Shown here in pieces: positions 1 to 64,000 of a stretch of 64,000 bases of DNA. The notes under the pieces were generated by a model that did not search any database, was not told the origin of the DNA, and was given only the letters and a program-made list of their open reading frames with translations. Each line of letters begins with the position of its first letter. Within the stretch, counting starts at the first letter, position 1. Source of the DNA: Streptomyces pacificus (GTDB lineage: Bacteria; Actinomycetota; Actinomycetes; Streptomycetales; Streptomycetaceae); NCBI RefSeq assembly GCF_011766325.1, contig NZ_BLLG01000001.1, positions 310,001 to 374,000 of the forward strand. The letters are read 5' to 3'. The translations under genes and the position numbers were made by a program.

Positions 1-1823
1 CCGGAGGGCGTCCCCCCGCCGGGGGTGGGCCGCCCGCCGCGCCCCGCTGGCCCGAACTGCCCCCCGGGGTGCACCGGCTCACCGTGCGGACGAGCGGCGG
101 GCGCACCGGCAGCGCCGCGCTCGTCGTCGCCCCCGATGCCGTGCACCGGCCCGCCGAACGGGTCCACGGCTTCCTGGTGCAGCTGTACTCGCTGCTGTCC
201 CGCCGCTCCTGGGGCATGGGCGACCTCGGTGACCTCGCCGAACTGGCGTCCTGGGCCGGCCACACCATCGGATCGGGATTCGTGCAGGTCAACCCGCTGC
301 ACGCGGCCGTGCCCGGCCGGCCGACCGACCCGTCCCCCTACCGCCCCTCCTCGCGCCGGTTCCCCGATCCCGTGCATCTGCGGATCGAGGACATCCCCGA
401 GTACGCGTACGTCACCGGCCGGGACCGGCACCGGCTGGACGCCGTCCTGAAGGAGGCCGCCGAACTGCGCGCCTCGGTTCTGGAGAAGGGCGCGCTGATC
501 GACCGCGACGCCGTGTGGCGGCTCAAGGCCCGGGCGCTGGAACTGGTGGTGCGGGTTCCGCTCGGCCCCGGCCGCCGGGCCGCGTACTGCGCCTATCTGG
601 CCGAGGGCGGCCGGGCGCTGGACGAGCACGCCACCTGGTGCGCCCTCGCCGAGATCCACGGCTCCGACTGGCACGCCTGGCCCGAGGGCCTGCGCGACCC
701 GCGCTCCCCGGAGACGGCCCGTGCCCGCGGGGACCTCATGGACCGCGTCGACTTCCACTGCCGGCTCGCCTGGCTGACCGACGGGCAGCTGGCGGCGGCC
801 GCGGAGGCGGCCCGCGGCGCCGGGATGGCCGTCGGGATCGTGCACGACCTCGCGATCGGCGTGCACCCGGACGGCGCGGACGCCTGGGCCCAGCAGGACG
901 CGTTCGCCGCGGGCATGTCGGTGGGCGCCCCGCCCGACGCGTTCAACGCCCGCGGCCAGGACTGGGGTCTGCCGCCCTGGCGGCCCGACATGCTCGCCGC
1001 CTCCGGCTACGCCCCCTTCCGGGCGCTGCTCCGCGGACTCCTGCGGCATGCGGGCGCGCTGCGCCTCGACCACGTCATGGGCCTGTTCCGGCTCTGGTGG
1101 GTGCCCGTCGGGGCCCAGCCCGCCGAAGGCACATACGTCCGCTACGACGCCGAGGCGATGCTCGCCGTCCTGGTGCTGGAGGCCCGCCGCGCCGGGGCGG
1201 TCGTCATAGGGGAGGACCTCGGCACCGTCGAGCCCGGGGTGCGCGAGGCGCTGTCGCGCCGGGGGGTGCTCGGCACGTCCGTCCTCTGGTTCGAACGGGA
1301 CTGGGCCGGTGGCGGCCGGCCGCTGCCGCCCGAGGACTGGCGCGAGGGCTGTGTGGCCACCGCCACCACCCACGACCTTCCGTCCACCGCCGCCCGCCTC
1401 ACGGGCGAGCACGTGGCGTTGCGCCACCGGCTGGGCCTGCTCGCCAGGCCGCTGGAAAGGGAGCGCTGGGAGGACGCGGCCGAGGTGGCCGAATGGCATG
1501 CCTGTCTGGCCCGGCTCGGTCTGCTGCCGGAGGGCACCCACGACGAGGAGGGCGGGATCCGTGCGGTGTACCGGTTCCTGCTCCGGACCCCGGCCCGCAT
1601 GGTCGGCGTCTGGCTGCCGGACGCCGTGGGGGACCGCCGTCCGCAGAACCTGCCCGGCACCTGGGACCAGTACCCGAACTGGCGGCTGCCCGTCGCGGAC
1701 GCCGCAGGCCGCCCGACGACCCTGGACGACCTGGCCGCCTCGCCGAGGCTGCATGCGCTCATGGACGTGTTCCGGCCGGCGCCCGCCCGCCGTACGGGCA
1801 CCCCGGATGCGCGGCCGTCCTAG
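1..1823 (+). CDS. malQ: 4-alpha-glucanotransferase (amylomaltase), 5' end cut by window edge
   Basis: GH77 disproportionating enzyme that transfers alpha-1,4-glucan segments between maltodextrins in cytosolic maltose/glycogen metabolism. The reading frame is open back to base 3, and the residues before the first internal GTG (69) read ELPPGVHRLTV, typical of the family before the catalytic barrel, so the gene starts left of the window. About 607 codons are visible; family members here are usually near 700. Catalytic signatures are all visible: nucleophile Asp in LRLDHVMGLFRLWW, acid/base Glu in VIGEDLGTVEP and the Asp of TTHDLPS. The C-terminal LPGTWDQYPNWRLP is also typical. No partner maltose genes are visible downstream. 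Confidence 0.95.
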   Translation, partial: GGRPPAGGGPPAAPRWPELPPGVHRLTVRTSGGRTGSAALVVAPDAVHRPAERVHGFLVQLYSLLSRRSWGMGDLGDLAELASWAGHTIGSGFVQVNPLHAAVPGRPTDPSPYRPSSRRFPDPVHLRIEDIPEYAYVTGRDRHRLDAVLKEAAELRASVLEKGALIDRDAVWRLKARALELVVRVPLGPGRRAAYCAYLAEGGRALDEHATWCALAEIHGSDWHAWPEGLRDPRSPETARARGDLMDRVDFHCRLAWLTDGQLAAAAEAARGAGMAVGIVHDLAIGVHPDGADAWAQQDAFAAGMSVGAPPDAFNARGQDWGLPPWRPDMLAASGYAPFRALLRGLLRHAGALRLDHVMGLFRLWWVPVGAQPAEGTYVRYDAEAMLAVLVLEARRAGAVVIGEDLGTVEPGVREALSRRGVLGTSVLWFERDWAGGGRPLPPEDWREGCVATATTHDLPSTAARLTGEHVALRHRLGLLARPLERERWEDAAEVAEWHACLARLGLLPEGTHDEEGGIRAVYRFLLRTPARMVGVWLPDAVGDRRPQNLPGTWDQYPNWRLPVADAAGRPTTLDDLAASPRLHALMDVFRPAPARRTGTPDARPS

Positions 1824-1831
1824 CCGTTCGC

Positions 1832-1837
1832 TACGTT
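1832..1837 (+). promoter_or_regulatory. Putative -10 box (TACGTT) of a leaderless promoter
   Basis: TACGTT lies exactly 6 nt before the GTG at 1844, the spacing that places transcription start on the start codon. There is no Shine-Dalgarno sequence in between. Inferred from position and motif only. Confidence 0.4.
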
Positions 1838-1843
1838 GGCACC

Positions 1844-2086
1844 GTGGACAAGAAGAACGCCCTGCGCGCCGGCGCCGTCGCGGCCGGTACGGCGCTGATG
1901 ATGCTGCTCATGTCGTCTCCTGCGCTCGCGCTGACCCGCGACGACGGCGACGACCCGGGTGCCGGTCTGAGCGCGGCCGAGACGATCGGCCTGTTCGTCG
2001 TGGCGCCGATCGCGCTGTTCGCGCTGATCGCCGGCCTGGTGATGGTCCTCGACAAGTCCGACCGGTCCGGCGGGAAGCAGGCCTGA
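1844..2086 (+). CDS. Small membrane protein with signal-anchor and one TM segment
   Basis: An 80-residue protein of unknown function. It begins with a basic stretch and a hydrophobic segment ending in an Ala-rich possible signal-peptidase site (SSPALAL). A short acidic loop (TRDDGDDPG) follows, then a second hydrophobic helix (residues about 50-68, GLFVVAPIALFALIAG) and a basic tail (SDRSGGKQA). The GTG start is chosen because the hydrophobic segment follows directly and a TANNNT box sits 6 nt upstream. It begins 20 nt after malQ but probably has its own promoter. Proteins of this pattern are common beside core genes in Streptomyces; I do not recognise a named family. Confidence 0.7.
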   Translation: MDKKNALRAGAVAAGTALMMLLMSSPALALTRDDGDDPGAGLSAAETIGLFVVAPIALFALIAGLVMVLDKSDRSGGKQA

Positions 2087-2569
2087 CCCCGGTGCGGGGC
2101 CCGGGACTGCGGGCCCGGCACGCGGCGCCGCACCCGGCTCCCCCGCACGGTCTTCGTACGGGACGCCCGCCGTGCGGCGCCCTCGCGTGGTCCTCCGGGC
2201 GCGGCCGGGCATTGCGGTGTTCCGGGGCCCGCGGCCACCGCCACCGCGGCCACCGCTCTGTGGTCTCCCGCTCGACGGCCCGGCCCCTCCGTGCCGCCGC
2301 GCACCCCCGCCCCACCGCCGCGCTCGCACCCCCGACCCCTCGCTTCCACGCGGGCCGGGCTGTTCCCCCGTTCGCCGGGCCGTTCGGCCGGGCCGAACCG
2401 ATGGGCGCGGGCCGCCGGCATCCCGGGCGGACGGCCCGCACTCCTCCGCCCACCGCGAGGCGGCCCCCGCGGAGCGGGCGACGGCGGACCGCTCACCTGC
2501 TGCCTTTGAGGACGCCCCGGCCGATGTGAGCCGGGAATCCCCGCCCCTTGGCTTGAGGAAGGGGAGGAA
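2087..2569. other. Convergent intergenic region, no gene seen
   Basis: GC-rich (C-rich on the plus strand) spacer between the small membrane protein and the convergent serine protease. Open frames here give Pro/Arg/Gly-rich low-complexity translations without domain signatures. Only a possible terminator near 2544-2564 is visible. Confidence 0.5.
2544..2564 (-). terminator. Possible hairpin terminator of the subtilase gene
   Basis: CCCCTT (2544-2549) can pair with AAGGGG (2559-2564) across a 9-nt loop, just beyond the stop codon of the minus-strand protease. The stem is only 6 bp, so support is weak. Confidence 0.35.
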
Positions 2570-3799
2570 TCACAGTCCGCCGGTGAACAGGAGCCGGTTC
2601 GGTGAGCCCCGGGAGATGCTTCTCACGACGTTCTTCGTGGACTGTGCGACGAGCCAGTCGGCGACCTCCCGGGGGCCGGCCGCGGGATGGGCCGCCTTGA
2701 AGAGCGCGGCGACGCCGGCCACATGCGGTGCCGCCATCGAGGTGCCGTTCATCGAGGTGGTGCCACCGCCCATCCGCGCGGAGACGATGTCGCTGCCCGG
2801 TGCGTACAGCCGGAGGCACCGGCCGTAGTTGCTGAAGTCGGTCTCGGCGTCCGACCTGTCGGTCGCACCGACCGTGATGACGCCCGGGGCACTCGCGGGC
2901 GAGACGGCGCACGCGTCCTCCGCGGAGTTGCCCGCCGCGACGACCGGCAGCACCCCGCTGTCGAAGACGGCCCGGGCGGCGGCGTTGGCGGAGGGGGACG
3001 GGGGACCCCCGAGCGAGGCGTTCAGCACGGCGGGGTGCCGGGCGTTCCCCGCCACCCAGTCGAGGCCCGCGATGATCATGGACCAGGCGCCCTCGCCCTC
3101 GCAGTCGAGCACCCGGACGCTGACCACATGGGCCTGCGGAGCCACCCCGTACACCGCCCCCGCCACGGTCCCCGCGACATGGGTGCCGTGGCCCTCGCAG
3201 TCCTGGCCGCGGCGGCCGTCGCCGATGGCGTCGAACCCGGCCACGGCGCGGCCGCCGAACTCGCTGTGACCGTAGTCGATCCCGGTGTCGACGACGTAGA
3301 CGGTGACGCCCCAGCCCGTGGACGTCGCGGTGAACCGCCCGTCGAGCGGCAGCACCCGCTGGTCGGCGCGGTCCAGTCCCCAGCTCGCGGCCTGCCGGCG
3401 GAACGCCGCGGCGACGCCCGGGCCGGGGAGCGCGTCCGCGGACGGGACATGCGGCTCCCGGGGGAACCGACGCGCGGAGGCCCGCGCGTCCTCCTCCACG
3501 GCCGCCACGCCCGGTGCGAGCCGCAAGGCCGCCAGCTGGGCCGCGTTCAGCGTCGCGGAGAACCCGCGCATGGCCCGTTCGTAGGTGTATCGGGGCTTCA
3601 CCCCCGCGTCCCCGGCGACCGCGGCCGGCTCGGCGCCCTCCCGGAGCGAGACGATGTAGCTGCCCTTCACCGGCTCGGACGACCGGTACAGCGGGGCGGG
3701 GACCGGCCCCTCCGTATCCGCCTCCGCCGCCGCTCCGGGGGCTGCCGCGGCCGCGGCGAGCAGCAGAGCGGCGACCGCGCGGCGCGCAAACAGTCGCAT
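2570..3799 (-). CDS. Secreted S8 family serine peptidase (subtilase)
   Basis: A 409-residue exported subtilisin-type endopeptidase. An N-terminal Arg-rich signal peptide with an Ala run (FARRAVAALLLAAAAAAPG) is followed by an inhibitor I9 prodomain (about 50-115, from SYIVSLREGAEP). The S8 catalytic domain has Asp in VVDTGIDYG (about 171), His in GHGTHVAG (about 204) and Ser in NGTSMAAPHVAG (about 354), and the protein ends soon after the domain. The ATG at 3799 is preferred because GGGAG lies 5 nt upstream; an in-frame ATG at 3811 overlaps that site. Paired Cys in the catalytic domain (DCEGHG, VLDCEGEG, DACAVS) suggest disulphides. Probably monocistronic; the role is likely extracellular protein degradation. 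Confidence 0.93.
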   Translation of the reverse strand: MRLFARRAVAALLLAAAAAAPGAAAEADTEGPVPAPLYRSSEPVKGSYIVSLREGAEPAAVAGDAGVKPRYTYERAMRGFSATLNAAQLAALRLAPGVAAVEEDARASARRFPREPHVPSADALPGPGVAAAFRRQAASWGLDRADQRVLPLDGRFTATSTGWGVTVYVVDTGIDYGHSEFGGRAVAGFDAIGDGRRGQDCEGHGTHVAGTVAGAVYGVAPQAHVVSVRVLDCEGEGAWSMIIAGLDWVAGNARHPAVLNASLGGPPSPSANAAARAVFDSGVLPVVAAGNSAEDACAVSPASAPGVITVGATDRSDAETDFSNYGRCLRLYAPGSDIVSARMGGGTTSMNGTSMAAPHVAGVAALFKAAHPAAGPREVADWLVAQSTKNVVRSISRGSPNRLLFTGGL

Positions 3800-4018
3800 G
3801 GGCACTCCCATCCGGTCGATGATGATCACATCACCGTTTTTCGACCCGGCCGCGCCGACGCTTGAGTGCTTGTCAGCCGATCGCCCGTCCGGGACCCCGA
3901 TCCGCAGACGCGCGACGGCGGCGGCACCCGGTGGGGCGTTCCAAACCCGGTGAGGCGTTCCGGCACCGGCCGGCCGCCCTGACCGAGCCGGGGCGATCGG
4001 CACCGGCCGGGGCGGGGC

Positions 4019-4050
4019 GGATCCGGCGGCGGCAGGATCCGGCGGCGGCA
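4019..4050. repeat. 16-bp perfect tandem duplication
   Basis: GGATCCGGCGGCGGCA occurs twice head to tail in non-coding DNA between pepN and the subtilase. No function is evident. Confidence 0.8.
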
Positions 4051-4195
4051 GTGCCACGGCGCCGAGGGCTCGGGCGTACGCCCGGCCGCCGACGCCCGGT
4101 CGCACCCCGGGCGGACCGCCGAACTGAAGGGGCCCGGCAAAACGCGCGAGGGCGCCCCGGACCCGATGGTCCCGGTACGCCCTCCGGTACGCCGT

Positions 4196-4214
4196 GCGGG
4201 GCTCGCCGCCCCGC
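4196..4214 (-). terminator. Hairpin immediately after pepN
   Basis: GCGGGG (4196-4201) pairs with CCCCGC (4209-4214) around a 7-nt loop, 3 nt past the pepN stop on the minus strand. Short but well placed; no U-run, as is usual in this genus. Confidence 0.5.
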
Positions 4215-4217
4215 GGG

Positions 4218-6788
4218 TCAGGACGCCGCCGCGTCCGCCGCGCGGGCCTTCAGGGCCCGCTCGACACCGGCGCGGGACTCGAGGACCAGCCGGCGCAGCG
4301 CGGCGCCCGGTTCGGCCGAGTCCAGCCACGCGTCCGTCGCGTCCAGCGTCTGGTCCGACACCTGGAGCGCCGGGTAGAGACCCACCGCGATCTGCTGGGC
4401 GATCTCATGGGAACGCGACTCCCATACACCCCCGACCGCCGCGAAGTACTTCTCCGCGTACGGGGCCAGCAGCGCGCGCTGGTCGGTCTGGACGAACCCG
4501 CCGATCACCGCCTCCTGCACCGCGTTCGGCAGCTCGCCGGACTCGACGACCGACTCCCAGGCCTCGGCCTTGGCCTCCGGCGTCGGACGGGCCGCCCGGG
4601 CCGTCGCCGCGTGCCGCTCACCGGCGGCCGTGCGGTCCCGCTCCAGCTCGGCGGCGATCTCCTCCTCGCCGTAGACCCCGGTCGCCGCCAGCCGCTCCAG
4701 GAACGCCCAGCGCAGCTCCGTGTCCACGGCCAGACCCCCGATCGAGTCCCGGCCCTCCAGCAGCGCCTGCAGCAGGTCCAGCTGCTGCGGGGTGCGCGCG
4801 GTCGCCGCGAACGCCCTCGCCCACGCCAGCTGGTGGTCGCTGCCGGGCTCCGCGGCGCGCAGATGCGCCAGTGTCGCCTCCGTCCACCGGGTGAGCCCCG
4901 TCTCGCGCCACTGGGGCGCCGCGTACAGGTCGAGGGCGAGCTTCACCTGCCGGTGCAGCGACTGCACCACGCCGATGTCCGACTCCTTGCCGATGCCCGA
5001 CAGCACCAGCGCCAGGTAGTCGCGGGCCGGCAGCTCGCCGTCGCGGGTCATGTCCCACGCCGAGGCCCAGCACAGGGCCCGCGGCAGCGAGTCGGTGAAG
5101 TCGCCCAGGTGCTCGGTGACCGTCTTGAGTGACTCCTCGTCGAGGCGGACCTTGGTGTACGTCAGGTCGTCGTCGTTGAGCAGCACCACCGCCGGGCGGG
5201 GCTTGCCGACGAGCTCCGGCACCGCGGTGAACTCGCCGTCGACGTCCAGCTCGACGCGGCCGGTGCGCACCAGCCGCCCGGCCTCGTCCAGATCGTAGGC
5301 GCCGATCGCGATGCGGTGCGGGCGCAGCACCGGCTCGCCCTTCGCGCCCGGCGGCAGCGCCGGCGCCTCCTGCTTCACCGCGAACGAGGTGATCGTCCCG
5401 GCCGCGTCGGTGTCCACCACCGGCCGCAGCACGTTGATGCCCGCGGTCTCCAGCCAGGCCCTGGACCAGGTCTTCAGATCGCGTCCGCTGGTCTCCTCCA
5501 GCGCGGTCAGCAGATCGGTCAGCCGGGTGTTCCCGAAGGCGTGCCGTTCGAAGTACGCCTGTACGCCGCGGAAGAACTCGTCGGTGCCGACATAGGCGAC
5601 GAGCTGTTTGAGCACCGAGGCGCCCTTGGCGTACGTGATCCCGTCGAAGTTGACGAGTACGTCGTCCAGGTCGCCGATCTCGGCCATGATCGGGTGCGTG
5701 GACGGGAGCTGGTCCTGCCGGTACGCCCAGGTCTTCATCGAGTTGGCGAACGTCGTCCACGCGTGCGGCCACCTCGAGCCGGGCGCGTGCGCCTGGCAGG
5801 CGACCGACGTGTAGGTGGCGAACGACTCGTTCAGCCAGAGGTCGTTCCACCACTCCATGGTGACCAGGTCGCCGAACCACATGTGCGCCAGTTCGTGCAG
5901 GATGGTCTCGGCGCGCGTCTCGTACGCCGCGTCCGTCACCTTCGAGCGGAACACGTACTGGTCGCGGATGGTCACCGCGCCCGCGTTCTCCATCGCGCCC
6001 GCGTTGAACTCCGGTACGAAGAGCTGGTCGTACTTGGCGAACGGGTAGGCGTAGTCGAACTTCTCCTGGAACCAGTCGAAGCCCTGCCGGGTGACCTCGA
6101 AGATCGCGTCGGCGTCCAGGAACTCGGCCAGCGACGGGCGGCAGTAGATGCCGAGCGGGACGCTCTGCCCGTCCTTCTCGTAGGAGCTGTGGACGCAGTG
6201 GTACGGACCGACGATCAGGGCGGTGATGTATGTGGAGATCCGGGGGGTCGGCTCGAAGCGCCAGACGTTGTCCTCGGGCTCGGGCGTCGGTGAGTTGGAG
6301 ACCACGCTCCAGCCCTCCGGCGCCTTCACGGTGAACCGGAACGCGGCCTTCAGGTCGGGCTGCTCGAAGTTGGCGAACACCCGGCGGGCGTCCGGCACCT
6401 CGAACTGGGTGTAGAGGTAGGTCTGCTGGTCCACCGGGTCGACGAACCGGTGCAGGCCCTCGCCCGTGTTGGTGTAGGCGCAGTCCGCGACGACGGTCAG
6501 CTCGTTCGGGCCCTCGTGCAGGTGCCGCAGGGCGATCCGCGAGTCCCGGAAGACCGCGGCCACGTCCTGCGGGTGGCCGTTCAGCACCACCTCGTGCACC
6601 GCGGGAGCCACCAGGTCGATGAAGGTCTCCGCGCCGTGCTCGGCGGAGTCGAAGCGCACGGTGGTCGCGGACCGGTAGGTGCCGCCCTCCTGCGCCCCGG
6701 TGAGATCGAGGTCGATCTCATACGAGTCAACGGTGATCAGGCGCGCCCGCGCCTGTGCCTCTTCGCGGGTCAGGTTTGTGCCAGGCAC
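4218..6788 (-). CDS. pepN: Aminopeptidase N (M1 zinc metallopeptidase)
   Basis: An 856-residue cytosolic M1 aminopeptidase that removes N-terminal amino acids from peptides, the last step of intracellular protein turnover. An N-terminal saddle domain leads to the exopeptidase motif GAMENAG (about 262) and the zinc site HELAHMWFGDL (about 298) with the downstream Glu in WLNESFA; the second half is the ERAP1-like helical C-terminal domain. The length matches actinobacterial PepN. The GTG start has AGGAG 8 nt upstream and gives MPGTNLTREEA, the same opening as the paralogue at 13259-15850 (MPGENLSRDEA). It is transcribed alone toward the subtilase, with a hairpin after the stop. Confidence 0.97.
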   Translation of the reverse strand: MPGTNLTREEAQARARLITVDSYEIDLDLTGAQEGGTYRSATTVRFDSAEHGAETFIDLVAPAVHEVVLNGHPQDVAAVFRDSRIALRHLHEGPNELTVVADCAYTNTGEGLHRFVDPVDQQTYLYTQFEVPDARRVFANFEQPDLKAAFRFTVKAPEGWSVVSNSPTPEPEDNVWRFEPTPRISTYITALIVGPYHCVHSSYEKDGQSVPLGIYCRPSLAEFLDADAIFEVTRQGFDWFQEKFDYAYPFAKYDQLFVPEFNAGAMENAGAVTIRDQYVFRSKVTDAAYETRAETILHELAHMWFGDLVTMEWWNDLWLNESFATYTSVACQAHAPGSRWPHAWTTFANSMKTWAYRQDQLPSTHPIMAEIGDLDDVLVNFDGITYAKGASVLKQLVAYVGTDEFFRGVQAYFERHAFGNTRLTDLLTALEETSGRDLKTWSRAWLETAGINVLRPVVDTDAAGTITSFAVKQEAPALPPGAKGEPVLRPHRIAIGAYDLDEAGRLVRTGRVELDVDGEFTAVPELVGKPRPAVVLLNDDDLTYTKVRLDEESLKTVTEHLGDFTDSLPRALCWASAWDMTRDGELPARDYLALVLSGIGKESDIGVVQSLHRQVKLALDLYAAPQWRETGLTRWTEATLAHLRAAEPGSDHQLAWARAFAATARTPQQLDLLQALLEGRDSIGGLAVDTELRWAFLERLAATGVYGEEEIAAELERDRTAAGERHAATARAARPTPEAKAEAWESVVESGELPNAVQEAVIGGFVQTDQRALLAPYAEKYFAAVGGVWESRSHEIAQQIAVGLYPALQVSDQTLDATDAWLDSAEPGAALRRLVLESRAGVERALKARAADAAAS

Positions 6789-7091
6789 CCGGTCATCTCC
6801 TCGCTTCTGCGTCCTCGGTATGCGACGTTCCGGCTCATCCTTCCACGGGCCCCCCGCGGCCCGCCGGTCCCCCGGGAGCTCTCCCCACCGGGCGGGCTCC
6901 GGCGGGGCGGGGCCCCGGGGGCGGGTGGCGCGCGAGGGCGCGGCGGGGCCTGCGTGGCGGCGGGGCGGACTCCCCCGAGGGCGGGTGGCGCACCGGCGGT
7001 GGGCCGGGGCCGGGGCTGGGGCCGGTGCGACGGCGGGGCGGGGCCCCGTGCGCTCGGCACGCGACCCCGCCCCGCGGCGGCCCCGGGCGGA
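6789..7091. other. Spacer between asd and pepN with very G-rich tract
   Basis: It carries the asd terminator (7033-7075) and the pepN leader. From about 6895 to 7045 the plus strand is dominated by runs of three to five G with few breaks, giving G-quadruplex potential. No coding signature. Confidence 0.5.
7033..7075 (-). terminator. Strong terminator of asd
   Basis: An 11-bp perfect inverted repeat (GCGGGGCGGGG at 7033-7043 with its complement at 7065-7075). Its loop itself contains a 5-bp stem (CGTGC/GCACG, 7047-7061). It sits 16 nt beyond the asd stop. Confidence 0.75.
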
Positions 7092-8243
<1,152 letters not shown>

Positions 8244-8274
8244 TCACACGCGAGGCGCCGCCCGGATGCGCGGA

Positions 8275-8302
8275 GGGCGGGCGGCCCGCCGGCCGCCCGC
8301 CC
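8275..8302 (-). terminator. Strong terminator of the large subtilase
   Basis: A 12-bp perfect stem (GGGCGGGCGGCC at 8275-8286 with its complement at 8291-8302) and a 4-nt loop, 19 nt beyond the minus-strand stop at 8322. Confidence 0.8.
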
Positions 8303-8321
8303 CCGTGACCGCGTCGGACCG

Positions 8322-11300
8322 CTACGGCACGACCTTCTCGATCACCACGCTGCCGGTGCCCGCCGCAGTGCCGCGCGCGTTCACCAGCCGGACCTCGCCG
8401 AAGAACCGGCGGCCCTCCGGTGCGGAACCGCCGACCACCACCTCGGCGGAGACCTGCGCGCTCGCGCCGTTGGCCAGCGAGACCGTCGCGGACTCGTCGA
8501 CCTCGACGGTGCCGAGCGCGGACGAGAAGTACACGTCCTTGTAGTCGTACGTGGTGCCGCCGGGCGCCACCGCGTAGCCGTCGACGAGGATCGTGTACGT
8601 GCCCGCTGCCGGGTTGGCCAGGGACACCGACTCCTCGGAGTCGCCGTCCGCGGACTGGCCGACCAGACGGCCGTCCTTGAGGACCGCGAGGTCCAGGTCG
8701 GCGCTCTTGTCGGAGGTGTTCCCGATGACCACGTCCAGCCGCTCGACGCCGGTGCCGATGGTGACCGTGGACACCTGGCGCTCGTCCTGAGCGATGGTCG
8801 GCGCCGCCGTCATCGCGGAGCCGAGCGAGCCGCCCTTCAGCCTGCCCTCCAGCGCGGCCGCGTCATTGGTGACCTGCCAGTCGACCGCCGCGGGCGTGCC
8901 GGCCTCCGCCTCCGGCAGGGTCTTCACCGCCGGGTCGAAGGAGGCGCCGAGCAGGGTGACGTCCAGTGTGAACGGGTTGTCCAGCATCGGGGAGGTGCGC
9001 CGCGACTCGACCTCGATCTCCCAGACGCCCGGCTGCGGGTCGGCATAGGAGCGCACGTCCGGCCGGCAGGTGTCGGCCGGATTGTCGTAGTTCGCGTAGC
9101 AGACCGTGGACGAGGTGCTCTCGACGGCCACGCCGTAGGGGTGGATCGAGATGAACCGGGTCTGGCTGCCCGCGGCGAGACCGCCGAGCGCGACCTCCAG
9201 TGTCCTGGCGCCCTCCGGCACCGTGACGAAGTGGGACGTGAAGCTGTTGCGCTGCACCGACCCCTCGGCGGAGTGGGAGTAGCCGGGCTTCACCAGCTCG
9301 CTGGAGGCGACCACGGTGGTGAGGATCTGCTTGTCGACGCCCTCGGTGCGCTGGTCGTCCAGCTCCAGGATGGCGCTGTGCACACCGGTGGAGCCGGCCT
9401 TGGCCTGCACCTTCACGGTGACCGGCTGGTTCAGCGGCAGGTCCACCTCGTCGTCGCCGACGATACGGAACGTGCCGTCGTTGTTGCGGAGGTCCAGCTC
9501 GTGCTCGATCGGCCGGTTCGGGCCGCTCGTGCGTGTGATGGTGACGTCGTATGTCCTGCGCTGGCCCGGCTTCAGCCCGCCGTCGCGGTCGTAGACGCCC
9601 GCTCCGAAGCCGGCCTCCGGCTTCAGCAGGTGGTCGAGCGCGGTGTCGACCGGCGCCTTGACCGTGTACGAGTGGGCGGTGGCGCCGTCCCTGATGGACT
9701 CCCACGCCTCCTCGACGTCGATCAGACCCGCACCCTGCTCGTGTGCCTGCACTCCGGGGATCCGCTTGGCGGTGCTGGTCAGCGCGGTCCGCAGGGTGAG
9801 CGGGGAGAGCGTGGCAGAGCGCTGCTTGGCGGCGGAGATGAGCAGCGCACCGGCGCCGGTCGCCTGCGGCGCGGCCATCGACGTGCCGTTCAGCATGCCG
9901 TAGCCCGCGGGGAGGCGGTAGCCGGTCTCGGGCACCGGGGCGCCCGCCTGCCAGGTCGGGATCGTGTTGATCGACGCGCCGGGTGCGGTGACCGTCGGCG
10001 TGAAGCCGCCGTTCTCCGTCGGGCCGCGGGAGGAGAAGTTGAACATGTTGTACCGCTTGGCCACCTGCGAGCCGTAGTTGGCGGCCCAGGTGCTGCGGGA
10101 GACGGCCGCGCCGACCGAGACGACCTTGTTGGCCAGGGCGGGGTCGCCGATCGTGTTGACACCGGGGCCCGAGTTGCCGGCCGAGATGACCAGCTGGACG
10201 CCGTAGGTGTCGATCAGGCGGTTGTAGAGCAGGGCGCGCGCGTTGTCGGCGTCGTCGCCGCGCTCGCTGTCGTCGTAGTTCAGCGCGGGCAGACCGCCGA
10301 TGGACATGTTGACGATGTCCACACCCCGGTCGACGACCAGGTCCCGCATGCCCTCGAGCAGTGCGATGTTGGTGCAGCCGCCGGTCCAGGTGCAGGCGCG
10401 CGACGACACCAGCTTGGCGCCGGGCGCCGCTCCGCTCATCCGGCCGCCGAACAGGCCGTTGGCGGCGGCGATACCGGCCACATGGGTGCCGTGCGAGCCC
10501 TCGACGACGCCGATGTTGACGTAGTCGGAGAACTTCCCTGCCTCGAACTCGACGTCCTTGCGGATCTCCACCACGAACGGGATGCGCTCGGCGATCTCGG
10601 TGGCGGGGTCGTCGGTGCCGAAGTACCCGAACTGGTGGCCGTCCTTGTACGGCTTCATCGCGACGTCGTTGGTGAAGTCGGCGTCGTCGTCCAGGTCGAC
10701 GCGGACCGTACCGGCGGCGGCGTCGTACAGGATGCCCCACGTGTCGGTGGTGTCGCCGTCGCGGTTCAGGTCCCCGGCCATGTCGCCGCCGAGGGTGGCC
10801 CGCTCCTCGAAGACGCTGAACCGGTGTGCGCCGGCCGGCGCCTTCCAGCTGCGGTCCCCCACGGTGAACACGGGACCGGTCACCCCGGTGTCCATCCGCC
10901 GCCAGGTGCCGTCGCCGTCGGTGGCCGGGTCGGTCGCGGTCACCCAGTCGACGATCTTGCGCTCGCCGGTGGTGGTCTTCTGCAGGGCCGGGTGGCCGAG
11001 GTCGACCCCGGAGTCGAGGATGCCGATGGTCACGCCGCGGCCGTCGGCCCGCGGGTGGTCCTCGACGAACTCCACGGCACCCGTCTCGTGGGACGGGTTG
11101 TACGGGTTCTTCGCCTTGGTCTTCTTGCCCGGCCCGGGGTAGGCGGCCGATGCCGAGGCGGCGGAGGCGGTACCCCCGGCGCCCGCGTCCGGCCTCGGAT
11201 CGTCCAGTTTGATCTCGCGCTGGAGGTCCATCCCCTGGACCGTGTCGAGTTCACCGGCCTTGCCGAGGGCGCTCTTCGCCCTGCCGGTGGGGAGGGTGGC

Positions 11301-11651
11301 CCGTACGTAGCCGAGCTTGTCGTCCTGCCGGCCGACGACGGCGCCCGGGACGGCGTCCAGCTGACCGGCGACCTGCTCGGTCTGACCGGGAACGGTGGCG
11401 ACCATCACGGTGACGGTCTTCTGGCCCTTCGCCTCGGCTTCGGCGAGGAGCCGGGCGTCGGCCTCGCCGAGCTTGTCGGTCGGCTTCTCGGCGGTCTTGA
11501 CCGGGCCGCCGGCCGGATCGTCCACCGAGGTGGCCGCGAAGGAGGGGGCGGCGCCGGTGGCCACCAGCGCGGCCACGAGGCCTGCGGCGGCGGCGATACG
11601 TGCCACGCGTCTTGGCCCGGTTATGGAGCCCTGCGACTCGAGGGTTGTCAT
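8322..11651 (-). CDS. Large secreted S8 family serine peptidase
   Basis: A 1109-residue exported subtilase, much larger than its neighbour at 2570. Signal peptide near residues 10-40 (ARIAAAAGLVAALVATG...PSFA), then a prodomain-like region. The catalytic triad is Asp in GILDSGVDLGHP (about 213), His in GSHGTHVAG (about 387) and Ser in NGTSMAAPQATG (about 591). The long Asp-His gap shows a large insert containing DLNRDGDTTD, a dockerin/EF-hand-like acidic stretch. About 450 C-terminal residues look like beta-sandwich and PPC-like domains (repeated GTYTILVDGYAVAPGG-type strands). ATG 11651 is preferred, with AGGGA upstream; ATG 11657 is an alternative. Well-separated monocistron with a strong terminator. 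Confidence 0.93.
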   Translation of the reverse strand: MTTLESQGSITGPRRVARIAAAAGLVAALVATGAAPSFAATSVDDPAGGPVKTAEKPTDKLGEADARLLAEAEAKGQKTVTVMVATVPGQTEQVAGQLDAVPGAVVGRQDDKLGYVRATLPTGRAKSALGKAGELDTVQGMDLQREIKLDDPRPDAGAGGTASAASASAAYPGPGKKTKAKNPYNPSHETGAVEFVEDHPRADGRGVTIGILDSGVDLGHPALQKTTTGERKIVDWVTATDPATDGDGTWRRMDTGVTGPVFTVGDRSWKAPAGAHRFSVFEERATLGGDMAGDLNRDGDTTDTWGILYDAAAGTVRVDLDDDADFTNDVAMKPYKDGHQFGYFGTDDPATEIAERIPFVVEIRKDVEFEAGKFSDYVNIGVVEGSHGTHVAGIAAANGLFGGRMSGAAPGAKLVSSRACTWTGGCTNIALLEGMRDLVVDRGVDIVNMSIGGLPALNYDDSERGDDADNARALLYNRLIDTYGVQLVISAGNSGPGVNTIGDPALANKVVSVGAAVSRSTWAANYGSQVAKRYNMFNFSSRGPTENGGFTPTVTAPGASINTIPTWQAGAPVPETGYRLPAGYGMLNGTSMAAPQATGAGALLISAAKQRSATLSPLTLRTALTSTAKRIPGVQAHEQGAGLIDVEEAWESIRDGATAHSYTVKAPVDTALDHLLKPEAGFGAGVYDRDGGLKPGQRRTYDVTITRTSGPNRPIEHELDLRNNDGTFRIVGDDEVDLPLNQPVTVKVQAKAGSTGVHSAILELDDQRTEGVDKQILTTVVASSELVKPGYSHSAEGSVQRNSFTSHFVTVPEGARTLEVALGGLAAGSQTRFISIHPYGVAVESTSSTVCYANYDNPADTCRPDVRSYADPQPGVWEIEVESRRTSPMLDNPFTLDVTLLGASFDPAVKTLPEAEAGTPAAVDWQVTNDAAALEGRLKGGSLGSAMTAAPTIAQDERQVSTVTIGTGVERLDVVIGNTSDKSADLDLAVLKDGRLVGQSADGDSEESVSLANPAAGTYTILVDGYAVAPGGTTYDYKDVYFSSALGTVEVDESATVSLANGASAQVSAEVVVGGSAPEGRRFFGEVRLVNARGTAAGTGSVVIEKVVP

Positions 11652-11756
11652 CAGCATCCCTGTGTGGGTGAAAGTGAGGTCCGGAATTCGGTACCGGATG
11701 ACCGCTCAGCCTTTCGCAAGTGACGCAGCTTTGTGGAGTGTTGACCGAGGTGTGAT

Positions 11757-11791
11757 GTGTTCGTGGCGGAAATCCGCCAGTGGCGGAACAC
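11757..11791. promoter_or_regulatory. Operator-like inverted repeat upstream of the large subtilase
   Basis: A 16-bp palindrome (TGGCGGA, AA, TCCGCCA at 11764-11779) is nested between GTGTTC (11757) and GAACAC (11786). A third TGGCGGA half-site lies at 11781. It is about 110 nt upstream of the minus-strand subtilase start in locally AT-richer DNA, which fits a regulator binding site; a hairpin function cannot be excluded. Confidence 0.45.
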
Positions 11792-11885
11792 GCGCCGTGC
11801 GGAACAAAGGGGTGCCTATCCGGTCGATCCGGCCCCCCGGCCGTTCGGGAGCGGACGGCTCCCCGGGCCGACCGGCGGATGCGGC

Positions 11886-11909
11886 GCCGGCCGGAGCTCT
11901 CTGGCCGGC
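11886..11909 (-). terminator. Possible terminator of the AbiEi-like gene
   Basis: GCCGGCC (11886-11892) pairs with GGCCGGC (11903-11909) across a 10-nt loop, 22 nt past the stop of the minus-strand gene ending at 11931. Confidence 0.4.
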
Positions 11910-11930
11910 AGCGCGGCCGGGCAACCCGCC

Positions 11931-12935
11931 CTAACGGGGGAGTACGACGACATACGGCGCCGGTTCCCGGTCGCGGCAGGCCGTCAGAGCCGCACGCAGC
12001 ACCATGGCCTGCTGCACGGGGGCGTCCCGCAGGTCGCGCGGCGCGATCCGGACGACCGTGATCCCGAGGCGCTCCAACTCCCCCCGGCGGCCGGACGCCG
12101 ACCGCCGCGGGTCCGCGCCCGGCCCGTCATGGGCGGACGCGGCGCGCGCCGCGCGGGTGCCCAGCTCGACGGCGACGGCCTCGTCGGGCCAGTAGGCGTC
12201 GACACCGCCCAGACGCGGCCCGCCGGGCAGGCGCAGGACCACGTTCCACACCGGGTCGGGAACCCCGTACATCCGCACCAGGTCGTAGAGGCGCCCCTCG
12301 GCGACCGCACGCCCTTCGGCGAGGAGGCTGTCGACGGCGCTCACCACATGGGGGCGGGACAGCAGCCGGGCACGCGTCAACTCGGCCACCACGGACCCAG
12401 GTTCGCAGTGGCCGCCGCTCACGGCTTCGGTCAGCAGCCGGCGCACCGCCGCCGGCTCGCCCAGCCGGGCGACCGTGTCGGCCAGCGCGCGCTCCACCGG
12501 GGCGACGGGCAGTCCCGTCACCACGTCCGGAGCCGGCAGCGCCTGAGTGCGGATCAGCCGGGCGCAGCCCACCGAGCGCAGCCGCCGGGTATGCGGCACC
12601 AGCACATCGATCCGCTCGAGCGCCGTCAGGGACGGCGCGGAGGCGAACCGGTGCAGCGCGAGCGCCGCCGGCCCCGTCACCATGGCCTCGCCCGCGCCGG
12701 GCCGGCCCGCGTACGCCACCGCGGCGTGCAGCCGTTCCTCGCTGGTGGGCGTTCCCGGGTGCAGCAGGAACACACCCGGCAGGATCTGCTGCCAGGGGCC
12801 GCCGGGGCCGCACCGCTCGGCGGCCTGCTCGGCGGTCACGCCCCGGGCGCGCAGCTGCGCGCCCGACAGCACGCGGCGCCGTACATCGGAGAGGTCGCTC
12901 AACGGACGGGGGGAGATGGGGGTGTTGTGGTTCAT
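11931..12935 (-). CDS. AbiEi-like wHTH protein with a C-terminal restriction-endonuclease-like region
   Basis: A 334-residue cytoplasmic protein of unknown role. The N-terminal third (VRRRVLSGAQLRARGVT ... WQQILPGVFLLHPG) resembles the winged-helix/AbiEi antitoxin-type region of many actinobacterial proteins. The middle carries GLPVAPVERALADTVARLG. The C-terminal third (GGVDAYWPDEAVAVELGTRA ... LERLGITVVRI) follows the DUF559/Vsr-like PD-(D/E)xK pattern: an Asp, a Glu before a hydrophobic strand and a final rule-out strand. No AbiEii nucleotidyltransferase toxin is adjacent, so it is an orphan. Whether it is an antitoxin-like regulator, a nuclease or neither is open; family assignment is by eye. 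Confidence 0.7.
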   Translation of the reverse strand: MNHNTPISPRPLSDLSDVRRRVLSGAQLRARGVTAEQAAERCGPGGPWQQILPGVFLLHPGTPTSEERLHAAVAYAGRPGAGEAMVTGPAALALHRFASAPSLTALERIDVLVPHTRRLRSVGCARLIRTQALPAPDVVTGLPVAPVERALADTVARLGEPAAVRRLLTEAVSGGHCEPGSVVAELTRARLLSRPHVVSAVDSLLAEGRAVAEGRLYDLVRMYGVPDPVWNVVLRLPGGPRLGGVDAYWPDEAVAVELGTRAARAASAHDGPGADPRRSASGRRGELERLGITVVRIAPRDLRDAPVQQAMVLRAALTACRDREPAPYVVVLPR

Positions 12936-13060
12936 GTCCCGCAGATTCCCTCACGGCGGCAGGTCCCTAACCGCTGTTACACAGCCGTCGACAATTCAGG
13001 ACATCACCGTCCTAAAGTACGGGAGTTCGACGGCCGATCAGTTCTGCCGCGCCCTTCCGG

Positions 13061-13105
13061 CCTCTCCGGCCTCTCCGGCCTCTCCGGCCTCTCCGGCCTC
13101 TCCGG
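13061..13105. repeat. Tandem 9-bp repeat, five perfect copies
   Basis: CCTCTCCGG repeated five times exactly, with partial copies at both ends, in non-coding DNA. The period of 9 keeps every frame open and creates spurious Ala-Ser-Pro or Gly-Glu-Ala repeat translations. Confidence 0.9.
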
Positions 13106-13133
13106 CCCCTCCGCGCCCCGACCGGTCGCGCCG

Positions 13134-13210
13134 CGCGGTGGGCGCGGGGGCGGGGCCGGACCCGTCGCACCCCGCCGCCGGTCGCGGATCCGCCGGTCGC
13201 GCCCACCGCG
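13134..13210. terminator. Long nested inverted repeat downstream of the second pepN
   Basis: A 13-bp perfect outer stem (13134-13146 with 13198-13210) encloses a 7-bp inner stem (GGCGGGG 13149-13155 with CCCCGCC 13170-13176). It is placed 48 nt beyond the minus-strand pepN stop, so it may terminate that transcript. The 51-nt loop is unusual for a plain terminator. Confidence 0.5.
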
Positions 13211-13258
13211 TGTCGCGGACCCGGCGGGGGCGGGGCCGGCGCCCGGGGGTTCGGGCCG

Positions 13259-15850
13259 TCAGCCGGCCGCCGCGTCGCAGGACTGGGCCCGCAGGGCCCG
13301 GGCGAGGTCGTCCCGGGACTCGAGCACCAGCCGGCGCAGCGCCCCGGGCGCGTCCGGGTGGGAGCCGAGCCACGCGTCCGTCGCCCGCAGGGTGGCCTCG
13401 TCGTCCTGGAGCGCGGGGAACAGACCGCGGACCACTTCCATGCCGATCTGGATCGACCGTTCCGCCCAGACCCGTTCGATCGCCGCGAAGTACCTCTCGG
13501 CGTACGGTGCGAGCAGCTCCCGCTGCGACGCCTGGGCGAAGCCCGAAATCACCGCCTCCACCAGTGCGTTCGACAGTGCCTCCGACTCGACGACCTGCGC
13601 CCATGCCTGGTCCTTGACCGCCCCGGAGGGCCGGGCCGCCAGGCAGCGCACCTGGTGGCGCCTGCCGGACGCGGTGTCGTCCCGCGCCAGCTCCGCGCCG
13701 ATCGCCGACTCGTCGGCCACCCCGTGCGAGGCGAGCGGCTCCAGGAACGCCCACCGCAGCTCCTGGTCCACCTCCAGCCCGTCGATCTTCGCGGTACCGT
13801 CCAGCAGCCCCTGGAGGAGCTGGAGATCCGCGTCCGTGGCCGCCGCGGACGCGAGGAACCGCGCCCAGGTCAGCTGGTGCTGGCTGCCCGGCTCGGCGAG
13901 CCGCAGCTCGCGCAGCGCCCCCTCCGACAGCCGTCGCCCGCCCTCCGCGCGCCACTCGGGCGCGGCGTAGTGGACGAGCGCGGTGCGCGTCCACGCGTGC
14001 ACCGTCTGCAGCACGCCGATGTCCGACTCCCGACCGGCGAAGTCCAGGACGAGTCCGATGAAGTCCCGGGCCGGCATCAGCGCGTCGCGCGTCAGGTTCC
14101 ACAGCGCCGACCAGCACACGGCCCGCGCCAGCGGGTCCGCGACCGACCCGAGGTGGCCCCGCAGGGTGTCCAGCGACCCTTCGTCGAAACGGACCTTGCA
14201 GTAGGTCAGGTCGTCGTCGTTGACGAGCACCATCGCCGGGCGTTCGCGGCCCGCCAGCTCCGCCACGACCGTCCGGGGTCCGCTGACGTCCACCTCGGCC
14301 CGTGCGTAGCGGACCAGCTCGGCACCCTCGTGCCGGTACAGGCCGACGGCCACCCGGTGGGGCCGGGGGGAGGCCGGGGCCGCGGCACCGGGCGCTGCGC
14401 CGCCGTCCTGGACGACGGCCAGCTCGGTGATCCGGTCGCCCGCGTCACAGATGAGCTGGGGCGTCAGCGTGTTGACGCCGGAGGTCTCCAGCCACGAACG
14501 CGACCAGGCCTTCATGTCCCGCCCGGAGGTCTCCTCGAGCACCGCCAGCAGGTCGTCGAGGCTGGTGTTGCCGTAGGCGTGGCGCTTGAAGTACCGCCGC
14601 GCGCCCTCCATAAACGCCTCGCGCCCCGCGTAGGCCACGAGCTGCTTCAGGACCGAGGCGCCCTTGGCGTAGGTGATCCCGTCGAAGTTGAGTTTGGCGT
14701 CCTCCAGGTCGTGGATGTCCGCGGTGACGGGATGCGTGGAGGGAAGCTGGTCGGCCCGGTACGCCCACGCCTTGCGGTTGTTGGCGAACGTCACCCAGCC
14801 GTTTTGGAAGCGGGTCGCCTCGACGAGCGAGAGCGCGCCCATGAAGTCGGCGAACGACTCCTTGAGCCACAGGTCGTCCCACCACCGCATGGTCACCAGG
14901 TCGCCGAACCACATGTGCGCCATCTCGTGCAGGATGACGTTCGCCCGGCGCTCGAACGACGCCTGCGTCACCTTGCCCCGGAAGACGAACTCCTCCCGGA
15001 AGGTCACACAGCCCGGGTTCTCCATCGCGCCGAGGTTGTACTCGGGCACGAACGCCTGGTCGTACTTCCCGAACGGGTACGGGTAGTCGAAGTGGTCGTG
15101 GAAGAAGTCCAGGCCCTGCTTGGTGACGAGGAAGACGTCGTCGGCGTCGAAGTGCTTGGCGAGCCCCTTGCGGCACAGGGCGCCGAGCGGGATCTCCAGC
15201 AGCCGCCCGTCGCCGAGGACGCGGGTGTAGAGGTCGCTCTCGTAGTGGTACGGGCCAGCCACGACGGCCGTGATGTACGTGGAGATCGGCGTGGTCTCGG
15301 CGAACCGCCAGGTCGCGCCCTCCCGCGACGCGACCGCGGCATTGCTCCAGACCGTCCAGCCCTCGGGCGCGGCGACCTCGAAGCGGAAGGGCGCCTTCAG
15401 GTCGGGTTGCTCGAAGTCGGCGAAGACCCGCCGGGCGTCGGCGGGTTCGTACTGCGTGTACAGATAGACCTCGCCGTCCTCGGGGTCGACGAAGCGGTGC
15501 ATGCCCTCCCCGGTCCTGCTGTACGCACACTGCGCGTCCACCACCAGGACGTTCTCCTCCCGCAGTCCGCTCAACGCGATCCGTGAGCCGTCGAAGACCT
15601 CGGCCGGGTCGAGCGGGCGGCCGTTCAGCGTCACCGCGTTCACCGAAGGCGCGACGAGGTCGGCGAAAGTGCCGTCGCCCGCGCCGGTGCGGCGGAACCG
15701 GATCGTGGTGACCGAACGGAACGTCCGCGGCAGCGCCTCCTCACTCTCCGCGGTCGCCGACCGCAGGTCGAGGAAGACCTCGTACCCGTCGACGGACAGC
15801 AGCTCCGCCCGGGCGCGGGCCTCGTCGCGGGACAGATTCTCTCCGGGCAC
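13259..15850 (-). CDS. Aminopeptidase N paralogue (M1 zinc metallopeptidase)
   Basis: An 863-residue M1 aminopeptidase, second in this window and collinear with the one at 4218-6788. Motifs: NLGAMENPG, zinc site HEMAHMWFGDL (about 308), WLKESFADFMG, TSGRDMKAWSRSWLETSGVN. The start is set at GTG 15850 rather than GTG 15856: AAGGAG then has 5-6 nt spacing, the upstream GTG would overlap that site, and the shorter form begins MPGENLS like its paralogue. The active-site helix reads HEMAH where the other reads HELAH, so substrate range may differ. The 5' leader carries a 9-bp tandem repeat, and a large inverted repeat follows the stop. Divergent from the DsbA-like gene. Confidence 0.95.
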   Translation of the reverse strand: MPGENLSRDEARARAELLSVDGYEVFLDLRSATAESEEALPRTFRSVTTIRFRRTGAGDGTFADLVAPSVNAVTLNGRPLDPAEVFDGSRIALSGLREENVLVVDAQCAYSRTGEGMHRFVDPEDGEVYLYTQYEPADARRVFADFEQPDLKAPFRFEVAAPEGWTVWSNAAVASREGATWRFAETTPISTYITAVVAGPYHYESDLYTRVLGDGRLLEIPLGALCRKGLAKHFDADDVFLVTKQGLDFFHDHFDYPYPFGKYDQAFVPEYNLGAMENPGCVTFREEFVFRGKVTQASFERRANVILHEMAHMWFGDLVTMRWWDDLWLKESFADFMGALSLVEATRFQNGWVTFANNRKAWAYRADQLPSTHPVTADIHDLEDAKLNFDGITYAKGASVLKQLVAYAGREAFMEGARRYFKRHAYGNTSLDDLLAVLEETSGRDMKAWSRSWLETSGVNTLTPQLICDAGDRITELAVVQDGGAAPGAAAPASPRPHRVAVGLYRHEGAELVRYARAEVDVSGPRTVVAELAGRERPAMVLVNDDDLTYCKVRFDEGSLDTLRGHLGSVADPLARAVCWSALWNLTRDALMPARDFIGLVLDFAGRESDIGVLQTVHAWTRTALVHYAAPEWRAEGGRRLSEGALRELRLAEPGSQHQLTWARFLASAAATDADLQLLQGLLDGTAKIDGLEVDQELRWAFLEPLASHGVADESAIGAELARDDTASGRRHQVRCLAARPSGAVKDQAWAQVVESEALSNALVEAVISGFAQASQRELLAPYAERYFAAIERVWAERSIQIGMEVVRGLFPALQDDEATLRATDAWLGSHPDAPGALRRLVLESRDDLARALRAQSCDAAAG

Positions 15851-15862
15851 GTCCACTCCTTC

Positions 15863-15907
15863 GCGTCCTTCGCGTCCTGTGCGTCCTGTGCGTCCTGCGC
15901 GTCCTGC
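15863..15907. repeat. Tandem 9-bp repeat in the leader of the pepN paralogue
   Basis: Five consecutive 9-bp units of the form GCGTCCTNY, starting about 7 nt upstream of the ribosome binding site of the minus-strand pepN paralogue. On that strand the units read GCAGGACGC/GAAGGACGC and so resemble weak Shine-Dalgarno sites. Confidence 0.85.
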
Positions 15908-16032
15908 GCATCTCGTTCGGGCACGACCGATCCTCGCACGCGCCCGCCGCCGGGAGGATCGGGGAATGCGGCTGGTGGGCTCCGGTGTTCGCTTCCAGGG
16001 GAGCGACCCCGCGCACGAGCACGAGGAGTGAC

Positions 16033-16668
16033 ATGTCCGACACCGGCAGGACCCCCGCCGACTTCTGGTTCGACCCGTTGTGCCCCTGGGCCTGGATGAC
16101 CTCGCGCTGGATGCTCGAGGTGGAGAAGGTGCGGCCGGTGGAGGTGCGCTGGCACGTCATGAGCCTGGCGGTGCTCAACGAGAACAGGCTGGACGAACTC
16201 CCCGAGGAGTACCGCCGCTCCATGAAGCGCGCCTGGGGGCCGGTACGCGTGGTGACCGCCGCCCAGCAGAAGTACGGCGACGAGGTCGTGGGCCCGCTGT
16301 ACACCGCCCTCGGCACCCGCATGCACAACGAGGGCCGCGGCAACAAGCCCGAGGTGGTCCTGGAGGCTCTCGACGCGGTGGGCCTGCCGGCCGAGCTCGC
16401 GGACTACGCGGACTCGGACACCTACGACGCCGAGCTGCGCGCCTCCCACGGCGAGGGGATCGGCAAGGTCGGCCAGGACGTCGGTACGCCGGTCATCGCG
16501 GTTCCGGGCGCGGACGGGGAGCAGATCGCGTTCTTCGGCCCGGTCGTCACCCCGGCGCCCAAGGGCGAGGAGGCGGCCAGGCTCTGGGACGGCACGCTGA
16601 TGGTGGCGTCGATTCCCGGCTTCTACGAGATCAAGCGCACCCGGACGAAGGGCCCGGACTTCTCCTGA
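16033..16668 (+). CDS. DsbA-family oxidoreductase, mycothiol-dependent nitroreductase-like (Rv2466c type)
   Basis: A 211-residue cytosolic thioredoxin-fold protein without a signal peptide. The N-terminal active site is in FWFDPLCPWAWMTSRW: a single Cys (CPWA) rather than a CxxC pair. Near the end DVGTPVIAVPG contains the cis-Pro loop. This pattern fits the actinobacterial family around M. tuberculosis Rv2466c, which uses mycothiol to reduce substrates. Start ATG 16033 with GAGGAG 4 nt upstream. It is monocistronic, divergent from the pepN paralogue and convergent with the permease across a shared terminator. Identity of the fold is firm; the substrate is unknown. Confidence 0.88.
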   Translation: MSDTGRTPADFWFDPLCPWAWMTSRWMLEVEKVRPVEVRWHVMSLAVLNENRLDELPEEYRRSMKRAWGPVRVVTAAQQKYGDEVVGPLYTALGTRMHNEGRGNKPEVVLEALDAVGLPAELADYADSDTYDAELRASHGEGIGKVGQDVGTPVIAVPGADGEQIAFFGPVVTPAPKGEEAARLWDGTLMVASIPGFYEIKRTRTKGPDFS

Positions 16669-16861
16669 CGGCCCGGCCGTGCGCCCGGTGGGGCCGTGCG
16701 CTTGCGCGCCGCAGGCGCTCGCGGTCGGGCCGGGACGTCCGTGGCGACATCGTGACGATGGCCGGCCTCGGGACCGAAGCGCCGGCCGTACCCCGTGCGG
16801 GCGTCGCCCAAGGCGATCGGATCGGGAACCGGCGCGGGATGTCCGCACTCCGGGTACGCCG

Positions 16862-16894
16862 GGACCCCCGGGCCCTGGGGCGGCCCGGGGGTCC
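16862..16894. terminator. Bidirectional terminator between DsbA-like gene and permease
   Basis: A 13-bp perfect stem (GGACCCCCGGGCC at 16862-16874 with its complement at 16882-16894) and a 7-nt loop, in the convergent gap. Confidence 0.8.
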
Positions 16895-16928
16895 GGTGCG
16901 CGGTCCTGCGCGCGGGGGCGTGCCCCGC

Positions 16929-18476
16929 TCAGTCCCCGGCGGCGCCCGCAGGTGCCGACTCCCGCTCGGTGTTCCCGCCGGTGCTCCCGCCGGTGTTGCT
17001 GTCAGTGATCTCGTCTGGGCCCCTGTCCGGGTCCCGGCCGGCGCCCCCGCGCCCGTCCCCGTCCGGGTCTCCGTCCGGGTGCCCGGCCCTGCGCCTGCGC
17101 TGCAGCGCGGCGCCCGATGCGGCCAGCACCAGCGTCATCGCCCCGGTCGCCATCAGCTGGTCACGGGTGCCTGGCTCGCGCAGCATCAGGACGAAGACGG
17201 CGAGCATGCCCGCGACGGCGACCCAGGTCAGCCCCGGGAACAGCCACATCCGCACCACGAGCTTCTCCGGGGCCTCGCGCTCCGTGCGGCGCCGCAGCAC
17301 CAGTTGCGAGACCGCGATGAACAGCCAGACGACGAGGATGACCGCGCCGATCATCTTCAGCAGCCACGGGAAGACGTCGTCCGGCCGCCAGTAGCTGAGC
17401 AGCACGCAGAGGAAGCCGAAGGCGGAGGAGGCCAGCACCGCGATCCGGGGCACCCCGCCCGACACCCTGCCGATCGCCTTCGGGCCCTGGCCCCGGGCGA
17501 CCAGGGAGTACGCCATTCGCGAGGCGCCGTAGATGTTGGCGTTCATCGCGGACAGCAGCGCCACCAGTACGACGATCTGCATCACCAGGCCGGCACCCGG
17601 GATGCCCAGGTGGCTCAGTGCGGTGACGTAGGGGCCCTTGTCGGGGTCGGCGACGTCCGGTTCGTCCCACGGCACCAGCGTGACGATGACCGCCATCGAG
17701 CCGATGTAGAACAGCGCGATGCGCCACATCGCCGTACGCACGGCCTTGGCGACGCCCTGGACCGGGTGCTCGGACTCGGCCGCCGCGATGGTGACGGTCT
17801 CCAGGCCGCCGTACGCGAAGATCGACGCGAGCAGGCCGATGACCAGTCCCTCCGCCCCGTTCGGCAGGAACCCTCCGTCGCCGGTCAGGTTGGCGGCACC
17901 GGGCGCCTCCGTCCCCGGCAGCACTCCGAGGATGGCCAGGCCGCCGAGGATCAGGAACAGCGTGATCGCGCCGACCTTGAGCGCGGCGAACCAGAACTCG
18001 AACTCACCGAAGTTGCGCACGGCGGCCAGGTTGGTGACGCAGAACACCAGCATGAACAGCGCGACCCAGGCCCACTCCGGGGTGCCGGGCAGCCAGCCGC
18101 TGACGATCTTCGCGGCGCCGATGCCTTCCAGGCCGACGGCGACGGACAGCAGCACCCAGAAGGACCAGCCCGCGGTGAAGCCCGCCCACGGGCCCAGCGC
18201 CCGCTCCGCATGCACGGAGAAGGAACCGGAGGCCGGGTTCGCCGCGGACATCTCGCCCAGCATGCGCATCACGAGCATGACGAGCAGGCCGGACAGCGCG
18301 TAGGCGACGACGATGGAGGGGCCGGCGGCGGCGATGCCCGCGCCGGAGCCGACGAAGAGCCCGGCGCCGATCACACCGCCCAGGGCGATCATCGACAGAT
18401 GGCGCTGCTTGAGGCCGTGGGCGAGAGGCGCGCCGGTTCGGTTGCCGACGGGCGTGGATGTCGGGGTCGGGGCCAT
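16929..18476 (-). CDS. APC-superfamily amino acid permease
   Basis: A 515-residue inner-membrane amino acid:H+ symporter of the AAT/GABA-permease subgroup. The N-terminus carries the family hallmark MIALGGVIGAGLFVGSG, followed by about 12 hydrophobic helices (RMLGEMSAANPASGSFSVHA after helix 2, the usual motif). The last 70 residues are a hydrophilic cytoplasmic tail rich in Gly, Asp and Arg (HPDGDPDGDGRGG), not conserved in the family. Substrate cannot be told from sequence. Single gene, divergent from bioY with a 322-bp gap. The ribosome binding site is weak, so the start could be slightly different. Confidence 0.92.
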   Translation of the reverse strand: MAPTPTSTPVGNRTGAPLAHGLKQRHLSMIALGGVIGAGLFVGSGAGIAAAGPSIVVAYALSGLLVMLVMRMLGEMSAANPASGSFSVHAERALGPWAGFTAGWSFWVLLSVAVGLEGIGAAKIVSGWLPGTPEWAWVALFMLVFCVTNLAAVRNFGEFEFWFAALKVGAITLFLILGGLAILGVLPGTEAPGAANLTGDGGFLPNGAEGLVIGLLASIFAYGGLETVTIAAAESEHPVQGVAKAVRTAMWRIALFYIGSMAVIVTLVPWDEPDVADPDKGPYVTALSHLGIPGAGLVMQIVVLVALLSAMNANIYGASRMAYSLVARGQGPKAIGRVSGGVPRIAVLASSAFGFLCVLLSYWRPDDVFPWLLKMIGAVILVVWLFIAVSQLVLRRRTEREAPEKLVVRMWLFPGLTWVAVAGMLAVFVLMLREPGTRDQLMATGAMTLVLAASGAALQRRRRAGHPDGDPDGDGRGGAGRDPDRGPDEITDSNTGGSTGGNTERESAPAGAAGD

Positions 18477-18798
18477 GGGAGTGCCTGTTCATGAGCGGAT
18501 GGGGCGGTCGTCAGTCTGGAGGGCCCACCGCTCACCGAGCACCGGTACCCGCTATACGGACACCATGCTGACACAGGGCGCAGATGTCACCCCCGCCACT
18601 CGACGCGGGCCTGCCCGGTCAGCGCCTCGGTGACGAGCATCACGCGCCCCCGGTGCTTGCCCGGGCCGAGTTATGCGAACCCGACCACGGGCCCGAGCGG
18701 CGCTTTGTCGTGAGCTGACGGTGATCGGCCGTTCACACCTGGGTTAGCGTCGCCATGTCCACAAGGACGTCACCGCCGCCCTCGCATCCGGAGTCCCC
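18477..18798. other. Divergent promoter region of permease and bioY
   Basis: A TATAGC on the minus strand (18551-18556) could be the permease -10 box. TAGCGT at 18745-18750 could be the bioY -10, giving a leader of about 45 nt. I looked for a TGAAC/GTTCA BioQ-type operator and a BirA-type long dyad before bioY and saw neither. No gene. Confidence 0.4.
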
Positions 18799-19395
18799 AT
18801 GAGCACTGCCGCCGCTTCTGTCCCCCGTCAGGGGCTGGTCCTCGCCGACCTGCTGCCCGCCTCGCGCGCCAAGTCCGCGGTGGACGCGGCCCTGGTCGCC
18901 GGAGGCGCCGCGCTCACCGGAGCCGCCGCACAGATCTCCGTGGCCGTGCCGGGCTCCCCGGTCCCGGTCACGGGCCAGACCTTCGCCGCCCTCCTCGTCG
19001 GCACCGCGCTCGGGGCGCGGCGCGGCTTCCTCTCCCTGGCGCTGTACGCCCTCGCCGGAATGGCCGGCATGCCGTGGTTCGCCGAGGCGTCCTCCGGCTG
19101 GGCCATGCCGTCCCTCGGCTACATCCTCGGCATGCTGGTCGCCGCCACCGTCGTCGGCGCCCTCGCCCGGCGCGGCGCGGACCGCTCCGTCCCGCGCACC
19201 GCAGGTGCGATGGTCCTCGGCTCCGCGATCATCTACGCGTTCGGTGTGCCCTACCTGGCGCTCGCCACCGGCATGGCACTCCCCGAGGCCGCGGCGGCCG
19301 GCCTCGTCCCGTTCCTGGTCGGCGACGCGCTCAAGGCCGCCCTGGCCATGGGGGCGCTGCCCGCCGCCTGGAAGCTCGCCGGCCGCCGCGGCTGA
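18799..19395 (+). CDS. bioY: Biotin transporter BioY
   Basis: A 198-residue S-component of an ECF-type vitamin transporter that binds biotin in the membrane. Six hydrophobic segments are visible, and signature stretches include PVPVTGQTFAALLVG, the Gly-rich LGARRGFLSLALYALAG and the late FLVGDALKAALA. The ATG has GGAG 5 nt upstream. No EcfA/EcfT genes are adjacent, so it either uses shared energy subunits encoded elsewhere or works alone, as reported for some BioY proteins. Single gene, followed by a 164-bp gap before rpiB. Confidence 0.93.
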   Translation: MSTAAASVPRQGLVLADLLPASRAKSAVDAALVAGGAALTGAAAQISVAVPGSPVPVTGQTFAALLVGTALGARRGFLSLALYALAGMAGMPWFAEASSGWAMPSLGYILGMLVAATVVGALARRGADRSVPRTAGAMVLGSAIIYAFGVPYLALATGMALPEAAAAGLVPFLVGDALKAALAMGALPAAWKLAGRRG

Positions 19396-19559
19396 GGCCC
19401 CCCCGGTGCGCGCCCGCCGCCCGGCAGACGCACCGCCGGACCGCCCGGTGGCGGACGCCGCCGCCCGCTCCCGCCCCCGTCCCAGCCCGCCCCCGCCCGT
19501 CGCTGCAACGCCCTACCCCGCTGCCGTCCCTGCGGCCTCCCGCGTGCCACACTCGGACC

Positions 19560-20054
19560 ATGCGCGTCTACCTCGGCTCCGACCATGCCGGCTTCGAACT
19601 CAAGAACCACCTCGTCGAGTGGCTCAGGGCCCATAGCCACGAGCCCGTCGACTGCGGTCCCCATATCTACGACGCCCAGGACGACTACCCGCCGTTCTGC
19701 CTGCGCGCTGCCGAGCGGACGGCCGCGGACCCCGACAGCCTCGGCATCGTGATCGGCGGTTCCGGCAACGGCGAGCAGATCGCCGCCAACAAGGTCAGGG
19801 GCGTCCGCGCCGCGCTGGCCTGGAGCGAGCAGACTGCGGCCCTGGGCCGGGAGCACAACAACGCCAACGTCGTCGCCGTCGGCGCCCGGATGCACACGAC
19901 GGACGAGGCCACCGCCTTCGTCGGGGTCTTCCTCAAGACCCCGTACTCCGGCGAGGAGCGCCACACCCGCCGCATCGAGATGCTCGAGCGGTACGAGACG
20001 ACCGGTGAGCTGCCCCCCGTCCCGGCGCATCACCCCCAGGAGCCGACCGCCTGA
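19560..20054 (+). CDS. rpiB: Ribose-5-phosphate isomerase B
   Basis: A 164-residue RpiB/LacAB-family sugar-phosphate isomerase that interconverts ribose-5-P and ribulose-5-P in the pentose phosphate pathway. It starts MRVYLGSDHAGFELK, the family hallmark with substrate-binding Asp and His, and contains the phosphate/anion loop GIVIGGSGNGEQIAANKVRG and HNNANVVAVGARM. Actinobacterial RpiB uses a Glu in place of the catalytic Cys; SGNGEQ fits that type. The stop and the next start overlap in TGATG, so it is translationally coupled to the Nei gene. Confidence 0.96.
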   Translation: MRVYLGSDHAGFELKNHLVEWLRAHSHEPVDCGPHIYDAQDDYPPFCLRAAERTAADPDSLGIVIGGSGNGEQIAANKVRGVRAALAWSEQTAALGREHNNANVVAVGARMHTTDEATAFVGVFLKTPYSGEERHTRRIEMLERYETTGELPPVPAHHPQEPTA

Positions 20055-20881
20055 TGCCCGAAGGGCACACCATCCACCGGCTGGCCGCCGACTACCGGGA
20101 ACGGTTCGGCGGCCGGCCCGTGCGGGTCACCAGTCCGCAGGGCAGGTTCGCCGACTCCGCGGAGCTGCTGGACGGCAGGGTGCTGGAGCGCACCGAGGCC
20201 CACGGCAAGCACCTCTTCCTCGGCTTCGGCGGCTTCGGCGGCCGGGACGCCGGTCAGTGGATCCACATCCACCTCGGCCTCTTCGGCACGGTGGACTTCG
20301 GCGAGGCGCCGGCCCCGCCGCCCACCGGCACCGTGCGGCTCCGGCTCGCGGACTCCGGGTCATACGTGGATCTGCGCGGACCCACGGCCTGCGCCCTGAT
20401 CACGGACGGTGAGAAGGCCGCGATACACGCGAGGCTCGGTCCCGATCCGCTCCGGCCGGACGACGGCCCGGACCGGGCCTGGGCCAGGATCTCCCGCTCC
20501 CGGACGGCGATTGCCGCGCTGCTGATGGACCAGAAGGTCGTCGCGGGCGTCGGGAACGTCTACCGCGCGGAAGTCCTCTTCCGGCACGGCATCGACCCCT
20601 ACCGCGCGGGCAGGGACCTCACCGAGCGCGAGTGGCGGGCCCTCTGGGCCGATCTGACCGCCCTCATGCGCCACGGCGTACGGGACAACCGCATCGACAC
20701 CGTCCGGCCCGAGCACACACCGGAGGCGATGGGCCGGGCGCCGCGCGTCGACGACCACGGCGGCGAGGTCTACGTCTACCGCAGGGCGCGGCTGCCCTGC
20801 CACGTCTGCGGCGGCGAGATCCGCACCGCCGCCCTCGCCGCCCGCAACCTCTTCTGGTGCGCGGGCTGCCAACCCGCCTGA
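20054..20881 (+). CDS. Fpg/Nei-family DNA glycosylase (endonuclease VIII-like)
   Basis: A 275-residue bifunctional DNA glycosylase/AP lyase removing oxidised bases. The catalytic N-terminus MPEGHTIHRLAADY has Pro2-Glu3; its MPEGHT opening is of Nei rather than Fpg type (MPELPE). An H2TH-like helical region follows (LLMDQKVVAGVGNVYRAEVLF), with a C-terminal zinc finger of four Cys (CHVCGG ... FWCAGCQ) and the NLF loop. Its start overlaps the rpiB stop by 1 nt. The gene name (nei1/nei2) is left open. It converges with the Eis-like gene across a spacer containing short direct repeats. Confidence 0.93.
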   Translation: MPEGHTIHRLAADYRERFGGRPVRVTSPQGRFADSAELLDGRVLERTEAHGKHLFLGFGGFGGRDAGQWIHIHLGLFGTVDFGEAPAPPPTGTVRLRLADSGSYVDLRGPTACALITDGEKAAIHARLGPDPLRPDDGPDRAWARISRSRTAIAALLMDQKVVAGVGNVYRAEVLFRHGIDPYRAGRDLTEREWRALWADLTALMRHGVRDNRIDTVRPEHTPEAMGRAPRVDDHGGEVYVYRRARLPCHVCGGEIRTAALAARNLFWCAGCQPA

Positions 20882-20983
20882 CGCTCCCCCGGGGACCGCG
20901 AGGCCGCGGCGCAGCGCCACCACCGGGGCGGCGCCCGTGTGCCGGTCGGCTCCACCCGGCATCCCAGGGCCCCCGACCAGAAC

Positions 20984-21019
20984 GGCCCCAGAGGACCGCA
21001 GGGCCCCAGAGGACCGCAG
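20984..21019. repeat. 18-bp perfect tandem duplication
   Basis: GGCCCCAGAGGACCGCAG occurs twice head to tail (20984-21001, 21002-21019) in the convergent spacer. A further 10-bp tandem pair (CCCGAAGAGC) follows at 21031-21050. Confidence 0.85.
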
Positions 21020-21062
21020 ACCCAGGCCGGCCCGAAGAGCCCCGAAGAGCCCCGGAGAATAC

Positions 21063-22292
21063 TCAGAAGCTGTGCGGCAGCCAGGGCGCCGGGTCGGAGG
21101 CGAAGGCCGTCGACGCCTCCGCCAGCGCACCTCCGCGCAGCTCGCGCACCCGGCCCGCCCCCGCCAGGGACGACAGCGTCACCCCGCCCAGGAACGCGGC
21201 ACCGAGGTCCCGTACGTTCAGGGCCAGATCGGCGGTATAGGATGTGCGCTCGCACGTGGCGCCCTTGGCGTCCCCCGAGAGCCGCCAGCGGCCCTCGTTC
21301 CAGGGGCAGAACGGGTCCTCCACCTCGAACACGACGTCCACGGACGCCCGGTAGGTCCTGGCCACCAGCGCCGCGCCGACATCGACCAGCCGCATATGCA
21401 GCGCATCCCGCACCCGGACACCGCAGCGCCGGACATCCGTGACGAGATGCAGCAGCGGGTCGTCCACCGGGCGGTTGCGGACCCGGATCCGCGACGTCAG
21501 GTCGATGCCGAAGAGGAACCGCCACAGCGCCGCGTAGGCCACCGGGTCCAGAGCCTCCACATCCCGCAGCAGGATCGAGCCGTTGGGCCCGGATTCCTCC
21601 CACTCCGGCTTGTTGTGGAAGCGGACGTAGCCCACGACCTCGCCGTCCCGCTCCGCGAGCACGCACTGCGCCGCCGACGCGCCCTCGCGGTTCGCGGGCG
21701 GGTCGAGCAGAGCGAGCCGCTCCCAGCCGGGTGGGCAGGCGAGCATCCCGGGCCTCGAGCCGAGCCCGCTCCGGTGCACCGCCTCGCATGCCGCGGCCGA
21801 CTCCCCGACCGGAGCGAACCGCAGCCGTACGCCGTCCGCCCCCGGCGGCGCGGTGATTCCCGCACGGACGGTGTCGATGTCCATGCCCAGCTGGTAGCTC
21901 GCGACGCCGTACCCGAACCGGCCGTAGATCTCCGGTTCCGAGGCCGTCAGCATGGCTAGCGGCTCACCCAGCGCACGGACGTCGTCCAACTGGCGCCGCA
22001 TCATCGACGTGAGCACGCCGCGCCGCCGATGGGTCGGGGCCACGCTCACCATGGTGACCCCGGCCGCGGGCACGAACGAGCCGCCCGGGACGGACACCCG
22101 GAAGGTGAAGGCCCCGGCCGTACCGACGCACTCGCCGCCCTCCCAGGCGCCGACCGAGCGCCCGTGTTCCGTGAGTTCGCTCCAGAGCGCGCGTTCCTCG
22201 GGGGGCACCGGGACGCCGCCGAAGGCGCGTTCCAGTCTCCCGTACCACTGATCCCACTCCTCGCGACGGAGTACCCGCAGTTCAGTCGTCAT
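21063..22292 (-). CDS. Eis-like GNAT N-acetyltransferase
   Basis: A 409-residue protein of the Eis family, which acetylates amines such as aminoglycosides or peptide lysines with acetyl-CoA. The N-terminal GNAT domain shows the pyrophosphate loop VSVAPTHRRRGVLTSMM (about 85-100) and the Eis-typical EPEIYGRFGYG. A second GNAT-like domain follows, then an SCP2-like C-terminal domain ending in Phe whose terminal carboxylate acts in catalysis in characterised members; the terminal SF fits. ATG start, 106 bp from the divergent phosphatase gene. Native substrate unknown; such genes are widespread chromosomal loci, not specific resistance genes. Confidence 0.9.
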   Translation of the reverse strand: MTTELRVLRREEWDQWYGRLERAFGGVPVPPEERALWSELTEHGRSVGAWEGGECVGTAGAFTFRVSVPGGSFVPAAGVTMVSVAPTHRRRGVLTSMMRRQLDDVRALGEPLAMLTASEPEIYGRFGYGVASYQLGMDIDTVRAGITAPPGADGVRLRFAPVGESAAACEAVHRSGLGSRPGMLACPPGWERLALLDPPANREGASAAQCVLAERDGEVVGYVRFHNKPEWEESGPNGSILLRDVEALDPVAYAALWRFLFGIDLTSRIRVRNRPVDDPLLHLVTDVRRCGVRVRDALHMRLVDVGAALVARTYRASVDVVFEVEDPFCPWNEGRWRLSGDAKGATCERTSYTADLALNVRDLGAAFLGGVTLSSLAGAGRVRELRGGALAEASTAFASDPAPWLPHSF

Positions 22293-22398
22293 GCGCCATG
22301 CCTACCAGCGCACCGCGTCCCGTCGCGACCCGATTTCGAACGCAATGTCATGGGGTCCCCCTCCACGGCGGACCGCGGTGTGGATAGGGTCGCCGACG

Positions 22399-23541
22399 AT
22401 GGCACGTGGCGGAGCGGACTCGTACACGGCCCGGATGCGGAAAGCGACGCACCGGGCCCGCACGGCGCTGCGCAAGTCCGGGGTCGACTACTTCCGCGGC
22501 GACGGCTCCGACTGGATCGCGCTGGCCGGACTGCTGCTGACCGTCCCGGCGATCGCCTGGGGCACCATCCTGACGCCGGTCTGGTGTGCTCCGGCCGCCC
22601 TCGTCCTGCCGATCGTCGCGGGTGGGCTGCTGCTGCGCCCCGCGAGTCTGCTCGCTCTCTACGCGGCAGCGGCCCTCGCGCTGATCGTCGAGTCACTGGT
22701 GCTCGGCCCGTACACCGAGGGCCCGGCCCGGGTCACCCCGGGGACCGTGCTCGTGGTGGCGGCCTGCGGGCTGTTCGGGCTGCTCATCGCCCAGTTCCGG
22801 GCCCGGGTCGGGGTGCCCTGGCGGCGCGGCGGCACCATGCTCTTCGACCTGCGCGAACGGATCCGGGTGCAGAGCGCCCTGCCGCGGCTGCCGCAGGGCT
22901 GGCACCGCGAGATGGCGCTGCGCCCGGCCGGCGGCCAGTCGTTTTCAGGCGACTTCGTCGTCGCGGCCCGCACCAACGGCGGTCGCACCCTCGAGGTCGT
23001 CCTCACCGACGTCTCCGGCAAGGGCATGGACGCCGCGTCCCGCGCCCTGCTGCTGTCCGGCGCCTTCGGCGGCCTCCTCGGGTCCCTTCCCCCGCACGGC
23101 TTCCTCCCCGCCGCCAACGGCTATCTGCTGCGCCAGGACTGGGACGAGGGCTTCGCCACCTCCGTCCACCTCGTGCTCGACCTGGACTCCGGCGACTACG
23201 AGTTGCTCTCCGCCGGGCATCTGCCCGCGCTGCAGCTCCAGGCGGGCAGCGGCCGCTGGGAGGAGAAGGCCGGGGAGGGGCCGCTGCTCGGGGTGTACGA
23301 GGGCGCGCAGTTCGACCCGGTCAAGGGCACGCTGCGCCCGGGGGACGTGCTGATGCTCTTCACCGACGGTCTCGTCGAGGCGAACGACCGGGACATCGCC
23401 GAGGGCATGGACCGGCTCACCGGTGAGGCGGACCGCTATGTGGGGACGGGCTTCGAGGGTGCCGCCTGGCACCTCATCGAGGCCGTGGCGAAGGACGTCA
23501 ACGACGACCGGGCGCTGCTGCTGATCCGCAGGCGGCCGTGA
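22399..23541 (+). CDS. PP2C-family SpoIIE-type protein phosphatase with N-terminal membrane region
   Basis: About 380 residues. Three to four hydrophobic segments (residues about 38-130, e.g. ALAGLLLTVPAIAWGTI and LVVAACGLFGLLIAQF) anchor the protein in the membrane. A cytosolic PPM/SpoIIE phosphatase domain follows: GGQSFSGDFV, VVLTDVSGKGMDAASRALLL, SAGHLPALQL and LMLFTDGLVEA supply the metal-binding Asp residues. Streptomyces has many such phosphatases acting on anti-anti-sigma factors; no partner gene is next to it. ATG 22399 is the likely start, with AGGG about 11 nt upstream; upstream in-frame residues look non-coding. Confidence 0.9.
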   Translation: MARGGADSYTARMRKATHRARTALRKSGVDYFRGDGSDWIALAGLLLTVPAIAWGTILTPVWCAPAALVLPIVAGGLLLRPASLLALYAAAALALIVESLVLGPYTEGPARVTPGTVLVVAACGLFGLLIAQFRARVGVPWRRGGTMLFDLRERIRVQSALPRLPQGWHREMALRPAGGQSFSGDFVVAARTNGGRTLEVVLTDVSGKGMDAASRALLLSGAFGGLLGSLPPHGFLPAANGYLLRQDWDEGFATSVHLVLDLDSGDYELLSAGHLPALQLQAGSGRWEEKAGEGPLLGVYEGAQFDPVKGTLRPGDVLMLFTDGLVEANDRDIAEGMDRLTGEADRYVGTGFEGAAWHLIEAVAKDVNDDRALLLIRRRP

Positions 23542-23633
23542 CGGCCGGGCGCCGTCACCGGCCCCCGGGCGCCCGTGGCGGCCACGCGGGCGGCCCGGCG
23601 CTGGGGTAGTCCTCGGGCGGCCCTCGGGGAGGC

Positions 23634-24106
23634 GTGCACACGCCGAACAACCCCACGGTCGACACAACCTCACGGTCGCCCAGGTCGAGGCGATCGCCCG
23701 GAACGCCCACGCACACCGGACGGACAAGGCGGGCCGGCCCTGCGCCGAGCACTTCCAGGCGGTGGCAGACGGGGTGAGGGACCGGGGCGGCACCGGCGAG
23801 CAGATCGCCGCCGCCTGGCTGCACGACGCGGTGGAGGACGGTGTGCTGTCGCGGGAGCAGCTCGCCGCCGCACTCCCCCAGCGGGTCGAGGACTTGGTGG
23901 ACGCGATGACCAGGCGCCCGCGGGAGGGCGCGGAGTCGGGCGCCCGGCGCGTTCCGGCCACCCCGGGCGCCCGCCTCGTCAAGGAGGCGGACCTCGCCCA
24001 CCACGCGGATCCGGACCGGCTCGCCCTGCTCGACGAGCCGACCCGTGGCCGGTTCAGCGCGACGTACGCGACGCTGCGTCGGTTGCTCCGTCCGGCAACC
24101 GGGTGA
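23634..24106 (+). pseudogene. HD-domain protein, probably frameshifted
   Basis: From 23666 the frame encodes an HD-type phosphohydrolase-like sequence (NLTVAQVEAIARNAHAH ... AEHFQAV ... WLHDAVEDGV ... KEADLAHHADPDRLALLDEP), a small actinobacterial family I recognise by pattern. No ATG, GTG or TTG exists in that frame between the upstream stop (23522) and the conserved start of the domain. A GTG at 23634 opens a plausible N-terminus (VHTPNNPTVD) in another frame; removing two bases (the repeated AC near 23664) joins the two. The first in-frame GTG (23762) would lose the first HD-domain His. The middle (RRPREGAESGARRVPA) also looks degraded. The 3' end overlaps the convergent acyltransferase by 53 bp. 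Confidence 0.65.
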
Positions 24107-25259
24107 CGTCCTGCCGGAACGCCCACGACAGCTCCGGCTCGGTCGCGAACCGCAGGGCGCGCCGCACCGGCGGCGTGCAGAGCAGCGTCACGGCCGCCGC
24201 GGCGGCGACGGTGACCGCGATCACCCCGGCGGGCTCCGCGAGCCACGGGTACCGCGCCACCAGCCCCCAGTACTCGAGGGACTTCACGAGGAAGCCGTGC
24301 AGCAGGTAGCCGCAGATGGTGCCCGCGCCGAGCACGGTGAACCACGTCCTGCGCCGCGGTACCCAGGCGAGGAAGGCAGCCGTCAGCAGCAGCCCGCAGC
24401 CGAACAGGACGAGGGTCATCAGCGGGCCCGCCCACCAGGGCGCGTCCAGTTCGACGGCGCTGGTGGAGCGGTAGAACCAGCCCATGCGCAGGTGTGGTGC
24501 CACCCAGTAGGCGGACACCGCGGCGACCGCGAACACCGGCAGCGCCAGCAGCCGGACCTCGCGGCGCCGCAGCATCTGGAAGTGCTCGGGCCGCATCGAC
24601 AGACCCAGCACGAAGAACGGCAGGAACTGCAGGATGCGCTGGAGGTCGAGGCTCTGGCCCATCCCCGGGGTGAGCGTGCCGAGTGCCGCGAGGGCGAGGG
24701 CGATGGCCAGCGGCCACCTCACCGAGCGCCACAGGGGTGTGGTGAGCCGCCACACGAACAGCGCGATCAGAAACCAGGTCAGATAGATCGGGTCGTTCAT
24801 GCTGAACGGGTAGTCGGGGTCGTCGTCGGCCCACCGCTTGAACAGCGTGTAGGCGATCTCGAAGACGGCGTAGGGCACGACGACCCCGCTGACCAGACGC
24901 TTCAGCTGGTCGGGCCGGGCCTGGAAACTGCGCGAGAAGTAGCCGGAGATGACGATGAACGCCGGCATGTGGAAGGCGTAGACGAGCATGTACGCCGCCC
25001 TGGTGGCGCGGCTGCCCTCCATCACCGGCTCCCAGGCGTGCGCCACCGCCACCAGCACGATGGCGAGGTACTTGGCGTTGTCGAAGTAGGCGTCGCGTCT
25101 CTTGACCGGGGCCGTCCCCGGTGCGTCCTGCGGCACCGGGGACGCAGGGGGCGCGGGCGGTGCGGGTTCGGCCGTCGTCGTCCTCCTTTGGAGGGGTTCC
25201 GGCTCTCGGGAGGCGCCGGTGGCGCGATCCTTCTGCAGTCCATTCGGAGCGTGGAACAT
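24054..25259 (-). CDS. Acyltransferase 3 family integral membrane protein
   Basis: About 401 residues with roughly ten transmembrane helices. The AT3 domain starts at RRDAYFDNAKYLAIVLVAVAH, with the catalytic His in the first helix region and the typical FHMPAFIVISGYFSR. Members O-acylate sugars, polysaccharides or lipids at the membrane; here the closest pattern is the fucose 4-O-acetylase-like subgroup. A Pro/Ala/Thr-rich cytosolic linker precedes the domain. ATG 25259 is chosen; an ATG at 25358 would add 33 poorly supported residues. Target unknown; no glycan genes adjacent. Confidence 0.85.
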   Translation of the reverse strand: MFHAPNGLQKDRATGASREPEPLQRRTTTAEPAPPAPPASPVPQDAPGTAPVKRRDAYFDNAKYLAIVLVAVAHAWEPVMEGSRATRAAYMLVYAFHMPAFIVISGYFSRSFQARPDQLKRLVSGVVVPYAVFEIAYTLFKRWADDDPDYPFSMNDPIYLTWFLIALFVWRLTTPLWRSVRWPLAIALALAALGTLTPGMGQSLDLQRILQFLPFFVLGLSMRPEHFQMLRRREVRLLALPVFAVAAVSAYWVAPHLRMGWFYRSTSAVELDAPWWAGPLMTLVLFGCGLLLTAAFLAWVPRRRTWFTVLGAGTICGYLLHGFLVKSLEYWGLVARYPWLAEPAGVIAVTVAAAAAVTLLCTPPVRRALRFATEPELSWAFRQDVTRLPDGATDAASRTSR

Positions 25260-25658
25260 TTGAGGGACCCTAACCGGATGACGGGGAATTCGTAAAACTC
25301 GCCGGAAGATCTCCGGCATTCGGCACAGACGCCTGCAATGTGTCCGGTATGCCCTCATTAGTCCTGCTCAAACGGTGTGAAATGGTGAACGACGAGGCGT
25401 CGGTGAATTTCCTTACCGGTATTTTATGGATTACCTGTGACCTGCATGTGTGCATTGCGCGCCGCCGGGTGGCGGGATGGGCCTGCGTGCCGCCCGGTCG
25501 CCGACCGGGGCGGCGCGGTGTGACCGGATCCATTCACTGACGATCTGTCAGTCGGTCACGCCTCCCCGGGTCTTGGTGGCACCATGGGTGGGGACGGGGG
25601 CGTGCCGGGCCGTACGCCCCCGGCGGGCAAGGCGGACCGAACGAGGGTGTGATCAGTT
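25260..25658. other. AT-richer divergent regulatory region
   Basis: Bases 25275-25450 are clearly poorer in GC than the surroundings and probably hold promoters for the acyltransferase (minus) and the small membrane protein (plus). Open frames on both strands here (about 65-87 codons) have atypical codon use and no domain, so none is called. A TetR-like palindrome lies at 25536-25552. Confidence 0.45.
25536..25552. promoter_or_regulatory. TetR-type operator-like palindrome
   Basis: ACTGAC, GATCT, GTCAGT: two perfect 6-bp arms around a 5-bp centre, followed by CGGTCA as a possible extra half-site. Located about 107 nt before the small membrane protein start. No regulator gene is adjacent, so the binding protein is unknown. 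Confidence 0.45.
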
Positions 25659-25853
25659 GTGGCCATTTCACTGTCTGTGGTGCTGCTGTTGGCGATCATC
25701 CTCGTGGTGATGATCCGCGGTGGCTCGATCAAGGCCGGTCCCGCGATAGTCGCGGCACTGTTCGGCTTCTTCCTCGCCTCGAGCGGTATGGCGCCGTCGA
25801 TCGACAACTTTCTGAACTCGCTCGCCGATTCGATCAATGCGATCAGATTCTGA
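25659..25853 (+). CDS. Small two-helix membrane protein
   Basis: A 64-residue hydrophobic protein of unknown function. Helix 1 is residues 3-19 (ISLSVVLLLAIILVVMI); a short RGGSIKAG turn leads to helix 2 (PAIVAALFGFFLASSG) and an amphipathic tail (IDNFLNSLADSINAIRF). The GTG start has GAGGG about 11 nt upstream. The turn motif and tail look conserved in my memory of Streptomyces small proteins, sometimes beside conjugation or differentiation genes, but I cannot name a family. Preceded by a possible TetR operator, so perhaps induced. Confidence 0.7.
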   Translation: MAISLSVVLLLAIILVVMIRGGSIKAGPAIVAALFGFFLASSGMAPSIDNFLNSLADSINAIRF

Positions 25854-26156
25854 ACGACTTCCTGCTTCGTTCCTGAGTTCGGGGTGGCCGGGGCGTCGGG
25901 GCGGTCGGGAGTGGTCGGGGCGGACGTTCTTCCGGTCCCGGCCGCTGTGCTGCCCCTGTGCCGTCCGGCGCGCGCACCGGACGGGCGGCCAGGTGAACGG
26001 CCCGGTGGGGATCCCGGCGAAGGCCGCAGCGCGATGAACCGCGATGAACCGCGATGAACGGTGAAGAACGTGAAGAACGTGAAGAACCGTGAAGAGCATG
26101 GTGAACGCATCAGGACCAGGCCGAGGACTCCTCCTCTGACCTGGCCCTGAGCCGAC
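25854..26156. other. Spacer before tRNA-Gly with short tandem repeats
   Basis: Gene-free. Contains the 10-bp and 9-bp repeat array at 26031-26097 and, near 26110-26150, a weak dyad (CCAGG...CCTGG type). No coding signal. Confidence 0.45.
26031..26097. repeat. Compound tandem repeat: 10-bp x3 then 9-bp x3-4
   Basis: GCGATGAACC occurs three times (26031-26060, last copy with a final G). GTGAAGAAC follows three times exactly (26061-26087), plus a variant copy GTGAAGAGC at 26089. It lies about 60 bp from the 3' end of tRNA-Gly and is non-coding. Confidence 0.85.
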
Positions 26157-26230
26157 TGGAGCGGGCGACGGGAATCGAACCCGCGTAGCTAGTTTGGAAG
26201 ACTAGGGCTCTACCATTGAGCTACGCCCGC
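26157..26230 (-). tRNA. tRNA-Gly, anticodon UCC
   Basis: Minus-strand cloverleaf: acceptor GCGGGCG pairs with CGCCCGC, D-arm GCTC...GAGC and T-arm around GGTTCGATTCC. The anticodon stem CTAGT/ACTAG has loop CTTCCAA, giving anticodon TCC. Discriminator U and an encoded CCA (26157-26159) are present. Reads GGA codons. Confidence 0.96.
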
Positions 26231-26517
26231 AAGCACCGCACCGCAGGTCGTGGTGACGGCGGCACGAAGAGCATCGTAGCGGGTCCCGCGCGTGCACCGC
26301 ACACCCGTTGCCCCGGTGGCGTCCCCGCCGTCGCGGCGGGGATGTCCCCGAGCGGATCCCCCGACGCCTCCCGGACGCCTCCCGGATTGTCCCCGGGCGC
26401 GCCCCTGGTTCCCCGGCCGGTGCCCGCCGACGCCCCTGGACGCCCCTGGATCCCCGGTCTCCTCGGGAAAGGGGCCTGGCCGCTGCCTGGGGCCATGTAC
26501 CCTACGTTCGCACCGAC

Positions 26518-26593
26518 GGGGTGTGGCGCAGCTTGGTAGCGCGTCCGCTTTGGGAGCGGAAGGCCGTGGGTTCAAATCCCGCCACCCCGACCA
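26518..26593 (+). tRNA. tRNA-Pro, anticodon UGG
   Basis: Acceptor CGGGGTG pairs with CACCCCG. D-arm GCGC...GCGC, anticodon stem TCCGC/GCGGA with loop TTTGGGA (anticodon TGG), T-arm around GGTTCAAATCC, and CCA encoded at 26591-26593. It lies about 190 bp upstream of tig, same strand. Confidence 0.97.
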
Positions 26594-26785
26594 ACATCGC
26601 GATCAGGCCTGGGTGAAGATCGCATTGTGGGGCCGATCCCGCTTGCGGTTACTATGCAATCCGTGTGCCCGTGTGTCCGACCGAGTGTCCGAGGCGCCGG
26701 GCCCGATCCGCTGCTCCGCCGCAGGACGATCCTCCGTGGTGGACCCAGCAGAGCCCCAGAATTCAGCCACCAAGGAGACCGAACC

Positions 26786-28240
26786 GTGAAGAGCGCCGTG
26801 GAGACCCTGAACCCGACCCGGGTTCGGCTCACTGTCGAGGTGCCCTTCGAGGAGCTCAAGACCAGCCTCGACGCGGCGTACAAGAAGATCAACCAGCAGG
26901 TCACGGTCAAGGGCTTCCGCAAGGGCAAGGTCCCGGCGCGCGTCATCGACCAGAGGTTCGGCCGCGGCGCGGTGCTGGAGGAGGCCGTCAACGACGCGCT
27001 CCCGAAGTTCTACACCGACGCGGTCAACGACGCGGAGATCAACCCGCTCGGCCAGCCCGAGGTCGACATCACCGAGCTGAAGGACGGCGAGACGCTGAAC
27101 TTCACCGCCGAGGTCGATGTCCGCCCGGCCATCGAGATCCCGGACTACTCCGGCATCGAGATCGAGGTCGACGCCGTCGAGGTGTCCGACGAAGACGTCG
27201 AGAAGGCAGTCGAGCAGCTGCGTACCCGCTTCGCCTCCACCTCTCCGGTGGAGCGCGCCGCGGCCGAGGGCGATGTCGTGACGATCGACCTGGAGGCGAA
27301 GGTCGACGGCGAGGTCCTCGAGGACGGCGTCGCCGACGGCGTGCAGTACACGATCGGCTCGGGTGAGCTTCTCGACGGCATCGACGAGGCCGTCACCGGT
27401 CTGGAGGCCGGCGGCGAGGCCACCTTCACCTCGCAGCTGAAGGGCGGCTCGGCCGAGGGCAAGGACGCCGAGGTCACCGTCAAGGTCACCCAGGTCGCCG
27501 CGCGTGAGCTTCCCGAGCCGGACGACGACTTCGCGCAGATGGCCAGCGAGTTCGACACCTTCGAGGAGCTGAAGGCCGACAGCCGCAAGCGCCTGGAGAA
27601 CACGAAGCAGTACGACCAGGCCACCCAGGCCCAGGAGCGCGTGCTCGAGAAGCTCCTGGAGCTGGTCGAGGTCCCGATCCCCGAGAAGCTCCTCGAGGAC
27701 GAGATCCGCACCCGCAGGCACAACCTGGAGCACCACCAGCTCGGTCAGATGGGCCTCGACCTCGCGAAGTACCTGGAACTCCAGGGCAAGACCGAGGAGG
27801 AGTTCGACGCCGAGACCAAGGAGCAGGCGGTCAAGGGCATCAGGACCCAGTTCGTCCTCGACGAGCTGGTCTCCAAGGAGAAGCTCAGCGTCAGCCAGGA
27901 GGAGCTCACCGAGCACCTGATGCGGCGCGCCGCCTCCTCCGGCATGTCCCCCGACCAGTTCGCGCAGGCCGTGGTCGAGGGCGGCCAGGTGCCGATGCTC
28001 GTCGGCGAGGTCGCCCGCGGCAAGGCCCTTGCCACGGTCGTCGAGGCCGCCGTGGTCAAGGACACCAAGGGCGAGGTCGTCGACCTGAGCGACGACGAGG
28101 ACGAGACCACCGAGGCCACCGAGACCACCGAGGCCGCCGCGGCCACCGAGGCCGCCGCGGCCACCGAGGCCGCCGCGGCCACCGAGGCCGCCGAGGCCTC
28201 CGCCGCAGCCACCGGTGACGAGCAGAAGTCCGAGGGCTGA
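26786..28240 (+). CDS. tig: Trigger factor, ribosome-associated chaperone and peptidyl-prolyl isomerase
   Basis: 484 residues. The N-terminal ribosome-binding domain carries the signature [12 protein letters not shown] (about 46-57). The FKBP-type PPIase domain spans about 155-240 ([16 protein letters not shown] ... [16 protein letters not shown]), followed by the helical chaperone domain. The last 60 residues are a low-complexity acidic/Ala tail with a 6-residue repeat (AAAATE, three copies, an 18-bp DNA repeat near 28134-28190), longer than in E. coli. The GTG start has AAGGAG 8 nt upstream. Standing just upstream of clpP1P2-clpX is the usual bacterial order; a 42-bp palindrome separates it from clpP1. 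Confidence 0.97.
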
Positions 28241-28301
28241 GTCACCTGACTCCGGGAGGGCACGGGCCGGCGCGCCGGCCCCTGCCCGACGGACACCCGT
28301 A

Positions 28302-28343
28302 CGACGGGCCCTGAGCTGCGCCGGCGCAGCTCAGGGCCCGTCG
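28302..28343 (+). terminator. Perfect 42-bp palindrome, terminator of tig
   Basis: Each of 21 bases from 28302 to 28322 is matched by its complement from 28343 back to 28323 with no spacer. The RNA would fold into a stem of about 19 bp with a tiny loop. Position 62 nt after the tig stop fits a terminator. Confidence 0.85.
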
Positions 28344-28465
28344 CCGCGTCCAGCCCGGGCGGAGGCACGGTCGCGGAGCCGACCGCGCGACCCCGCAGTC
28401 CCGCAAGGGCCCCGCAAGGTCCGCCGGGCGCTGATCCACCGGGGACGACGGGGGCCCTGAGCTTG

Positions 28466-28479
28466 CGCTGCCAGCGAAC
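28466..28479 (-). promoter_or_regulatory. ClgR-binding box upstream of clpP1
   Basis: On the minus strand the site reads GTTCGCTGGCAGCG, an exact match to the ClgR pattern I remember for actinobacteria (GTTCGC-N5-GCG). It lies about 40 bp upstream of the clpP1 -10-like box, suitable for activation. Confidence 0.7.
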
Positions 28480-28517
28480 AGTTCCTGAACCGGGATGGCG
28501 CCCGCCCACCAGCGCGT

Positions 28518-28523
28518 TAGGGT
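28518..28523 (+). promoter_or_regulatory. Putative -10 box (TAGGGT) of clpP1
   Basis: TAGGGT about 40 bp downstream of the ClgR box; no good -35 is visible, as expected for an activator-dependent promoter. Predicted transcription start near 28530. Confidence 0.4.
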
Positions 28524-28630
28524 CCATGAATACGAGGGCAGGGGACTACCCGCCCGCGGGGGATCTCCCCGCCTCCAGGTTCCCAGACGCTGAGACGGCC
28601 GCAGCCGTCAGAGACGAGCAGGTGGATTAC

Positions 28631-29248
28631 GTGACGATTCTGATGCCTAACGCCGCCGGTGAGCCGTCCATCGGTGGAGGCCTCGGTGACCAGGTCTACA
28701 GCCGGCTGCTCGGCGAGCGCATCATCTTCCTGGGCCAGCAGGTGGACGACGACATCGCCAACAAGATCACGGCACAGCTCCTCCTCCTGGCCGCCGATCC
28801 GGAGAAGGACGTCTACCTGTACATCAACAGCCCCGGTGGCTCGGTGTCGGCCGGTATGGCGATCTACGACACCATGCAGTACATCCCGAACGACGTCGTC
28901 ACCATCGGCATGGGCATGGCCGCGTCGATGGGGCAGTTCCTGCTCACCGGTGGCACCGCCGGCAAGCGCTTCGCCCTGCCGCACACCGACATCCTGATGC
29001 ACCAGGGCTCGGCCGGTATCGGCGGTACCGCATCGGACATCAAGATCCAGGCCGAGTACCTGCTGCGCACCAAGCAGCGCATGGCCGAGATCACCGCCCG
29101 CCACTCCGGCCAGACCGTCGAGAGGATCATCCGCGACGGCGACCGCGACCGGTGGTTCACGGCCGAGGAGGCCAAGGACTACGGGCTCCTCGACGAGATC
29201 ATCTCCGCCGCTTCGGGCGTTCCGGGCGGCGGCGGCACCGGCGCCTGA
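28631..29248 (+). CDS. clpP1: ATP-dependent Clp protease proteolytic subunit 1
   Basis: About 205 residues, a serine peptidase subunit of the ClpP1P2 barrel that degrades unfolded or tagged proteins with ClpX/ClpC. Catalytic Ser in [11 protein letters not shown] (about 99) and His in [28 protein letters not shown] is the family stretch. GTG 28631 is chosen, with AGGTGG 6 nt upstream, because the upstream in-frame ATG sits at the predicted transcription start. It forms an operon with clpP2 (98 bp downstream). Control by ClgR is suggested by the box at 28466. Confidence 0.93.
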
Positions 29249-29346
29249 GTCCGGCCGCCGGGACGCCGCCCCCGGCACCGGGACGCCGCCCCGCCCGCTC
29301 CCGAAGCCCCAGCCCACCGAACGCCACCAGGATGGTGAACACGACC

Positions 29347-30015
29347 ATGAACCAGTTCCCCGCAGCCTCCGCGAGCGGCCTCTACACCGGACCGCAGGTG
29401 GACAACCGGTACGTCGTCCCCCGCTTCGTCGAGCGCACCTCCCAGGGCGTGCGCGAGTACGACCCGTACGCCAAGCTCTTCGAGGAGCGTGTGATCTTCC
29501 TCGGGGTGCAGATCGACGACGCGTCCGCCAACGACGTCATGGCGCAGCTGCTGTGCCTGGAGTCGATGGACCCTGACCGCGACATCTCCATCTACATCAA
29601 CAGCCCCGGTGGCTCGTTCACCGCGCTGACCGCCATCTACGACACGATGCAGTTCGTGAAGCCGGACATCCAGACGGTCTGCATGGGCCAGGCGGCATCC
29701 GCCGCCGCTGTGCTGCTCGCCGCCGGCACCCCCGGCAAGCGGATGGCCCTCCCGCACGCCCGGGTGCTGATCCACCAGCCGTCCTCGCAGACGGGCCGGG
29801 AGCAGCTCTCGGACCTGGAGATCGCGGCCAACGAGATCCTCCGCATGCGCGAGCAGCTCGAGGAGATGCTGGCCAAGCACTCCTCCACGCCGATCGAGAA
29901 GGTCCGCGAGGACATCGAGCGCGACAAGATCCTCACGGCCGAGGACGCGCTGGCGTACGGCCTGGTCGACCAGATCGTGTCGACCCGCAAGAGCGCGGCC
30001 GCCGCGGCCGCCTGA
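29347..30015 (+). CDS. clpP2: ATP-dependent Clp protease proteolytic subunit 2
   Basis: 222 residues. The N-terminal region [30 protein letters not shown] precedes the ClpP fold. Catalytic Ser in [14 protein letters not shown] (about 118) and His in [12 protein letters not shown]; the end is Ala-rich. In actinobacteria ClpP1 and ClpP2 form mixed double rings, and ClpP2 normally carries the ATPase docking surface. ATG 29347 is preferred (GGTGA 8 nt upstream); an in-frame ATG at 29332 is possible. A hairpin follows at 30029-30064, before clpX. Confidence 0.95.
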
Positions 30016-30028
30016 CGTGCGGCCTGTC

Positions 30029-30064
30029 CTTGGCGCGGTACACGTCGATGTGAACCGCGCCAAG
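30029..30064 (+). terminator. Hairpin between clpP2 and clpX
   Basis: An 11-bp perfect stem (CTTGGCGCGGT at 30029-30039 with its complement at 30054-30064) and a 14-nt loop, 14 nt after the clpP2 stop. It likely ends or attenuates the clpP1P2 transcript before clpX. Confidence 0.7.
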
Positions 30065-30158
30065 GGGGGCCCGAACCGGGGGCCCGGCAAGGTACCGTCG
30101 GATATGAGGCACCAGGAGCCGCTGAACCAAGCGCTCCCAGGCGAAGGGGAAGCACCTC

Positions 30159-31436
30159 GTGGCACGCATCGGTGATGGCGGCGACCTGCTCAAGTGCTCG
30201 TTCTGCGGAAAGAGCCAGAAGCAGGTGAAGAAGCTCATCGCAGGCCCCGGGGTGTACATCTGCGACGAGTGCATCGACCTCTGCAACGAGATCATCGAGG
30301 AGGAGCTCACCGAGAGCTCCGAGGTGCGGTGGGAGGAACTCCCCAAGCCGCGCGAGATCTACGAGTTCCTCGAGGGGTACGTCGTCGGGCAGGAGCCCGC
30401 GAAGAAGGCCCTCTCGGTCGCGGTGTACAACCACTACAAGCGCGTCCAGGCCGGTGAGAACGGCCAGGGCCGGGACGACGCCATCGAACTCGCGAAGTCC
30501 AACATCCTGCTGCTGGGCCCCACGGGTTCGGGCAAGACGCTGCTCGCCCAGACCCTGGCGCGGATGCTCAACGTGCCGTTCGCCATCGCCGACGCCACGG
30601 CCCTGACCGAGGCCGGGTACGTGGGCGAGGACGTCGAGAACATCCTGCTGAAGCTGATCCAGGCCGCCGACTACGACGTCAAGAAGGCCGAGACCGGGAT
30701 CATCTATATCGACGAGATCGACAAGGTCGCCCGTAAGAGCGAAAACCCGTCGATCACCCGGGACGTGTCGGGCGAGGGCGTCCAGCAGGCCCTGCTGAAG
30801 ATCCTGGAGGGCACGACGGCCTCCGTCCCCCCGCAGGGCGGACGGAAGCACCCGCACCAGGAGTTCATCCAGATCGACACCACGAACGTGCTGTTCATCG
30901 TGGGCGGTGCGTTCGCGGGGCTGGAGAAGATCATCGAGTCCCGGGCGGGGGCCAAGGGCATCGGCTTCGGCGCGACGATCCGCTCCAAGCGAGAGATCGA
31001 CGCCAGCGACCAGTTCCAGGAGGTCATGCCCGAGGACCTGGTGAAGTTCGGGATGATCCCCGAGTTCATCGGCCGCCTGCCGGTCATCACCTCGGTCCAC
31101 AACCTGGACCGCGAGGCCCTGCTGAAGATCCTGGTGGAGCCGCGCAACGCGCTGGTGAAGCAGTACCAGCGCCTCTTCGAACTCGACGGAGTGGAGCTGG
31201 ACTTCGACCGCCCCGCCCTCGAGGCCATCGCCGACCAGGCCATCCTTCGCGGCACGGGCGCGCGCGGGCTGCGCGCCATCATGGAGGAGGTCCTGATGTC
31301 GGTGATGTACGAGGTGCCGTCCCGCAAGGACGTCGCCCGCGTCGTGATCACGGCGGACGTCGTCCACAACAACGTCAACCCGACGCTGGTACCGCGGATC
31401 GTGAAGAACGACGGCCGTCACGAGAAGAGCGCGTAG
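30159..31436 (+). CDS. clpX: ATP-dependent Clp protease ATP-binding subunit ClpX
   Basis: A 425-residue AAA+ unfoldase that feeds substrates to ClpP1P2. The N-terminal zinc-binding domain has CSFCGKSQ and CDECIDLC (four Cys). Then Walker A GPTGSGKT (about 129), pore loop GYVGED, Walker [10 protein letters not shown] and sensor/arginine motifs near GRLPV and GARGLRA. GTG start with a purine-rich AGGCGAAGGGGAAG upstream. Separated from clpP2 by 143 bp containing a hairpin, so it may be partly independent. Confidence 0.97.
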
Positions 31437-31444
31437 CGCGGTAC

Positions 31445-31477
31445 GCGGGGGGCCGGTTCACCGAACCGTCCCCCCGC
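31445..31477. terminator. Terminator between clpX and the convergent membrane protein gene
   Basis: An 8-bp outer stem (GCGGGGGG with CCCCCCGC) and a 6-bp inner stem (CGGTTC with GAACCG), separated by one mismatch, with a 3-nt loop. It starts 9 nt after the clpX stop. Confidence 0.75.
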
Positions 31478-31602
31478 CCCCGCGGTCGGAACGCCCTCTG
31501 CGCTGGTCCCGCTGCTGCTGCGCGGGAAGTCACCGGGCCCGGTGGCCCCGGCCCCGGGCACGCGGGCCGGTCACGCCCTGCACCACGGGCGCCGGGGCGT
31601 AA

Positions 31603-32550
31603 TCAGACCCTTGTGCGCGAGGTGCCGTACAGCTCGGCCGTCAGCTCGGCCACCTCGCTCTGCGGCACGGCCCTGCCTCCGCCGCCCAGGACCTGGGACA
31701 GGTCGACCACGTTCACCCCGGCGATCGTGCTGAAGTCGGCCCAGGCGCACATGGGCACCTCGAACGCCTTCGCGCCCAGGCCCGCCGAGGCGGCGTCGCC
31801 CGTGGGGGTGAGCCTGGCCGTCCGGCACTTCATCAGGGCGCCTTCGAAGCCCGCGGGCTCGACGTCGGAGGCCTCGCCGACGAACTCGATGCGCACATCG
31901 GCGGAGCCGTCCCCGCCGCTCTCCTCCAGCTTGCGGAACCAGCCGTCGAGCGCCTTCTCCGGGTCGTCGATCTCGCCCCAGAGGCCGGTCAGGCTCAGCG
32001 CCCTGCCGGTCAGCGGCTGCTCGGGGTCCCCCGACGTGTAGTTGGCGCCCGCCTGCCGGGCGCCCTCGATGCCGAGGAGGGCCTCGGCCTCCGACTTCTC
32101 CTTCGCGGAGAGCCCGTCGGTGCTGTCCCTCTCCTTCTTGAACTCCCCGGCCGACGCCGCGGGCGTCAGCCGGTAGCCCTTCGTGTCCGCCGCGACACCG
32201 GAGCCGGACCCGCCCGACGTGAGCCACCAGGTGCCGCCCGCGACCACCGCGAGGGCGGCGACCGCGCCACCCGCGACCAGCGCCTTCCTCCGGCCGCCGG
32301 TTCGTGCCGCGGGCGGGGGCGGGTAGGCGCCGGGGCCCGCGCCGCCCTGGGGCTGCGGGCCGTACGGTCCGGGCTGCGGGGCCTGCGGGTGGCCGTAGCC
32401 GTGGCCCGGCTGCGGCGGGGGGAAACCCCCCGGCTGCCGGGGCGGTCCGTATCCGGGCTGCGGCGCCCCGTGCGGCCCCTGGGGCGGCGGGTCGTACGGT
32501 CCGGGCTGCCGGGGCTGACCGCCGTACGGGCCCGGCTCGTTGTGGCTCAT
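31603..32550 (-). CDS. Membrane-anchored protein with Pro/Gly-rich cytoplasmic head, function unknown
   Basis: 315 residues. The first 85 are extremely rich in Pro, Gly, Gln and Tyr (PQPGYGPPRQPGGF-like), as in many actinobacterial membrane proteins. One TM helix follows (RKALVAGGAVAALAVVAGG), then a soluble extracytoplasmic domain of about 200 residues with KGYRLTPAASAGEFKKERD and two Cys (MKCRTARL, VPMCAWAD) that could form a disulphide. No lipobox. ATG 32550 is chosen over an upstream ATG at 32592. Divergent from valS. I do not recognise the extracellular domain. Confidence 0.75.
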   Translation of the reverse strand: MSHNEPGPYGGQPRQPGPYDPPPQGPHGAPQPGYGPPRQPGGFPPPQPGHGYGHPQAPQPGPYGPQPQGGAGPGAYPPPPAARTGGRRKALVAGGAVAALAVVAGGTWWLTSGGSGSGVAADTKGYRLTPAASAGEFKKERDSTDGLSAKEKSEAEALLGIEGARQAGANYTSGDPEQPLTGRALSLTGLWGEIDDPEKALDGWFRKLEESGGDGSADVRIEFVGEASDVEPAGFEGALMKCRTARLTPTGDAASAGLGAKAFEVPMCAWADFSTIAGVNVVDLSQVLGGGGRAVPQSEVAELTAELYGTSRTRV

Positions 32551-32678
32551 TCCTGGGTTCCCCCTCCAGAGATGCTCGTGCGCTCCCGACATCCTGGCGG
32601 AACGGGCCCGGCTCCGTGACCACCGGGGCCCGTACCGTTACCGAACCTTCCCGTTTCGGAACGGGACCGCGACCCCTC

Positions 32679-32684
32679 TAAACT
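32679..32684 (+). promoter_or_regulatory. -10 box (TAAACT) of a leaderless valS promoter
   Basis: TAAACT ends 7 nt before the valS GTG and there is no Shine-Dalgarno site between. Transcription would start at or next to the start codon. Confidence 0.45.
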
Positions 32685-32691
32685 GTGGCCC

Positions 32692-35340
32692 GTGACCGAG
32701 AACACTCAGCAGCAGCCAGTCAGCACCCCCGAACTGCCGACCCAGTACGCGCCGGCCGAGGTGGAGGGGAAGCTGTACGAGCGCTGGGTAGAGCGCGGTT
32801 ACTTCGAGGCGGACGCGCAGAGCGGCAAGCCCCCGTACACGGTCGTCATCCCGCCGCCCAACGTCACCGGCAGCCTCCACCTGGGCCACGCCTTCGAGCA
32901 CACGCTGATCGACGCCCTCACCCGCCGCAAGCGGATGCAGGGCCACGAGACGCTGTGGCAGCCCGGCATGGACCACGCGGGCATCGCCACGCAGAACGTC
33001 GTCGAGCGCGAGCTGGCCAAGGAGGGCAAGTCCCGCCACGACCTCGGCCGTGAGGCGTTCACCGAGCGCGTCTGGCGGTGGAAGGCCGAGTCCGGAGGGC
33101 AGATCTCCGGTCAGATGAGGCGCCTCGGCGACGGCGTCGCCTGGTCCCGTGAGCGCTTCACCATGGACGAGGGCCTGTCCAGGGCCGTCCAGACCATCTT
33201 CAAGCGGCTCTACGACGACGAGCTGATCTACCGCGCCGAGCGCATCATCAACTGGTGCCCGCGCTGTCTGACGGCCATCTCCGACATCGAGGTCGAGTAC
33301 CAGGACGACGACGGCGAGCTGGTCTCGATCCGCTACGGCGAGGGCGACGAGGCGATCGTCGTCGCGACCACCCGCGCCGAGACGATGCTCGGTGACACGG
33401 CCGTCGCGGTCCATCCCGAGGACGGGCGCTACCGGCACCTCGTCGGCCGCGAGATCGAGCTGCCGCTCACCGGCCGCCGCATCCCGGTCGTCGCCGACGA
33501 GCACGTCGACCCCGGGTTCGGCACCGGCGCCGTCAAGGTGACGCCCGCCCATGACCCGAACGACTTCGAGATCGGCCGCCGCCACGGACTGCCGAACCTC
33601 GCCGTCATGGACGAGCGCGCGGTCATCACCGCGCACGGCCCCTTCCAGGGCCTGGACCGCCTGGAGGCCCGCTCCGCCATCGTCGCCGCGCTGCGCGCCG
33701 AGGGCCGGATCGTCGCCGAGAAGCGCCCGTACACGCACTCCGTCGGCCACTGCTCGCGCTGCAAGACCACCATCGAGCCGCGGCTGTCCCTGCAGTGGTG
33801 GGTCAAGGTCGGCCCGCTGGCGAAGGCGGCCGGTGACGCCGTCCGCGACGGCAGGGTCAGGATCCACCCGCAGGAGATGGAGAAGCGGTACTTCGACTGG
33901 GTCGACAACCTCCACGACTGGTGCATCTCACGCCAGCTGTGGTGGGGCCACCGCATCCCGGTCTGGTACGGCCCGGACGGCGAGGTCGTCTGCGTCGGTC
34001 CCGACGAGGAGCCCCCGTCCGGGGAGGGCTGGCACCAGGAGACCGACGTCCTGGACACCTGGTTCTCCTCCGGGCTGTGGCCCTTCTCCACCCTGGGCTG
34101 GCCGGAGCGGACCGAGAGCCTGGCGAAGTTCTATCCGAACTCCGTCCTGGTCACCGGCTATGACATCCTCTTCTTCTGGGTCGCCCGGATGATGATGTTC
34201 GGCCTGTACGCGATGGACGGCACCCCTCCGTTCCACACCATCGCCCTGCACGGCATGGTCCGCGACCAGTTCGGCAAGAAGATGTCGAAGTCCTTCGGCA
34301 ACGCGGTCAACCCGCTGGACTGGATGGAGACGTACGGCTCCGACGCGCTGCGCTTCACGCTCGCCCGCGGTGCCAACCCCGGCGTCGACGTCCCGATCGG
34401 CGAGGACTGGGTCCAGGGCTCGCGCAACTTCGCCAACAAGATCTGGAACGCGACCCGCTTCGCGCTGATGAACGGCGCCACGGTCGAGGGCCCGATGCCG
34501 GCGCACGAGCGGCTGTCGGCGGCGGACCGCTGGATCCTCTCGCGGCTGAACGCGGTGGTCGCCGAGGTCGACGCGTACTACGACGACTACCAGTTCGCGA
34601 AGCTGTCGGACACCCTCTTCCACTTCGCCTGGGACGAGGTCTTCGACTGGTACGTCGAGCTCTCCAAGACCACGTTCCTGGCCGGCGGCGAGCCCGCGAA
34701 GGTGTCAGCCCGGGTGCTCGGCGAGGTCCTCGACGTCACGCTGCGGCTGCTGCACCCGGTGGTCCCGTTCGTCACCGAGACGCTGTGGACCGCGCTCACG
34801 GGCGGCGAGTCGGTCGTCGTCGCCGACTGGCCCGGGGCGGTGGCCGTGCCCGGAGCCGAAGCCCCCGGGGGCTTCCGCGACGCCGCCGCCGAGCGGGAGA
34901 TCGAGCTCGTCCGCCGCGTCGTCACCGAGGTCCGACGGTTCCGCTCCGACCAGGGCCTGCAACCCGGCCAGAAGGTCCCGGCCCGGCTGACGCTGGGCGG
35001 CACGGCCCTCGCTCCCCACGAGGGCGCGATCCGGCAGCTGCTCCGGCTGCAGCCGGAGGGCGACTCCTTCCACGCCACGGCCACGCTGCCGGTCGCGGGC
35101 GCCGAGGTCGCGTTGGACCTCTCCGGAGCGATCGACGTGGACGCGGAGCGCAGGCGCCTGGCCAAGGACCTCGCGGCAGCCGAGAAGGAGAAGGCCCAGG
35201 CGACCGCGAAGCTCGGCAACGAGGCGTTCCTCGCCAAGGCGCCCGACGACGTCGTGGACAAGATCCGCGGACGGCTGGCCAGGGCCGAGGAGGCCGTCGA
35301 GCGCATCGGCATCCAGCTCGCGAACCTGCCCCGGGGCTGA
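32692..35340 (+). CDS. valS: Valyl-tRNA synthetase
   Basis: An 882-residue class I synthetase that charges tRNA-Val. The HIGH motif is HLGHAFEHT (after PPPNVTGS), the CP1 editing domain is about residues 200-400, and the KMSKS motif is [16 protein letters not shown] (about 530). An anticodon-binding helical domain and a C-terminal coiled coil (about 820-882, [16 protein letters not shown] ... [15 protein letters not shown]) complete it. GTG start without a ribosome binding site; the TANNNT box 7 nt upstream suggests a leaderless message. Followed by folC after 177 bp; no T-box is visible in the short upstream gap. Confidence 0.97.
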
Positions 35341-35504
35341 TCCGCGGCGGCCGCCGCACCGTGCGAGGCCTCCGGAGCCCGGCGGGTCCGACCGGCCGGG
35401 GGCCGCGGCTTCGCACGCGGCTCCGGGCGGCGCCCGGACCTGGCACGGACCTGCCCCGGACCTGGCACGGACCGGCCGTCGGTCCGGGTGTCGGCGGCGC
35501 TCCG

Positions 35505-35510
35505 TAGACT
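35505..35510 (+). promoter_or_regulatory. -10 box (TAGACT) of a leaderless folC promoter
   Basis: TAGACT ends 7 nt before the folC GTG, the same arrangement as at valS. No ribosome binding site lies between. Confidence 0.45.
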
Positions 35511-35517
35511 GTCGGTC

Positions 35518-37032
35518 GTGAGCGACCAGCAGCCAGAACCCTTCGACGCAACCGGCGACGAGTTCGACGCGATCGTCGACGCCGAGACCGACCGCGACCC
35601 CGATCTGGCGGTGATCGAGGCCGGGAGCCGCACACTGCGCACCCAGGCCGGGCCGCCGCGGGGCGACCAGGTGCCGGGGCGGCCCGCCGACCCGGAGGTG
35701 GACAAGGCGCTCGGCGAGGTCGAGCAGGAGCTGGCCGGCCGCTGGGGCGAGACCAAGCTGGAGCCGTCCGTCAGCCGGATCACCGCACTGATGGACGTGC
35801 TGGGGGAGCCCCAGCGCGCCTACCCGTCGATCCACATCACGGGCACCAACGGCAAGACCTCCACCGCCCGCATGATCGAGGCGCTGCTGAGCGCCTTCGA
35901 GCTGCGCACCGGCCGGTACACCTCGCCTCACGTCCAGTCGGTCACCGAGCGGATCAGCCTGGACGGCGCCCCGATCGGCCCCGAGCGGTTCATCGCCACG
36001 TACCAGGACGTCAAGCCGTACGTGGACATGGTCGACGCCGCCCAGGAGCACCGGCTCTCCTTCTTCGAGGTGCTCACCGGCATGGCCTACGCCGCCTTCG
36101 CCGACGCACCGGTGGACGTGGCCGTCGTCGAGGTCGGCATGGGCGGCAGCTGGGACGCGACGAACGTCATCGACGGTTCGGTCGCGGTGGTCACCCCCAT
36201 CGACCTGGACCACACCGACCGGCTGGGCACCACCGCGGCCGAGATCGCCGGAGAGAAGGCCGGGATCATCAAGCAGGGCGCGGCGGTGATCCTGGCGCAG
36301 CAGCCGGTGGACGCCGCCCAGGTGATGCTGAAGCGGGCCGTCGAGGTGGACGCGACGGTGGCCCGCGAGGGCATGGAGTTCGGGGTGGTGTCACGGGAGG
36401 TCGCCGTCGGCGGGCAGCTGCTGACCCTGCGCGGCCTCGGCGGCGAGTACGGCGAGGTCTTCCTGCCGCTGCATGGCGCCCACCAGGCGCACAACGCGGC
36501 GGTGGCGCTGGCGGCGGTCGAGGCGTTCTTCGGCATCGGCGCGGAGCACGCGCGGACGCTGGACGCGGAGACGGTCCGTTCCGCGTTCGCCTCGGTGGTG
36601 TCGCCGGGCCGGCTGGAGGTCGTGCGGCGCAGCCCGACCGTCGTCCTGGACGCCGCGCACAACCCGGCCGGTGCCCGGGCGGCCGCGGAGGGGGTCACCG
36701 AGTCGTTCGGCTTCTCGCGGCTGGTGGGAGTCGTGGGCGCGAGTGCCGGCAAGGACGTGAAGGCGGTGCTGGAGGCCTTCGAGCCGATCTTCACCGAGAT
36801 CGTCGTCACCCAGAACTCCAGCCATCGGGCGATGGACGCCGACGAGCTTGCGGCGGTCGCCGTGGAGGTGTTCGGCGACGAGCGGGTGGTCGTCGAGCCC
36901 CGCCTCGACGACGCCCTGGAAGCGGCGATCACACTCGCCGAGGAGGAGGCGGAGTACGCCGGCGCCGGCGTCCTGGTGACCGGCTCCGTGATCACGGTCG
37001 GCGAGGCCCGGCTGCTGCTGGGAAGGGGCTGA
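35518..37032 (+). CDS. folC: Folylpolyglutamate synthase / dihydrofolate synthase
   Basis: 504 residues. Adds glutamate to dihydropteroate and to folates. The Mur-ligase-like ATPase shows the P-loop ITGTNGKTSTARM (about 108), GRYTSPHVQSVTERI, the Mg-binding VVEVGMGGSWDATN and the C-terminal DAAHNPAGARAAAEG. The first 65 residues form an acidic, Pro-rich extension (DATGDEFDAIVDAETDRDPD) not present in E. coli FolC. The GTG start follows a TAGACT box by 7 nt. The downstream DUF4233 gene begins 4 nt after the stop, so they form an operon. Confidence 0.96.
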   Translation: MSDQQPEPFDATGDEFDAIVDAETDRDPDLAVIEAGSRTLRTQAGPPRGDQVPGRPADPEVDKALGEVEQELAGRWGETKLEPSVSRITALMDVLGEPQRAYPSIHITGTNGKTSTARMIEALLSAFELRTGRYTSPHVQSVTERISLDGAPIGPERFIATYQDVKPYVDMVDAAQEHRLSFFEVLTGMAYAAFADAPVDVAVVEVGMGGSWDATNVIDGSVAVVTPIDLDHTDRLGTTAAEIAGEKAGIIKQGAAVILAQQPVDAAQVMLKRAVEVDATVAREGMEFGVVSREVAVGGQLLTLRGLGGEYGEVFLPLHGAHQAHNAAVALAAVEAFFGIGAEHARTLDAETVRSAFASVVSPGRLEVVRRSPTVVLDAAHNPAGARAAAEGVTESFGFSRLVGVVGASAGKDVKAVLEAFEPIFTEIVVTQNSSHRAMDADELAAVAVEVFGDERVVVEPRLDDALEAAITLAEEEAEYAGAGVLVTGSVITVGEARLLLGRG

Positions 37033-37036
37033 GTCC

Positions 37037-37399
37037 ATGCGTACGCTCTGCGCGTCGACGCTGATCGGAGAGTTCTTCGTGATCGGCTTCGCCGGTCTGG
37101 TGGCGATGAAGGACCCGGATCTGTCCGCGGCCGCCGTGTGGACGGTGAGCGGGGTCGCGATGCTGCTGGCACTGGTGCTGTGCGGGATGGTCACCCGCCC
37201 CGGCGGGGTGCCGCTCGGCTGGGCGCTGCAGATCGGCCTCATCGCGAGCGGCTTGGTGGTCCCGACCATGTTCGCCCTCGGGGCCGTGTTCGCCGGCCTG
37301 TGGTGGGCCTCGGTGCACTACGGCCGCAAGGTCGACGAGGCCAGGGCCCGCTGGGCGGAGCGGCAGAGCGCGGCGGGTCCCGAGCCTGACGCTGTGTGA
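37037..37399 (+). CDS. DUF4233 family membrane protein
   Basis: 120 residues with four hydrophobic helices: LIGEFFVIGFAGLVAM, VWTVSGVAMLLALVLCG, LGWALQIGLIASGLVVPTM and FALGAVFAGLWWASVHYGR. The tail is charged and cytosolic. In actinobacteria this family typically sits right after folC, as here (4-nt gap, likely coupled). Function unknown; the constant link with folC and ndk hints at folate or nucleotide metabolism, but this is inference. Confidence 0.9.
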   Translation: MRTLCASTLIGEFFVIGFAGLVAMKDPDLSAAAVWTVSGVAMLLALVLCGMVTRPGGVPLGWALQIGLIASGLVVPTMFALGAVFAGLWWASVHYGRKVDEARARWAERQSAAGPEPDAV

Positions 37400-37514
37400 C
37401 CGGTGCCTGCGGGGCCCTGTAGCCTCTGAGCACCGGCAAGACCGTTCGTCCTCTCATCCTGCGGACTCTCCCTCAGCCAGGAAATCCCGGGACCCGCACT
37501 CGAAGGAGCCCTTT

Positions 37515-37925
37515 GTGAGCCAGCGCACGCTCGTCCTGCTCAAGCCCGATGCCGTACGCCGCGGCCTGGTCGGCGAGATCATCGGTCGGATCGAGCGCAA
37601 GGCGGGCTGGCGGATCACCGCGCTGGAACTGCGCGAACTGGACCAGGAGACCCTGGAGCAGCACTACGGCGAGCACCGGGGCAAGCCGTTCTACGAGCCG
37701 CTGGTCGCCTTCATGGCCTCCGGTCCCGTCGTCGCCCTCGTGGTGGAGGGCGAGCGGGTCATCGAGGGGGTGCGCGCGCTGGCCGGTCCGACCGACCCGA
37801 TCGCGGCCGCGCCGGGTTCCATCCGCGGCGACTACGGCACGATCGTCCGCGAGAACCTGATCCACGCTTCGGACTCCGAGGAGTCCGCCGAGCGGGAACT
37901 GAAGATCTTCTTCCCGGGGCGCTGA
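37515..37925 (+). CDS. ndk: Nucleoside diphosphate kinase
   Basis: A 136-residue enzyme transferring the gamma-phosphate between nucleoside di- and triphosphates through a phospho-His. Start RTLVLLKPDAVRRGLVGEII, GPTDPIAAAPGSIRGDYG and the active-site His in ENLIHASDSEESAERE are all standard; full length. GTG start with AAGGAG 8 nt upstream. Third gene after folC; 115 bp separate it from the DUF4233 gene, so it may have its own promoter. A hairpin follows at 38006-38032. Confidence 0.97.
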   Translation: MSQRTLVLLKPDAVRRGLVGEIIGRIERKAGWRITALELRELDQETLEQHYGEHRGKPFYEPLVAFMASGPVVALVVEGERVIEGVRALAGPTDPIAAAPGSIRGDYGTIVRENLIHASDSEESAERELKIFFPGR

Positions 37926-38005
37926 GGCTCCCGGCCCCGCAGGGCCCTCGCCGCACCCCCGCCGGATCAGTGACCGGCAGTCAGCCGTTCAGCGCTCGGC
38001 CCCTG

Positions 38006-38032
38006 GGGCGACCGAAGGAATCTCGGTCGCCC
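38006..38032 (+). terminator. Terminator of ndk
   Basis: A 10-bp perfect stem (GGGCGACCGA at 38006-38015 with its complement at 38023-38032) and a 7-nt loop. Confidence 0.75.
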
Positions 38033-38129
38033 TTCGGCATAGGCCGCCCGATACCGGGAACGCATCGGTCCGACTCGTCGTCACCCTTATTGGGGCGGGG
38101 CCAGCGCGCGTAGTCGCCGCCGGCGGCAC

Positions 38130-38135
38130 TACGAT
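38130..38135 (+). promoter_or_regulatory. Putative -10 box (TACGAT) of the mre operon
   Basis: TACGAT about 115 nt before the mreB start and downstream of a bulged palindrome that could be an operator. No clear -35. Confidence 0.35.
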
Positions 38136-38249
38136 GGAGGCCTTCACGCCGTGGCATCCGCGCAATCACCCTCCTCGCCTGCCTGAAAAGCCGTCAAAGC
38201 TCGATTTGGGAAGGCCCGACGCATCCTCATGGGACACAAGGGGAACTCT

Positions 38250-39269
38250 ATGTCGTTCATCGGCCGTGACATGGCTGTCGACCTCGGGACCGCCAACACG
38301 CTGGTGTACGTCAGGGGCCGGGGGATCGTCCTCAACGAGCCGTCCGTGGTCGCCATCAACACCAACACCGGCGGCATCCTCGCGGTGGGGGCCGAGGCGA
38401 AGAAGATGATCGGCCGCACGCCCGGGAACATCGTCGCGGTGCGCCCGCTGAAGGACGGCGTGATCGCCGACTTCGAGATCACCGAGCGGATGCTCCGCTA
38501 CTTCATCCTCAAGATCCACAAGCGCCGGTGGGCGGCCCGGCCCCGCATCGTCGTCTGCGTGCCCTCGGGTATCACCGGGGTCGAGCGCCGCGCGGTCATC
38601 GAGGCGTCCACCCAGGCGGGCGCCCGTCAGGTGCACATCATCGAGGAGCCGATGGCGGCCGCCATCGGAGCGGGTCTGCCCGTCCACGAGGCCACCGGCA
38701 ACATGGTGGTGGACATCGGCGGCGGCACCACCGAGGTCGCCGTGATCTCTCTCGGGGGAATCGTCACGGCACAGTCCATCCGGGTGGCCGGCGACGAGCT
38801 GGACAACGCGATCATCCAGCACGTCAAGAAGGAGTACAGCCTCCTGCTGGGTGAGCGGACCGCGGAGAGCATCAAGATCACTATCGGCTCGGCCTACGAC
38901 CTGGACCAGGACGAGCACACCGAGATCCGCGGGCGCGACCTGGTCTCCGGGCTGCCGAAGACCGTGGTCATCTCCGCCACCGAGGTCCGCAAGGCCATCG
39001 AGGAGCCGGTCAACGCGATCGTCGACGCGGTGAAGACCACCCTCGACAAGTGCCCGCCGGAGCTGTCCGGCGACGTCATGGACCGCGGCATCGTCCTCAC
39101 CGGCGGCGGTGCGCTGCTGCGCGGGCTCGACGAGCGGCTGCGCAGCGAGACGGGCATGCCCATCCACATCGCCGAGGACCCGCTGGACTCGGTGGCGCTC
39201 GGGTCGGGCAAGTGCGTCGAGGAGTTCGAGGCGCTCCAGCAGGTGCTGGACGCCCAGCCCCGCCGCTAG
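38250..39269 (+). CDS. mreB: Rod-shape determining protein MreB (actin homologue)
   Basis: A 339-residue bacterial actin. The nucleotide-binding motifs [15 protein letters not shown] (phosphate 1), [16 protein letters not shown] (phosphate 2) and [16 protein letters not shown] (adenosine) are intact. In Streptomyces MreB is mainly needed for spore-wall thickening rather than hyphal growth. ATG 38250 has AAGGGG 7 nt upstream; an in-frame ATG at 38229 would add seven residues. First gene of the mreBCD-pbp2-rodA cluster, 261 bp before mreC. Confidence 0.96.
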
Positions 39270-39375
39270 CGCCGGTCCGCGATGGGCCGTTCGGGTGTCC
39301 TTCGGCCCCGCTCCGCCGGTCGTCCGTACAACAGCACACGTCACGACAGGCGCCACACGCAACACCACGCGCCAC

Positions 39376-39470
39376 CGGGTACCAGCACGCACCACCTGCA
39401 CCACCTGCACCACGGCCCACCGCCACGCACCACCATGCACCGCCACACACCACCATGCACCGCCACGCAC
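39376..39470. repeat. CAC-rich repetitive spacer between mreB and mreC
   Basis: A strongly strand-asymmetric C/A-rich tract. It includes CTGCACCAC-type 9-bp units (39390-39415) and a 20-bp tandem unit (CGCCACRCACCACCATGCAC at 39421-39440 and 39441-39460, plus half a copy). Non-coding by context. Confidence 0.8.
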
Positions 39471-39530
39471 TGCAGAGCCCGGCATCCACATTCCGACGAG
39501 ATTCCGACGAGGAAGGCACGGCCGCCGCAC

Positions 39531-40601
39531 GTGAGGGACACGAAAGAGAGCCGGCTGCTCCTGGTCCTGCTGATCGCCATCGCGTTCGCGCTGATCACGG
39601 TGGACATCCGCGGTGGCGAGGAGTCACCGGTCGACGGCGCCCGGCAGGCCGCGGCCGCCGTCTTCGGCCCGGTCGAGAACGGCGTGGCCTCCGCCGTCGA
39701 TCCGGTCGGCAACGCCATAGGAGCGATCCGCGACTCGGGCGAGCGGCACGACCGCATCTCCGTCCTCGAGCGCGAGAACGCCGCACTCAAGGCGAGACTC
39801 GGCAGCGATGACCGCAACCGCAGCAGGATCCGCCAGCTCGACAGCATGCTGAAGAAGGCGGCCAACGGGCAGTACGGCATCAAGGGGGCCGAGGTCATCG
39901 CGATAGGAGCCGCCCAGGGCTTCTCCTGGACGGTCACCATCGACGCCGGCTCGGTCGACGGCATCCAGCGCGACATGACCGTGCTCAACGGTGACGGCCT
40001 CGTCGGCCGGGTGACCACCGTCGGCCCGACCACCTCGACCGTACTCCTCGCCAACGACCCGGACTTCACCGTCGGCACCCGTATGGAGCGGACCGACGAG
40101 CTGGGCTTCGCCACCGGCCAGGGCGACCAGCCGCTGTCCGTGCAACTCCTCAACGGCAAGGCGAAGGTGCGCAAGGGGGACCGGCTGGTCACCTTCGGCT
40201 CGCAGGCCGACAAGCCGTTCGTACCCGGCGTGCCGGTGGGCGAGGTCGTCCGGGTCGACCCCTCCGGCGGCGCGCTGACCCGCAATGTCTTCGTCCGGCC
40301 GTACGCCGCCTTCAGCAAGCTCGACATCGTCGGGGTCGTCGTCCAGGCGCCCCGCACCGACCCGCGCGACGCGGTGCTTCCCCCCAGGCCCAAGCCGACA
40401 CCCACGCCCACCGTGACCGTCACCGTCACCCCCTCCGCGGACGGCGGTGTCCGGGCGCAGACCGGCGCACCGGAGCAGCCGGACCGGGAACAGGACCGGG
40501 ACCGGGAACAGCAACGTGACCAGGACCAGGACCAGGACCCGGGCGGGCAGACCCCGCGGGCGGACAGCACCGCGGCCGCCACCGGCCGCGACGACGAGTA
40601 G
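39531..40601 (+). CDS. mreC: Rod-shape determining protein MreC
   Basis: 356 residues. A short cytosolic start, one TM helix (RLLLVLLIAIAFALITVDI, residues 8-26), a coiled-coil stretch (RISVLERENAALKARLG) and the MreC beta domain (AQGFSWTVTIDAGSVDGIQRDMTV ... GLVGRVTTVGPTTSTVLL). The last 75 residues are a low-complexity Pro/Thr/Val then Gln/Asp/Arg tail (DREQDRDREQQRDQDQDQDP), not typical of the family. The GTG start is set by the TM segment; a GAGGAAGG lies 14 nt upstream. It scaffolds the wall-synthesis complex with MreB, MreD, PBP2 and RodA. Confidence 0.95.
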   Translation: MRDTKESRLLLVLLIAIAFALITVDIRGGEESPVDGARQAAAAVFGPVENGVASAVDPVGNAIGAIRDSGERHDRISVLERENAALKARLGSDDRNRSRIRQLDSMLKKAANGQYGIKGAEVIAIGAAQGFSWTVTIDAGSVDGIQRDMTVLNGDGLVGRVTTVGPTTSTVLLANDPDFTVGTRMERTDELGFATGQGDQPLSVQLLNGKAKVRKGDRLVTFGSQADKPFVPGVPVGEVVRVDPSGGALTRNVFVRPYAAFSKLDIVGVVVQAPRTDPRDAVLPPRPKPTPTPTVTVTVTPSADGGVRAQTGAPEQPDREQDRDREQQRDQDQDQDPGGQTPRADSTAAATGRDDE

Positions 40602-40618
40602 CAGGAGGAGTCGAACAC

Positions 40619-41284
40619 ATGCGCTTCAACCGGATGCTCCTCTCCGCGACGCTCGTCGTGGTCGCGCTCGTCGTCCAGGTCGCCGTCCTCGCCCGGCTCC
40701 AGCTCCCCGGAGCCGTGCCGGACCTGCTGCTGCTCACCGTCGTTGCCCTCGCGCTCGTCTACGGCCACACCGGCGGCGCCCTCGTCGGCTTCGGCGCGGG
40801 ACTTCTCGCCGACCTGGCTCCGCCCGCCGACCACGCCGCCGGTCGCTACGCCCTCGTGCTGTGCGTCATCGGCTACCTGGTCGGACTCGCCCGACCCGAG
40901 AACGGTCGGCTGACCTCCGCCACCGGCCCGATGGCGGTGGTCGTGGCGGCGGCCGTCGGCTCGACCCTGCTCTACGCGCTCGTCGGCGCCCTCGTCGGCG
41001 ACACCGCCGCACGCCATGTCGGCCTGGGTTCGCTGCTGTTCACGGCGGCCCTGTACGACCTGCTGCTCGCTCCGTTCACCGTGCCGCTGATCATGGCGCT
41101 GGCCAGACGCGCCGACGGCGATCCGCTCGCCGAGCCCCAGGCCGGGGCCGGCGACGTCTCCAGCGGCTGGGCCACCTCCGGCACCGGACTGCGAATCGGC
41201 CGCCAGCGCGGCGGGCTGCGGATCAGGGCGGCCAGGACGCGGGCCTCCCGCGCCGGCCGCATCAGGGGAGTCAAACGACTGTGA
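40619..41284 (+). CDS. mreD: Rod-shape determining protein MreD
   Basis: A 221-residue membrane protein with five or six hydrophobic helices (e.g. LLSATLVVVALVVQVAVLARL, DLLLLTVVALALVYG, GRYALVLCVIGYLVGLA). The family motif region LPGAVPDLLLL and FGAGLLADLAPPADHAAG is present. The basic C-terminal tail (RQRGGLRIRAARTRASRAG) is cytosolic. The ATG follows AGGAGGAG at ideal spacing, 17 nt after mreC. The stop overlaps an 8-codon reading frame that ends on the pbp2 start. Confidence 0.94.
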   Translation: MRFNRMLLSATLVVVALVVQVAVLARLQLPGAVPDLLLLTVVALALVYGHTGGALVGFGAGLLADLAPPADHAAGRYALVLCVIGYLVGLARPENGRLTSATGPMAVVVAAAVGSTLLYALVGALVGDTAARHVGLGSLLFTAALYDLLLAPFTVPLIMALARRADGDPLAEPQAGAGDVSSGWATSGTGLRIGRQRGGLRIRAARTRASRAGRIRGVKRL

Positions 41285-41307
41285 CCGAGGGGGTATCGGC
41301 AGCGTGA
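41281..41307 (+). other. 8-codon ORF bridging mreD and pbp2
   Basis: GTG 41281 overlaps the mreD stop (GTGA), and its own stop at 41305-41307 overlaps the pbp2 GTG at 41304 (again GTGA). It could let ribosomes step from mreD to pbp2 by re-initiation, or be coincidental, since GAGGGGG at 41287 is a good ribosome binding site for pbp2. Confidence 0.3.
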
Positions 41308-43472
41308 GCAACATTCCCGAGACGGGACGGACCCCGCGTGTCCAGATCCGGCTCATCGTCATCCAGGTCCTCGTCTTCTCCCTCTTCGCCACCCTCGGCG
41401 GGCGCCTCTGGTACCTCCAGATCCGCAACGGCGACGAGTACACGAACGAGGCCAAGGGCAACCACGTCCAGCAGGTGGTCCAGCCCGCCGTGCGCGGCTC
41501 GATCCTGGACGCCAGAGGCGTGCCCCTGGCGGACAACGAGACCCGGCTGGTCGTCTCCGCGTCCCGCACCGACCTGATGAGGATGAAGGACGACGGCAAA
41601 GGGGTGCTCACCCGCCTGGCCGAGGTCCTCGGCATGAAGCCGAAGGACGTCATGGACAAGGTCCGGCTCTGCGACGCCAAGACCCCCCAGCCCTGCTGGA
41701 ACGGCTCCCCGTACCAGCCCATCCCGGTCACCGACGAGGCCACCACCCAGCAGGCCCTCCAGATCCGCGAACGCGCCGAGGACTTCCCCGGCATCACCGC
41801 CGAGCCGATGGCCGTACGCCGCTACGCCGCGCCCGGGAACGCCAACACCGCCCAGGTCCTCGGCTACCTCTCGCCCGTCACCGACGAGGAGATCGAGAAG
41901 GCCAAGGACACCGACTCGCCGTTCCTGCGCTCCGACCAGGTCGGTCGCTCCGGGCTCGAGCGCGCCTACGACAAGGACCTGCGCGGCAAGGCCGGCGTCA
42001 CCCGCTACGAGGTGGACAAACTCGGCCGGGTCATCGGCCTGGCCCAGGCCGACAAGGCCGAGCCCGGCGCCAACGTCGTCACCTCCATCGACGCCCGCGT
42101 CCAGGCAGTCGCCGAGTGGGAGCTCGACCACGCGATGAAGGAGGCCCGCAAGGTCTTCGACGACAACACCGGCACCAACTACAAGGCCGACTCGGGCGCC
42201 GTCGTCGTGATGGAGGCCAAGACCGGCCGCGTCGTCGCCATGGCCTCGCTGCCCACCTACGACCCGAACGCCTGGGTCGGCGGCATCTCGGCCACGGACT
42301 ACGCGCGGCTCACCGGCAAGAAGTCCAACTTCCCGCTGCTGAACCGCGCCATCCAGGGCCAGGCGGCACCCGGCTCCATCTTCAAGGTCGTCCCGACCAC
42401 CGCCGCGGTCAACGCCGGCTACGACTTCAACGGCCGCTACCCCTGCCCCAGCTCCTACTCCATCGGCAACCAGGTCTTCAAGAACTTCGAGTCCCAGGGC
42501 CACGGCAGCATCACCCTCGGCCAGGCTCTCGAGGTCTCCTGCGACACCGTCTACTACGCCCTCGCCCACCAGCAGTGGAAGAAGGACGGCGGCCTCAAGC
42601 CGAAGGACGACCCGGCGGACTGGTTCTACAAGACCGCGCACCAGTTCGGCCTCGGCGCCGAGACCGGCATCGACCTGCCCAACGAGGTCACCGGCCGGGT
42701 CCCCGACCGCCGCTGGAAGCAGAAGTTCTGGGAGGCCAACAAGGACTACTGGTGCAAGATCGGCAAGAAGGGCGGCGACTACATCCAGCAGCTCTCGTAC
42801 GAGAACTGCCTGGAAGGCAATCTCATGCGCGCCGGTGACTCCGTCAACTACTCCATCGGCCAGGGCGACACGCTGGTCACCCCGATTCAGATGGCGACCA
42901 TCTACGCGGCGATCTCCAACGGCGGCACCCTGTGGAACCCGACCGTCGGCAAGGCGGTCGTCAGCGCCGACGGCAAGAGCATCCGCGAGATCGAACCCGA
43001 GTCCCACGGCAAGCTGCCGATGGACGCCAGGACCCGCACGCTGATGAACGAGGCCCTCGCGGGAGTCGCCACCCGCGGCACCGCCGCCTGGCGGTTCGGC
43101 GGCTGGCCGCAGGACAAGATCCCGATGCACGCCAAGACCGGCACGGCCGAGGTCCACGGCAAGCAGACGACGTCCTGGTTCGCCACCTACACCGAGGACT
43201 ACGCCATCGTCATGACGATCTCCCAGGGCGGTACCGGCTCCGGTGCCTCCGGTCCCGCCGTGCGCAACATCTACAACGCGCTCTACGGACTGGACATGGA
43301 GGGCAACCAGGACCTGAAGAAGGCCCTGCTGCCCCAGCCCCAGAAGACGCTGCCGAAGGTCCAGCCCGACGGTTCCATCGACGCGCCGAAGATCGCGCCC
43401 TATGCGCCGGCCGAGCCCGAGGAGGGCACCTCCCTGGCCGGCCCGCCCCCGGCCACCGGACGGAGGGACTGA
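41304..43472 (+). CDS. mrdA: Penicillin-binding protein 2 (class B transpeptidase)
   Basis: 722 residues. N-terminal TM anchor (IQVLVFSLFATLGGRLWYLQI), a dimerisation/pedestal region starting RGSILDARGVPLADN, and a transpeptidase domain with the active Ser in PGSIFK (about 358), second motif SCD (EVSCDTVYYALA; PBP2 proteins use SxD here) and KTGTA (about 611). The insert PQPCWNGSPYQPIPVTDE is an actinobacterial feature. Cross-links lateral or spore-wall peptidoglycan with RodA, which follows after 3 nt. The C-terminal 60 residues are Pro-rich. GTG start with GAGGGGG upstream. Confidence 0.95.
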   Translation: MSNIPETGRTPRVQIRLIVIQVLVFSLFATLGGRLWYLQIRNGDEYTNEAKGNHVQQVVQPAVRGSILDARGVPLADNETRLVVSASRTDLMRMKDDGKGVLTRLAEVLGMKPKDVMDKVRLCDAKTPQPCWNGSPYQPIPVTDEATTQQALQIRERAEDFPGITAEPMAVRRYAAPGNANTAQVLGYLSPVTDEEIEKAKDTDSPFLRSDQVGRSGLERAYDKDLRGKAGVTRYEVDKLGRVIGLAQADKAEPGANVVTSIDARVQAVAEWELDHAMKEARKVFDDNTGTNYKADSGAVVVMEAKTGRVVAMASLPTYDPNAWVGGISATDYARLTGKKSNFPLLNRAIQGQAAPGSIFKVVPTTAAVNAGYDFNGRYPCPSSYSIGNQVFKNFESQGHGSITLGQALEVSCDTVYYALAHQQWKKDGGLKPKDDPADWFYKTAHQFGLGAETGIDLPNEVTGRVPDRRWKQKFWEANKDYWCKIGKKGGDYIQQLSYENCLEGNLMRAGDSVNYSIGQGDTLVTPIQMATIYAAISNGGTLWNPTVGKAVVSADGKSIREIEPESHGKLPMDARTRTLMNEALAGVATRGTAAWRFGGWPQDKIPMHAKTGTAEVHGKQTTSWFATYTEDYAIVMTISQGGTGSGASGPAVRNIYNALYGLDMEGNQDLKKALLPQPQKTLPKVQPDGSIDAPKIAPYAPAEPEEGTSLAGPPPATGRRD

Positions 43473-43475
43473 CGT

Positions 43476-44675
43476 ATGGCCGGACCCCACGGCTTCTCGG
43501 TCTCGCGGTACGCCCCGGAGCGCGGCAGCCTCGCCAAACTCCTCGCCCGCGACTCGATAGTGCGCCGGCTCGACTGGCCGATGCTCACCTCGGCGCTCAC
43601 CCTGTCGCTGCTCGGCTCCCTGCTCGTCTGGTCCGCGACCCGCAACCGCACCGAGCTCAACGACGGCGACCCGTACTACTTCTTCCTGCGTCACCTGCTC
43701 AACACCGGCATCGGGCTCGCCCTGATGGTCGGCACCGTCTGGCTCGGGCACCGCACCCTGCGCGGCGCCGTGCCCGTGCTGTACGGAGTCTCCCTGGTGC
43801 TGGTCGCCCTGGTGCTCACCCCGCTCGGCGCGACCATCAACGGCGCCCACGCATGGATCGTGCTCGGCGGCGGCTTCTCCCTCCAGCCCTCCGAGTTCGT
43901 GAAGATCACGATCATTCTGGGCATGGCGATGCTGCTGGCGACCCAGGTCGACGCCGGCGACCAGCTCCATCCCGACCACCGCACCGTCGCCAAGTCGCTG
44001 GGCCTGGCGGTCCTCCCCATGATCATCGTGATGCTGATGCCGGACCTCGGCTCGGTGATGGTGATGGTGGTGATCGTGCTGGGCGTGCTGCTCGCCTCAG
44101 GCGCCTCCCACCGCTGGATCTTCGGACTGATCGGCGCCGGGGTCGGCGGTGCCGTACTGGTCACCGCGCTCGGCCTGCTCGACGAGTACCAGATCAACCG
44201 ATTCGCCGCGTTCGCCAACCCCGAACTCGACCCGGCCGGGGTCGGGTACAACACCAACCAGGCACGCATCGCCATCGGCTCCGGCGGGCTGCTCGGTACC
44301 GGGCTGTTCCGGGGCTCCCAGACCACCGGACAGTTCGTCCCCGAACAGCAGACCGACTTCGTGTTCACCGTCGCCGGTGAGGAACTCGGCTTCGTCGGAG
44401 CGGGCCTCATCATCGTCCTGCTCGGCGTCGTCCTGTGGCGTGCCTGCCGGATCGCCCGCGAGACCACCGAGCTGTACGGCACGATCGTCGCCGCCGGCAT
44501 CATCGCCTGGTTCGCCTTCCAGTCCTTCGAGAACATCGGGATGACCCTCGGCATCATGCCCGTGGCCGGACTGCCGCTGCCGTTCGTCTCCTACGGCGGC
44601 TCGTCGATGTTCGCCGTCTGGGTGGCCGTCGGACTGCTGCAGTCCATCAAGGTGCAGCGACCGATGTCCGCCTGA
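43476..44675 (+). CDS. rodA: RodA-type SEDS peptidoglycan glycosyltransferase (Sfr)
   Basis: A 399-residue polytopic protein with about ten TM helices, the SEDS polymerase partner of PBP2. Family signatures: FSLQPSEFVKITIILGMA, MPDLGSVMVMV, the long extracytoplasmic loop QINRFAAFANPELDPAGVGYNTNQARIAIG (split here only by description) with the catalytic-region Asp, EQQTDFVFTVAGEELGFVG and LPLPFVSYGGSSMF. In Streptomyces this gene was named sfr. Last gene of the mre operon, which ends with a 14-bp hairpin at 44918-44952. Confidence 0.95.
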   Translation: MAGPHGFSVSRYAPERGSLAKLLARDSIVRRLDWPMLTSALTLSLLGSLLVWSATRNRTELNDGDPYYFFLRHLLNTGIGLALMVGTVWLGHRTLRGAVPVLYGVSLVLVALVLTPLGATINGAHAWIVLGGGFSLQPSEFVKITIILGMAMLLATQVDAGDQLHPDHRTVAKSLGLAVLPMIIVMLMPDLGSVMVMVVIVLGVLLASGASHRWIFGLIGAGVGGAVLVTALGLLDEYQINRFAAFANPELDPAGVGYNTNQARIAIGSGGLLGTGLFRGSQTTGQFVPEQQTDFVFTVAGEELGFVGAGLIIVLLGVVLWRACRIARETTELYGTIVAAGIIAWFAFQSFENIGMTLGIMPVAGLPLPFVSYGGSSMFAVWVAVGLLQSIKVQRPMSA

Positions 44676-44917
44676 CCCGTGCTGCTCATCCCTGTTCCGG
44701 GCCGGTGCCCGCGCGGATGCGAAGGCGCGGCGGATCTGCCGGGCCGCGCGTGGGGATGTCCCGGGCCTCCACGGCCGCCGGGCCGCCGGGGCGTCTCTGC
44801 CGCCGGGCTGTTCCGGGGCGTTCCGGCCGGCCGGGCCCGTGCGGCCGTGCGGGTGGGAGGGGCCGCTCCGGGCCGCTGGTCGGGCCGGTGCGCCGAGACC
44901 CACGCCCGGCGCATCGC

Positions 44918-44952
44918 GGCCCCCTCCCGCGCTGCCCGCGCGGGAGGGGGCC
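44918..44952 (+). terminator. Terminator of the mre-rodA operon
   Basis: A 14-bp perfect stem (44918-44931 with 44939-44952; arm GGCCCCCTCCCGCG) and a 7-nt loop. It lies about 240 nt past the rodA stop, so the transcript has a long tail. Confidence 0.75.
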
Positions 44953-45018
44953 AGGGACCAGCGCAGGACCCGGCCGCGACCGCTTGGGCCGCGACCGCTT
45001 AGAAGGACACCGGGCGGA

Positions 45019-45024
45019 TAGATT
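45019..45024 (+). promoter_or_regulatory. -10 box (TAGATT) of a leaderless CYTH/CHAD promoter
   Basis: TAGATT ends exactly 6 nt before the ATG at 45031 with no ribosome binding site between. Confidence 0.45.
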
Positions 45025-45030
45025 CAGTTC

Positions 45031-46764
45031 ATGGCGGAGACGAAGCGAGAGATCGAGCGGAAGTACGAAGCCACACCCGGCACCGGGATCCCCGACCTCA
45101 CGGGCGCGGCCGGGATCGCGGACGCCGTCGCGAAGGGCGTGCGCGAACTCGAAGCCGACTACTACGACACCCCCGGCCTGCGCCTCGCCGCCGACGGCAT
45201 CACGCTGCGCCGCCGCACCGGCGGCACCGACGAGGGCTGGCACCTGAAGTTCCCCGTCACCACCGGCATCCGCGAGGAGATCCACGCCCCCCTCGCCGAG
45301 GGGGTGCCCCGCACCCTCGCCGGACTCGTCCGCTCCCGCACCCGGGCCGCACCCCTCACCGCCGTCGTCCGTATCCGGACCTCCCGCGAGATGCACCACC
45401 TCGTCGACGAGCACGGCCGGCTGCTGGCCGAGCTCTCCCGCGACACCGTGCACGCCGAGCGCCTGGGAGACGGCAACGGGACGGCGGGGTGGACCGAGAT
45501 CGAGGTCGAACTCGCCGACGGCGCCGACCCCGTCCTGCTGGACCGTGTCGAGAAGCGCTTCCGCAAGGCCGGCATCACACCCGCAGGTTCCCCCTCCAAG
45601 CTCTCCAGGGCCCTCGCCGAGACCGAACCGGGCCCGGCCGCGACCAGCGGCACCGCGGCCACGGCAGCCGCCGCCGCGGCCCCGGCCGGGCAGGCGGCCA
45701 CCACCGGGGGCCGCACCGCCTCCGCCGGGGAGGACCGCACGCCCTCCGCTCCCGTACCGACCGATGAGCGGGGTTCCTCCCGGCACGCCGACGCCTTCGC
45801 GCCCGACGGCGCCGGACGCGCTCCCAAGGCTCCCGAGGCGGCCAAGAGCGTCCGTCACCGGGGAACCCGGCTGGAGCCCGCGCACGCAGGCGAATACGTC
45901 CTCGCCTATCTGCGAGAGCAGCGTGACGCCCTGGTCGCCCTCGACCCCGCCGTACGCCGCGACCTCCCCGACGCGGTCCACCAGATGCGGGTCGCCACCC
46001 GCCGTATGCGCAGCGCCTTCAGGACCTTCCGGAAGGTCGTCGATCCGAAGGCCACCGGCCCGATCGGCGACGAGCTGAAATGGCTGGCGGGCGAACTGGG
46101 CGCGGCCCGCGACCAGGAAGTGATGTCCGAGCGGCTGCGCGCCCGCCTGGACGCCCTGCCGGGCCGGCTCCGGCTCGGTCCCGTCCGCGGCCGGCTCCGG
46201 ATCTGGGCCACCGCCCACCGCGCCGGCGCGCGCCGGCGCTCCGTCGCGGTGCTCGACAACGGGCGCTACCTCGCCCTCCTCGACACCCTCGACACCCTCC
46301 TCGACGAGCCGCCGCTGCTTCCCGCCGCCACCGCGAAGCCCGCTGCCGCCCTGCCCAAGGCCGTGCTCAAGGACTACGACCGGCTCGCCGCCCGCGTCGC
46401 ACACGCCCTCGGCCTCCCCGCGGGCCACGACCGCGACACGGCCATGCACGACGCACGCAAGGCCGCCAAGCGCGCCCGGTACGCGGCCGAGGCCGCCACC
46501 CCCGCCCTCGGCAAGTCCGCCGGGAAGCTCGCCAAGCGGATGAAGGCCGTCCAGACCGTCCTCGGCGACCACCAGGACAGCGTCGTCGCTCGCCAGACCC
46601 TCCGCGACCTCGCGGTCCAGGCCCATGCCGCCGGGGAGTCCGCTTTCACCTGGGGACTGCTGTTCGGGTGCGAGCAGGCCACGGCCGCCGACCGGGAGCG
46701 TGAGCTGCCCGGTGTCTGGGCGGAGGCCTCCCGGCCCGAGTACCGCACCGGGCTCAAGGGTTGA
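45031..46764 (+). CDS. CYTH and CHAD domain protein
   Basis: 577 residues. The N-terminal CYTH (triphosphate tunnel) domain (1-195) has the ExExK-type motif REIERKYE and alternating charged strands (GITLRRRTGG, WHLKFPV, WTEIEVELA). A disordered Ala/Pro/Thr linker (about 200-280) joins a CHAD helical domain (290-575) with VHQMRVATRRMRSAFRTF and MHDARKAAKRARYAAEA, whose His/Arg/Lys bind polyphosphate. CYTH-CHAD proteins are linked to polyphosphate or triphosphate metabolism; the exact substrate is unknown. Single gene with a leaderless-type promoter. Confidence 0.92.
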   Translation: MAETKREIERKYEATPGTGIPDLTGAAGIADAVAKGVRELEADYYDTPGLRLAADGITLRRRTGGTDEGWHLKFPVTTGIREEIHAPLAEGVPRTLAGLVRSRTRAAPLTAVVRIRTSREMHHLVDEHGRLLAELSRDTVHAERLGDGNGTAGWTEIEVELADGADPVLLDRVEKRFRKAGITPAGSPSKLSRALAETEPGPAATSGTAATAAAAAAPAGQAATTGGRTASAGEDRTPSAPVPTDERGSSRHADAFAPDGAGRAPKAPEAAKSVRHRGTRLEPAHAGEYVLAYLREQRDALVALDPAVRRDLPDAVHQMRVATRRMRSAFRTFRKVVDPKATGPIGDELKWLAGELGAARDQEVMSERLRARLDALPGRLRLGPVRGRLRIWATAHRAGARRRSVAVLDNGRYLALLDTLDTLLDEPPLLPAATAKPAAALPKAVLKDYDRLAARVAHALGLPAGHDRDTAMHDARKAAKRARYAAEAATPALGKSAGKLAKRMKAVQTVLGDHQDSVVARQTLRDLAVQAHAAGESAFTWGLLFGCEQATAADRERELPGVWAEASRPEYRTGLKG

Positions 46765-46844
46765 CTGCGCCCCGGGCGGCCGGGACCTCCTCACGATCGG
46801 GTTACGCTTGAGAGTCCTCCTCTGCCCGCCCACGAAGGTTCCTG

Positions 46845-48770
<1,926 letters not shown>

Positions 48771-48773
48771 CCG

Positions 48774-48805
48774 CGGCCGCCGGTGAGGCCGTCCGCCGGC
48801 GGCCG
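48774..48805 (+). terminator. Hairpin after the TIGR03960 gene
   Basis: CGGCCGCCGG (48774-48783) pairs with its complement at 48796-48805 across a 12-nt loop, 4 nt after the stop. Confidence 0.6.
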
Positions 48806-48905
48806 AGACGCTCGGGGGCACGAGCGCGGCGGTGCGTACCGAGATGCTCTCGGGGACTGGGGACCAAGCAGCGTGTGCAGGCTCCCCGCCCCGCGCGGCG
48901 CACGC

Positions 48906-48975
48906 CGCTCCCCGCTCCCCGCTCCCCGCTCCCCGCTCCCCGCTCCCCGCTCCCCGCTCCCCGCTCCCCGCTCCC
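48906..48975. repeat. Heptanucleotide tandem array (CGCTCCC)10
   Basis: Ten perfect consecutive copies of CGCTCCC. The minus strand therefore carries GGGG every 7 nt separated by AGC, an ideal G-quadruplex pattern. Non-coding; probably length-variable between strains. Confidence 0.95.
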
Positions 48976-49454
48976 GGCAGGATCCGCGCGTCGTCTCGGC
49001 GGTCCGGTGGGTGTGGCCGACGGGAGGCGTCCGGGCAGGCGCAGCCGGGGCCTGCCGGGAGCGATGCGGCAGGCCGTGGCATGGCCGCTCCCCGGATCCG
49101 TCCGCGGCCGGTACCCGGATCTGGCTTTGCGTCCACTCGCTCGCGCGCAATCGCCCATGGGTGCTCGGCCGCCGGTCCCGGTGCGCTCCGGGGGCAGCGG
49201 CTGACGGGCCTGGGCACGCGGGGCGTCTGGCATGTACCGGCTGAGCGGCCGCCTGAGGCCCGGGGCGGGGAACCCGCGGCCGTCCGGGCGCGTAACCTGG
49301 GTGGTGAGCAACACACACCGACTGCCCCGGCGCGGCGCCCGGGCCCGCGTTCTCCCCGTACCACTGGGGTGAACCGGGCGGGCCGCGCACAGGGGGCGAA
49401 GGCCGGCAAGGGCGGCGCAGGAAGGCGTACGCCCCGCACCGAGGAGAGGAACCA

Positions 49455-50285
49455 CTGGGCAAGCGACAGCCCGAAGGCCCACCGCCCGCACCCGCGGTGC
49501 AGCGCATCCGACTGCGCTACACCAAGCGAGGCCGCCTCCGGTTCACCAGCCACCGTGACTTCCAGCGCGCCTTCGAGCGCGCGCTGCGCCGCGCCGAGGT
49601 ACCGATGGCGTACTCGGCGGGCTTCACCCCGCACCCGAAGGTGTCGTACGCCAACGCCGCCCCCACGGGTACGGGCTCCGAGGCCGAGTACGTCGAGATC
49701 GCACTGACCGACCACCGTGACCCGGCAGGGCTGCGTGCGCTCCTCGACGAGTCGCTGCCCGAGGGGCTCGACATCGTCGACGCCGTCGAGGCCCGCACGT
49801 CCGGGCTGGCCGACCGGCTGACGGCGTCCGTGTGGGAGCTGCGGCTGGACGGTGTCCCGGTGGAGGAGGCGAGGAGGGCGGTCGCCGTGTTCGTCGCTGC
49901 GGACACCGTCGAGGTCCGGCGCAGGACCAAGAACGGGATGCGGACCTTCGACAGCCGTGGTGCGGTGGTCGACCTGAAAACGAGTTGCCCACAGCCTGAT
50001 AGGCCTGAAGAGGAGCCCTGTGCGATACTGCGGCTGGTTGTTCGGCACGTGACACCTGCCGTGCGACCCGACGACGTCCTGTCCGGTCTTCGAGCTGTGG
50101 CCGACCTGGCGCCGCCGGTCCCCGCAGCGGTGACCAGGCTGGCGCAGGGGCTCTTCGACGAGGAGTCCGGCACGGTGACCGACCCGCTCGCGCCCGACCG
50201 CGAGGCATTCACGGTGGCCCCGGCAGATCGCTCAGGGGCCGCCGAAGCCGCCGCGACGGTGCCCGCGGGTACCGGTTCCGCGTAG
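49455..50285 (+). CDS. TIGR03936 family radical-SAM-associated protein, probable CTG start
   Basis: About 276 residues, DUF2344 family: RIRLRYTKRGRLRFTSHRDFQRAFERALRRA and YSAGFTPHPKVSYANAAPTGTGSEAEY are the conserved N-terminal blocks. It is the obligate partner of the preceding radical SAM protein, though here 684 bp away. Start choice: GTG 49497 has no ribosome binding site. An in-frame CTG at 49455 lies 4 nt after GAGGAGAGGA and would give LGKRQPEGPPPAPAV ahead of the conserved block. CTG starts are rare, so the annotated start may differ by 14 residues. The C-terminus after residue 230 is Ala/Thr-rich. rne follows on the same strand. Confidence 0.88.
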   Translation: MGKRQPEGPPPAPAVQRIRLRYTKRGRLRFTSHRDFQRAFERALRRAEVPMAYSAGFTPHPKVSYANAAPTGTGSEAEYVEIALTDHRDPAGLRALLDESLPEGLDIVDAVEARTSGLADRLTASVWELRLDGVPVEEARRAVAVFVAADTVEVRRRTKNGMRTFDSRGAVVDLKTSCPQPDRPEEEPCAILRLVVRHVTPAVRPDDVLSGLRAVADLAPPVPAAVTRLAQGLFDEESGTVTDPLAPDREAFTVAPADRSGAAEAAATVPAGTGSA

Positions 50286-50520
50286 GGGCAGTCGTTGTAG
50301 CGCCGCCCTCGTACTCGGGAGCCACCTGGGTCGGGCAGCGCATTGACCAGAAGACTTTCGCCAGGCCGTGCGTACCGAGCGTACGGAACCGGCGAGCCAG
50401 ACATACAGCTCCCGTGCGGCGCCCGCGCCCCGGACGGAGGCCCCGCACTCAACACGCGGGACGCGCCACCGGACCGGATCGAGGCTCGGCGCCCGGGAGC
50501 GTGACGGGAGAACCGCCCGC

Positions 50521-53500
50521 ATGCTCGAACCGAAGGACCCCGGTACGACCGGGGACACCGAAGAGAACGACAGCTCCACTCCGAGCGACACGCTGCCCCC
50601 GCGCCGCCGTCGCCGCGCCGCGTCGCGTCCGGCGGGCCCGCCGGCGGGTTCCGCGCAGGTGGAGACCGTCGCCGATGTGACGGCGACCGGCTCGGCCGCC
50701 ATACCGTCCGCGGAGGACGCGGCGGCCGGGGGCGCCGTGGAGGCGTCCGCGCCGCGTGCTCGCCGTCGTGCGACGCGCAAGGTGGCCGCGCCTGCCGGTT
50801 CGCCGGATCCCATCGAGGCCGTGACGGAGCCCGCTTCCGCCGGAGCGCCCGCGACCCCGCCTGCTGCGGCGCATGCGGCCGGGGCCGTCGCCGCCGACGA
50901 AGACATCGAGGAAGGTGCCGTGAGCGAGACCGCCGCGGAAACCGGGCCCGCCGAGGAGCCCGTGCGCCGTACCCGCCGCCGGGCGACCGCCCCCGCGGGC
51001 GCGCCGCAGGCCGCCGGGGCGGCTGAGGAGGGCGGTGAGTCCGCCGGGGCCGTTGCCGGGGCCGCCGAGCCGGTTGCCGTCGAGGCGTCGGCCGCCGGTG
51101 AGGTGGCGGAGGAGGCGCCGCGTGTGCGTACGCGTCGTCGTGCCACGCGCCGGGCCGTCGCTCCCGCGGCCGCGCCCGAGGCCGCCGGGGAGGACGAGTC
51201 CGCGACGGGTGAGAGCCTTCCCGCGGACACCGTCGCGCGTATCGCAGCCGACGAGGCCGAGGTCGAGGCGGCGGAGAAGGCCGCCACACGGGGCCGCACG
51301 CGCCGCCGGGCCGCTGCCGAGCGCGCCGCCGTCACGCCCGCGCGGGACGGACGCGCCGATCAGGACGAGCGTGCCGATGAAGAGCGCGCGGAGAGCGAGG
51401 CGCGCGGGGGAGGGACCGCGACCGCGCGGGGGGAGCGCGGCGGAAGGCCCGGGCCGTCCGCCCGCGGACGCCGTGCCGGAAGGCCCGCGGTGGCGGTGTT
51501 CCAAGCCCCCGTCTTCACCGAGCCGGTGTTCCAGACCCCGGAGACCGCTGCTGCGGCCGCCGCAGCAGCGGCAGCCGGGGAGGGGGACGGGGACGAGGAG
51601 GCGGTGGAGATCGAGATCCCGGCCGCCACGGGCGCCCAGCGCCGCCGTCGGCGCCGTCGCGGTGAGTCCGCGCCGGCCGTGGAGGCCGTGGAGAGCGAGC
51701 CGGCCGACGAGGCCGAGGTGGAGTCCGACGAGCCGGAGCCCGAGGCCGCCGGGGACACCGGAGACCCCGACGACTCCGACGACTACGAGGGCCGCCCGTC
51801 CCGCCGTCGCCGCCGCGGTGGCCGCCGCCGCCGCCGTGGCGAGCCGGCCGACGCGGGGGACGCCGGGACCGACGAGGAACCCGAGGACGAGGCCCGGGCC
51901 GAGGAGGAGCCGGAGCCCGAGGGCGACGAGGAGGACCAAGAGGACCAGGAGGACCAGGAGGCCACCACCCCGTCCGTGGCGGGGACCAGCAGCAGCCGCC
52001 GTCGCCGCCGCCGTCGCCGTCGCAGCGGTGACGGCGACGGGCCCGAGCCCGGTGCCGACGAGCCGGAGCGTACGGTCGTCAAGGTCCGGGAGCCCCGTCC
52101 CAAGGCGGAGCCGTCCGACGAGGTCCAGTCGATCAAGGGCTCCACCCGCCTTGAGGCGAAGAAGCAGCGCCGTCGCGAGGGCCGCGAGCAGGGCCGCCGC
52201 CGGGTGCCGATCATCACCGAGGCGGAGTTCCTGGCGCGCCGCGAGGCCGTCGAGCGCGTGATGGTCGTACGGCAGCACGGCGACCGCACCCAGATCGGCG
52301 TCCTCGAGGACAACGTGCTGGTCGAGCACTATGTCAACAAGGAGCAGTCGACGTCGTACGTCGGCAATGTCTACCTGGGCAAGGTGCAGAACGTCCTGCC
52401 GTCGATGGAGGCCGCCTTCGTCGACATCGGCAAGGGCCGCAACGCGGTCCTGTACGCGGGCGAGGTGAACTTCGAGGCGCTCGGCCTCTCCAACGGCCCG
52501 CGCCGTATCGAGTCCGCGCTGAAGTCGGGCCAGTCGGTCCTGGTGCAGGTCACCAAGGACCCGATCGGCCACAAGGGTGCCCGGCTCACCAGCCAGGTGT
52601 CCCTGCCCGGCCGGTACCTGGTGTATGTGCCCGAAGGCTCGATGACGGGCATCAGCCGCAAGCTCCCCGACACCGAGCGGGCCCGGCTGAAGACGATCCT
52701 GAAGAAGATCGTCCCCGAGGACGCGGGCGTCATCGTGCGCACCGCCGCGGAGGGTGCCAGCGAGGACGAGCTGCGCCGTGACGTCGAGCGGCTGCAGGCC
52801 CAGTGGGAGGAGATCCGCAAGAAGGCGAAGAACGGCAACGCCCCGACGCTGCTCTACGGTGAGCCGGACATGACCGTCCGCGTCGTCCGCGACATCTTCA
52901 ACGAGGACTTCTCCAAGGTCATCGTGAGCGGCGACGAGGCGTGGGGGACCGTCCACGGCTATGTGTCGCACGTCGCGCCGGACCTGGCGGACCGGTTGCA
53001 GCGCTGGACCAGCGAGACCGACGTGTTTGCCGTGCACCGGATCGACGAGCAGCTGATGAAGGCGCTGGACCGCAAGGTCTGGCTGCCCTCCGGCGGTTCG
53101 CTGGTGATCGACAAGACCGAGGCGATGGTCGTGGTCGACGTCAACACCGGCAAGTTCACCGGCCAGGGCGGCAACCTCGAGGAGACCGTCACCAGGAACA
53201 ACCTGGAGGCGGCCGAGGAGATCGTGCGACAGCTGCGGCTGCGGGACCTCGGCGGCATCGTCGTCATCGACTTCATCGACATGGTCCTGGAGTCCAACCG
53301 CGACCTGGTGCTGCGGCGCCTGCTGGAGTGCCTGGGCCGGGACCGCACAAAGCACCAGGTGGCCGAGGTGACCTCGCTGGGCCTGGTGCAGATGACCCGC
53401 AAGCGGGTGGGCCAGGGGCTGCTGGAGTCCTTCTCCGAGACCTGTGTCCACTGCAACGGCCGCGGTGTGATCGTGCACATGGAGCAGCCGACGGCCGCCG

Positions 53501-54540
53501 GCGGTGGCGGTGGCGGCAAGCGCAGGAAGCGCGGCCGCGGCGGTGCCGAGCACGTACACGAGCACGAGGTGGCTGTCGGGGCGCCCGGCGCCGAGACCCC
53601 GTCCAGCGGGATCGAGGAGGCCGAGGTCGAGGCCGAGGTGGCGGCGCCTGCGGCGCTGCCGGAGCCGGCCTTCGCCCCCGACGAGGAGCTCTACAGCAGC
53701 GCCGCCGAGGCCGAGGCCGCCGCCTCCCGCCGAGGCCGCCGCCGGGCCTCCCGCAAGGCGACGGCCGCCGCCGGTGCGCCGAGGCAGGCCGAGCCGGCAG
53801 CGCCGGTCGGGGCCGAGCAGGCGGAGCAGGTGCCGGCTGCGGAGACCGCCGAGGCGGCCGCCGAACCGGTGGCCGTGCCCGTCGCGGTTGAGGAGCCGGT
53901 CGCCACGGGCCGTACCCGCCGCCGGGCCACCCGCAAGGCGTCGGCTCCGGCCGGTTCCCCCAAGGGCAGCGAGTCGGCCGAGATCGTGACCGAGACCGCG
54001 GAGACGGCCCGGACCGCGGAGGCGGTGACCGAGACCGCTGAGGTCCCGGTCGGGGCGCCCGCTGCCGCGACCCCGGAGGCCGCGGTCGAGCAGCTCCCTG
54101 CCGCCGCTCCGCCGCGGGCCCGTCGCCGGGTGACCCGCAAGGTCACCGCCCCGGCGGGCTCGCCGTCCGGCGCGGAGGACGCCGCGGCGGTCGTCGTGGT
54201 CGCCGCCCCCCAGGAGTCCGAGGCGGAGGCCGCCCCGGCACCCTCCGAGGAGGCCGCTGAGGACCAGGTGGAGGCCCCGGCCAAGAAGACGGCCCGTAAG
54301 ACCGCCAAGAAGGCCACGGCGAAGAAGGCGGCAACGAAGAAGACGGCGGCCACGAAGACGACCGCGGCCAAGAAGGCCACGGCGAAGAAGGCAGCCACGA
54401 AGAAGACGGCGGCCACGAAGACCACCGCGGCCAAGAAGGCGACGGTCAAGAAGGCGGCCACGAAGAAGACGGCTGCCAAGAAGACCGCCGCCGCGGAGCA
54501 GCAGAGCCCGCCGACCGTGTCGGCTTCGACGGAGAGCTGA
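50521..54540 (+). CDS. rne: Ribonuclease E/G family endoribonuclease (large Streptomyces type)
   Basis: 1339 residues, central to mRNA decay and rRNA/tRNA processing. The catalytic core is in the middle (about 581-985): S1 domain (STSYVGNVYLGKVQNVLPS), 5'-sensor region, DNase I-like metal site (VVDVNTGKFTG, VIDFIDM) and Zn-link CVHCNGRG (about 974). It is flanked by long disordered arms. The N-arm (1-580) has Ala/Glu-rich and Arg-rich blocks, and the C-arm ends in a histone-like Lys/Ala/Thr tail (about 1255-1325). A motif of the form RxRRRATRKxxAPAGSP recurs in both arms (near residues 79, 148, 202 and 1070, 1129, 1199). ATG 50521 with GGGAGA upstream. Strong terminator after the stop. Confidence 0.96.
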   Translation: MLEPKDPGTTGDTEENDSSTPSDTLPPRRRRRAASRPAGPPAGSAQVETVADVTATGSAAIPSAEDAAAGGAVEASAPRARRRATRKVAAPAGSPDPIEAVTEPASAGAPATPPAAAHAAGAVAADEDIEEGAVSETAAETGPAEEPVRRTRRRATAPAGAPQAAGAAEEGGESAGAVAGAAEPVAVEASAAGEVAEEAPRVRTRRRATRRAVAPAAAPEAAGEDESATGESLPADTVARIAADEAEVEAAEKAATRGRTRRRAAAERAAVTPARDGRADQDERADEERAESEARGGGTATARGERGGRPGPSARGRRAGRPAVAVFQAPVFTEPVFQTPETAAAAAAAAAAGEGDGDEEAVEIEIPAATGAQRRRRRRRGESAPAVEAVESEPADEAEVESDEPEPEAAGDTGDPDDSDDYEGRPSRRRRRGGRRRRRGEPADAGDAGTDEEPEDEARAEEEPEPEGDEEDQEDQEDQEATTPSVAGTSSSRRRRRRRRRSGDGDGPEPGADEPERTVVKVREPRPKAEPSDEVQSIKGSTRLEAKKQRRREGREQGRRRVPIITEAEFLARREAVERVMVVRQHGDRTQIGVLEDNVLVEHYVNKEQSTSYVGNVYLGKVQNVLPSMEAAFVDIGKGRNAVLYAGEVNFEALGLSNGPRRIESALKSGQSVLVQVTKDPIGHKGARLTSQVSLPGRYLVYVPEGSMTGISRKLPDTERARLKTILKKIVPEDAGVIVRTAAEGASEDELRRDVERLQAQWEEIRKKAKNGNAPTLLYGEPDMTVRVVRDIFNEDFSKVIVSGDEAWGTVHGYVSHVAPDLADRLQRWTSETDVFAVHRIDEQLMKALDRKVWLPSGGSLVIDKTEAMVVVDVNTGKFTGQGGNLEETVTRNNLEAAEEIVRQLRLRDLGGIVVIDFIDMVLESNRDLVLRRLLECLGRDRTKHQVAEVTSLGLVQMTRKRVGQGLLESFSETCVHCNGRGVIVHMEQPTAAGGGGGGKRRKRGRGGAEHVHEHEVAVGAPGAETPSSGIEEAEVEAEVAAPAALPEPAFAPDEELYSSAAEAEAAASRRGRRRASRKATAAAGAPRQAEPAAPVGAEQAEQVPAAETAEAAAEPVAVPVAVEEPVATGRTRRRATRKASAPAGSPKGSESAEIVTETAETARTAEAVTETAEVPVGAPAAATPEAAVEQLPAAAPPRARRRVTRKVTAPAGSPSGAEDAAAVVVVAAPQESEAEAAPAPSEEAAEDQVEAPAKKTARKTAKKATAKKAATKKTAATKTTAAKKATAKKAATKKTAATKTTAAKKATVKKAATKKTAAKKTAAAEQQSPPTVSASTES

Positions 54541-54873
54541 ACAATCCATGGCCGGTGGTTGAATGTTCGTGTCCCGCCCCCGCGGACTCGGGGGCGGGAC
54601 ACGTCATTTGTTTCGAAATTGATGCCTGAGCCCGTAAACAGGCCGGGAATTGCCTGAAAAATCCCTGATAATGTGACGGCGGTCGCTGCCGTGCCGTGGA
54701 CCCACCCGGAGACTGCGGCCGGTGACCGGCCCGGTTGGGGGACTGACCGGTCCCAGCATTCCTCGGTAGGGCGCCGGCCATCGTGCCGGAGGGGTTCGTG
54801 CGGCCCGTGGGCGCCCCGCAGACCCCTGACCTCTGCCACAAAGAGCTCTCGCGGTGTTCAAGGAGGACGTCCA
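54541..54873. other. rne terminator and promoter region of the sugar operon
   Basis: After the terminator (54569-54602), bases 54603-54675 are distinctly AT-rich, with GGAATT (54646) and TAATGT (54669) as possible -35 and -10 elements 17 bp apart. That gives a leader of about 190 nt before the DegT gene. No gene seen. Confidence 0.4.
54569..54602 (+). terminator. Strong terminator of rne
   Basis: A 14-bp perfect stem (GTGTCCCGCCCCCG at 54569-54582 with its complement at 54589-54602), a 6-nt loop and a T-rich stretch after it. Confidence 0.85.
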
Positions 54874-55992
54874 ATGCCGAGCAGCAACGCGCAGCCCATC
54901 CCCGCTGCCCGTCCGGTCATCGGTGAAGAGGAGATCGAGGCGGCTGTACGCGTGCTGCGCAGCGGCCGGGTGGTCCAGGGCCCCGAGGTGGCCGCGTTCG
55001 AGGAGGGCTTCTCGGAGCTGGTGGCCGGACGGCACTGCGTGGCCGTCAACTCCGGTACCTCCGCGCTGCACCTCCTTCTGATGGCTCTCGGTATCGGTCC
55101 GGGTGACGAGGTGATCGTCCCGTCGTTCTCGTTCGCCGCTTCGGCGAACTCGGTCCGCCTGGTCGGTGCCGACGTCGTCTTCGCCGACATCGACCCGGAC
55201 ACCTACTGCCTCTCCCCGGGCGCCGCAGAGGCCGCGATCACCCCGCGCACCGCCGCGATCATGCCGGTGCACCTGTACGGCCATCCGGCCGCGATGGACC
55301 GGATCACGGCGATCGCCGACCGGCACAAGCTGGCCGTCGTCGAGGACGCCTGCCAGGCGCATGCGGCCGCGCTGCACGGCACCCCGGTCGGCGCCTTCGG
55401 CTCCGGCGGAACGTTCAGCTTCTACCCGACCAAGAACATGCACAGCCTCGAGGGCGGCCTGGTCTCCACCGCCGACGCCGAGATCGCCCGCACTCTCCGC
55501 CTGCTGCGCAACCAGGGCATGGAGCAGCGGTACGCGAACGAGATCGTCGGCGCCAACGTGCGCATGACGGACGTCTCCGCGGCCGTCGGCCGCGTCCAGC
55601 TCGCCAAGCTGCCCGGCTGGACCGACCGGCGCATCGCCAACGCCGCGTACCTCTCCGAGAACATCACCGCGGCGAACGTGGTGACGCCGGTCGTCGCCGA
55701 GGGCGCACGCCACATCTACCACCAGTACACGGTCCGGGTCCGCGGCGACCGCGACGCCGCCATGGCGAAGCTCACCGAGGCGGGCGTCGGCAACGCCGTC
55801 TACTACCCGACGCCGATCCACCGGCTGAAGCCGTACTGGGAGCCGGACCAGAAGGCGGGCCGCCACTGGGACCTGCCCGAGACCGAGCGGGCGGCGGCCG
55901 AGGTCGTGTCGCTGCCCGTGCACCCCTCGCTGACCGAGGGCGACCTGGAGCGCATCGCCACCGCCGTGAACGCGCTGGGAGAGGGCCTGTGA
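54874..55992 (+). CDS. DegT/DnrJ/EryC1/StrS family sugar aminotransferase
   Basis: A 372-residue PLP enzyme that aminates a keto group on a nucleotide sugar. Visible: CVAVNSGTSALHLLLMAL (cofactor phosphate site), VIVPSFSFAASANSV, VVEDACQAHAA (PLP ring Asp) and the Schiff-base Lys in SFYPTKNMHSLEGG; YYPTPIHRLKPYW is the substrate loop. ATG with AAGGAGG 7 nt upstream. First of five coupled genes; its stop overlaps the next GTG (GTGA). With the following Gfo/Idh dehydrogenase it resembles the WbpE step that installs a 3-amino group on a UDP-sugar uronic acid. C3 versus C4 specificity cannot be read from sequence. Confidence 0.92.
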   Translation: MPSSNAQPIPAARPVIGEEEIEAAVRVLRSGRVVQGPEVAAFEEGFSELVAGRHCVAVNSGTSALHLLLMALGIGPGDEVIVPSFSFAASANSVRLVGADVVFADIDPDTYCLSPGAAEAAITPRTAAIMPVHLYGHPAAMDRITAIADRHKLAVVEDACQAHAAALHGTPVGAFGSGGTFSFYPTKNMHSLEGGLVSTADAEIARTLRLLRNQGMEQRYANEIVGANVRMTDVSAAVGRVQLAKLPGWTDRRIANAAYLSENITAANVVTPVVAEGARHIYHQYTVRVRGDRDAAMAKLTEAGVGNAVYYPTPIHRLKPYWEPDQKAGRHWDLPETERAAAEVVSLPVHPSLTEGDLERIATAVNALGEGL

Positions 55993-57011
55993 CCGCCACC
56001 GCACTGCGGGCCGGCCTGATCGGCCTGGGCTCCATGGGGCGCCACCACGCCCGCGTACTGGCCGGGCTCGACGGCGTCGAACTCGTCGCCGTCGTGGACC
56101 CCATGGGGGACAAGAACGGCTGGGCGCAGAACGCACCCGTGCTGTCCACCGTCGACGAGCTGATCGCGCTCGGCATCGACTACGCCGTCGTGGCCTGCCC
56201 GACCGCACTGCATGAGGAAGTCGGCCTGAAGCTGGCCGAAGCCGGCACCGGCGCGCTGATCGAGAAGCCGGTCGCCGACACCGTCGAGGGCGCCCGCCGG
56301 CTGGTCGAGGCCTTCGAGAGCCGCGGCCTGGTGGCCGGCGTGGGCCACATCGAGCGCTGCAACCCCGCCCTGCGCAGCCTGCGCGCCCGGTTGGAGGCCG
56401 GCGAGCTCGGGGACGTGTTCCAGGTCGTGACCCGCCGCCAGGGCCCCTTCCCGCACCGCATCGCCGACGTCGGCGTGGTCAAGGACCTCGCCACCCACGA
56501 CATCGACCTGACGGCCTGGGTCACCGGCCAGCAGTACACGTCGATCGCGGCGCACACCGTCTCCAAGTCGGGCCGCCCGCACGAGGACATGGTCTCGGCC
56601 GTCGGCAAGCTCTCCGACGGCACGATGGTCAGCCACCTCGTCAACTGGCTGAGCCCGCTCAAGGAGCGCTTCACCTCGGTCACCGGAGAGCGCGGCTGCT
56701 TCATCGCCGACACCCTCACCGCGGACCTGACGTTCTACTCGAACGCGGCCGTGACGACCGAGTGGGAGGCCCTCCAGGCCTTCCGCGGCGTCTCCGAGGG
56801 AGACATGATCCGCTACGCGATCCCGAAGCGCGAACCGCTCCTCGTCGAGCACGAGCTGTTCCGGGACGCGGTGCTCGGCAAGTCCAAGGACATCTGCACG
56901 CTGCGCCAGGGCCTGCGGACGGTCGAGGTCGCCGCCGCAGTTATCGAGTCCGCGTCGAGCGGGGCCACCGTGGCCGTGGAGAGAGAGGCGGATACGCCGG
57001 ATGGAACCTGA
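55989..57011 (+). CDS. Gfo/Idh/MocA family oxidoreductase (sugar dehydrogenase, WbpB-like)
   Basis: 340 residues. The N-terminal Rossmann fold GLIGLGSMGRHHARVLAGL binds NAD(P). LIEKPVADTVEGARRLVEAF carries the EKP motif typical of the family, and GHIERCNPALRSLRARLEAG, VKDLATHDIDLTAWVTG and SHLVNWLSPLKERF lie in the substrate domain. The GTG start overlaps the DegT stop by 4 nt, and the 3' end overlaps the next gene by 11 nt. Beside a DegT aminotransferase the likely role is oxidation of a UDP-sugar C3 hydroxyl to a ketone, as WbpB does for WbpE; this is inference from pairing. Confidence 0.9.
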   Translation: MTATALRAGLIGLGSMGRHHARVLAGLDGVELVAVVDPMGDKNGWAQNAPVLSTVDELIALGIDYAVVACPTALHEEVGLKLAEAGTGALIEKPVADTVEGARRLVEAFESRGLVAGVGHIERCNPALRSLRARLEAGELGDVFQVVTRRQGPFPHRIADVGVVKDLATHDIDLTAWVTGQQYTSIAAHTVSKSGRPHEDMVSAVGKLSDGTMVSHLVNWLSPLKERFTSVTGERGCFIADTLTADLTFYSNAAVTTEWEALQAFRGVSEGDMIRYAIPKREPLLVEHELFRDAVLGKSKDICTLRQGLRTVEVAAAVIESASSGATVAVEREADTPDGT

Positions 57012-58596
57012 CCGTAAGCCCGGTGAGCAGGGAAGGACCCGCGGGCGTGTGGTCATGCTCGTGGACAACGGAGTGAACGGTGACTCGCGCGTCCAAAAGG
57101 AGGCGCGATCGGCGGCTGCGGCCGGCTGGGAGGTCATCCTCCTCGGCAAGTCGCCCACCAAGAAGGAGCAGTCCTGGATGCTCGGCGACGCCGAGGTCCG
57201 GCTCCTGTGGGTGCCCGGACCGTTGAAGCGCCGTCGGCACGAGTACCGCCGGGCCGTGCTGCGTGCGCCGCTGGCGTACCCGCCGGGCCCGCTCGCCGCA
57301 TACCGCAGGCAGAAGTCCAAGGCATGGCGGGTGGACCTCAACTACAGGCGCACCGTGGCCCAGCAGCGGGGTTCGGCCGCGGCCAGGCTCGGGCTGGTCG
57401 TGCCGCGGGCGGTCGCGAAGGTACAGGCCCGCTGGATAGGGCTCCGGGTCAGGCAGACGCGCAGCCTGGAGCGGCGCCGCAAGCAGATGGTCTCCCCGCT
57501 GGACCGGTTCACGACGGCCTTCTGGCTGAAGGCGATGGGGGACCGGGCCTGGCGCAGGCTCGACCCGTTTCTCTGGGACCTCGAACTGGCGTACGGGAAG
57601 GTCATCGACGAGCTTCAGCCTGATCTGATACACGCCAATGACTTCCGCATGCTCGGTGTGGGCGCCCGTGCCGCACTCAGAGCCCGTGCCGCGCGCCGCC
57701 ACGTCAAATTGGTCTGGGACGCCCACGAACTGGTGTCGGGCATCAAGCCATGGGATCCGCATCCCCGTTGGCACGTCGCCCAGATCGCGCACGAGCGCGA
57801 GTACTCCAAGCACGCCGACGCCGTGGTGACCGTGTCGGACACCCTTGCGGACATGCTGGCCGAGGCTCATGGCCTCGACGAGAAGCCGTCGGTGGTGTTG
57901 AACGCCCCCGAGGGGGAGACGTCGCCCGAGCATGCGGTGGAGCCGGTGCCCGACCTGCGCGAGCTGTGCGGCATCGGCCAGGAGGTGCCTCTTGCCGTCT
58001 ACAGTGGTGCGGCGGCGCCGCAGCGCGGTCTCGACATCATGGTCGAGTCGCTGCCCCAGTTGCCCGGGACGCATGTGGCGTTCGTCGTTCTGCGTCCCGA
58101 GTCCAAGTACATGACGGAACTCGCGCAGCGTGCGGAGGAGCTGGGCGTCCGCGAGCGGCTGCACATACTGCCCTATGTGCCGCACTACCAGGTTGTCCCT
58201 TTCCTTGCGGCGGCCGATATCGGTGTGATCCCGATCCATCACTGGCCGAACCACGAGATCGCTCTGATCACCAAGTTCTTCGAGTACTCGCACGCGCGAC
58301 TGCCCTTCGTCGTCAGCGATGTGAAGACGATGAGCGCGATGGTGCGGCAGACCGGCCAGGGCGAGGTCTTCGAGGCCGAGAACGTGCAGGACTACGTCCG
58401 GGCGGTCGGGGCCGTGCTCGCCGATCCTCGGAGGTACCGCGACGCGTACACTCCCGAGCTGTTGAAGGAGTGGACCTGGGAGGCCCAGGCGGAAACCCTG
58501 GACCGTCTGTACACGCGCCTGCTGCCGGGCAGTGAGCGCCGCCAGGCCGCCGCGGTTTCCGAAGCTCCGCAACTCCCGGACAGGGCGGGTGTATGA
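57001..58596 (+). CDS. Glycosyltransferase family 4 (GT-B fold)
   Basis: 531 residues. N-terminal domain starts VVMLVDNGVNGDSRVQKEA, with a basic insert (about 70-170, rich in Arg) likely to bind the membrane surface. LIHANDFRMLGVGARAALRA and LVWDAHELVSGI are typical GT4 acceptor-side motifs. The C-terminal nucleotide-sugar domain has LAVYSGAAAPQRGLDIMVE and a Glu-containing KFFEYSHARLPFVVSDV (E-x7-E type). Overlaps the dehydrogenase by 11 nt and the next GT by 4 nt (ATGA), so it is translationally coupled. Donor and acceptor unknown; probably transfers a sugar to a lipid-linked cell-surface polymer. Confidence 0.9.
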   Translation: MEPDRKPGEQGRTRGRVVMLVDNGVNGDSRVQKEARSAAAAGWEVILLGKSPTKKEQSWMLGDAEVRLLWVPGPLKRRRHEYRRAVLRAPLAYPPGPLAAYRRQKSKAWRVDLNYRRTVAQQRGSAAARLGLVVPRAVAKVQARWIGLRVRQTRSLERRRKQMVSPLDRFTTAFWLKAMGDRAWRRLDPFLWDLELAYGKVIDELQPDLIHANDFRMLGVGARAALRARAARRHVKLVWDAHELVSGIKPWDPHPRWHVAQIAHEREYSKHADAVVTVSDTLADMLAEAHGLDEKPSVVLNAPEGETSPEHAVEPVPDLRELCGIGQEVPLAVYSGAAAPQRGLDIMVESLPQLPGTHVAFVVLRPESKYMTELAQRAEELGVRERLHILPYVPHYQVVPFLAAADIGVIPIHHWPNHEIALITKFFEYSHARLPFVVSDVKTMSAMVRQTGQGEVFEAENVQDYVRAVGAVLADPRRYRDAYTPELLKEWTWEAQAETLDRLYTRLLPGSERRQAAAVSEAPQLPDRAGV

Positions 58597-60218
58597 CGCC
58601 GACCCCTGACGTCACCGTCGTCGTGGCCGTCTACAACACGATGCCCTATCTCACCGAGTGCCTCGAGTCGCTGGTGAACCAGAGCATCGGTGTGGACCGG
58701 CTGGAGGTGGTGGCCGTCGACGACGGCTCGACGGATGAGAGCGGTAGGGAACTCGACCGCTTCGCGGAGCGCTACCCCGGCACCGTGAAGGTGATACACC
58801 AGGCCAACTCCGGCGGCCCGGCCGCGCCCAGCAACCGGGCCCTGGAGGCGGCCACCGGCCGCTACGTCTACTTCGTCGGCTCCGACGACCGCCTCGGCGA
58901 GGACGCGCTCCGGCGCATGGTGGCCTGCGCCGACGAGCACGGCTCCGATGTCGTCGTGGGCAAGATGGTCGGTACCAACGGCCGCTATGTCCACCAGGCG
59001 CTCTACAGCAAGAGCGACCCGGACGTCAGCCTGTACGGCTCCGCGCTGCCCTTCACCCTGGCCAACACCAAGCTGTTCCGGCGACAACTGGTCGAGCAGC
59101 ACAAGCTGCGCTTCCCGGAGGACCTTCCGGTGGGCAGCGACCAGCCGTTCACGATCGAGGCCTGTGTCCGGGCGCGGAAGATCTCGGTCCTCGCGGACTA
59201 CACGTACTACTACGCGGTGAAGCGCGGCGACGCGAGCAACATCACCTACCGGGCGGGCCATCTGGAGAGGTTGCGCTGCGTTGCCCAGATCATGCGGCAC
59301 ACGGCCGGTCTCATCGAGGCGGGGCCCCGGCGTGACGCGGTGTTCAAGCGGCACTTCACCTGGGAACTCGCCAAACTCGTCCAGGACGACTTCCCGGCCC
59401 TCGACCGGGAGACGCGGATCCAGGTCTGCGCCGGCATCGCCGCCCTCAGCGACGACTACTTCACCGAGGCGCTCCGCGACGCGATGGACGTCAGGCGGCG
59501 GGTGCGGATCGCGCTGGCCCAGCGCGGCGCCGTCGCCGAACTGGTCCGCGCCATCGAGGAGGAGGCCGCCGCCGGACCCCCTTCCCTGCTGCTGGAGGAC
59601 GGCCGGGCGTTCCTTCGCTACCCCGGGTTCCGCGACCCGGCCCTGGCGCTGCCCGACCGGCTGTACGAGGTGATCGGCGAGGCCGTGCCGAAACAGCTCG
59701 CCGGCGGCACCGGGCTGGTCTCGGCGCGGTGGGAGCGGCAGGGCCGGGACCTGACCGCCGTCCTCTCGGTCCGCGTCCCCGTCACGGGCGACACGGACCA
59801 CGCCGTCGTTCGTCTCGCGGACAAGGCGATGCCGAAGAGCGCCGACAAGCCGGGGGCCCGCAGGCTGCCCACGGGCACCGGACTGCCCGCGCCGGCGGGG
59901 GAGCTGAGCCGCAGCACCACCGGCGACGGCACCGGGACGGTGCTCACCGCGCGCATCCCCATCGAGCCCGTCAGGGCGAAACTCGGCGTCCGGGTCTATC
60001 TGGACGTGGCGGGCTCGACGTACGAGGTCCCGGTGAGAACCCTCGACCGGCCGCTGCCGCTGGCCCGGCGCTGGCGGGAGAGGGTCCCGTACCGTGTCTC
60101 CGCCAACGCCAATGCCAAGGGACGGCTCGTCATCACCACGGCCCCGCTCTGGGAGTCCCCGCCGTCCGGCGGGGGCGGCCGGCTGCGCCACCTGATGTCC
60201 CGTGTGAAGAGGAAATGA
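58593..60218 (+). CDS. Glycosyltransferase family 2 with C-terminal accessory domain
   Basis: 541 residues. GT-A catalytic domain: VTVVVAVYNTMPYLTECLESL, VVAVDDGSTDESG and the metal-binding YFVGSDDRLGEDAL; the DLPVGSDQPFTIEAC region supplies the base. After residue about 320 comes an all-beta C-terminal part (LTAVLSVRVPVTGD ... VRVYLDVAGSTYEVPVRTL), an arrangement like the wall-teichoic-acid GT TarS, which suggests a polymer acceptor. ATGA overlap with the previous gene and 4 nt before the next. Part of the same operon. Confidence 0.9.
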   Translation: MTPTPDVTVVVAVYNTMPYLTECLESLVNQSIGVDRLEVVAVDDGSTDESGRELDRFAERYPGTVKVIHQANSGGPAAPSNRALEAATGRYVYFVGSDDRLGEDALRRMVACADEHGSDVVVGKMVGTNGRYVHQALYSKSDPDVSLYGSALPFTLANTKLFRRQLVEQHKLRFPEDLPVGSDQPFTIEACVRARKISVLADYTYYYAVKRGDASNITYRAGHLERLRCVAQIMRHTAGLIEAGPRRDAVFKRHFTWELAKLVQDDFPALDRETRIQVCAGIAALSDDYFTEALRDAMDVRRRVRIALAQRGAVAELVRAIEEEAAAGPPSLLLEDGRAFLRYPGFRDPALALPDRLYEVIGEAVPKQLAGGTGLVSARWERQGRDLTAVLSVRVPVTGDTDHAVVRLADKAMPKSADKPGARRLPTGTGLPAPAGELSRSTTGDGTGTVLTARIPIEPVRAKLGVRVYLDVAGSTYEVPVRTLDRPLPLARRWRERVPYRVSANANAKGRLVITTAPLWESPPSGGGGRLRHLMSRVKRK

Positions 60219-60222
60219 CCCG

Positions 60223-61506
60223 ATGAATATCTGTGTAGTCGCGCTCGGCAAGATCGGGCTTCCGCTCGCCGTGCAGTTCGCCGCCAAGGGCCACAAGGTC
60301 ATCGGCGCCGACGTCAACGAGAAGGTCGTGGAGCTGGTCAACGCCGGCACCGAGCCCTTCCCCGGCGAGCACGACCTGGACGTCAGGCTGAAGCAGGCCG
60401 TCGACGCCGGGCTGCTGTCCGCGACCACCGACACCGCGGCGGCCGTAGCGCGGTCCGAGGCGGTCGTGGTCGTCGTCCCGCTGTTCGTCGACGCCGAGGG
60501 CACCCCGGACTTCGGCTGGATGGACGCCGCCACCCAGGCCATCGCCAAGGGCCTCAGGCCAGGCACCCTCGTCTCGTACGAGACGACCCTGCCGGTCGGT
60601 ACCACCCGCACCCGCTGGGCGCCGATGCTGGAGCAGGGCTCGGGCCTCACCGCGGGCAAGGACTTCCCTCTGGTGTTCTCCCCGGAGCGGGTCCTCACCG
60701 GCCGGGTCTTCGCCGACCTGCGCCGCTACCCCAAGCTGGTCGGAGGCATCGACGAGGCGTCCACCCGCCGGGGCGCGGAGTTCTACGAGCAGGTCCTCGA
60801 CTTCGACGAGCGCGACGACCTCCCGCGGCCCAACGGCGTGTGGGATCTGGGCACCGCCGAGGCCTCCGAGCTCGCGAAGCTCGCCGAGACCACCTACCGC
60901 GACGTCAACATCGGCCTCGCCAACCAGTTCGCCCGGTTCGCCGACAAGAACGGCATCGACGTCAAGAAGGTCATCGAGGCCTGCAACTCGCAGCCCTACA
61001 GCCACATCCACCAGCCGGGCATCGCCGTCGGCGGCCACTGCATCCCGATCTACCCGCGGATGTACCTGTGGAACGACCCGGAGGCCACCGTCGTCCGGTC
61101 GGCCCGCGAGGCCAACGCCGCCATGCCGGAGTACGCCGTGGACCTGCTGGCCGCCGCCTACGGCGACCTGGCGGGCGCCCATGTGCTCGTGCTCGGCGCC
61201 GCCTACCGCGGCGGTGTGAAGGAGACCGCGTTCTCCGGCGTCTTCGGGACGGTGGAGGCCCTCAAGGCCCGAGGCGCGGTGCCGTTCGTCTCCGACCCGA
61301 TGTACACCGCCGAGGAACTGGCCGCGCACGGCCTCACCCCGCACCGGGGCGAGCAGGTCACCGCCGCGGTCCTCCAGGCGGACCACGCCGAGTACCGCGA
61401 GCTGGCGGCCTCCGACCTGCCCGACGTCACCGTCCTGGTCGACGGCCGCCGCACCACCGACCCGGCCCGCTGGGAAGGCGTCCGCCGCGTCGTCATCGGC
61501 GGCTGA
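60223..61506 (+). CDS. Nucleotide-sugar 6-dehydrogenase (UDP-ManNAc/UDP-GlcNAc dehydrogenase type)
   Basis: 427 residues. NAD-dependent two-step oxidation of C6 of a UDP-HexNAc to a uronic acid. N-terminal Rossmann region NICVVALGKIGLPLAVQFA, then YETTLPVGTTRTRW, FSPERVLTGRVFADL, the central helix ELAKLAETTYRDVNIGLANQ and the catalytic Cys in GIAVGGHCIPIYPRMYLW. SPERVLTG and GGHCIP are of WecC/WbpA type rather than glucose dehydrogenase type (GGPCFPKD). AGAGGAA upstream. Last gene of the operon; the 2-epimerase that could supply UDP-ManNAc is encoded convergently at 61672. Confidence 0.93.
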   Translation: MNICVVALGKIGLPLAVQFAAKGHKVIGADVNEKVVELVNAGTEPFPGEHDLDVRLKQAVDAGLLSATTDTAAAVARSEAVVVVVPLFVDAEGTPDFGWMDAATQAIAKGLRPGTLVSYETTLPVGTTRTRWAPMLEQGSGLTAGKDFPLVFSPERVLTGRVFADLRRYPKLVGGIDEASTRRGAEFYEQVLDFDERDDLPRPNGVWDLGTAEASELAKLAETTYRDVNIGLANQFARFADKNGIDVKKVIEACNSQPYSHIHQPGIAVGGHCIPIYPRMYLWNDPEATVVRSAREANAAMPEYAVDLLAAAYGDLAGAHVLVLGAAYRGGVKETAFSGVFGTVEALKARGAVPFVSDPMYTAEELAAHGLTPHRGEQVTAAVLQADHAEYRELAASDLPDVTVLVDGRRTTDPARWEGVRRVVIGG

Positions 61507-61671
61507 CGGACGGCCTGCTGGGGACCGGCCCGGCTCGGCAGGCGACGGCCCCGTCCCGCACGCCCGTGGGGCAGGGCCCGTCCCCAGAGTGGCAGGGACG
61601 GGTACGGAAACCAGAAGACCGGAGGCCGCTTCGCCCGTCGTGGCCCCGGGGGTGGTGCGGGCGCTGCGCCG

Positions 61672-62775
61672 TCAGGTGCGCCGGCCGCACCCCTTCCACT
61701 CTTCTATGATCCGGACGACGTTCCGGGCGGCCCTGCCGTCGCCGTAGGGGGTACCGGGATCGGCGGTCGGCGCGGTACGGGTCACCGTCGCGGCCCACTC
61801 CGCGGGGGAGAGGGCATACGGGTCGGGAACAAGAGCGTTCCAGCCCGTTTCGACGGTTTCCACCCACTCGGTCTCCGGGCGGACCGTGCTGCAGACGCGC
61901 CTCAGCAGGAACGCCTCCTTCTGCAACCCGCCGGAGTCCGTGACCACACCGCTGGAGGCGAGCACGGCCGCCACCAGCCCCGCATACGGCAGCGGCCGAC
62001 CGACGTGCACGCCGCCCTGGGCCAGGTTGATGCCGTGCGTCCCGGCCCGTGCGACCAGACGCGGATGGGCGAGCAGCGCCACCGGAACCGGCAGCTTCCC
62101 CAGCGATTCCAGGATCGAGGAGAGCCGGTCGGGGTCGTCCGTGTTGTCGGGGCGGTGCAGCGTCGCCAGCAGGAAGGGCCGCGAGGGGTCGATGCCCTCG
62201 GGCAGCGCCAGGGCGGAGTGTTCCCCGGCCCGTACGGCGTCCCGGACCTTCAGGCAGATGTCGACCATGACGTCGCCGGCGAGCCGCGCCCGGTGTGCGA
62301 GGCCCTCGCCCGAGAGGTGGTGCATCGCCGTCTGTGTCGGAGCGAGCAGGAGATCGGCGCAGTGGTCGGTGAGGACGCGGTTGTGCTCCTCCGGCATCCG
62401 CCGGTTGAAGGAGCGCAGGCCCGCCTCGAGGTGTGCCACCGGAAGGTGCATCTTCACCGCGGAAAGCGCGCCGGCGATCGTGCTGTTGGTGTCCCCGTAC
62501 ACGAGGACCCAGTCGGGCCTCTCGCGCTCCAGGACCGGATCCAGGGCGGAGAGCACGGAGCCGGTCTGCACACCGTGGCTGCCGGATCCCACCCCGAGGT
62601 GCACATCAGGGTCCGGGATGCCGAGCCCGTCGAAGAAGACGTCCGAGAGGTCGGCGTCGTAGTGCTGCCCGGTGTGCACGATGAGGTGCTCGTGCCCGGT
62701 CTCCGCGAACGTCGCCGCGATGGGGGCCAGTTTCACCAGTTGAGGACGGGCTCCGACGATGCTGATGACTTTCAC
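61672..62775 (-). CDS. wecB: UDP-N-acetylglucosamine 2-epimerase (non-hydrolysing)
   Basis: 367 residues. Interconverts UDP-GlcNAc and UDP-ManNAc, or acts on the diacetamido-uronic acid analogue as WbpI does. Signatures: MKVISIVGARPQLVKLAPIA, HTGQHYD, LVYGDTNSTIAGALSA, LEAGLRSFNRRMPEEHNR and VTDSGGLQKEAFLL. GTG start overlapping the end of the upstream glycosyltransferase by 4 nt, so the two are coupled. Convergent with the dehydrogenase gene across 165 bp without an obvious strong hairpin. The name wecB is used for the family; the substrate here is uncertain. Confidence 0.93.
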   Translation of the reverse strand: MKVISIVGARPQLVKLAPIAATFAETGHEHLIVHTGQHYDADLSDVFFDGLGIPDPDVHLGVGSGSHGVQTGSVLSALDPVLERERPDWVLVYGDTNSTIAGALSAVKMHLPVAHLEAGLRSFNRRMPEEHNRVLTDHCADLLLAPTQTAMHHLSGEGLAHRARLAGDVMVDICLKVRDAVRAGEHSALALPEGIDPSRPFLLATLHRPDNTDDPDRLSSILESLGKLPVPVALLAHPRLVARAGTHGINLAQGGVHVGRPLPYAGLVAAVLASSGVVTDSGGLQKEAFLLRRVCSTVRPETEWVETVETGWNALVPDPYALSPAEWAATVTRTAPTADPGTPYGDGRAARNVVRIIEEWKGCGRRT

Positions 62776-64000
62776 CGAGCACTCTTCTTCTCAGTCGGGG
62801 CCTGGGCGGGTGCGTCACGGTCGCCCTCCAGGAGCAGCTTGTCGAACTGCCGGCTCACCACGGACCAGTCCCACACCGACAGTGCGTGCTCGGCCGCCAG
62901 CTTGCCCGCCTCCCGCCACGCCTCCTCGGTGGCCGTGGTCTGCAGGACGCGCTCCGCCGCCTCCTCGGGCGAGCCGACGACCCAGTCCTCGGGGTAGAGC
63001 GTCCGTGCCCCGTTCGGCTTGCCCGCGTAGAACGGCCAGTCGCGGACGACCGGGACGGCGCCGCTCGCCGCTCCCTCCATCAGGCCCACGTGGCAGCCCT
63101 CGCGGACGGAGGAGCTGAGGATGGTGCCGATCCCGGCGAGCTCCGACGGGACGTCGTCGGTCGGACCGCGCCGGACCACCGCACCGGACTCGCTCAGCGC
63201 AGCGATTTCCTTCTCGAACGCACGGCGGTACTCGCGGGTCGCACGGCTGGTCTTCGCGTCCATGTCACCGCCGACCATGACCAGTCGGTAGCGGTCGTCG
63301 TGCCTGCGCACCCGCTCCAGGACGTCCACGGCCCAACGGGGGTCCTTGGCGACCTGGCCGACGCCGATCAGGCCCAGGTCGAAGCGCGCCTCGGCCGGCT
63401 TCGGGCGTGCGAAGGCCGTCAGGTCCATCGCGTTGTCGAGGATGTGCGTACGGGGCGCCTGCCCCCCGCGCAGCTGCGGCACGAGCGAGGTGACCAGGTC
63501 GCGGACGTGCGGCGCGACGAAGACGAGATCGTCGACCCGGGAGAAGTCCGTCATGTGGGGCCAGCGGGTGAAGGCCTCGTAGCTGTGCAGCCTGACCACG
63601 ATCCGGGTCGTGCCGGGGTCGATGGTGGTCAGTATCGGGGCGGGCCCCACGGACCAGTCCAGGAAGACCGTGTCGGCCCAGTCGAGGTACGGGCGCATCA
63701 GCCGCTCCACCTCTTCCTGGAAGTCGCTCGTGCCGCCCGACAGCCGGTCCTCCAGCATCCGGCGGCCCGCCCAGGCGATCCGCTTCAGATGCTTCGAAGC
63801 GGCCAGGTCCAGATAGCGCAGCTCGACATCGGGGTGGTTGCCGAAGTGCTCCAGGACGTGGTGGAGGAAGTTGTCGTTGGCGCTCGTCGTGACCAGCAGC
63901 CGCAGCGGGCGGTGCCCGGGTGCCCGCTCGGGCGGCGTCCTCCTGCCCTGCCCGCGGCTCAGCTCCCGCATCGTCTCCGCGCCGTGGAGCGGGGCGACGA
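62772..64000 (-). CDS. Glycosyltransferase (GT-B fold), 5' end beyond window
   Basis: At least 400 residues visible. LRLLVTTSANDNFLHHVLEHF opens a GT-B N-domain, IVVRLHSYEAFTRWPHMTDFSRVDDLVFV is the acceptor region, and the C-domain has FDLGLIGVGQVAKDPRWAVDVLERV, LVMVGGDMD and SVREGCHVGLMEGAASGAVPVV (donor-binding ExxxG-like). The first visible Met is at 63971, but the frame stays open to base 64000 and reads VAPLHGAETMRELS, so the real start may be outside. Overlaps the epimerase start by 4 nt. The donor is probably a nucleotide sugar made in this locus. Confidence 0.85.
   Translation of the reverse strand, partial: VAPLHGAETMRELSRGQGRRTPPERAPGHRPLRLLVTTSANDNFLHHVLEHFGNHPDVELRYLDLAASKHLKRIAWAGRRMLEDRLSGGTSDFQEEVERLMRPYLDWADTVFLDWSVGPAPILTTIDPGTTRIVVRLHSYEAFTRWPHMTDFSRVDDLVFVAPHVRDLVTSLVPQLRGGQAPRTHILDNAMDLTAFARPKPAEARFDLGLIGVGQVAKDPRWAVDVLERVRRHDDRYRLVMVGGDMDAKTSRATREYRRAFEKEIAALSESGAVVRRGPTDDVPSELAGIGTILSSSVREGCHVGLMEGAASGAVPVVRDWPFYAGKPNGARTLYPEDWVVGSPEEAAERVLQTTATEEAWREAGKLAAEHALSVWDWSVVSRQFDKLLLEGDRDAPAQAPTEKKSAR

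What the first reader, a model, noticed from the sequence alone, without database searches (positions are those of the whole stretch)
54874..64000. Possible diamino-uronic-acid glycopolymer locus next to rne
The locus combines a WecC/WbpA-type UDP-HexNAc 6-dehydrogenase, a Gfo/Idh/MocA oxidoreductase, a DegT aminotransferase, a WecB/WbpI-type 2-epimerase and three glycosyltransferases. In Pseudomonas the WbpA-WbpB-WbpE-WbpD-WbpI set makes UDP-2,3-diacetamido-2,3-dideoxy-mannuronic acid; four of the five activities are represented here and only the N-acetyltransferase (WbpD) is not seen, possibly beyond the right edge. Diamino-uronic acids are reported, from memory, in teichuronic acids of some actinobacteria. 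This could be a Streptomyces cell-wall polymer pathway without an assigned product.
Basis: partly seen in the sequence, partly recalled or inferred. Interest (0 to 1): 0.62.

Follow-up and report, generated by a model that had tools for sequence, protein, structure and literature searches.

The report
Streptomyces wall-polymer locus with C5-epimerase-like enzyme
This is a Streptomyces gene cluster for a cell-wall sugar polymer of a kind already known to be the docking site of bacterial toxin particles, and it carries an extra secreted enzyme gene whose relatives also turn up beside such toxin genes and in phage tail gene sets.

Summary
The missing WbpD-like gene lies 4.7 kb right of the window. 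The ten-gene locus (rne to rplU) has the place and core genes of the utr teichuronic-acid loci published in December 2025 (PMC13274773), whose S. griseus polymer is GalNAc/ManNAc3NAcA on wall teichoic acid. The 2-epimerase profile matches solved UDP-diNAc-GlcA 2-epimerases (381 bits) far better than UDP-GlcNAc 2-epimerase 1vgv (146). New here: a tenth gene, not among utrA-J, encodes a protein with a GLCE-type uronyl C5-epimerase domain (Z 24.7, five catalytic residues kept), a Tat-like N-terminus and GW/SH3-like repeats. Its family is in 16 of 392 sampled genomes of the genus; all 16 carry UtrC and 15 of 16 a linked UtrH. Copies sit in utr loci, beside umbrella-toxin genes, and between tail and endolysin genes of phages. 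I propose that it epimerises wall ManNAc3NAcA to L-GulNAc3NAcA, altering a receptor. Activity is untested; a lyase is the main rival.

The parts
54874..55992 (+). utrA: DegT-family sugar aminotransferase (P0012)
   Evidence: PF01041 410 bits; homologues at 79-97% identity in full-length utr-locus copies, 67-68% in the divergent L039; solved relatives 7b0d, DesV, perosamine synthetase, QdtB, WbpE
55989..57011 (+). utrB: Gfo/Idh sugar 3-dehydrogenase (P0002)
   Evidence: NCBIfam UDP-GlcNAc 3-dehydrogenase 194 bits, below its cut-off of 450; best solved relative 7bvj 87.5 bits, 3q2k 57.8
57001..58596 (+). extra GT4 glycosyltransferase (P0003), at a place where the S. griseus utrA-J list has none; homologues of 60-76% identity between utrB and utrC in other utr loci
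   Evidence: PF13439/PF00534
58593..60218 (+). utrC: GT2 with TarS linker domain (P0004), proposed to put the first uronic acid on ribitol phosphate
   Evidence: PF00535 100.6, PF22181 TarS_linker 40.6 bits; function from PMC13274773
60223..61506 (+). utrD: UDP-HexNAc 6-dehydrogenase (P0005)
   Evidence: TIGR03026 287.8 bits over cut-off 189.8; best solved relative 4r16 207 bits
61672..62775 (-). utrH: UDP-GlcNAc3NAcA-type 2-epimerase (P0006)
   Evidence: profile 381 bits to 8sxy, 146 to 1vgv
62772..64000 (-). GT4-like glycosyltransferase (P0011, full gene 62772-64949), likely utrF by comparison of gene order. The operon goes on right of the window, in continued numbering: GT 64946-66451 - (P0010, likely utrG), C5-epimerase-like gene 66623-68440 - (P0009), utrJ N-acetyltransferase 68715-69311 - (P0008), then rplU about 69782 +
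   Evidence: the utrF/utrG names are inference from order in loci such as L044 and L048 and the paper's text

Best explanation
The locus is a utr-type teichuronic-acid (TUA) cluster. UDP-GlcNAc is oxidised at C3 (UtrB), aminated (UtrA), N-acetylated (UtrJ), oxidised at C6 (UtrD) and 2-epimerised (UtrH) to UDP-ManNAc3NAcA. UtrC starts a chain on ribitol-phosphate wall teichoic acid and the other GTs extend it. The tenth gene encodes a Tat-exported, wall-binding, GLCE-type enzyme that acts on the finished polymer outside the membrane, most likely flipping C5 of ManNAc3NAcA residues to give L-GulNAc3NAcA and so changing a surface receptor. Shown by sequence: gene families, synteny, catalytic residues, fold and co-occurrence. 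Inferred: export route, wall binding, substrate, product, order of steps and biological effect.
For: Complete diamino-uronic gene set including the WbpD-like gene. UtrH profile: 381 bits to UDP-diNAc-GlcA 2-epimerases against 146 to 1vgv (recalled as E. coli WecB). Same place and core genes as the S. griseus locus, whose polymer was solved by NMR (PMC13274773). C5-epimerase-like protein: PF06662 64.8 bits, cut-off 23.3. Model matches human GLCE at Z 24.7, 271 residues, 3.0 A; the best other fold listed has Z 15.8. The five GLCE catalytic residues given in PMC13308652 fall, by hand count along the alignment, on E328, Y329, N342, Y390, Y401: invariant in 12 of 12 rows, kept in 48 of 55 rows, the other seven being fragments of 396 aa or less. 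C-terminal repeats resemble InlB/autolysin/S-layer teichoic-acid-binding and SH3b domains. Co-occurrence: 16 of 392 genomes have the gene and all 16 have UtrC, against 69 of 392; 15 of 16 have UtrH in the utr locus against 8 of 23 UtrC+ genomes without the gene in the 150; 16 of 16 named genomes searched, two Glycomyces included, have UtrH and UtrC homologues.
Against: No chemistry for this strain. G005 has the gene but no UtrH match at E 1e-60. Fold plus residues do not separate epimerase from lyase, and phage tail enzymes are usually depolymerases (recalled). The co-occurrence tests ignore kinship; the UtrC threshold (1e-95) was set after the score of G073 was known (at 67% identity or more it is 15 of 16 against 62 of 392); the 15 of 16 and 8 of 23 come from two overlapping samples, and G110, whose UtrH is unlinked, counts as without. 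The five changes of utr linkage on the tree may be losses as well as gains. This locus lacks utrE and any utrI-like O-acetyltransferase, and its divergent operon has another gene order (utrH next to utrD), so its second sugar is not settled. S. griseus proteins were not compared directly. The GLCE model has mean pLDDT 72.9 with residues 333-337, near the site, under 50. The wall-binding call rests on Z 7.3 at most. Tat export was read by eye and by a crude pattern, not by a predictor.
Confidence: 0.72

Rival explanations
1. The C5-epim_C protein is a TUA lyase: it takes the C5 proton but then eliminates the C4 substituent, cutting the chain. The host copies trim or turn over TUA; the phage copies are tail depolymerases.
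For: Copies lie between tail and endolysin genes in phages; ManNAc3NAcA in S. griseus TUA is substituted at O4, which suits beta-elimination; weaker fold matches include hydrolases and a lyase (1gxm, Z 13.8).
Against: Both catalytic tyrosines and the E/Y/N of GLCE are kept; the GLCE match stands about 9 Z above the next family listed.
Confidence: 0.3
2. The locus makes a GlcNAc3NAcA homopolymer like S. antibioticus and the 2-epimerase acts elsewhere.
For: The extra GT (P0003) is shared with several utr loci that lack utrH (L024, L028, L031, L032).
Against: utrH is in the same operon as two further GTs.
Confidence: 0.12
3. The polymer contains plain ManNAcA (WecB/WecC route) and the DegT, Gfo/Idh and acetyltransferase genes serve another sugar.
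For: The dehydrogenase is nearest to ManNAc-dehydrogenase models and structures; the generic wecB model passes its cut-off.
Against: The epimerase profile prefers diNAc-GlcA epimerases by over 100 bits; the genes are kept together in utr loci, whose product in S. griseus is ManNAc3NAcA.
Confidence: 0.04

Closest known systems
utrA-J teichuronic-acid locus of Streptomyces griseus (SGR_4943 region; PMC13274773)
   Same: Place beside L21/L27, TarIJ and TagF; aminotransferase, oxidase, TarS-like GT, dehydrogenase, then a divergent operon with GTs, 2-epimerase, N-acetyltransferase
   Different: No utrE 4-epimerase or utrI O-acetyltransferase in the locus; other order in the divergent operon; extra GT4 (P0003); extra C5-epimerase-like gene, which the main text of the paper does not name (its figure 3C and tables were not seen)
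Human/zebrafish heparan-sulfate D-glucuronyl C5-epimerase (GLCE; 6i02, 4pxq)
   Same: Helical catalytic fold, WYSxMAQG-like, EYP, NG, YxxxH and YHxxH motifs, five catalytic residues
   Different: 22% identity; Tat-like N-terminus and GW/SH3-like C-terminus; presumed substrate a diacetamido-mannuronic acid in a wall polymer
Pseudomonas WbpA-WbpB-WbpE-WbpD-WbpI pathway
   Same: Five matching activities and expected sugar UDP-ManNAc3NAcA
   Different: UtrB and UtrD nearest to other families; product expected in a Gram-positive wall polymer
Bermanella marisrubri D-glucuronyl C5-epimerase (as told in PMC13308652, passages)
   Same: The only bacterial enzyme of this activity that the paper knows, thought by alignment to use a GLCE-like mechanism
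   Different: Tested on O-desulfated heparin; its sequence was not compared here

Membership tests
Streptomyces utr TUA locus | Placed by rplU/rpmA with TarIJ and TagF near | tested here: met
Streptomyces utr TUA locus | Core utrA, utrB, utrC, utrD, utrJ | tested here: met
   S. griseus sequences themselves not compared
Streptomyces utr TUA locus | utrH 2-epimerase (variable in the paper) | tested here: met
   linked in 14 of 30 UtrC+ genomes of the 150
Streptomyces utr TUA locus | utrE 4-epimerase and utrI O-acetyltransferase (variable genes in the paper, not core) | tested here: not met
   neither among the ten genes
Streptomyces utr TUA locus | TUA with diacetamido-uronic acid on ribitol WTA | not testable with these tools
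   needs wall NMR
GLCE-type uronyl C5-epimerase | PF06662 domain and GLCE fold | tested here: met
   64.8 bits, cut-off 23.3; Z 24.7, 271 residues, 3.0 A
GLCE-type uronyl C5-epimerase | E499, Y500, N510, Y560, Y578 | tested here: met
GLCE-type uronyl C5-epimerase | N-terminal beta-hairpin and beta-sandwich domains | tested here: inconclusive
   model residues 1-98 and 111-128 have pLDDT under 50
GLCE-type uronyl C5-epimerase | C5 inversion of a uronic acid in a polymer | not testable with these tools
   needs enzyme assay
Wbp-type UDP-ManNAc3NAcA pathway | WbpI-type 2-epimerase and WbpD/WlbB-type acetyltransferase | tested here: met
   (3mqg as WlbB is recalled)
Wbp-type UDP-ManNAc3NAcA pathway | WbpE-type C3 aminotransferase | tested here: inconclusive
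   7b0d 345, DesV 301, perosamine synthetase 295, WbpE 275 bits
Wbp-type UDP-ManNAc3NAcA pathway | WbpB/WlbA-type and WbpA-type oxidoreductases | tested here: inconclusive
   nearer to 7bvj and to ManNAc dehydrogenases; no WbpA profile at hand

The most novel reading that the evidence does not exclude
A family of wall-targeted uronyl C5-epimerases rewrites the sugar stereochemistry of teichuronic acid in Streptomyces (D-ManNAc3NAcA to L-GulNAc3NAcA). It is a shared piece of an arms race: utr-locus copies disguise the receptor, copies beside umbrella-toxin genes protect the producer from its own lectin-guided particles by altering its own receptor, and phages carry a signal-less copy in the tail module to act on the host receptor.
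Probability: 0.3. Interest if true: 0.87.

Novelty: new variant of a known kind. Interest (0 to 1): 0.62.

Why it matters
TUA is the docking site of umbrella toxin particles in S. griseus and S. antibioticus (PMC13274773), and its diversity is told there as gene content of the biosynthetic loci. A secreted epimerase-type enzyme would add editing after synthesis, of the alginate and heparin kind, to a Gram-positive wall polymer. It would show how one backbone can display different epitopes, and its presence in toxin loci and phage tail modules gives a direct genetic test of receptor editing as immunity or attack. PMC13308652 (passages) knows only one bacterial D-glucuronyl C5-epimerase.

Tried and rejected
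Whole-protein genus searches with P0009 failed twice on the machine; its repeat-rich N-terminus was left off and P0013 worked. The phage record collection gave only one weak match, 28% identity over 35% of the query, in a Bradyrhizobium phage, and the viral structure library none at E 0.001, so phage copies rest on IMG/VR contigs and one prophage. Of the nine viral contigs, neighbours were scanned in PHROGs for L081, L084, L087 and L088 only; the gene after the C5-epimerase-like one in L081 and in L085 has no Pfam match; in L089 the gene is cut at the contig end. Rfam at gathering score found nothing in 54000-64000. C3 versus C4 amination by UtrA could not be settled. I first labelled a 383-aa protein beside utrJ as utrI; it has no Pfam match, and the label is not to be trusted. 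My ORF caller missed or merged some genes, so gene maps rest on tblastn. The Tat pattern also fires in some phage copies on RR further in; most of their called starts lie at the catalytic domain, but those of L085 and L087 lie upstream. A flippase/LCP search of the whole genome was not made, since the known polymer rides on wall teichoic acid. Paper searches: PF06662 found no paper; C5-epimerase with Streptomyces and phage found three, judged by title only; glucuronyl C5-epimerase with teichoic found one review, not read; diacetamido, guluronic, C5 epimer (two of three) found 54, of which 15 were listed and none read.
Full report
WHAT IS THERE. The window is G000:C1:310001-374000 of a 6.7 Mb draft genome. 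Right of rne lie DegT, Gfo/Idh, a GT4, a GT2 with TarS linker and a UDP-sugar dehydrogenase on the + strand, then a 2-epimerase and a GT on the - strand. A search of the own genome for hexapeptide proteins found one 5 kb past the edge, and the stretch fetched there gives three more - strand genes: a GT, a protein with a C5-epim_C domain and the acetyltransferase. Then come rplU, rpmA, obg, a GT, an IspD-SDR fusion and a TagF-like protein. The - strand operon reads utrJ, C5-epimerase-like, GT, GT, utrH.

WHAT IT IS. A Cell paper of December 2025 (PMC13274773; seen: abstract, sections 8, 9, 10, 14, 45 and passages, not figures or tables) describes the utrA-J locus of S. griseus, near L21, L27, TarIJ and TagF. 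Its polymer is a GalNAc/ManNAc3NAcA chain on ribitol teichoic acid, a receptor of umbrella toxin particles; S. antibioticus makes a GlcNAc3NAcA homopolymer. The authors call the enzyme assignment speculative. The locus here has the same place and core genes; its divergent operon has another order, with utrH next to utrD. tblastn maps of the utr loci fetched show utrA, B, C, D and J kept wherever the stretch covers them and the middle variable.

FAMILY TESTS. Profile of eight UtrH: 381 bits to UDP-2,3-diacetamido-2,3-dideoxy-GlcA 2-epimerase (8sxy), 275 to 4neq, 146 to 1vgv (recalled as E. coli WecB). UtrJ: 3mqg 154 bits, next 80 (that 3mqg is WlbB is recalled). UtrB: 7bvj 87.5, 3q2k 57.8 (names GnnA and WlbA recalled) and the NCBIfam archaeal UDP-GlcNAc 3-dehydrogenase model at 194 bits, below its cut-off. 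UtrD: 4r16 207 and Cap5O 182 bits. UtrA is unresolved. Hence two orders are open: C3 amination of UDP-GlcNAc before C6 oxidation, or the Pseudomonas order; the product is the same.

THE TENTH GENE. P0009 (605 aa) has an N-terminal twin-arginine-like stretch, a low-complexity linker, a catalytic domain and C-terminal repeats. Pfam PF06662 64.8 bits. The AlphaFold model (mean pLDDT 72.9) matches human GLCE at Z 24.7, 271 residues, 3.0 A, 22% identity; the next family listed is at 15.8. A Glycobiology 2026 paper (PMC13308652, passages only) lists GLCE catalytic residues E499, Y500, N510, Y560, Y578. Counted by hand along the HMMER alignment they fall on E328, Y329, N342, Y390, Y401, invariant in 12 of 12 rows. 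In one search, 48 of 55 rows keep all five; the other seven are fragments of 396 aa or less. The C-terminal domain folded alone (pLDDT 92.6) resembles InlB GW, autolysin, S-layer teichoic-acid-binding and SH3b modules, Z at most 7.3.

WHERE ITS RELATIVES ARE. In 150 genomes of the genus 7 carry it, in 392 genomes 16. That the genus is Streptomyces follows from G034, whose stretches match S. wuyuanensis. UtrC at E 1e-95 is in 69 of 392, and all 16 are among them (hypergeometric 1.8e-13, own genome left out 1.0e-12; no correction for kinship; the threshold was set knowing the weakest case, G073; at 67% identity or more it is 15 of 16 in 62 of 392). Fifteen of the 16 have utrH in the utr locus, G005 not, against 8 of 23 UtrC+ genomes without the gene among the 150 (Fisher 0.025 within the 150; 0.0002 if the 15 of 16 are set against the 8 of 23, which mixes two samples). 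G110, with an unlinked UtrH, counts as without. A named-genome scan gave 23 loci, among them S. wuyuanensis, S. aurantiogriseus, S. bobili, S. hilarionis, S. pilosus, S. ficellus, S. noursei, two Glycomyces and one weak marine MAG hit. One was not held; of the 16 genomes searched 16 have a UtrH homologue (68-90%) and 16 a UtrC homologue, 44-49% in Glycomyces. These overlap the 392 in part.

THREE CONTEXTS. (a) utr loci, next to utrJ in most, sometimes two copies (L060, L061, L091) or remnants (L058, L092). (b) umbrella-toxin loci: the clade of seven copies in L041, L064, L065, L067, L070/L103, L100, L101 (100/99). Six of the seven adjoining genes were scanned and all six have B_lectin, FG-GAP and trypsin matches (L070 is cut and its trypsin match is below cut-off); the seventh, L067, was not scanned. 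Five of five long neighbours scanned (L064, L065, L067, L100, L101) have 7-8 ALF repeats. Trypsin plus lectin is the UmbA make-up, and ALF repeats that of UmbC, in PMC11062931 (passages). G005, the genome without UtrH, has its copy here. Other copies lie near RHS or lectin-domain exoproteins (L036, L040, L075). (c) Phages: nine IMG/VR contigs, one holding the copy of the S. wuyuanensis prophage; one clade, 100/100. Four of four lysis candidates scanned in PHROGs just downstream (one gene further in L088) are endolysins, with distal tail, minor tail or tape-measure genes upstream in L081, L087 and L088; the prophage copy has an Amidase_2 gene next to it. On the tree the label 'in a utr locus' changes at least five times; these may be gains or losses, so independent gains are not shown. 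One row (L073) was labelled utr from contig ends, not from an unbroken stretch.

MECHANISM. Since the gene goes with UtrH more than with UtrC alone, I think that the substrate is ManNAc3NAcA in the chain, and C5 inversion would give L-GulNAc3NAcA. The two-tyrosine site favours inversion over elimination, but the phage context leaves a lyase possible (0.3). The receptor-editing role is inference.

NOVELTY. The locus is a new member of the utr kind; the added epimerase-type enzyme makes it a variant. The main text of PMC13274773 does not hold the terms C5-epim or glucuronyl, says that other epimerases vary among loci, and its figure 3C may show this gene. The main text of PMC11062931 does not hold 'epimerase'. 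Paper searches that bear on it; the held library lacks most subscription journals.

Noticed in passing
L064, L065, L067, L070, L100, L101, L041: C5-epimerase-like genes adjoin UmbA-like (trypsin plus lectin) genes (six of seven scanned), with UmbC-like (ALF repeat) genes near in five of the loci: a candidate receptor-editing immunity gene of umbrella toxin loci.
   Followed up: partly
L042, L054-L057, L081-L089: Phage contigs and one prophage of S. wuyuanensis carry C5-epimerase-like genes, where scanned between tail and endolysin genes, forming one clade.
   Followed up: partly
G012, G025, G033, G039, G041, G042, G046, G054, G071, G074, G083, G091, G101, G133, G134: In 15 of 150 genomes a UtrJ homologue (75-80%) lies 4-11 kb from a 41-44% UtrH homologue, with no UtrC match over 43%: seemingly a second, different diamino-uronic acid cluster.
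   Followed up: no
L058, L074, L079, L092, L104, L105: Truncated or stop-bearing remnants of C5-epimerase-like genes, some in utr loci beside intact copies, suggest gain and loss.
   Followed up: no
L045:2617-3765 and relatives in L044, L068, L079, L093, L095-L098: A 383-aa protein without a Pfam match, between utrJ and utrH in several utr loci; the S. griseus paper puts an UmbA orthologue next to utrJ, so it may be lectin-like.
   Followed up: no
L062, L063: Two Glycomyces genomes have a C5-epimerase-like gene with no utr gene within about 10 kb, yet carry UtrC and UtrH homologues elsewhere, so the pairing is not confined to Streptomyces.
   Followed up: partly
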